Below are positions 1 to 24,523 of a stretch of 24,523 bases of DNA, piece by piece; the stretch's first letter is position 1; every line of letters starts with the position of its first letter. A program made the position numbers and the translations under genes. The stretch is from a virus: positions 1-24,523 of IMG/VR virus record IMGVR_UViG_3300030098_003120; one strand, 5' to 3'. A model generated the notes under the pieces. The model was not told the DNA's origin, did no database searches, and saw nothing but the letters and a program-made list of their open reading frames with translations.

Positions 1-63
1 ATATCGAATGCGATCAAGCATGATGTCTGCCAACCACTTGTTCTTGTTTGCTCGTATAGGCAT
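1..63 (-). CDS. 5' end of an unidentified gene (possible tyrosine integrase N-terminus)
   Basis: An ATG at 63 opens a frame that runs off the left edge, giving 21 codons that begin MPIRANKNKWLADIMLDRIRY. It lies 16 bases after the amidase stop and on the same strand, so it continues the early gene series. The pattern of an N-terminal basic stretch, then NKW-A-I and a basic RIRY, resembles the short beta-strand start of the arm-type DNA-binding domain of some tyrosine integrases. That resemblance is weak and rests on very few residues; any other early gene is possible. No clear Shine-Dalgarno site precedes it. Confidence 0.4.
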   Translation of the reverse strand, partial: MPIRANKNKWLADIMLDRIRY

Positions 64-79
64 AGAAAAAGAAAGTTAG

Positions 80-763
80 TTATGATACCTTCTCAAGATA
101 ACCAATAAGTCCCATGGTATAGGCGTGCGCCAGGTCATCGCGCCGGTCTTTGTAGGCGTCCCAAGCGGCGTAATTACTAGCAAAAAAAGGCTCAAGGATT
201 GCAGCTGGTGGAGCACATTTAAAGAGAAAAGCACTGCCCCTTTGGTTTCTTGTGCGAACTTTTACGCCCCTGTTAGGTTCTCCGGTAAACAACTCAGCCA
301 TTGAGTCCTGCAAACAGTTACCAAGGATGGTTCCCCGTTGGCTCCCTGTTATGAGTGTCTCAAAGCCCCTCACCGTTCGGTCTGATGCACTGTTGAAATG
401 CAACTCAACCACCACTTCTGCCTCGAAGTCTTTAACCTGAGTTGCCACAAAGTCCATGGCTTGTGGATAAGTTAGTGACACGGTGAATCCATACTCATCA
501 ACAACCAAAACCTCACACCCAAGAGCCTCAAGGTTTGCCTTCACTGTGTGGGCAATCGGCTTGTTCCATGCGTATTCAGTAACTCCTCCCGGAGCCGTAG
601 CTCCGAAGTCTCCCGCCCTGCTATGACCAACGCAAATAGCCACCCGTCTGCCTTCCAGGTTCTTGGGTTTAGCGGCTGGCGAGGGCAAAAGAGAGTCCCT
701 TGTTTGCTCAAGGATCCTTATGGCCCTGTTTAACTCCGTTATGGTTTCGGTCTCGTTTTTCAT
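80..763 (-). CDS. N-acetylmuramoyl-L-alanine amidase (Amidase_3-type endolysin)
   Basis: A 227-residue protein that should cut the amide bond between N-acetylmuramic acid and L-alanine in peptidoglycan and so act as the phage endolysin. Residues 1-37 form a helical N-terminal extension with no signal peptide. Residues 38-224 look like an Amidase_3 domain: GH at 46-47, a glutamate at 63 in VTEYAWN, H122 in the ELHFN motif, and E191 in AILEPFF. These match the three zinc ligands and the catalytic glutamate of this family. T7 uses an unrelated Amidase_2-type lysozyme (gp3.5), so this is a functional replacement rather than an orthologue. With no signal sequence, release through a holin is expected. 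The start overlaps the stop of the preceding gene by four bases (ATGA), which implies coupled translation. Confidence 0.88.
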   Translation of the reverse strand: MKNETETITELNRAIRILEQTRDSLLPSPAAKPKNLEGRRVAICVGHSRAGDFGATAPGGVTEYAWNKPIAHTVKANLEALGCEVLVVDEYGFTVSLTYPQAMDFVATQVKDFEAEVVVELHFNSASDRTVRGFETLITGSQRGTILGNCLQDSMAELFTGEPNRGVKVRTRNQRGSAFLFKCAPPAAILEPFFASNYAAWDAYKDRRDDLAHAYTMGLIGYLEKVS

Positions 764-966
764 ACGTCAAGGTCCAGTTCAGGGTGGTTGTCGATAGGTG
801 CCACTGATTCACCTATCACTTTGAACTCCTTGGTTTCGTGGGGAGTGTCCGTTTCGCTGCTCATTACGGAAGCCGCAACGTCAGCAAGTTGTCTGGTTTT
901 ATAAAGGCTAATCACAGTGCCCCACGCAGGACACATGACAGCCCAGACTGTATTTTTGTTTTTCAT
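760..966 (-). CDS. Small early protein of unknown function
   Basis: A 68-residue protein I do not recognise. The N-terminal part (NTVWAVMCPAWGTVISLYKT) has alternating hydrophobic residues with a possible short beta-hairpin, and the C-terminal part is acidic, ending LDLDV. There is no clear membrane segment. Its stop overlaps the amidase start by four bases, so the two are probably translated together. Upstream of the ATG is a purine- and A/C-rich leader (ACAAACAAAACAAAAACAAC) and no Shine-Dalgarno site, a pattern shared with several other genes here. Synteny with the amidase might suggest a lysis-related role, but nothing in the sequence itself shows one. Confidence 0.65.
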   Translation of the reverse strand: MKNKNTVWAVMCPAWGTVISLYKTRQLADVAASVMSSETDTPHETKEFKVIGESVAPIDNHPELDLDV

Positions 967-994
967 ATCGTTGTTTTTGTTTTGTTTGTTCAGT

Positions 995-1186
995 TCATAG
1001 AGAAAATATTAAAGAGGTGAGAATCCAAGCGGCTGCTAACGCACAAACCACAAGGAAGCCCCGGAGGCTTGCCAAAAAGAGAAGGCTTATCGGCGTCTTG
1101 CCGTCGGTGTCCCCTAAATCGTCACTAAGGAGAAGACAAGCCATAACAAGGAGGCCGAAAAGCAGGAGAACAAGAGAGATGTTCAT
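995..1186 (-). CDS. Small protein with two membrane segments
   Basis: A 63-residue protein with hydrophobic stretches at about residues 3-20 and 38-62, separated by a short acidic loop (DDLGDTDGKT). This is the size and layout of a two-span small membrane protein, such as a class II holin or a host-interference peptide; I cannot choose between them. A cysteine at residue 17 follows LVMA, but the match to a lipobox is poor and the second hydrophobic segment argues against a lipoprotein. Its start overlaps the stop of the gene to its right by four bases. It sits two genes upstream of the amidase, so a holin role is conceivable. Confidence 0.65.
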   Translation of the reverse strand: MNISLVLLLFGLLVMACLLLSDDLGDTDGKTPISLLFLASLRGFLVVCALAAAWILTSLIFSL

Positions 1187-1374
1187 CGTTTCTTGTCTTC
1201 TTTGGTGTCTTCTTTGGCTTGGCTTGGCCTAGGACCCCCGTTGTATTTCGGTCGCTCCATCTGGCGCGACTTAAAGAATTCATCGCAAGCGGCATTTACG
1301 AGACGGCTCAACCCGTAATGGACATCCTGTGATGGCTTTTTGCGCTCCTTTTTGCCTTGGTGGTTGGCTCTCAT
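1183..1374 (-). CDS. Small basic hydrophilic protein, unknown
   Basis: A 63-residue protein, strongly basic at its N-terminus (RANHQGKKERKKPSQ) with a Lys/Asp/Glu-rich tail (KEDTKEDKKR). The tail is encoded by a short direct DNA repeat of CTTCTTTGG near 1196-1220, which suggests slippage growth of the C-terminus. I do not recognise the family. Both ends overlap neighbours by ATGA (1371-1374 and 1183-1186), placing it firmly in a translationally coupled run. Confidence 0.6.
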   Translation of the reverse strand: MRANHQGKKERKKPSQDVHYGLSRLVNAACDEFFKSRQMERPKYNGGPRPSQAKEDTKEDKKR

Positions 1375-1532
1375 GTCTGTTGTTTTAGGAGTTCCCGTAG
1401 TTCACGAACCGCTGCCAAGGTGGCTCGCTTGTCTCCTGCGTTGGCTTCTATCTGGTCCACGAGGTAATGCAATAACCATTTCCTAGCTACTCGCCGGATC
1501 CATGGCATCTGCCTGATGACGTCTATGGGCAT
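1371..1532 (-). CDS. Small basic protein, unknown (53 aa)
   Basis: A 53-residue frame beginning MPIDVIRQMPWIRRVARKW and ending RELRELLKQQT. It fills the only gap in this gene run: its ATG lies three bases after the stop of the gene to the right (1536), and its TGA overlaps the next ATG by four bases. That tight spacing is the main reason to accept it. The sequence predicts an amphipathic, mostly helical, basic protein. The function is not recognisable. Confidence 0.6.
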   Translation of the reverse strand: MPIDVIRQMPWIRRVARKWLLHYLVDQIEANAGDKRATLAAVRELRELLKQQT

Positions 1533-1535
1533 GGG

Positions 1536-1889
1536 TTAGTGATTATAGACCGCATCAAACGCCCAATCTTCTGCGTCTTGCTGTGAATGCCCATCGGCTA
1601 AAGCATCCCTGTAAGACGCAATCCACCTGCTTTCTGCTCCCTCGTCAAACTTCCCAATTTCGTTGGAATAATCAAGAGCAATGGCTACCGCTTTGGCTTC
1701 TTCTGATTGCTTGGGTGTTAGGTTGTGCATCCTTGCCACTTCTTCACAATAAGCTGCTGCTTGTTTTGCTTTCTGGTCGTTTGGAGCCGTAAGAACCAAA
1801 AATAAAGCCCATCCAACAAGATCCACAGGATCCAGGGTTTCGAGTTGAGCCAAGGAAGGCGAAAGATTTGTTTTGAGTAAAGAATTCAT
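1536..1889 (-). CDS. Early protein of unknown function
   Basis: A 117-residue protein if it starts at the ATG at 1889; the frame is also open to an ATG at 1919. I prefer 1889 because the 1919 start would overlap the previous gene's stop, while the stretch between that stop (1909) and 1889 is the A/C-rich leader AACAAACAAAG found before other genes. Residues 20-60 are hydrophobic and helical (VDLVGWALFLVLTAP), followed by helices rich in Ala/Glu and a C-terminal acidic, aromatic part (QQDAEDWAFDAVYNH). No catalytic motif is visible and I do not recognise the family. Confidence 0.65.
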   Translation of the reverse strand: MNSLLKTNLSPSLAQLETLDPVDLVGWALFLVLTAPNDQKAKQAAAYCEEVARMHNLTPKQSEEAKAVAIALDYSNEIGKFDEGAESRWIASYRDALADGHSQQDAEDWAFDAVYNH

Positions 1890-1908
1890 TTGTCTTTGTT
1901 TGTTTTGT

Positions 1909-2229
1909 TTAGGCCACAAGAGCCTTGCATCTTTTCTGGGTGCAATTCGGCTCTTTGTTTGTCCTTATTGTTTTGCTTTTCTCTCTTAGTCTCCACAGTG
2001 GCTCTTCCTTTTTGGACCATTTAGTGCGAGGGAAACGCTTGGCAATGGCCTCCGCTGCCGCTTGCTGATAATAATCACCGTAACCGTATTGAAACGGCAC
2101 CTTGATTGTTTCTTGGTTGGCTTGTTGGAAGTTTAAAACAACGACAGCGGAAAAATAGCTGTTGCCGTTTATCTTGTCATTCCATTCGCGAGCGGAAACA
2201 TCAACTGTCTTTAAGTCTCTGAATTGCAT
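1909..2229 (-). CDS. Early phage protein, unknown family
   Basis: A 106-residue protein. Residues about 7-60 (VDVSAREWNDKINGNSYFSA then VPFQYGYGDYYQQAAAEAIA) follow a pattern I have seen in small hypothetical proteins of many phages: REW-K-NGNSY, a beta-strand pair, then PF-YGYGD and a helix. Their role is unknown. The last 35 residues are basic. The ATG is preceded by an A-rich stretch (AAAAACAA) instead of a Shine-Dalgarno site. It lies between two early genes with short spacers. Confidence 0.7.
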   Translation of the reverse strand: MQFRDLKTVDVSAREWNDKINGNSYFSAVVVLNFQQANQETIKVPFQYGYGDYYQQAAAEAIAKRFPRTKWSKKEEPLWRLREKSKTIRTNKEPNCTQKRCKALVA

Positions 2230-2250
2230 TTGTTTTTAAGGTAAGGATTT

Positions 2251-2526
2251 CTAAGCAACGGAAAGCAGGTTGTCAAAGAACTCTTGCGGCATCTCCTTGG
2301 CTCTCTTTGCTCTCTCATCGGAGAACGTATCGCGCAGCCATTTGTTGATGTGGCGGGTAGTTGTTTGGCTCCACTTCTTGCTAGTGCGGAACAAAGCGCA
2401 CCCGTCATTCTCAGTAGCCAGGGAAAAGATCCTAGCGGCAACTGGTGTCTCGTAACTGACAAGCACAAGAGTCCCATCCTCGAGGCTTATTTCGGTCATG
2501 TTTGATGCAATGTTTTTTACTTTCAT
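2251..2526 (-). CDS. Early phage protein, small conserved family of unknown function
   Basis: A 91-residue protein with the layout NMTEISLEDGTLVLVSYETPVAAR, then FRTSKKWSQTTTRHINKWL. Small proteins with this N-M-T, LVSY-TPVA and KKWS-TT-RHINKWL pattern recur in phages and plasmids, and none has a role I can state. The ATG is preceded by CAAAACAAACAAAGAC at 2543-2528, which is identical over 16 bases to the leader before the gene at 1889. A longer reading frame in another phase (2211-2477) lies within it and is rejected. Confidence 0.75.
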   Translation of the reverse strand: MKVKNIASNMTEISLEDGTLVLVSYETPVAARIFSLATENDGCALFRTSKKWSQTTTRHINKWLRDTFSDERAKRAKEMPQEFFDNLLSVA

Positions 2527-2606
2527 GGTCTTTGTTTGTTTTGGTCGGAGTCATTTAATCGCTCCCCGCTCCCTACCGGCCTGAACCAATAGAGAGACGG
2601 GAGAAA

Positions 2607-3041
2607 TCAAGTGGCAAAGTATGCTCTAGCCTCTTCTTGTGCTTCCATGTGCCCCACTACAGATGAAACTGTGAGAATCATGTCAAGGCTTGTTCTCGTT
2701 GGGTCATCCTCGTTGGCGTTGTATCCTACCACTTGCTCGTAAATCTTCCCCCAGTAGACTCTCTGAGCTTGCTCCATAGCGATATGCTGGCTCTGGAAAA
2801 GCATCATAGAACTTTGAATGTCCAAGTATTGAATTGGTTCAGAAGTCTTACCGTAAAGACCCCAAGGAGCTTCCTCCTCGCCGCCCTCTGCGATGTAAAG
2901 ATCATCCTCGTGTGGCTCAGTTAGGCTCTCCCCGTAGCGATAGACCTTTACGGAAGAACTCCACCCGTGCTCCTTGCGACCTGTAACGTCCCGCCATTGT
3001 GGACTAGGTAGCTTGTTAATCGCTGGCTTGTTTGGATTCAT
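2607..3041 (-). CDS. Early protein of unknown function (144 aa)
   Basis: A 144-residue acidic protein. The middle (HEDDLYIAEGGEEEAPWGLY) is acidic and probably exposed; the C-terminal third is helical and Gln/Glu-rich. No family or active site is recognisable. The start at 3041 comes five bases after the stop of the gene to its right, with the A-rich stretch CTAGAAAAA directly before the ATG and no Shine-Dalgarno site. T7-like phages often encode acidic early proteins that inhibit host factors; acidity alone is not evidence for that here. Confidence 0.65.
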   Translation of the reverse strand: MNPNKPAINKLPSPQWRDVTGRKEHGWSSSVKVYRYGESLTEPHEDDLYIAEGGEEEAPWGLYGKTSEPIQYLDIQSSMMLFQSQHIAMEQAQRVYWGKIYEQVVGYNANEDDPTRTSLDMILTVSSVVGHMEAQEEARAYFAT

Positions 3042-3046
3042 TTTTT

Positions 3047-3349
3047 CTAGTGGATAGGAGTGATGAGAATGTAATCAGCGGTAAACTCAATGGATACCTT
3101 AGGTGCCCCTTGTGTCCATTCGGATACCTGCTGGTTGCACAAATCGATTATCGGTCGCGTATCTGTCCCGGCAACTTTGCGCTTCCCGCTTGTGTCCTTG
3201 TTGAGCCTAGCCCACCCAGACCCTTCTTTTTGACACACAAAAGTATATCGTGTGCCCCTAGTCCACCCGTATTCAGTTAGTGGTCCGTTCTCTATCCAGA
3301 CTCGAGATTTACCCCGGTTCTGGCCTACGTTCAATGTCTTTGTTTTCAT
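3047..3349 (-). CDS. Early protein of unknown function (100 aa)
   Basis: A 100-residue protein starting MKTKTLNVGQNRGKSRVWIE. An upstream ATG at 3415 is in frame but would overlap the end of the previous gene, so 3349 is preferred. The leader before it is an unusual run of CA repeats (CACACCACACACACC). Content: a basic N-terminus, a beta-rich centre (TRYTFVCQKEGSGWARL) and a C-terminus ending YILITPIH. It may be a small beta-fold, but I do not recognise it. Confidence 0.6.
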   Translation of the reverse strand: MKTKTLNVGQNRGKSRVWIENGPLTEYGWTRGTRYTFVCQKEGSGWARLNKDTSGKRKVAGTDTRPIIDLCNQQVSEWTQGAPKVSIEFTADYILITPIH

Positions 3350-3371
3350 TGGTGTGTGTGGTGTGTATTGG

Positions 3372-3590
3372 CTACTTTCCCTTGTAGCTGTAATTAAAAT
3401 CAAGAGAGCCCCCATCGTCAGAGGCCACGATAGACAAGCCTTGATTCCTCAAGAACCTATAAGCTCTCATGGCTGTATATAGGAAATGCTCCGTGCCTTC
3501 GCGGTAATCTTCAAACCCTTGCGAGATTGCTTCTTTAACCATTTCGTAATCGCCTTCGCGACCTCCTATGTGTGTGTATTGTTTTTGCAT
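3372..3590 (-). CDS. First early gene, unknown small protein
   Basis: A frame of 72 codons from ATG 3590, or 56 residues from an internal ATG at 3542. It is the rightmost of the early run and so the first gene after the structured junction region. The start is uncertain: a possible host-type promoter at 3601-3628 would begin transcription only a few bases before 3590, while the 3542 ATG has GAAGG ten bases upstream. The shared part begins MVKEAISQGFEDYREGTEHF, is helical, then ends in a beta-like SLDFNYSYKGK. The family is unknown. Confidence 0.6.
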   Translation of the reverse strand: MQKQYTHIGGREGDYEMVKEAISQGFEDYREGTEHFLYTAMRAYRFLRNQGLSIVASDDGGSLDFNYSYKGK

Positions 3591-3600
3591 GGCGGGGCGG

Positions 3601-3628
3601 AAAATACATAAGTGTTATCATAGGTCAA
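3601..3628 (-). promoter_or_regulatory. Possible host sigma70-type promoter for the early genes
   Basis: On the minus strand TTGACC (3628-3623) is followed after 16 bases by TATTTT (3606-3601): five of six and four of six matches to the sigma70 boxes. It lies directly before the first early gene, where T7-like phages place host-recognised early promoters. Predicted transcript start is near 3594. A second TTGACA (3805-3800) has no good -10 box. Confidence 0.4.
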
Positions 3629-3680
3629 CCCCTAAATGAAAAAAAATCAAAAACTCAAGGTGAAAGAAAAACAGACATAT

Positions 3681-3733
3681 GTTCACACGAACACCTGGTG
3701 CTCAAGAGAACACTACTGTTCAAAACAGTGTTC
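3681..3733. repeat. Cluster of GAAC/GTTC inverted repeats
   Basis: Within 53 bases there are GTTC-ACAC-GAAC (3681-3692), the near-perfect palindrome GAACACC-T-GGTGCTC (3689-3703), GAACACTACTGTTC (3708-3721), and a perfect 7-bp inverted repeat GAACACT (3708-3714) with AGTGTTC (3727-3733). Inside the last, ACTGTT (3715-3720) pairs with AACAGT (3724-3729). The shared half-site GAACAC/GTGTTC suggests binding by a dimeric protein, or alternative RNA hairpins upstream of the early genes. Confidence 0.6.
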
Positions 3734-3740
3734 ATTGCTT

Positions 3741-3783
3741 CCCTAGCATCTAGGGTCCTACGGACAAGCCTAGCCTTTAGATG
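3741..3783. repeat. Two mutually exclusive hairpins
   Basis: CCCTAG-CAT-CTAGGG (3741-3755) is a perfect 6-bp stem with a 3-base loop. The same CTAGG can instead pair with CCTAG (3769-3773), enclosing GTCC (3755-3758) with GGAC (3762-3765), and CATCTA (3747-3752) can pair with TAGATG (3778-3783). The two folds share bases and exclude one another. There is no T-run, so this is not a simple terminator. Confidence 0.45.
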
Positions 3784-3910
3784 TTTGAAAGGGTAGGGCT
3801 GTCAATTGAATGACAATCCACCATCAGAATGCGTTGCGGGGGTGCCCTTGGGGGGATTTTAGCGCGTCGCTATATACGTATACCCCTTCAGATTTTTATA
3901 CCAAACTTCA

Positions 3911-3981
3911 AAAGGACACCAGTAGCTCTCCTATAGGAAGTTGCCTGTTCACACATAAAGAAGAGACTACTGGTATCCTTT
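3911..3981 (-). terminator. Long hairpin after the lipoprotein gene, probable transcription terminator
   Basis: The arms 3967-3981 and 3911-3925 pair over 15 bp with one mismatch on the plus strand that becomes a G-U pair in minus-strand RNA. After one bulged G, a further six pairs form (3961-3966 with 3927-3932), giving a 21-bp stem. TTTT follows on the minus strand. It begins 14 bases after the lipoprotein stop, so it would end late transcription. The loop contains the palindrome TCCTATAGGA (3930-3939), echoing the core of the promoter repeats at 4794-4852. Confidence 0.65.
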
Positions 3982-3994
3982 GTAAAAAGACCTC

Positions 3995-4183
3995 TTAGTC
4001 CTTTTTGGAAGGCACCAAGTCAATCCCAGCGTTTAGCTTAGGGGGCATAGGGCGCACTTCTAGTTCTACAGCGATGTCTTTTGGAGGATCTGTAAGAGGC
4101 ACAGGAAAAGCGCCACCGAGATCCAAGGTTGAGCAAGAAGACACAAGAAGTGCTCCTACTAGCATTGTTAGTTTTTGTTTCAT
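3995..4183 (-). CDS. Small lipoprotein (possible Rz1-like outer-membrane spanin)
   Basis: A 62-residue protein with a lipoprotein signal: MKQK, a hydrophobic core LTMLVGALL, then the lipobox VSSC with the modified cysteine at residue 17. The mature part of about 46 residues is proline-rich (FPVPLTDPPKD, RPMPPKLN), which is typical of Rz1-type outer-membrane spanin subunits. No overlapping or adjacent inner-membrane spanin gene is visible, so the assignment is tentative. A second lipoprotein lies at 21553. The gene is isolated, with a long hairpin ending 11 bases before its ATG and another after its stop. The only SD-like GGGAG upstream lies inside the first hairpin's 3' arm. Confidence 0.65.
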   Translation of the reverse strand: MKQKLTMLVGALLVSSCSTLDLGGAFPVPLTDPPKDIAVELEVRPMPPKLNAGIDLVPSKKD

Positions 4184-4189
4184 GGAGTT

Positions 4190-4261
4190 AAAAAGGACTC
4201 CCTAAGTTTTTACTACAGGGAAAAACAAAGAAAACCTGCAATAAAGGGACCTAGGGAGTCC
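4190..4261 (-). terminator. Long two-part hairpin with T-run (terminator or leader structure)
   Basis: On the minus strand, 4261-4249 pairs with 4207-4195 over 13 bp (GGACTCCCTAGGT with ACTTAGGGAGTCC, one G-U). After a small internal loop a further 11 bp forms between 4245-4235 and 4219-4209, with G-U pairs, around a 15-base U-rich loop. TTTTT follows immediately (4194-4190). The G-U pairs are mismatches on the plus strand, so the structure is tuned for minus-strand RNA. It fits a factor-independent terminator after the basic-protein genes, or an RNA processing site. Confidence 0.7.
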
Positions 4262-4310
4262 GTTGTGTATGAGTGCTATTTAGCAGCAAAGAGTCACAGG
4301 TCAATACCCA

Positions 4311-4472
4311 TTAATATTTCTTTTTAGCTGTCTTCTTTTTAGCAGCTTTCTTTTTCTTCTTAGGAAATCCAGCCTTCATATTTGCGTATGCTTTATCGCT
4401 TATGGTGGATTTCTTTTTGGATCTACTAATGCCTAGCTTGCGGCGTTTGTTGATGTTTTTGTAGAGGCTCAT
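4311..4472 (-). CDS. Small lysine-rich basic protein (53 aa)
   Basis: A 53-residue frame beginning MSLYKNINKRRKLGISRSKK and ending in a lysine/alanine-rich tail (PKKKKKAAKKKTAKKKY). It is strongly basic and likely binds DNA or packs in the virion. Small MSLY-NIN-rich basic proteins occur near the terminase end of many marine podoviruses, but I know of no demonstrated role. It starts 13 bases after the stop of the next basic protein and so belongs to the same transcript. The leader ACTAAATACAT has no Shine-Dalgarno site. Confidence 0.75.
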   Translation of the reverse strand: MSLYKNINKRRKLGISRSKKKSTISDKAYANMKAGFPKKKKKAAKKKTAKKKY

Positions 4473-4485
4473 ATGTATTTAGTTG

Positions 4486-4758
4486 TTACCATTTTACTTT
4501 GTTTGCCCAATAGGCTGCTGAGAGTTTTCCTTTGGCTATGTTGGCTGCATGGCGAGCCTTAAAGCTTTTTCTTCTGGCTTTGTCCTTTGGGGTCTTTGGG
4601 TTTTTACCTGCACCACTGACACCCTTTTGTCCAAACCTAATGAGTTTTATTGTGGATCCTGATTTAGCTAAGACAGCATGTGACTTAGTTTTGTGTCCTG
4701 GAGTTCTTTTTGGTTTGTTGTATCCAGAGAACTTTTCTCCTGATCTTTCAATAGCCAT
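4486..4758 (-). CDS. Small basic conserved phage protein (90 aa)
   Basis: A 90-residue basic protein with a pattern I recognise from small proteins of marine podo- and myoviruses: GEKFSGYNKPKRTPGHKTKS, then HAVLAKSGSTIKLIRFGQKG, then RRKSFKARHAANIAKGKLSA and a final YWANKVKW. The central LIRFG-G-G and RHA-NIAKG-SAAYWA-K motifs are diagnostic of that group. The function is unknown; the charge and late position fit a minor virion or DNA-binding protein. It is the first gene after the tandem promoter-like repeats, whose predicted starts (4832 and 4796) lie 74 and 38 bases upstream of its ATG. The leader contains the recurrent AACAAACAAAG. Confidence 0.82.
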   Translation of the reverse strand: MAIERSGEKFSGYNKPKRTPGHKTKSHAVLAKSGSTIKLIRFGQKGVSGAGKNPKTPKDKARRKSFKARHAANIAKGKLSAAYWANKVKW

Positions 4759-4793
4759 ATTTAAGTAAGGTATTTGTTTCCTTTGTTTGTTCT

Positions 4794-4816
4794 TACTATA
4801 GGAACACCTATAGATA
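4794..4816 (-). promoter_or_regulatory. SP6-like phage RNA polymerase promoter, copy 1 (proximal)
   Basis: One of two identical 23-bp units. Read on the minus strand from 4813 it has CTATAGGTGTTCCTATAG with +1 G at 4796. Against the SP6 promoter (ATTTAGGTGACACTATAG) it matches 13 of 18 positions, including all of TAGGTG at -14 to -9 and CTATAG at -5 to +1. It sits 38 bases before the ATG at 4758 and faces the genes. The unit is nearly palindromic, so the opposite strand also shows CTATAG, but there TAGGTG is lost. Confidence 0.65.
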
Positions 4817-4829
4817 CTAGGTTTGTAAA

Positions 4830-4852
4830 TACTATAGGAACACCTATAGATA
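4830..4852 (-). promoter_or_regulatory. SP6-like phage RNA polymerase promoter, copy 2 (distal)
   Basis: An exact copy of the 4794-4816 unit, 36 bp away, with predicted +1 G at 4832. The identity stops exactly at the 23-bp unit: the flanks differ on both sides. This is the length of a T7-class promoter and supports selection on the unit itself rather than a recent larger duplication. Confidence 0.65.
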
Positions 4853-4918
4853 GAATAATATTAACAAACAAAAACAAACATCCCTCCCTTTCTTTTCTTT
4901 GTTATTTTTATTTATTTA

Positions 4919-4959
4919 TTTGTTCTCTATTACACATGCAATTTGTTCTTTGTTACACA
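4919..4959. repeat. Imperfect direct repeat, 18 bp with 23-bp period
   Basis: TTTGTTCTCTATTACACA (4919-4936) and TTTGTTCTTTGTTACACA (4942-4959) match at 16 of 18 positions. They lie in the AT-rich stretch between the metallopeptidase gene and the promoter-like repeats. They could be protein-binding or replication iterons, or remnants of local duplication; two copies cannot decide. Confidence 0.5.
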
Positions 4960-5065
4960 AACAGTCAGTATGATTAAGATTTGACCCTTGGATAACTAAT
5001 AGTGTACTTATAGGGGGCCTTATCGACGGCACCGTATATGGCAACAGGTAAATGTAATTTTATTT

Positions 5066-5383
5066 TTACTTTTTTTGTTTAAGGTAAGAAGTGTGTTCTT
5101 TTTTGAATGTAGGAACAACCAAGTTTTCCACAGCTCTGACTAGTGCTTCCTCTAGGTTGTCATTATCAAGCAAATAGCCAATACCACTGAGGGCAAAACA
5201 AGCATGCACTACCTCATGGAGAATAGTGTCTAAAGTGTCTTCTTCACTGAGGTTCTTTCTGATGGAGATTGTTCTCCTTTCAAAGTGTAGGACCCCAAAG
5301 TCATCCATTTGTTTGTATTCAATGGAGAACTTATGGCCCCCAATCATCACCTCAGTGGGTCTATATTTGGGTTGTTTTGCCAT
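5066..5383 (-). CDS. Small zinc-metallopeptidase-like protein (HEXXH)
   Basis: A 105-residue protein with a zinc-binding motif TILHEVVHACF (H56, E57, H60) and a downstream acidic helix NLEEALVRAVENL whose glutamates at 78-79 or 86 could supply the third ligand. This minimal layout resembles SprT-like or ImmA/IrrE-like small phage metallopeptidase domains. The substrate is unknown. N-terminal residues 12-44 form beta-strands (VMIGGHKFSIEY, GVLHFERRTISI). It follows the large terminase by 55 bases. Its ATG lies inside a T7-promoter-like sequence (5380-5397). T7 has no such gene after gene 19. Confidence 0.8.
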   Translation of the reverse strand: MAKQPKYRPTEVMIGGHKFSIEYKQMDDFGVLHFERRTISIRKNLSEEDTLDTILHEVVHACFALSGIGYLLDNDNLEEALVRAVENLVVPTFKKEHTSYLKQKK

Positions 5384-5397
5384 AATGAGTCGTATTT
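5380..5397 (-). promoter_or_regulatory. T7-promoter-like sequence overlapping a start codon
   Basis: The minus strand reads AAATACGACTCATTATGG. AATACGACTCA (5396-5386) is identical to 11 consecutive bases of the T7 consensus TAATACGACTCACTATAGGG, and TAT is kept before +1. The position matches T7's phiOR, which lies just after gene 19. However the ATG of the following gene is inside it, and the sequence differs from the SP6-like repeats nearby, so a working promoter is doubtful. Confidence 0.25.
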
Positions 5398-5438
5398 AGA
5401 TTCTGAGAGGGTTTAGGTGTGTTCTGGTGTGCTGACCC

Positions 5439-7109
5439 TCAGAGCCAGTTAGGACCTCTCACAGAGGATCCTCGGGCCTTATGGAAGCTATCTTGGAACC
5501 TTTGTAGTTCCTCCCTAAGTAGATCTTCTTTTCTGTCCTCCATCTTTTGTGAGGCATCTTGTGCCATTTGTTCTGTCCAGTAGGCAATAGCGATACTGAG
5601 GGCATCCAGTCTGTCATCGTGTGTGATAGCCCCTCTGTCTCTTGTGAGTCTGCTTAGTTGGTAGATTAGCTGGTATTTCAGGGATGATTCCTGTGAGTAT
5701 TCCTGAGCTGTCCTAAAGTCGCTTTTGATGACCTCTGGGTCTATGACAAGCTTGTGTCCTGCCATTACGGGTTCCAGAGTATCTATGATCCTGCGTTCCT
5801 TCTGGGTGCTGTGACGGACTTCCTCGATTGTACAGGGGTGAACCTTTGTAAGTATGGGCTTTATTAGCTCCACAAACATACCATCACCAAAGTTACTCTC
5901 CACAATGATTGTATTTACATTGTGTTCTTTTGCCAACACACAGAGATACTTGAGTGTTTCTTCACTGTAGCCCCCTTGTAGTCCTCCGGCGGCAGGAACG
6001 TAGAGGAATCCGTTGAGCATCTTACAGATTGCAAAGCCTGTTTCGTCTTTTCCTCGTCCTGCTGGGTCAATACTCATCACACTGCCGGTGTAAGGTATGT
6101 GATCTCCAAGAACTTTAAAGGGCCTGTGGAAGCGATCTCCGGTCATCCCTACGTTGGGAACCGTTGAGTCCCACTCTAGGGACGGATCGTTTGCCCACAC
6201 AACCTTTTCTGGAGCCAGATCGTTGTCTAGGCTCATCACAAGAAGATCGTTTATTTTCAACGGGTATTTCTCTACGTCTGACAGCTTGGAATCCAGCATG
6301 AACTGGAGGGCAAACCCAGCAGACCCGTAGGAAACCTTTCGGTCAGCTAGGTCTATGTCAGAAAACCTTAGGGGTTCAGTAGATTTGTTTTCTTTTTCTG
6401 TGCTTACACACAGTTGACTTACGTTGTCGTTGTAGGTCAGGTTGTTTTTGCTTTGTGTGATGTATTGAGCAGGCCATATTTTTGTATCGTAGCCTCGTTC
6501 TTGTAGTGACCTGTAAACTGTGTCCTCGCACTGTGGGGTTCCTAGAAAGAGTATTTTGGATTCCTTGTTTGGTTTGATGATAGCGTCGAACTCCTTGACT
6601 TGCTCAGAGAGTTTGTCTCGCATCATTTGTGTTGCTGAGTTATTTGGAACCTCTACGTCATCAGCAACGATTATGTCAGCACGAGAGCCTGTTAGTTGAG
6701 AAGTAATTCCGAGGGACTTGACGGAGGGGGCATGACTTGCTGGAGCTGGTCCAACGTCAAAGGAGATTTTGGAGAATCTTTGTTTATCTCCGGGAGCAAG
6801 ATGTTGGAGAAATGGAGCTTCGTGGATGAGTCTAAGTGTGAATGTGCTGAAATCATCTGCTCGAGTTTTAGAAGCACTGACAACAAGAATGTTCTTGCTG
6901 GGGTCGAGGAGCAGTTGGTGAACGACGAAAGCACTGCAAATCCAAGACTTACCAACTCCTCGAAATCCTTGGATGACAGCTCGTTTTGGGCCGTGCTGCA
7001 TGTAGTCTGCGATTTCATATTGAATAGGTGTTGGTTGTGGGAGGTTTAGTTGTTTCCAGACTAGGAATAGAAAGTTTCGGAAGTCCTTGATTTCTTCAGG
7101 TAGGTCCAA
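5439..7109 (-). CDS. terL: Terminase large subunit (T7 gp19-like DNA packaging ATPase/nuclease)
   Basis: A 556-residue terminase motor that pumps DNA into the procapsid and cuts the concatemer. Walker A is GFRGVGKS at 48-55, followed by VSASKTRADD; Walker B is DIIVADD at 145-151, after KSLGITSQLTGSRA. The nuclease has SIDPAGRGKDETG (D348), VESNFGDGMF (E404) and THDDRLDAL (D498, D499, D502). These blocks are almost the same as in T7 gp19 (586 aa), so this is a full-length orthologue. The frame opens with TTG at 7109, no in-frame ATG being available before residue 37; 17 bases separate it from the small subunit stop. Start choice is therefore less certain than identity. Confidence 0.97.
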   Translation of the reverse strand: MDLPEEIKDFRNFLFLVWKQLNLPQPTPIQYEIADYMQHGPKRAVIQGFRGVGKSWICSAFVVHQLLLDPSKNILVVSASKTRADDFSTFTLRLIHEAPFLQHLAPGDKQRFSKISFDVGPAPASHAPSVKSLGITSQLTGSRADIIVADDVEVPNNSATQMMRDKLSEQVKEFDAIIKPNKESKILFLGTPQCEDTVYRSLQERGYDTKIWPAQYITQSKNNLTYNDNVSQLCVSTEKENKSTEPLRFSDIDLADRKVSYGSAGFALQFMLDSKLSDVEKYPLKINDLLVMSLDNDLAPEKVVWANDPSLEWDSTVPNVGMTGDRFHRPFKVLGDHIPYTGSVMSIDPAGRGKDETGFAICKMLNGFLYVPAAGGLQGGYSEETLKYLCVLAKEHNVNTIIVESNFGDGMFVELIKPILTKVHPCTIEEVRHSTQKERRIIDTLEPVMAGHKLVIDPEVIKSDFRTAQEYSQESSLKYQLIYQLSRLTRDRGAITHDDRLDALSIAIAYWTEQMAQDASQKMEDRKEDLLREELQRFQDSFHKARGSSVRGPNWL

Positions 7110-7126
7110 GGGTCTATGGGGTTTTG

Positions 7127-7357
7127 TTATTCGCCCACCACTTTATCTACGCCATCCTCGTTAAATGGAAGAATCTTACACAACTCTTCTAGGGGACTCT
7201 CAGCAGAAGCCATAGCACTGATGCCGTTGTCTTTGAGGAGCTGACGGGCTGCACTGAGGTCTGCTGGAGCTGCTTCACCGCTTTGTATCCTCAATATGAA
7301 TTCATCGATGAGTATATCCTGGAGTTGCTGAAGCTTGTCTTGTGTCGGTTTGCTCAT
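7127..7357 (-). CDS. terS: Terminase small subunit (T7 gp18-like)
   Basis: A 76-residue helical, acidic protein directly upstream of the large terminase, the place of T7 gene 18 (89 aa). The stretch LSAARQLLKDNGI is typical of the small terminase proteins of this group, which recognise the packaging site and regulate the large subunit. The ATG overlaps the stop of the holin-like gene by four bases, implying coupled translation. AAAGAA lies before it as a weak ribosome site. Confidence 0.85.
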   Translation of the reverse strand: MSKPTQDKLQQLQDILIDEFILRIQSGEAAPADLSAARQLLKDNGISAMASAESPLEELCKILPFNEDGVDKVVGE

Positions 7358-7509
7358 TCTTTTTTGATTTCTTTAAATATCTTTACGCCTAAATAGAACA
7401 GAGTTGTAGCGCCCACAGCAATAGCCACCATGTTGTTGATGTCGCTAAGGGTGATTGTTCCTAGTAGTCCTGTGATTCCTACTGCGGACGGAAGGTGCTC
7501 GGAGTTCAT
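7354..7509 (-). CDS. Holin-like small membrane protein (T7 gp17.5 position)
   Basis: A 51-residue protein starting MNSEHLPSAVGITGLLGTIT, with one clear membrane segment at about residues 23-41 (MVAIAVGATTLFYLGVKI) and a short basic tail (KEIKKE). Gene order fibre, holin, small terminase, large terminase is the same as T7 genes 17, 17.5, 18 and 19, which is the main ground for calling a holin. The frame is open back to 7548, but that would overlap the fibre gene; the 7509 ATG is eight bases after the fibre stop. A holin would control the timing of membrane opening for the cytoplasmic amidase at 80-763. Confidence 0.7.
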   Translation of the reverse strand: MNSEHLPSAVGITGLLGTITLSDINNMVAIAVGATTLFYLGVKIFKEIKKE

Positions 7510-7517
7510 GGGTTTTA

Positions 7518-8375
7518 TTAGGCGTAAGCTCGGAAAACTAACCCCCACTTAGAGGTGTTAATAGTTGCCAATGTTCCACTAGCTGATGACTTATCGAGAA
7601 CATAAATATCATTTTCTCTTCTAAACTCTATCTTAGCAGATGTAGCCCAAACAGCTATGTTGTTGGTTCCTGTTGCATTAAGGAACAATTGAACCTCATC
7701 GTTTACAGAATACCCAAGTTCTGAGCTAGTGCATTTAAGAACTACGAAAAACAATTTAGGAGAAACAGATAAGCCATGAGCTAATCCTGTGTCTGTGTCT
7801 ACTGCTGGAATTGATTGTATTGAGCTTTCAAAGCTGTTTGAAAAAGCACCTGCTGCACCTGCTGCACCTGCTGCACCATCAGAAATAACAAAAGATTTAT
7901 CTGTGCTATCTCCAGCGTCATCTAATTTTATTGTAACCGTAGTATCTAAACCAACTTTACTTGTAGTAATCTGGTCAATGCCAACCCCAGTAGCCCCCGC
8001 AGGTCCTTGTAGTCCTGAAGCAGTTGCAGATGCGTTCTCTAAAACCTCTTGTGCAGCATAGACAGCGTGCCTGTAGGACGTATCTAGGTCGCTCTCGGTA
8101 ATCCTTGAGCCGCTTTGGAAGTCTACTAGTTCATCAGTTCCCGTAGACCGATAGATTCTAATCTTGTTAATGCCGTCACTGCCTGTGCTTGGTGCAGAGC
8201 TAGTTGTAGCCGTAGTTCCGTTCACTGTTACCGTAAGGGATCCTGTCGTAAAACTACTACCGTTGTTGGTTGACGTAGCAACTTTAAGGTGTCCTTGGCT
8301 TATGAATTTAACATTAAAGCCTGTAAAGCTGGTGCCTGTAAGACCAGATGTGTATTCTTGATAGCTGTTAGCCAT
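7518..8375 (-). CDS. Tail fibre protein with T7-type N-terminal domain
   Basis: A 285-residue fibre that should bind the host surface. Residues 1-115 resemble the T7 gp17 tail-attachment domain: the block RIYRSTGTDELVDFQSGSRI, then SDLDTSYRHAVYAAQEVLEN, aligns with the T7 pattern of RR-TST-LVDF-DGS and an AEEA helix. A collagen-like stretch follows (GPAGATGVG, then GAAGAAGAAGAF at about 170), encoded partly by tandem 9-base TGCACCTGC units. The C-terminal part of about 110 residues is beta-rich and should be the receptor-binding tip. It is about half the length of T7 gp17 (553 aa), so it has a short shaft or works with other fibres. Confidence 0.85.
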   Translation of the reverse strand: MANSYQEYTSGLTGTSFTGFNVKFISQGHLKVATSTNNGSSFTTGSLTVTVNGTTATTSSAPSTGSDGINKIRIYRSTGTDELVDFQSGSRITESDLDTSYRHAVYAAQEVLENASATASGLQGPAGATGVGIDQITTSKVGLDTTVTIKLDDAGDSTDKSFVISDGAAGAAGAAGAFSNSFESSIQSIPAVDTDTGLAHGLSVSPKLFFVVLKCTSSELGYSVNDEVQLFLNATGTNNIAVWATSAKIEFRRENDIYVLDKSSASGTLATINTSKWGLVFRAYA

Positions 8376-8386
8376 TGTATTGTTCT

Positions 8387-11300
8387 CTAAGGGTTAATGG
8401 GGGATGGGATTTCTATTCGTGTTCCTCTTTCTTCAAAAACTTCAAACGCAGTTTTTCCTTCGCTATTAATAAAATCTTTTAAAAGAGTTTCGTTTTTTAA
8501 CAGCTCTTTTTTTGCGCTTTCGTGCTCTTTCATAATAAATCTATTTATTCTAGCGTGCCCAAGGTTTACAAAATCTTCACTTTCCCCAATACGTTCTTTT
8601 ATATTTAAATCCCTTAACCAAGCTGTGTTTCTAGAATTACTTTTGTTTGTAAGGATGTTTTCTAGTTTTTGTAATATTTCTCTTTTTTCAACTATATCTG
8701 CGTAAGCAGAATAAAGAGTGTATCCATCTTTGTTCCTGTAGGAGAACAAATCAATTCCTCTAATTTGTTTTGAAAGTCTAAATGTAATAACTCCATCTTT
8801 GTCGTTTGCTATTTGTTTTTCAGTAAACGTAGGCTCTGAATATTCCTTGGTAGCAAAGCGGTTGAACTCAAACTCTATAGTTCTTCCTGATTCTCTTATT
8901 CTCCCAAATACATCTCTTTTTTTATTAGGAGCCGCTGCTCCTGTTGCTCCATACCAAACTCTTGCCCAGAACCCTGATGCGCTGTTTTCACCTCGCAGCT
9001 CATTCATTGTTCCTTCTCTTGTTGCGTTTTCTACTCGTTTTCTAACTTGAGAAGGAATAGGTAAAATATAACCTCCAGCCGTGTTAGCTAAAGCAGTCCA
9101 GAATTTTTCTGAGTCTTCTCCAAAAATGTCTTCCATAGCTTTTAAGCCTTGATTCATTGGCATTTCTTTAACTGTAGCTTTAAGAGAATTTTTAACTACA
9201 GTGGGCAAATCAATATCTTTTGCTATTGTTCCTTCTTCTCTGGCTTTAAAATAATTAATAATGTCCATTATTAAAACCAATGGAGAAACAAAAGGTGCCC
9301 ACGAACTAATATCCATACCAAACAGTGTGAATTCTTGTTTAGTTTTGTCTCTGGTTTTTTGCTCGTTTGTAAGGTGAGAATTAGAACCGTAACCAAACCC
9401 CATTTTAGAAGCCATTGCGCCTATAGAAAACAAAGAAACAGTAACTAAAGCAGTGCCTAAAGTATCTATATTTTCCATAACTCTTCTAGTGTCTGCTAAA
9501 TCTGCAAGAGCTTGTTCTTGTTGTATTTGTTTTTCTATCCTTAAAGCTTCTGTTGTATTTCCTGCTTTTTTAGCTTCATATTTAAGAATCTCTAGTTGTT
9601 TAATTGTCTCTTCGTGTTCTTTTTTAACCTTATCAAATATGTTCTGATATTTTTTGTTTGGGCGGGCTAAACGATAAGTAGCTTTAATTAAAGCAACTCC
9701 TGAAAGGTTTAATCCTCTTTGTGCTCCTCTAATTCCAGGCCCAACAAACGGCATAAGCGCTTCCATTATGAATGCTAAAAACGGCCTTGAATCATCATTC
9801 ATCATCCTAGAAAGATTGTTTGCAACTTCATCAAGAATCATTGTTTTAGCTGAAGTTATCCCATCTGCGCTTGAAGCCATAAGCATAGATTCGCGAACAA
9901 GATCCAACATGTCGTTTATTTCCTCGTCAATTTCATATAAAATTAAACCTGATTCATCTTTTTGTGCTGCTTCCAGCAGTTGATTGAATCTTTTTTCTGC
10001 TTTTGATGGGTTGTTTGGAAACTCAATGATAGCTTGCTGTTTAAATCTAGTCCTTACTGCTACATCTAAATTTATTTTGCTAAAAGCAGCGTCTGTTCCT
10101 GTTATTGTTTTCATTCCAAGAGCTAAAATATTCCAAAGGTTTCCTGACATCATCTCTTTAGAAATCCATTTTCTAAGATATTCCTTTCCTTCTTCTTGAA
10201 GTTTTGCGTTGTTTCTAGCTTTTGTAAGAACTCGTCTTATTCCTGTAGGAAATATAGTTCGGTAAGCGTTAGTTTCGAATTCAAACCTAGAAGTAGCTGT
10301 TTGTGGATTTACTGCTTCGTTGAAAGCTCTTCCAAACATTCTTTGAACTTGATTAGGTTTTAGTCTTTTTAAACTTCCTGGATTAAACAAAGAAAAAAAC
10401 TGACCTATCCCAATAAAAGCTTCAGACAAAGCTGCTCTAGCAAACCTAGTTTTGTATCCTTTTTGACCATATATTAAAAAAGCAGCCGCTTTTAATGGGT
10501 TTTTAAGAAATACCTCGCCAATACCAGTAGGAAACGCGGCTGCGGCTGATGCAGCAGAATTAATTAACGATGCCTTTCTTGCGGCTCTAAAACGCCTTAC
10601 AAGCCTCATAAACCAGTGCCCTTTATCAGCATCTTGTCCTTTGTTTAAGACGTTTAGCATGTTTTCATACAGCTCTTTGTCTCGAGCAGCCTTAGCTTTC
10701 TTTCCTTCTTTTTTACTAGCTTCAGTAAGAAACCGCCTCATTACTGCTTTGCGCTTTTTAACTTCTTTTACAGCTTTGTCATACGCGCTTTTAACAGAGT
10801 CATCTTTAAGATTGTCTGGCATACGCCCTACCTCTTGTTGCATTTCAGCAGCGTCTCCTCGTTTAAGAATTTCCTTTAGTCTTTCTGCTTCAGCAACAGC
10901 AGCATCGTAATTAGCCGCTTCTCTTTCAAACCGTTTGTAAGTATTAAGTGCAGCTTGAAGTTCTTTTACTTCTGGTGGGTCTTCTTTTTTTACAGTCGTT
11001 TCTCCTGCAAGCTCGTCTGCTGCTTTAGCATCGGGTCCAACAGCTCGCCCTCTTGCTTCTTTTAATTGTTTTTCAAGCTTCTGAATGCGATTATTTAACG
11101 CATCTTGCATTTTCTCTTCAGGAGTCTTTTGTGGTTTGAGAGACTCCTTTAGTTCTCTTCTGAGTGCTCTATCAACACTTCTAAGATCTTCTAGGTAGCT
11201 CTTAACTTTTTTAATACCAGCCCACTTGGGTTTACCGCTAACAAGCTTGCTGATCTTTTCAGGGTCGCCTTCTTTACCCAGCTTAGAAAGCCTGTCGATA

Positions 11301-13384
11301 CTTGCCTCTAGCTCTTCTATCTCAGCAGCTTCTTTCTTGTTTTTCTTGTAGAAAGCTATGCGCTCTCTTAGTTCCTGAAGCTCTGCATCTTCTTCCTTAG
11401 CTGCTTTCTTTGGCGATTCGTCTTGCTTACCCTCAACAAAATCCTGTTGCTCTTTTTCGAGCTGGGCTTCTGCTTTTTCCTTTGCAGTCTTTGGTTGAGT
11501 TGCGGTTTTCCCAGAAGCTACTTTTTTCTTTTCTGCAAGTTTTTCCTCAAGCTCTTTTACTCTGGTTTCCAGGTTTACTACCTGTTCCTCTTTTGCTTCT
11601 TCTCTAGCTTTCTTTCTTTGATTTCTTCTAAAAGTATCTTTTGTATCAAGATACTCTTGTGCTGTATCAGCAAAAAATGAATCGTCATCTGACTTGTCTA
11701 CAACAGAATCAAGGTATCTTTTAAAGTTACGCAGTGCCTCAAGTTCTTTTGAGTTTGCAATAGAAAATTCAGCGGTTTCTGATTCCCAGCTTTTTTTAGG
11801 ATTAGAAAAATTAACTACATTACCACTGACTGCTGTCATTGGCGCTTTAAACTCTACAAATTTAATGTGAGCATCTATGTTTCTTTGTAAGTTTTTAAAC
11901 AAAGCAGGAGTTGCTCCTTCTTTTATTATCTGCCTAAGTATTTGTTCAGTATCAAACTCTAGTGCATCTAATAATTTTGTAGTCTTATTAACTATCGCTG
12001 CCCATTCTGTAGGATCAAAGTTGTCCTTAGTTATTTTTCCAGAAATAATATCTTGCTCTAAAGTCTTTAATCTTTTTGTAAGATCGTTAATAACTCTTTC
12101 TGTTTTTTCTGGAGAAACTTCTAATTTTTCGTCTACCTTAGGTAATGGAGGTGGTTCTGTTTTTGCTTCTGGTGTTTCTGTTTCTTTAGAAGTAACTGTT
12201 GGTTCTTCAATAGGATCAGGTCTAACTATTACTTCAGGAGCAGGGTTTACTTCTTGTTTTGCTGCTACTCTTGCTTCTTCTTTTATTTTGTCGCCAAAGT
12301 CTTGAATAAGAGCAATAGCTTCGCTTTGTTCTTTAATTTCTTTATTTAGTTTTTTAACTGCAAAAAGAGCATCTGATTTTTCAATTCCAATTCTTGGAGA
12401 AGCCGCCGCTTTTTTTGCTTTTGCTAAATCTTTTTGCAGAAGACTAAGACGTTCTTTAACACGCTCTACAGCCCTTTCTGTAACATTACCAGCCTGAGCA
12501 CGTCCCCACGCTCCTGTTTTAGCAAATATATGAAATATAGAGTTAAGTCCTCCTCCTATACCAGCAGCTAACCAATACTCTGTTGCATCCCTAAACTCTC
12601 CTTCTTCTCCTAGCATAATGCCCACAGTGTCTCTAAGAGCTGTTTCAGCAACACCAATAGAAGCGCCACTAATAACCGTAGGAACTCCTTTGATTATTAC
12701 TCGTTCTTTTGCTTTAAATGCAAACCCAATTCCTTCTCCAGATACTTTTAAAGGAATTCTTTTAGATAAAAACTTTCTACCTGCTCCAGTAATAAATTTA
12801 TCTGCTGGAGTGGCTATAATCCCAAAAGCTCCTGCTGCAATAAGTTCAGAAGCTTTGTATTCATCTTGATCTCCTAAAGCTTTTCTTAATGTTTGCGAAG
12901 CCAGGTTTCCAAGAAACCAACTACCTCCTTCAGTAAGTGCCAAGCCAGTCGCCCCCGCAACAACTGTTTGGGGAGTAGGTGTTCCTGCTACAGCGACCGC
13001 TCCTGCCCTAGCTGCCCGAACGCCTTTCATCATAAGCTGTAAGTTTTTAACTAACTTAGCAGCTCTAGGGCCTCCTTTTGTAAGATAAGAGCCACCAAAA
13101 CCTACACTTAACTCTGTAAGAACACTTGCCCCTGTTTTAGCTATTGAAGTAGCAACCCCTTCGCTTTGTTGTGTTTGTTTTTTTTCAGCTATTTCATTTT
13201 TAATACCTTGATAATCCAGATACATATTTTGCATCATTTCAATAGCTTCTGGAGTAACAGACTTTGGAGCATCGGGCAGCAAGCTTAGAGCTTTTTCTCT
13301 TTCTTGCTGTATTTTAGCTGCCCGCCTTTGTTTAATTTTTTCTTCGTTTTCTGCGAGTAGCTCGTCAAATGTTTTAATAGACAT
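8387..13384 (-). CDS. Very large internal virion protein (T7 gp16 position)
   Basis: A 1665-residue protein in the place of T7 gp16 (1318 aa), which is ejected first and helps build the channel across the envelope. Residues 1-290 have Gly/Ala-rich hydrophobic stretches; about 295-920 is Lys/Glu/Ala-rich, largely coiled coil with Pro-rich linkers (TEPPPLPKVDEK); from about 945 there are hydrophobic helices (SAASAAAAFPTGIG, AAAFLIYG) and later LVTVSLFSIGAMAS and APFVSPLVLIMDII. A block LMPFVGPGIRGAQRG recalls the PFV-TP-NI segment seen in large virion and polyvalent phage proteins. I see no lytic transglycosylase motif like that at the N-terminus of T7 gp16. GC is low but uneven along the gene, with a richer coiled-coil part. 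Confidence 0.8.
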   Translation of the reverse strand: MSIKTFDELLAENEEKIKQRRAAKIQQEREKALSLLPDAPKSVTPEAIEMMQNMYLDYQGIKNEIAEKKQTQQSEGVATSIAKTGASVLTELSVGFGGSYLTKGGPRAAKLVKNLQLMMKGVRAARAGAVAVAGTPTPQTVVAGATGLALTEGGSWFLGNLASQTLRKALGDQDEYKASELIAAGAFGIIATPADKFITGAGRKFLSKRIPLKVSGEGIGFAFKAKERVIIKGVPTVISGASIGVAETALRDTVGIMLGEEGEFRDATEYWLAAGIGGGLNSIFHIFAKTGAWGRAQAGNVTERAVERVKERLSLLQKDLAKAKKAAASPRIGIEKSDALFAVKKLNKEIKEQSEAIALIQDFGDKIKEEARVAAKQEVNPAPEVIVRPDPIEEPTVTSKETETPEAKTEPPPLPKVDEKLEVSPEKTERVINDLTKRLKTLEQDIISGKITKDNFDPTEWAAIVNKTTKLLDALEFDTEQILRQIIKEGATPALFKNLQRNIDAHIKFVEFKAPMTAVSGNVVNFSNPKKSWESETAEFSIANSKELEALRNFKRYLDSVVDKSDDDSFFADTAQEYLDTKDTFRRNQRKKAREEAKEEQVVNLETRVKELEEKLAEKKKVASGKTATQPKTAKEKAEAQLEKEQQDFVEGKQDESPKKAAKEEDAELQELRERIAFYKKNKKEAAEIEELEASIDRLSKLGKEGDPEKISKLVSGKPKWAGIKKVKSYLEDLRSVDRALRRELKESLKPQKTPEEKMQDALNNRIQKLEKQLKEARGRAVGPDAKAADELAGETTVKKEDPPEVKELQAALNTYKRFEREAANYDAAVAEAERLKEILKRGDAAEMQQEVGRMPDNLKDDSVKSAYDKAVKEVKKRKAVMRRFLTEASKKEGKKAKAARDKELYENMLNVLNKGQDADKGHWFMRLVRRFRAARKASLINSAASAAAAFPTGIGEVFLKNPLKAAAFLIYGQKGYKTRFARAALSEAFIGIGQFFSLFNPGSLKRLKPNQVQRMFGRAFNEAVNPQTATSRFEFETNAYRTIFPTGIRRVLTKARNNAKLQEEGKEYLRKWISKEMMSGNLWNILALGMKTITGTDAAFSKINLDVAVRTRFKQQAIIEFPNNPSKAEKRFNQLLEAAQKDESGLILYEIDEEINDMLDLVRESMLMASSADGITSAKTMILDEVANNLSRMMNDDSRPFLAFIMEALMPFVGPGIRGAQRGLNLSGVALIKATYRLARPNKKYQNIFDKVKKEHEETIKQLEILKYEAKKAGNTTEALRIEKQIQQEQALADLADTRRVMENIDTLGTALVTVSLFSIGAMASKMGFGYGSNSHLTNEQKTRDKTKQEFTLFGMDISSWAPFVSPLVLIMDIINYFKAREEGTIAKDIDLPTVVKNSLKATVKEMPMNQGLKAMEDIFGEDSEKFWTALANTAGGYILPIPSQVRKRVENATREGTMNELRGENSASGFWARVWYGATGAAAPNKKRDVFGRIRESGRTIEFEFNRFATKEYSEPTFTEKQIANDKDGVITFRLSKQIRGIDLFSYRNKDGYTLYSAYADIVEKREILQKLENILTNKSNSRNTAWLRDLNIKERIGESEDFVNLGHARINRFIMKEHESAKKELLKNETLLKDFINSEGKTAFEVFEERGTRIEIPSPINP

Positions 13385-13387
13385 ACT

Positions 13388-15814
13388 TTAAAATCTTTTA
13401 ATAACTGCTTCTTGTATTTCAACAAACTCTTTAAGGTCTTCTATTGAATCTATTCCAAAAGAAGCCGCTTCTTTAATTAAGTTAGTTATCGTTGCCCTTT
13501 TTTCTTTAGGGTTTGCTGCTAAATTGTTTTGAGATTGTAAAGCCGATTCCCACTCTTTTTGTTTGTTATCAAGATCGTCTGTATCTCTAAACAGCTTTAT
13601 GTCCCCAATTCCTACTTTAGCGGCTGCAAGATGCTTTGCTGATTTAGGTGTAAATTTAGGATAACCAAAATAATACAAAGAAACGCTTAAAGCTTCAGTG
13701 TCTTTTTGATCTTCTAATTGATTATAAACATTAATTAAATAATCAGGATCGTTTTGAATTTTATCAAGAATATCTTGTTTTGTATCAGTATCTTGTAAAA
13801 GACTATAGAAACTATCTTTGTCTTTTTTGTCTCTTAACTTGTTAAACTGTTTATCGCTTAAAGTTAAAGCGCCAAAGAAGGGATATTTTCTAATGTTATC
13901 TTTATTTTCAGTAATAACATTTTCAATTCTTTCAGAAATAGTTCCTTCTTCGTAGTCCCCAAATCCTAAAGAAAGAAAACCTCGTTTAGCTCTAGGAACC
14001 TTAGTTCTTTCTTTTGAATCAATACGACCATCGTTGTTTGTGTCGTAGTCTTCAAGAACTCCTTCGTCTTCGTTTTCAAAAGTTGGCTGTGCTTTAAACA
14101 AAGATTCAAAAGTTTGTGGAGCGTCTTTTACTGCCTCAAAAATTTCTATTTCGTTTTGAATTAAATCGTTAGCAAATTCTTCTATAATTTCTTCTTTTTG
14201 GTCTGATCCTGCTATTTCAAAAGCTTTGTTTTTAATCTGTCTATCAATGTTATTTTTTAATCTATTTTCAAATTTAGAAATGTTAGCTTGCAAAAGGTCG
14301 TTGCCATCATCGTCAAACTTCTTTTGAAGGTTTCTAATACGATCACCAATATACGTATTCAAATTTCTATAGTAAGGAGTTGATAATACCCAAAACCCTT
14401 TTGTTGCTTCTTGTTTAAATTCGTAAATTTCTTTTGGTATTAATCCAGGAGCTAAGTCTTGAACTCCCTTTAATACTAAATAATCTCTTACAGATTTTTC
14501 AGGGTTATCTGAAAAATAAAGAAAGGCTCCTTTTACGAGTTCTTCTGACAACTCGTTAGTTAAGTTAAACTTGTAAGGGCTTTCTGTTTTAAGATCACGA
14601 AGGTAATCATCTATTTCTTTTTGCGTGTCCTCGAATAGTAACCTTGTGTAATCTGAGCGTCCTCCTGAAACCATTCCTCTTCCAATCTTTTGGTAAAGCT
14701 CTGTAAATTTATCTATTTTTATACCTTTATTGTCCCCAATATTTGTCAAAATTTCTTCAAGCTCTTCGGAGGTAAGTGAAGGATTTAAACTTTGAAAAGC
14801 GTCAATAATTCCTTGTTTTTCAACATCAGTTAAAGGTTGGTTATCAAGTATAGAAGAGGCTGCTGCATTAACTTTACCTACATGTGCTCTTCTTTTTTCC
14901 GTTTTACTTACTTCGTCTTCTTCGTTTAAAGCTTGTTTTGCGTTTCTAACTCTAAGACTCATATCTATAAAATTAGATTTGTATTCCGCAATTCCTCCAA
15001 GTTTAGCCCCAGAGTAAAACTCAAATGCTTCTGCTTGTCCTATCATGGCTTCTGCTTCGTCAAACCGACCATTAAACATAAGGCGGTCAAAGTAAGCATT
15101 AGTGGCCTTCATTAACCTTTGAGTTTGTTCTTTTTTAGGAACGCCTAAATCGTCTAACCCGTTTTTTATGATTCTAAATCCATCCGTAATGTCTCCAGAG
15201 TAAAACGTCTGTTCCATTGCGTTAGACTCAATAACCATCTTAGTAGCCTCTTCTTTAAGAGCCTTGTATTTACTAAACGCTTGAGCTTTTAGAGGCGTTG
15301 TAGTTGCATTCCAAAGCGCTTTGTGAGCTTGCATCTGGAGGTCGTTTGTCATCCCCTTGCTAAACTTGGCAAACAAATCGGACTCCATGTTGGCTATGGC
15401 GGTATCAATGTCTGCTGAATCTGGGTTGTTTCCCAAGTCAGAAGCCAAAGTGTCATACTCGTTGGCCATGTTTTGTTGCTCCATCAAATACTTCCTCTTA
15501 ACCAGCTCGTAGTTAAACGTCTTGTTGTATTTAAGGATGCTAAAGGTTTCCTTATCACCAGCCGACAGCTCTTCAAGAATCTCGTCATCAGACATCTGAG
15601 ACACCCTGTCAGTGGCTACTTTGTTAGCATAGTTTGTAAGCTGACCGGCAGCGTTAGGGAGCTGGTTGATTACAGAGGCAAACTGGAGGGCAGCGTTAGT
15701 CTTTGGTGTAGGCGCTACAGCTACTCTGTAGTTTCCTGCTGAAGCCCCTACGCCCCCTTGAAGGCTTGCTTGACCTGGATTGTAGTCAACTTGAGTTCTT
15801 GATTTCTTAGCCAT
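13388..15814 (-). CDS. Internal virion protein (T7 gp15 position)
   Basis: An 808-residue protein placed like T7 gp15 (747 aa), part of the internal core ejected to form the periplasmic tube. It is helical, with many Lys/Glu/Asp and few hydrophobic stretches. N-terminal residues include GQASLQGGVGASAGNYRVA and an early helix. A sequence like an EF-hand loop, DYDTNNDGRIDSKE at about residue 590, could bind calcium. DNA composition changes within the gene: the first 150 or so codons (15360-15814) are clearly GC-richer than the rest, where some 60-base stretches are below 20% GC. Identification rests on order and size. Confidence 0.75.
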   Translation of the reverse strand: MAKKSRTQVDYNPGQASLQGGVGASAGNYRVAVAPTPKTNAALQFASVINQLPNAAGQLTNYANKVATDRVSQMSDDEILEELSAGDKETFSILKYNKTFNYELVKRKYLMEQQNMANEYDTLASDLGNNPDSADIDTAIANMESDLFAKFSKGMTNDLQMQAHKALWNATTTPLKAQAFSKYKALKEEATKMVIESNAMEQTFYSGDITDGFRIIKNGLDDLGVPKKEQTQRLMKATNAYFDRLMFNGRFDEAEAMIGQAEAFEFYSGAKLGGIAEYKSNFIDMSLRVRNAKQALNEEDEVSKTEKRRAHVGKVNAAASSILDNQPLTDVEKQGIIDAFQSLNPSLTSEELEEILTNIGDNKGIKIDKFTELYQKIGRGMVSGGRSDYTRLLFEDTQKEIDDYLRDLKTESPYKFNLTNELSEELVKGAFLYFSDNPEKSVRDYLVLKGVQDLAPGLIPKEIYEFKQEATKGFWVLSTPYYRNLNTYIGDRIRNLQKKFDDDGNDLLQANISKFENRLKNNIDRQIKNKAFEIAGSDQKEEIIEEFANDLIQNEIEIFEAVKDAPQTFESLFKAQPTFENEDEGVLEDYDTNNDGRIDSKERTKVPRAKRGFLSLGFGDYEEGTISERIENVITENKDNIRKYPFFGALTLSDKQFNKLRDKKDKDSFYSLLQDTDTKQDILDKIQNDPDYLINVYNQLEDQKDTEALSVSLYYFGYPKFTPKSAKHLAAAKVGIGDIKLFRDTDDLDNKQKEWESALQSQNNLAANPKEKRATITNLIKEAASFGIDSIEDLKEFVEIQEAVIKRF

Positions 15815-15828
15815 GTTTGCTTGTTAAA

Positions 15829-16611
15829 TTATAAAGGTGGAAGAATTGAGAAAGGTCCGATAGGGTCTATATTCCCTATTGTAGTGTTGCCTAGCCCTCT
15901 TAAATCAGGAGGGCCAACAAATGGAATTTGTCCTATGTTTCCTCTTAAATCAGGAGGGCCAACAAATTCAACAAAGTTGTTTTCTGGAAGAGGTGGGGTA
16001 ACTGAGCTAAAAGAATTTTCTCTTACAGGAATTGCTCTAGGTGCGCCATCAACAACAACTTCTGCTCTAGCAGCATTTGAAACGTCAACTCCTCTAGACC
16101 CCCAATCTTGAGCGACTGACTGCATAGAGGTTCCTACTTGAAGCCCTGTAAGCAGTGCTTGCAAAGGATTCTCTTGTTGAATCGGTTGGTTAATGCCAAG
16201 CAAGTTCATACGGCTTCTCATACGAGCGTCTTCCATAGACAGAGCTAGATTTGTGTTGCTCATGTCTTGCCTTTGGTTCTCATAGAACCTAAATTGCGCT
16301 TCTCTTCTTGTCATGTCATCAACAAGAGCATTAACACTAAGCCCAGTAACTCCTGCTTCACCAGCAGCTACTGTAGCTCTAGATCTAGCTTGCTCTGCTT
16401 GAAGGCTTGCTGATCTAATCCTTTGTGCTGACGCTATATTTGCTTGTGCCTGTTGTAGTCTTGCAGATCCTAATTGATCCCTAAGTCTGGCTTGTTCAAG
16501 CTCCGTGGCTCTTGCTTGTGCTCTTTCCTGTGCTGATGCCGCTTGGCGTTGCCCTATAAAGGACGCCCCAGCAGAAGCAATTCCCGCGATTAAACCGATT
16601 GGCGCACACAT
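15829..16611 (-). CDS. Internal virion protein (T7 gp14-like)
   Basis: A 260-residue protein starting MCAPIGLIAGIASAGASFIG, an N-terminal hydrophobic segment, followed by a long Ala/Gln/Arg-rich helix (about 22-110, with many AQ-AR repeats) and SMEDARMRSRMNLLGIN. This is the layout of T7 gp14, which inserts in the outer membrane as part of the ejection channel. It is longer than gp14 (196 aa) because of a Pro/Gly-rich C-terminal tail with two copies of FVGPPDLRG; the underlying DNA has a 27-bp exact repeat. It begins three bases after the stop of the gp13-like gene. Confidence 0.8.
   Translation of the reverse strand: MCAPIGLIAGIASAGASFIGQRQAASAQERAQARATELEQARLRDQLGSARLQQAQANIASAQRIRSASLQAEQARSRATVAAGEAGVTGLSVNALVDDMTRREAQFRFYENQRQDMSNTNLALSMEDARMRSRMNLLGINQPIQQENPLQALLTGLQVGTSMQSVAQDWGSRGVDVSNAARAEVVVDGAPRAIPVRENSFSSVTPPLPENNFVEFVGPPDLRGNIGQIPFVGPPDLRGLGNTTIGNIDPIGPFSILPPL
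15896..15967 (-). repeat. 27-bp direct repeat in the gp14-like gene
   Basis: CCTCTTAAATCAGGAGGGCC and the seven bases that follow are identical at 15896-15922 and 15941-15967. The 45-bp period equals 15 codons, so the reading frame is kept and FVGPPDLRG is duplicated in the protein tail. It looks like a recent in-frame tandem duplication. Confidence 0.9.
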
Positions 16612-16614
16612 GAT

Positions 16615-17097
16615 CTATATTGATTTGTTGATGATGACAAACTCGTAGAAGGGTTGGTTGTCTATTTGAAGTTCTTTAATGAATGTAGCCCCACAGAACT
16701 TGAGCCAACGAATAGCTTGCTCGTTGTCCTTGTGAACTACGTTACCGCAGAAGGTAAATGGTTTGATGATCGTATTGACCCAGAGCCTAGAGACCTTAAC
16801 GAACTCTTTTCTGGCTAACTTAAAGCGGTCAGAAGCGAGTAACCAGACGTATCCAGGGCCTCCCTCAATGCCTCCTGAGCCAAACATGGCTAGTGGATTG
16901 TCCTCTAGGTCGAGCACTGAGAACGTGTATAAGTCGTTATTTAAGCCCGCGAGAAGCGCATCCTTGGGTGTAGACCCAACACATTTTACTTCTAGCGCAT
17001 CCATAGCCCTCATATCTTGGACTATTGGGTCTACGTGGGCCTCTTTAGCCCTACATATTTTAGCTGTTTTGTAATGATGCAGGACAGAGTTATCCAT
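16615..17097 (-). CDS. T7 gp13-like protein with GNAT-type fold
   Basis: A 160-residue protein homologous to T7 gp13 (138 aa), needed for virion assembly or infectivity and possibly related to acetyltransferases. Matching blocks: HVDPIVQDMRAMDALEV, then PLAMFGSGG, then GYVWLLASDRF, then WVNTIIKPFTFCGNVVHKDN and AIRWLKFCGATFIKE, the last being the region that in T7 reads as WVGNTSHIRFLKTIGAVF. The ATG at 17097 overlaps the tail tube B stop by eight bases and fits the T7 start. An in-frame TTG at 17130, six bases after AAGGAG, would add 11 residues; the AAGGAG is also coding in the previous gene. Confidence 0.85.
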   Translation of the reverse strand: MDNSVLHHYKTAKICRAKEAHVDPIVQDMRAMDALEVKCVGSTPKDALLAGLNNDLYTFSVLDLEDNPLAMFGSGGIEGGPGYVWLLASDRFKLARKEFVKVSRLWVNTIIKPFTFCGNVVHKDNEQAIRWLKFCGATFIKELQIDNQPFYEFVIINKSI

Positions 17098-19672
17098 ACC
17101 TGTTTGATCGAGAGTGGACAAAGGACTCAAACTCAGCTCCTTGAAGTGTGCTTGGGTATGGTGTTCCGTTCTCGATGGTTATTGTTGTGTTCTCTGGCTT
17201 GGTAAACACAGGAAAACTAAACGTCCCTGAATCAAGACTAATGCTGTCTACATCGGAGTCATCAACAACTTGTGTTGTAAACTCGTTTGTATACGTTGAG
17301 CGTCTCTCTGGTGTCACCTTCACTTGGAAGAAGGCTGAGTCATCAAAGAACACATTTCCATTCTTTATTTTATTCTTTGTGTATCCAGTGGCTGACTTTC
17401 CTTTACCAGATGCCACTTTGAAAAGCTGCTCAGAGAACGTGTATTGCATGTCATACTCGACACCTACAAATACGTCTCTGTCTGTTGTTTGTGATTCAAA
17501 AACAAGCTGGTTTGAGTTGGTAATGTAATCAACATTGTTGACAGTGATTTTACCTCTTGTGTATGGAATCTCCATACCTGTAGACCTGTCGATTACCTTG
17601 AGCCTTGCTCCTGTTGAATTAAAGCTGTTGCCATTAAAGTCAGTGGCTTCAAAAGGAAGGTAATCAAGGTGTGTATCAGTCTCGTCATCTACAGCAGTAA
17701 GTTGTGTTTGATTAGCTCTAATCTTCTTAGCTACCCTGAAATCAAGGTGAGTCATAAAGCCAAGGTTTGATCCATCACTAAGGTTTTCTTCGTCAGGAAG
17801 ACCAGAAGTAAACGTCATCCCCAAGATCATAAAGTCCTTACCAGTAGACCTTACTAAAGCTCCGCTTCCATACTCACCACCAGTAAGAAATTGGTAACTT
17901 GACCCAAAATACCTGTCTGTTGCGATGTAGAGCGTTGAGTCAATAAAATCAATACCTCTAATCTCACACCCTTGCAGAGTAAACTTACTCCACGCACTCA
18001 GGATCTTTTGGTTACCACTCCAGAAATACTTGTAGATATACAGGGTGTCTTTTGTCTCACTGCTAAGAACCGCAATAACGTCCTCAGTAGATGACCCAGC
18101 CACATCAATAACATTCTTTGGTATGTAGCTTGGGATGTGGTTTGTGACTTCTTCAGCCGTGTAGGTGTCACCGGTAGCACTTACAGCAAACTCTCTGAGT
18201 CCTGAAAAATTGCCACGGGTAAACGGAAAGTAAATATAGGAACCAAGAGAGATCGGGTTAATTCCTGTGGCTTGATCGTAGTTAGTAATCGGGTTTACTG
18301 ATACTGTGGAGGGAGTCAATAGGTCGCCCCCTTTGAGCACAAACTGTCCTCTGTTACTGAACAAAATAAGGTTCTCTTGGAACGCTTCTGCTGACTCTAG
18401 GTTAGTTACGTTTGTAGTAGCTACTCCAATGTCAATCGGATCTGAGTCCAACAGGTTAGTTACTGTGGTTCGAAACAGGTTAAAATACTCACCTGCTTCA
18501 CTCATAACCACCTTGTCTGCTGACAGGAATCCAAGACGATTCTTGTAGAAAAACAAGTTGTTGATTGGGCTGCCAATAAAAGATGGATCAGGGTTTGATG
18601 TGCGGTCCCCTGCTAGTCTTGCTCGCCAAGGAGTAGTTGTAAGTTGAAATCTGTTTAAACTACGAGACACCAAATTGTATGGCATGTTAGCTGCATCAAG
18701 TGCGTTAGGGACGTTAAATCCTACATCTTCAACCCAACCACCGCGCCCCATCTCTCCATTGTTAAGGAGTTCGTTAGTCCTAAAATTTAAATAGTAATCG
18801 TCTTCACTAAGCTCTGCGTCCCCACGAACCTTTACACGAAACCCATGTGGAGCTACGACAGGAAGGTCAGTAATGTCAGCTACTTCCTTGTAGACCACAC
18901 CAAGCCCTTTGTCTGCAAAGCCGTCCTTTGTTTTAATGTTAAAGTCTGCTGTAGAATCTTTAACAAGTTTAATTGTAGATCCTTCGACTGTAGCTGTGAT
19001 GTTTGGTATGTCGTTTAACTCACTTCCAAGTTTTTTAGCTATTTTAGCTGAATCAACAGAACAATCTATTGCTGAATCAGGTGTTCCACTTCCCGAATTT
19101 GTAGTAGTTACGCTTTTAGTTTCAGTATTTTCGTCATTACCTAAAACAGACACCTCATAAGTTTTGTCATACCCCGCTTGCTTAACGAATACCAACGCCT
19201 CGTTCTCATTTACGTCATCAGAAATAGAACCATCTGACTGATCCATCTGAGTAGTAACCGTCTTGTTTACAATCCAGGTGTTGTCTCCAACAGTAAGCGC
19301 CTTGAGGTCCTTTCTAGGGTTAGTTGTTTTTAAATAAGGAGCAAGCGTATTTAAATCTATTGGTGTTGTGCTTCCATCGTTGTATTTCATCGTCCCGCTA
19401 TCAAGCAGGTTGTGAATAGTCAACGTAGATGGAGTAATAACCATCAAATACTTCTCAGACTCACTTCTGTTAATCGTATGAACAAAAGCATTCTCGCCAA
19501 TCTCTGTTGCGTCATACTTAACAAGGTTCGCATTTGGACGCTTTTTTAGTCCATCAGATACAGAAGAGTAAGCGTTTATCTGCTCCTTGCACTGACCATC
19601 ATACTTGAGTGTATCAGGCTGCTGGCTAACCCCTTGAATTAGGTTAGGAACAGAAGTGTTGATGAGCGGCAT
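17090..19672 (-). CDS. Tail tubular protein B (T7 gp12-like nozzle)
   Basis: An 860-residue protein in the place and size class of T7 gp12 (794 aa), the tail nozzle. The start MPLINTSVPNLIQGVSQQPD, with TLKYDGQCKEQINAYSSVSDG and LKKRPNANLV, is highly characteristic of this family. The rest is beta-rich with recognisable segments such as PSFIGSPINNLFFYKNRLGF and the SENLILFS-like RGQFVLKGG. It begins six bases after the stop of tail tube A and overlaps the gp13-like gene. It binds the tail tube and closes the channel until host contact. Confidence 0.93.
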   Translation of the reverse strand: MPLINTSVPNLIQGVSQQPDTLKYDGQCKEQINAYSSVSDGLKKRPNANLVKYDATEIGENAFVHTINRSESEKYLMVITPSTLTIHNLLDSGTMKYNDGSTTPIDLNTLAPYLKTTNPRKDLKALTVGDNTWIVNKTVTTQMDQSDGSISDDVNENEALVFVKQAGYDKTYEVSVLGNDENTETKSVTTTNSGSGTPDSAIDCSVDSAKIAKKLGSELNDIPNITATVEGSTIKLVKDSTADFNIKTKDGFADKGLGVVYKEVADITDLPVVAPHGFRVKVRGDAELSEDDYYLNFRTNELLNNGEMGRGGWVEDVGFNVPNALDAANMPYNLVSRSLNRFQLTTTPWRARLAGDRTSNPDPSFIGSPINNLFFYKNRLGFLSADKVVMSEAGEYFNLFRTTVTNLLDSDPIDIGVATTNVTNLESAEAFQENLILFSNRGQFVLKGGDLLTPSTVSVNPITNYDQATGINPISLGSYIYFPFTRGNFSGLREFAVSATGDTYTAEEVTNHIPSYIPKNVIDVAGSSTEDVIAVLSSETKDTLYIYKYFWSGNQKILSAWSKFTLQGCEIRGIDFIDSTLYIATDRYFGSSYQFLTGGEYGSGALVRSTGKDFMILGMTFTSGLPDEENLSDGSNLGFMTHLDFRVAKKIRANQTQLTAVDDETDTHLDYLPFEATDFNGNSFNSTGARLKVIDRSTGMEIPYTRGKITVNNVDYITNSNQLVFESQTTDRDVFVGVEYDMQYTFSEQLFKVASGKGKSATGYTKNKIKNGNVFFDDSAFFQVKVTPERRSTYTNEFTTQVVDDSDVDSISLDSGTFSFPVFTKPENTTITIENGTPYPSTLQGAEFESFVHSRSNRYG

Positions 19673-19678
19673 ATTTTA

Positions 19679-20269
19679 TTAAATGTCGTAGTTACGATTA
19701 ATACCAATGCCTGTGTAGACATCGTAGTTGTCAAAGATTGTCCTGTCACTTCCTCTGGAATCTACTTCTTCGAGTTGTGACTTGGCAATAAATTCGTCTC
19801 TGGCAATCAAAGCTTCTAGCTCTCTTGATCCCATCATGCGCGTCTGAAAGATTCTTGATGCTCTGAGTGTGATATATCTACGTGCTTGTTCGTGCAGATC
19901 ATCCCAGTCCAGCAGAAACGTAATCGTTACATCAAGAGAACCAGAAAATTCGTTTGTATTGTTTTTACGGTCGTAAAGCTTTAGGCCCCGCTGAACGACA
20001 TCCTTTGAGCCGTCAGTTGCGTCTACGTGCAGTGTGTTTGCAGGAAGCTGAATTGTATTATCAGGCTGGGGCGTAAGAGTAAATTTGTTTGTGGTATTGA
20101 AATGCCACCCCATGGTTTGCACCTCTCGACTAACTTCATCCAATACTGACAAAGCTGTAGAAGCTGAAACAGGGAGGGTAGAGGTGTCTGCAATGCTATT
20201 CACTGGAGCTTCTCCAATGTGACCTAGCATACTGTTGACTGCCTCTAGTGGAGTTGTGAGAGTTGCCAT
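19679..20269 (-). CDS. Tail tubular protein A (T7 gp11-like adaptor)
   Basis: A 196-residue protein, the same length as T7 gp11, that forms the adaptor ring between portal and nozzle. Typical features are the N-terminal LEAVNSMLGHIGEAPVNSIA, the helix with LDEVSREVQTMGWHFNT, the block LKLYDRKNNTNEF and the C-terminal RRYITLRASRIFQTRMMGS. It follows the capsid gene and its terminator, as in T7, and precedes tail tube B by six bases. Confidence 0.93.
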   Translation of the reverse strand: MATLTTPLEAVNSMLGHIGEAPVNSIADTSTLPVSASTALSVLDEVSREVQTMGWHFNTTNKFTLTPQPDNTIQLPANTLHVDATDGSKDVVQRGLKLYDRKNNTNEFSGSLDVTITFLLDWDDLHEQARRYITLRASRIFQTRMMGSRELEALIARDEFIAKSQLEEVDSRGSDRTIFDNYDVYTGIGINRNYDI

Positions 20270-20281
20270 AAATTTAAAGTA

Positions 20282-20326
20282 GAAAAAGGGGAAGCCCCCA
20301 CAGGAATTGAACCTATGGGGGCCTCC
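20282..20326 (-). terminator. Terminator after the capsid gene (T-phi position) with tRNA-like T-arm hairpin
   Basis: On the minus strand 20326-20312 pairs with 20304-20290 over 15 bp (two G-U), with the 7-base loop TTCAATT, then CCCC and TTTTT (20287-20283). It lies between capsid and tail tube A, exactly where T7 has its main late terminator. The top of the hairpin, ATAGG-TTCAATT-CCTGT, has the 5-bp stem and 7-base loop of a tRNA T-arm, including GGTTC-A-CC; the next 7 bp resemble an acceptor stem. No D or anticodon arm is present, so this is not a tRNA gene. Confidence 0.88.
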
Positions 20327-20344
20327 AAGTTTAGTTAGTTAAGA

Positions 20345-21415
20345 TTATGTGGTCTTAACAAGAATAGCGGCTTCAGGACGAAGCACACCGTGACCCATTG
20401 CATACTTAGCTGCAAAGAGGGTAGCTTGACGCTCGATCTGATACTCACTTTCGGTAGCAAGATCAAGAAGCTTAACAGTTCCTACAGCAGCTTCGTGACC
20501 GGCAATAAAGCCACATCCTTTAGCAAATGTAGTTCCATCAGACATAGCGGAAAAGTCGCCATTGTATCCGTGAGGAGTAGCATCAGAACCGCTAGTATCA
20601 CCAAACGGATCGTTGTTTACTCCAGGAGCAGCAGTATCCTTAACAGAGTCTTCAAGGGCGCTTACATCTTTGATGTGGTTACTCTTAAAGAGACGAATAC
20701 CGGCAACCTCAACAATAGTTCCTTTAGCAACGTCAGCATTACCAGCGTTAGCAGTGTCCTTGTTGATTGCTACGTTTACTCCATTACTGTCAGCAGTAAG
20801 AAGCTTGTAGTATTCAGCAGGAGACATAACAGCAAAGCGCCCATCAGATGGAACGTCTTTGGAGTCAAGGGTCTCAGCTACGCTAAACAAAGCGTCGATC
20901 AGTTTATCGGAAGTAGTGAGATCACCACCATCAATAACCGTCCCTGCACCTTGTGGAGCAGTAGCACTCTCACTAGCAGCAGCAATAAACGTCTTAATGA
21001 TGTTCAAGTCACACTCCTTAGCCAGCGCCTTACCAAGCTCTGCGGAATAAATAGAACGAAGATCGTAGTGGTTACGAAGCTCGTCGATATTAGCAATAAG
21101 CGTGGAAGCAACAAGAAGGTCATCAATAAAGACTTGCCTTTCGTTGTGGGCGATTTGTGACAAGTAGTTTCCAGTAATAAGAGAATCACCCGGAGTGTGG
21201 TATGAAGCACTCGCGGTTCCTGTTACTGGGAAGCTTGCCGATTTACCTGAACTAATGGAGCGAACCATAGTCAGGTCTTTCATAATGTTGTTCTCGTTGA
21301 ATGCCGTCAGGATTTCACCTGCAAACACCTTCAAGAACAACGCATTGTCCCCGTTTGCATCTGCACTCCTTGAAGTTGCGTTTACTGCTCCGGGAATCGA
21401 TGGAATAGTAGCCAT
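20345..21415 (-). CDS. Major capsid protein (T7 gp10A-like)
   Basis: A 356-residue HK97-fold capsid protein, similar in size to T7 gp10A (345 aa). Strong matches to T7: NALFLKVFAGEILTAFNENN, MVRSISSGKSASFPVTGTAS, HNERQVFIDDLLVASTLIAN and IDELRNHYDLRSIYSAELGKAL. The C-terminus has the FAAKYAMGHGVLRPEAAILV strand. A 137-base leader precedes it and a strong terminator follows, which fits high expression and matches T7. No sign of the T7 10B-type frameshift extension was found: the terminator follows the stop directly. Confidence 0.96.
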   Translation of the reverse strand: MATIPSIPGAVNATSRSADANGDNALFLKVFAGEILTAFNENNIMKDLTMVRSISSGKSASFPVTGTASASYHTPGDSLITGNYLSQIAHNERQVFIDDLLVASTLIANIDELRNHYDLRSIYSAELGKALAKECDLNIIKTFIAAASESATAPQGAGTVIDGGDLTTSDKLIDALFSVAETLDSKDVPSDGRFAVMSPAEYYKLLTADSNGVNVAINKDTANAGNADVAKGTIVEVAGIRLFKSNHIKDVSALEDSVKDTAAPGVNNDPFGDTSGSDATPHGYNGDFSAMSDGTTFAKGCGFIAGHEAAVGTVKLLDLATESEYQIERQATLFAAKYAMGHGVLRPEAAILVKTT

Positions 21416-21552
21416 AATATATTAGCCTTTCGATTTGGTTTAGTTGTTAGTTTGGTTTGGTTGGTGTCCTTGGGCTTTATCTTGTTCGTCCTGTGTTATC
21501 CACCTCAGTGGGCATAGGTCTACTAGCGATTAAGCTTTATTAGACGAAAGAT
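21416..21552 (-). promoter_or_regulatory. Leader upstream of the capsid gene
   Basis: This 137-base gap is the longest non-coding stretch in the structural module. It has a short inverted repeat GTCTA (21509-21513)/TAGAC (21540-21544) and, near the gene, an unstructured A/C-rich run (CCAAACCAAACTAACAACTA) then AAAGG about 11 bases before the ATG. I expected a phage promoter here, as before T7 gene 10, but no good copy of the 4794-4852 unit is present; CCTAT near 21500 is a weak partial match. Confidence 0.45.
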
Positions 21553-21744
21553 TTATTCGTGTTCCAAGTCGTTCACGTAATGAAGAATTTCCTTAATGGT
21601 GTTTCTTTCACTCTCTGAAAAATCGTGGACTTGGAGCTTTTCGATGAACTCTGGTATCCTTGTCGGTTTCATCGGTGCCGCGCACCCAGCCATCAATAAG
21701 ATCGTGGTTACGCTTATGACGCTCCAGTTTAGTCTTTTTAACAT
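21553..21744 (-). CDS. Small lipoprotein, candidate outer-membrane spanin (nested)
   Basis: A 63-residue protein from ATG 21744: MLKRLNWSVISVTTILLMAG followed by the lipobox cysteine at residue 21. The mature part is about 43 residues, helical and acidic (TRIPEFIEKLQVHDFSESER). The frame is open to an ATG at 21792, but only the 21744 start gives a proper lipoprotein signal. It overlaps the 70-aa gene by 137 bases in another frame. A short lipoprotein embedded in a preceding gene is the classic Rz/Rz1 layout. Its mature part is not proline-rich, unlike the lipoprotein at 3995. Confidence 0.65.
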   Translation of the reverse strand: MLKRLNWSVISVTTILLMAGCAAPMKPTRIPEFIEKLQVHDFSESERNTIKEILHYVNDLEHE

Positions 21745-21820
21745 AAGACTCTTGGACCTTAAAAAACAGGTCAGCAAGTTTTGGAAAAGCAATTAGTAAC
21801 TTAACAATAGAAGAGATCAC
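21608..21820 (-). CDS. Small protein, candidate inner-membrane spanin partner
   Basis: A 70-residue protein. Residues 2-22 (ISSIVKLLIAFPKLADLFFK) are hydrophobic but carry two lysines, so this is an amphipathic or weak membrane helix; the rest is strongly charged (VKKTKLERHKRNHDLIDGW) and then proline/arginine-rich. A short N-terminal anchor plus charged helix fits a minimal inner-membrane spanin, and the nested lipoprotein supports that, but the weak anchor leaves doubt. Its ATG overlaps the stop of the holin-like gene by four bases. Confidence 0.6.
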   Translation of the reverse strand: MISSIVKLLIAFPKLADLFFKVQESYVKKTKLERHKRNHDLIDGWVRGTDETDKDTRVHRKAPSPRFFRE

Positions 21821-22011
21821 TCTGCTGGTTTGTCTTTGGCTTTACCTACGTTAAGCGCCAGCCAGTCTACAATCTTGTATGCTTTACCAACCCAAGAGTC
21901 ATCCTTGGGGGTAGGCGTAAGAGCTGCAACAAGAGAGGCAAGAGCAACCACAGAGCTGGCAACAGCAATGATTTCTTCTTTGTTTTCAAGAATGTAATTA
22001 ATAAAATTCAT
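21817..22011 (-). CDS. Small membrane protein, candidate holin
   Basis: A 64-residue protein with one strong membrane segment at about 13-31 (IIAVASSVVALASLVAALT), a TPTPKDD turn, then an amphipathic helix VGKAYKIVDWLALNVGKAKD. Proteins with this membrane segment, TP-PKDD and VGK-YK--DWLALN-GKAK pattern are common in phages and are often found beside lysis genes; a proven role is not known to me. It comes eight bases after the scaffold stop and overlaps the next gene by ATGA. Confidence 0.7.
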   Translation of the reverse strand: MNFINYILENKEEIIAVASSVVALASLVAALTPTPKDDSWVGKAYKIVDWLALNVGKAKDKPAE

Positions 22012-22019
22012 GTCAGTAA

Positions 22020-22781
22020 TTATAGGATGTTGGATACAGAAAGCCTTCTTTCGACTTCCTCACGATACGATGGAACTTCTGCATAACGCCTATCACTCAT
22101 AGCTCTCTGAAGTTCCTTTGTGGAGCTAAACGGTTTCACAGAGTTACCACTTGTAGTCCCTTGCTTGAGTGCTGGCCCAGAACCAGTAGAGCCTCTGTAT
22201 TGAGCGTGGAGTCCTTTGATTGCCAACCTTTGTTGCTCTGGCGTTCCATTAACAACAAGCTCATTGAATGTTTCTACTTCTTGTTCTGACAGTGATTCTC
22301 CTGCCCACTGGATCATTCCATCATACTCTTCTTCTCCACCAATAGAGTTATAGAGATCCAAAGCATTACGCTCTACTAGTGCCTGTTGTCCTGCAATGTA
22401 TGACTCAACGTATTCTTTTGGCAGCCCTGCTTTTTCTAGCTCTGCAAAGGTTTCCTCACTCAGCTCTCCTTTTTCTTCAAACTCTAAAGTTGCCTTACCC
22501 ACTGCACCAGAGCTGTCAATGTTGTCTGATGGTGTCTCCTCGTTAGCTACCTCTTCTGTCTCTTCCTTTGGCTCAGACAATTTCTTTTGTAGCTCGTTGT
22601 ATGCCTTAGCTAGATCCTCTGGTGAATTAAACTTCTCATCGAGCCACTCAGGACGCTCTTCAGTAGCTGGTTGTTCTTCGCTGGCAGCAACAGCTTCTTC
22701 TTGCATCTCTGCTTGCTGCTCCAATGTAATCTCTTCGTTTTCGGTGGGTTCGTTGATTACCACTCTATTAGCTTCAGCCAT
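22020..22781 (-). CDS. Scaffolding protein (T7 gp9-like)
   Basis: A 253-residue, very acidic, low-complexity protein between portal and capsid, the position of T7 gp9 (307 aa). The N-terminal 100 residues are rich in Glu (EPTENEEITLEQQAEMQEEA); a motif EWLDEKFNSPEDLAKAYNEL is typical of phage scaffold proteins of this group. The C-terminal helix, about the last 40 residues, turns basic (LQRAMSDRRYAEVPSYREEV), as expected for the capsid-binding end. GAGG ten bases before the ATG is one of the few good ribosome sites here. Confidence 0.92.
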   Translation of the reverse strand: MAEANRVVINEPTENEEITLEQQAEMQEEAVAASEEQPATEERPEWLDEKFNSPEDLAKAYNELQKKLSEPKEETEEVANEETPSDNIDSSGAVGKATLEFEEKGELSEETFAELEKAGLPKEYVESYIAGQQALVERNALDLYNSIGGEEEYDGMIQWAGESLSEQEVETFNELVVNGTPEQQRLAIKGLHAQYRGSTGSGPALKQGTTSGNSVKPFSSTKELQRAMSDRRYAEVPSYREEVERRLSVSNIL

Positions 22782-22786
22782 GTCTT

Positions 22787-24343
22787 TTATTCCTCAGGTT
22801 GTTGTTGTTGGTTTCTCTGCTCTTCTATTGTGTTGTCAGATACTGCTTTGATAGCCGCTGGTCCCATCTTTGCAAGCATTTGCTCTTGCTGGGCTTGTTG
22901 TGCCATCTGCATCTCCATTTGGAGTTCTTGTTGTGATTTGATTAGAGCTGCCGTTTTGATACCCAATGCTGTGGCTCTTCTATTGAAGTATTCACCTACA
23001 TTGACATATTGAGAAACAGCTTCTGGTCCTACTACTTGAGCTGCCCCAGCAAGGAACAAGTCAAGTTTCTGGAGGTCGTTACCTCTGCCTAGTGCTTCAA
23101 CACCAGTAATAATCACAGGAGTAGCAATGTCCTTTGGTAGCTTAGGTAGCTTCTTTTTCTTTGTCAGACTAGCAAGCAACCTGTTCACAAGTGGAAGCTG
23201 AAGTTCAGTAGATAGAAGTGAGTAAAGACCACCAAGAGAACTCTCAAGTTCCATACTAAGCATCCTTATCTCTTCTGCTGTGACCCTCTCTGCATTCCTT
23301 ACAACACCACTGGTAAGCAAGAAGCTGTGCCCGAGGCGATCTTTGATGGCAGCAATAGTCTCTTGAGCCACCCTGAAATCGTTAAACTTGTTTAGTTGTA
23401 AAACAGAAACGTCCGCTGCATTACCTTGAGTAATAGTCCCGTTAGGACTTTCAGCCAACGTCCTGGCCCTTGTGGTTCCGTTTGGATTCACAAGAAATAA
23501 AACCTTTGCGGCAGCCGCCGATCCCTCAACAATAGCTCTCGTAAGACTTTCAAGAGATTGGAGGTCACCTAGATATTCCTCAACGTATCCTCTGCCGTAG
23601 TCTTCTCCATCAATTCGGCTGAACCGCAAAGGTATGAAGGGGTTTTGGTCTAGTGGGTAAGTTCCTTCAGAACCTTCGACGGGATTGCCATTGATGTCTT
23701 GGAAGACATGCCATTTGTTTTCTTTGCGACAGACAGCAGTGTATAGGTCTACTTCTGCCATAGGATCTTTTGCATCTACATCAACAACAGCCTTCATGTT
23801 GTCATCGAGAGCTGCGTAGCTCATGCTTTCTTTTGTAGCTATGTAGATAACATTACCCATTGAGTCCCTTTGAACCACATAACGATCCAAATGAAACACA
23901 CGCATACCTCCAGAGTCTGGAAGATACACAAGGGAGTTTCCTGTAACAATGAGATGCTTTAGTGCTTCGTGCAGACCAGTCCTGTAGGTTTCCCTGCTGA
24001 TCTCATCCATTGTTGCCTCTTCAACTTTTTGAAGGGCTTGCTCAACTTGACTGATTACCTCCTCTGGTGCTCCTTCTTGTTGGAGTCCATAGGTGTCTAC
24101 GTTGAGTCTAAAAAAGGGGGCGTTAGGAGGCAAAAGTGCTAACAAAAGTTTAGAGGCGAGGTTATTTACTCCTCTAGCCCCAACACCCTGAAAAGGTGTG
24201 TCCAATCTTGAGGATGCGCCAAAGCCAGCAGATGGCATAATGTAGGGAAGGGTCAGCTTTGAAGCTTGTCTTGCCCTGTCTAGGTATTGCTCCCTGCTCC
24301 CTTCAAGAGAGGTATATAGGCTTTTAGCGGTTCCTGTATACAT
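22787..24343 (-). CDS. Portal protein (T7 gp8-like head-tail connector)
   Basis: A 518-residue portal, close to T7 gp8 (536 aa), forming the dodecameric ring through which DNA enters and leaves. Typical blocks: the N-terminal YLDRARQASKLTLPYIMPSA, then VGARGVNNLASKLLLALLPP and NAPFFRLNVD, the central DGEDYGRGYVEEYLGDLQSL, and RVTAEEIRMLSMELESSLGG. The C-terminus is Gln-rich (MQMAQQAQQEQM, QQQQ), as in T7-like portals. It ends five bases before the scaffold ATG. Confidence 0.96.
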   Translation of the reverse strand: MYTGTAKSLYTSLEGSREQYLDRARQASKLTLPYIMPSAGFGASSRLDTPFQGVGARGVNNLASKLLLALLPPNAPFFRLNVDTYGLQQEGAPEEVISQVEQALQKVEEATMDEISRETYRTGLHEALKHLIVTGNSLVYLPDSGGMRVFHLDRYVVQRDSMGNVIYIATKESMSYAALDDNMKAVVDVDAKDPMAEVDLYTAVCRKENKWHVFQDINGNPVEGSEGTYPLDQNPFIPLRFSRIDGEDYGRGYVEEYLGDLQSLESLTRAIVEGSAAAAKVLFLVNPNGTTRARTLAESPNGTITQGNAADVSVLQLNKFNDFRVAQETIAAIKDRLGHSFLLTSGVVRNAERVTAEEIRMLSMELESSLGGLYSLLSTELQLPLVNRLLASLTKKKKLPKLPKDIATPVIITGVEALGRGNDLQKLDLFLAGAAQVVGPEAVSQYVNVGEYFNRRATALGIKTAALIKSQQELQMEMQMAQQAQQEQMLAKMGPAAIKAVSDNTIEEQRNQQQQPEE

Positions 24344-24356
24344 TGGTTATTTTGTA

Positions 24357-24523
24357 TTATGGAGTGTCTTCCTGAGAGGTCCAATCGGCACCAGAAAGCT
24401 CTTCAAGGATTTCCTGATGGGAGAACGTAGACATTCCTGCAAATGGCTCAGGGGTCTCTCCGTCCCACTTGAGGATTGTCTTGGTGCCGTCTACCGATAG
24501 TCGGAGGGTAGCCTTAGAGCTTT
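24357..24523 (-). CDS. 3' end of an unidentified small gene upstream of portal
   Basis: An open frame enters from the right edge and ends with TAA at 24357, 13 bases before the portal ATG. The visible 54 residues include TLRLSVDGTKTILKWDGETP, then PFAGMSTFSHQEILEELSGA and DWTSQEDTP. It begins with a beta-hairpin-like part and ends acidic. T7 has gp7.3, a small tail-assembly protein, just before portal; I see no sequence match that would prove this is the counterpart. Confidence 0.7.
   Translation of the reverse strand, partial: SSKATLRLSVDGTKTILKWDGETPEPFAGMSTFSHQEILEELSGADWTSQEDTP

Follow-up and report, generated by a model that had tools for sequence, protein, structure and literature searches.

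A hairpin downstream of the capsid gene of a T7-like marine phage: probable transcription terminator with a loop that resembles the tRNA T-loop

Does an RNA hairpin that follows a phage capsid gene owe its tRNA-like loop to a tRNA, or is it a terminator that came to look like one? The question is raised by a stretch of viral DNA of 24,523 nucleotides, positions 1 to 24,523 of the record IMGVR_UViG_3300030098_003120, which we refer to as the window. In the gap from the capsid stop codon to the start of the gene for tail tubular protein A, its minus strand carries a hairpin that had been likened to the acceptor/T-arm minihelix of a tRNA. The locus consists of the following features, given in the direction of transcription.

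20345..21415, minus strand: gene of the major capsid protein, T7 gp10-like, which precedes the hairpin; assigned by PHROG (major head protein, E 8e-76)
20290..20326, minus strand: putative terminator hairpin of 15 bp with a 7-nt loop, pairs 20326-20290 to 20312-20304; stem kept by compensatory changes in relatives
20305..20311, minus strand: loop TTCAATT (20311-20305), in agreement with the consensus of tRNA T-loops, with no conservation beyond the clade of the window
20280..20289, minus strand: U-rich tract CCTTTTTCTA after the stem, the putative terminator tail
19679..20269, minus strand: gene of tail tubular protein A, T7 gp11-like, which follows the hairpin; assigned by PHROG (tail protein, E 2e-52) and by synteny with annotated phages

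Read on the minus strand, positions 20326 to 20290 are GGAGGCCCCCATAGG-TTCAATT-CCTGTGGGGGCTTCC, followed by CCTTTTTCTA. The sequence bears out the first part of the original prediction, namely that a hairpin with a TTCAATT loop (UUCAAUU as RNA), closed by GG/CC pairs and in agreement with the T-loop consensus, follows the capsid gene. The geometry that had been assigned to it, a 5-bp stem stacked on 7 bp to give 12 bp that end in a U and then CCCC, does not hold, and the 12-bp boundary belongs to the drawing and not to the molecule. U20292, C20291 and C20290 pair with A20324, G20325 and G20326 (GGA/UCC), so that there is one continuous stem of 15 bp, and because the stem extends for these three additional pairs, the would-be acceptor end is not free. 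What comes after the closed stem is CC and a run of U's, without a discriminator base and CCA.

The T-loop is an uncommon feature. In a survey of distinct hairpins with 7-nt loops and stems of at least 8 bp in related contigs (3.0 million strand-bases), it was present in 1 of 113, and this one was the element under study; the match was, however, chosen post hoc among many possible RNA motifs. The hairpin itself is exceptionally stable. A terminator scan reports 15 pairs, 10 of them G-C, plus a U-rich tail, and the 40-nt stretch that covers the hairpin folds with -31.3 kcal/mol, the lowest value among the 24,484 stretches of this kind on both strands. For a 71-nt stretch, folded as the plus strand with its similar complementary hairpin, the z-score against dinucleotide shuffles was -2.9, and an equally good fold was reached by 1 of 200 shuffles. 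The hairpin structure is not an effect of base composition.

The capsid protein has relatives in 1,369 phage records. From viral contigs and phage genomes, we gathered relatives of this protein and of tail tubular A, and we compared 161 distinct spacers between the two genes. All of them contain a hairpin below -12 kcal/mol and 158 of the 161 a hairpin below -18 kcal/mol, a count that is weak by itself, as it takes the best fold of each spacer without a shuffled control; the argument is carried by the position of the hairpins, by their U-tracts and by covariation. The tails after the spacer hairpins have a mean of 7.3 T in 15 bases. The T-loop was found in just 11 of the 161 distinct spacers, all of them from the small clade of the window, in which tail tubular A shares at least 87% identity with that of the window, and it is kept in every one of the 11 distinct variants of this clade that have an intact hairpin. 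It is absent from every other spacer of the set. In L009 / L260 (IMGVR_UViG_3300030060_002936), the 3' arm of the hairpin runs directly into the interior of tail tubular A and the start of the gene is missing, through either a join made in assembly or a genuine deletion.

The next relative (L012, tail tubular A 82% identical) carries GGAGACCCCCATAGGGTTAATAGCCCCGTGGGGGTCTCC, and its U-tract of U8-U9 follows directly after the stem. Two pairs of its stem are altered on one or both sides and are still paired (G.U and G-C have become G-C and A-U), and its loop region is rewritten, without a T-loop. Further out, homologous hairpins retain the GG/CC closure and have the loops TTAATT, TTAATC, TCAATC, CCAATC, ACAATC, TCTATC and TTTCTCATT. 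As RNA, such loops (e.g., UUAAUU, UCAAUC, CCAAUC) differ from UUCAAU(U/C) by a single inserted base or by a few substitutions; the insertion of one C converts GGTTAATTCC to the GGTTCAATTCC of the window. More distant phages have wholly different hairpins in the same spacer. Related phages thus keep a hairpin at this site with unrelated loops and stem lengths, which is the finding that, by the terms of the original prediction itself, speaks against a tRNA-like element.

Eleven homologous hairpins were aligned; they were hand-picked from the set that looked homologous, so that the counts lean towards structure. In this alignment, 9 of the 15 pairs have changed on both sides and 88% of the cells are paired. 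The covariation score is 0.350, compared with a shuffled mean of 0.142 (none of 500 shuffles reached 0.350) and with values of at most 0.25 for slid partners. It is the would-be T-stem that fails, with half of it unpaired in most of the homologues: pair 12-30 is unpaired in 7 and pair 13-29 in 6 of the 11 homologous hairpins. Judged from the aligned sequences, it is the stem that is selected, while the loop is free to drift.

In T7 and related phages, capsid is produced in far greater amounts than tail protein, and a terminator directly follows the capsid gene. We consider it very probable (roughly 0.94) that the hairpin of the window is an intrinsic terminator, i.e., a stem-loop with U-tract, at the T-phi position of T7 in a marine Autographiviridae-type phage, and that the match of its loop is a coincidence. 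The basis for this reading is directly established: it consists of the position, the stem, the U-tract, the compensatory conservation of the stem, the lack of conservation of the loop, and the T7-type RNA polymerase in close relatives (present in 3/4 of the larger relatives). It agrees with the suggestion, made already in the original prediction, that a terminator may have converged on this loop. What speaks against a terminator is that the stem and the U-tract of the window are separated by two C's, an arrangement that is less than ideal for intrinsic termination. In the T7-like phage LUZ100, the capsid of which is related to that of the window, transcript mapping places a strong terminator directly behind the capsid gene, "similar to T7" (PMC10134795); it is annotated as T16.

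Together, these data suggest a model for the transcript end. An RNA polymerase, most likely the T7-type enzyme of the phage and perhaps also that of the host, would continue transcription of the minus strand beyond the stop codon of the capsid gene. The 15-bp hairpin would fold in the nascent RNA, the polymerase would pause on the U-tract, and much of the transcript would end there. Termination itself, as well as its efficiency, we infer. The outcome would be plentiful capsid mRNA whose 3' end is protected, along with reduced read-through into the tail genes. For termination, the sequence of the loop should be irrelevant, and the resemblance to the tRNA T-loop in this clade would then be fortuitous.

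A tRNA or tmRNA gene or an Rfam family at the hairpin was considered and ruled out: ARAGORN called no tRNA or tmRNA in the window, and Rfam searches gave no family at E≤1 over the window and no tRNA match at E≤10 on the hairpin segment. A more elaborate proposal is that the 3' end of a tRNA, T-arm plus acceptor strand, was captured and became a terminator when a complementary 5' arm was added. The loop and the upper stem do fit a T-arm, and real T-arms can be very similar, such as ACAGGTTCAATCCCTGT in a tRNA region of an alphaproteobacterium; among the matches listed, many to AGGTTCRANYCCTGTGGGG lie in bacterial and archaeal tRNAs, and a relaxed pattern hit numerous tRNA genes whose T-arm is alike, chiefly those for tRNA-Arg, -Asn and -Gln. 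However, the 3' segment, taken as the 20-mer ATAGGTTCAATYCCTGTGGG with T or C allowed at the variable loop position, had 0 exact matches in about 85,000 genomes, a collection that may lack the host. Among the relaxed-pattern matches listed, the TTCAATY loop occurred in none of the tRNAs, none was identical over the acceptor strand with TTCAATY, and TTCAATY was never combined with GGGGGC in a tRNA. The few TTCAATY matches among those listed were not called as tRNAs; one of them is a palindromic hairpin in a flavobacterium, which indicates that such hairpins arise by themselves. A 23-mer, searched with up to three mismatches in 1,045 alphaproteobacterial, gammaproteobacterial and cyanobacterial genomes, had few matches: the best of them, with two mismatches, was outside tRNA, and two with three mismatches fall in tRNA regions. 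Known phage and plasmid DNA resembled the hairpin at chance level only, and a search of the literature for tRNA-like phage terminators brought up nothing relevant. As the homologous hairpins of relatives have 6-nt loops and unpaired positions where the T-stem should be, the T-arm seems to be a single step in a family of hairpins that drifts, and a captured tRNA end is a highly improbable origin. We judge it just as improbable that the hairpin is, or once was, a phage attachment site aimed at a host tRNA gene. Three larger relatives, G001-G003 (the contigs of L010, L005 and L006), encode a tyrosine integrase, and the hairpin is the only good GGTTCRANYCC motif in G001. The integrase gene is situated about 2 kb upstream of that for the T7-type RNA polymerase in close relatives, but it is far from the hairpin, at distances of about 18 kb in G001 (15.5 kb versus 33.7 kb), about 20 kb in G002 and about 22 kb in G003, and the integrase regions of G001-G003 contain no tRNA, no Rfam tRNA match, no T-loop motif and no tRNA-like attP. 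In marine T7-like phages, the published attP sites lie downstream of the integrase and match a tRNA exactly over about 36-46 bp (PMC8776855, PMC3861242), longer than the identity of the hairpin to any tRNA that was checked, and an attachment site does not fit with the many relatives that keep the hairpin with other loops.

The remaining tRNA-related reading leaves termination in place and adds to it: in this clade, the 3' end of the capsid mRNA would also be a tRNA mimic, recognized by enzymes such as a T-loop uridine methylase or pseudouridine synthase, the CCA-adding enzyme or RNase P. Enzymes that act on T54/U55 require little beyond a T-arm, and the T-loop is retained throughout the 11 clade variants. 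However, the acceptor end is closed by three extra pairs and followed by CC and U's instead of a discriminator and CCA. Moreover, the parts that define a T-arm, its loop and upper stem, lack conservation outside the clade of the window. Since the close relative L012 lacks the T-loop, the loop is dispensable close by, and it is missing from all other spacers as well. Taken together, we see hardly any likelihood in tRNA mimicry. The same low estimate applies to the idea that the terminator loop of this clade has come to be recognized by host enzymes that modify or bind T-loops, which would protect or mark the 3' end of the capsid mRNA. In L006 and L018, 34 of 37 positions of the hairpin are the same and the loop is unchanged (UUCAAUU/C), although DNA identity in the adjoining tail tubular A gene is down to about 79-80%; this difference of about 20% leaves formal room for a clade-specific role of the loop. 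To account for the constancy of the loop within the clade, plain conservation of sequence in a short and strong terminator suffices.

Some other features of the window deserve mention. At 4785-4852 on the plus strand, in the gap between the ORFs 4486-4758 and 5066-5383, there are two 32-nt copies of a near-palindrome, TACTATAGGAACACCTATAGATA, which are 91% identical and 36 bases apart. Within this region, ACTATAGG resembles the core of T7-type promoters; no copy of the near-palindrome was found in the relative G001. A perfect 27-nt direct repeat, with the copies 45 bases apart, is present at 15896-15967 inside the ORF 15829-16611 (minus strand), in which it encodes a repeated VGPPDLRG peptide. 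The genes for the capsid and for tail tubular protein B contain islands of low identity, at about 20724-20923 (capsid residues ~164-230) and at 18924-19123, respectively. Around the islands, the identity of contig L002 to the window is mostly 98-100%, but in those 200-base bins it is only 74%, and other relatives dip there, too. The islands may be exposed segments that evolve fast or are exchanged.

The analysis settles a tempting likeness: a perfect T-loop at the 3' end of a phage mRNA is, with high probability, the freely drifting loop of a terminator hairpin, as judged from more than 100 relatives. It also strengthens the case that marine T7-like phages widely share a terminator directly behind the capsid gene, and no new biology is needed to account for the hairpin. 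With the acceptor/T-arm minihelix of tRNA, the hairpin shares a G-C closed 7-nt loop, UUCAAUU, that meets the T-loop consensus; it differs in its continuous 15-bp stem without a free 3' NCCA end, in the lack of a match to a tRNA gene or model, and in a loop that is not conserved in relatives. With the attP sites of T7-like marine phages that lie in tRNA-Leu (P-SSP7, S-TIP37, pelagiphages), it has in common that relatives of the window carry a tyrosine integrase, but it is not located beside the integrase and has no long exact identity to a tRNA. The closest parallels are T-phi of T7, between gene 10 and gene 11, and T16 of the Pseudomonas phage LUZ100. The stem and loop sequences are different from theirs, the window has its two C's before the U-tract, and termination in the window is a prediction; what agrees is the site, after the capsid and before the tail tubular A gene, the orientation, the strong hairpin with a U-rich tail, and the T7-type RNA polymerase in close relatives.
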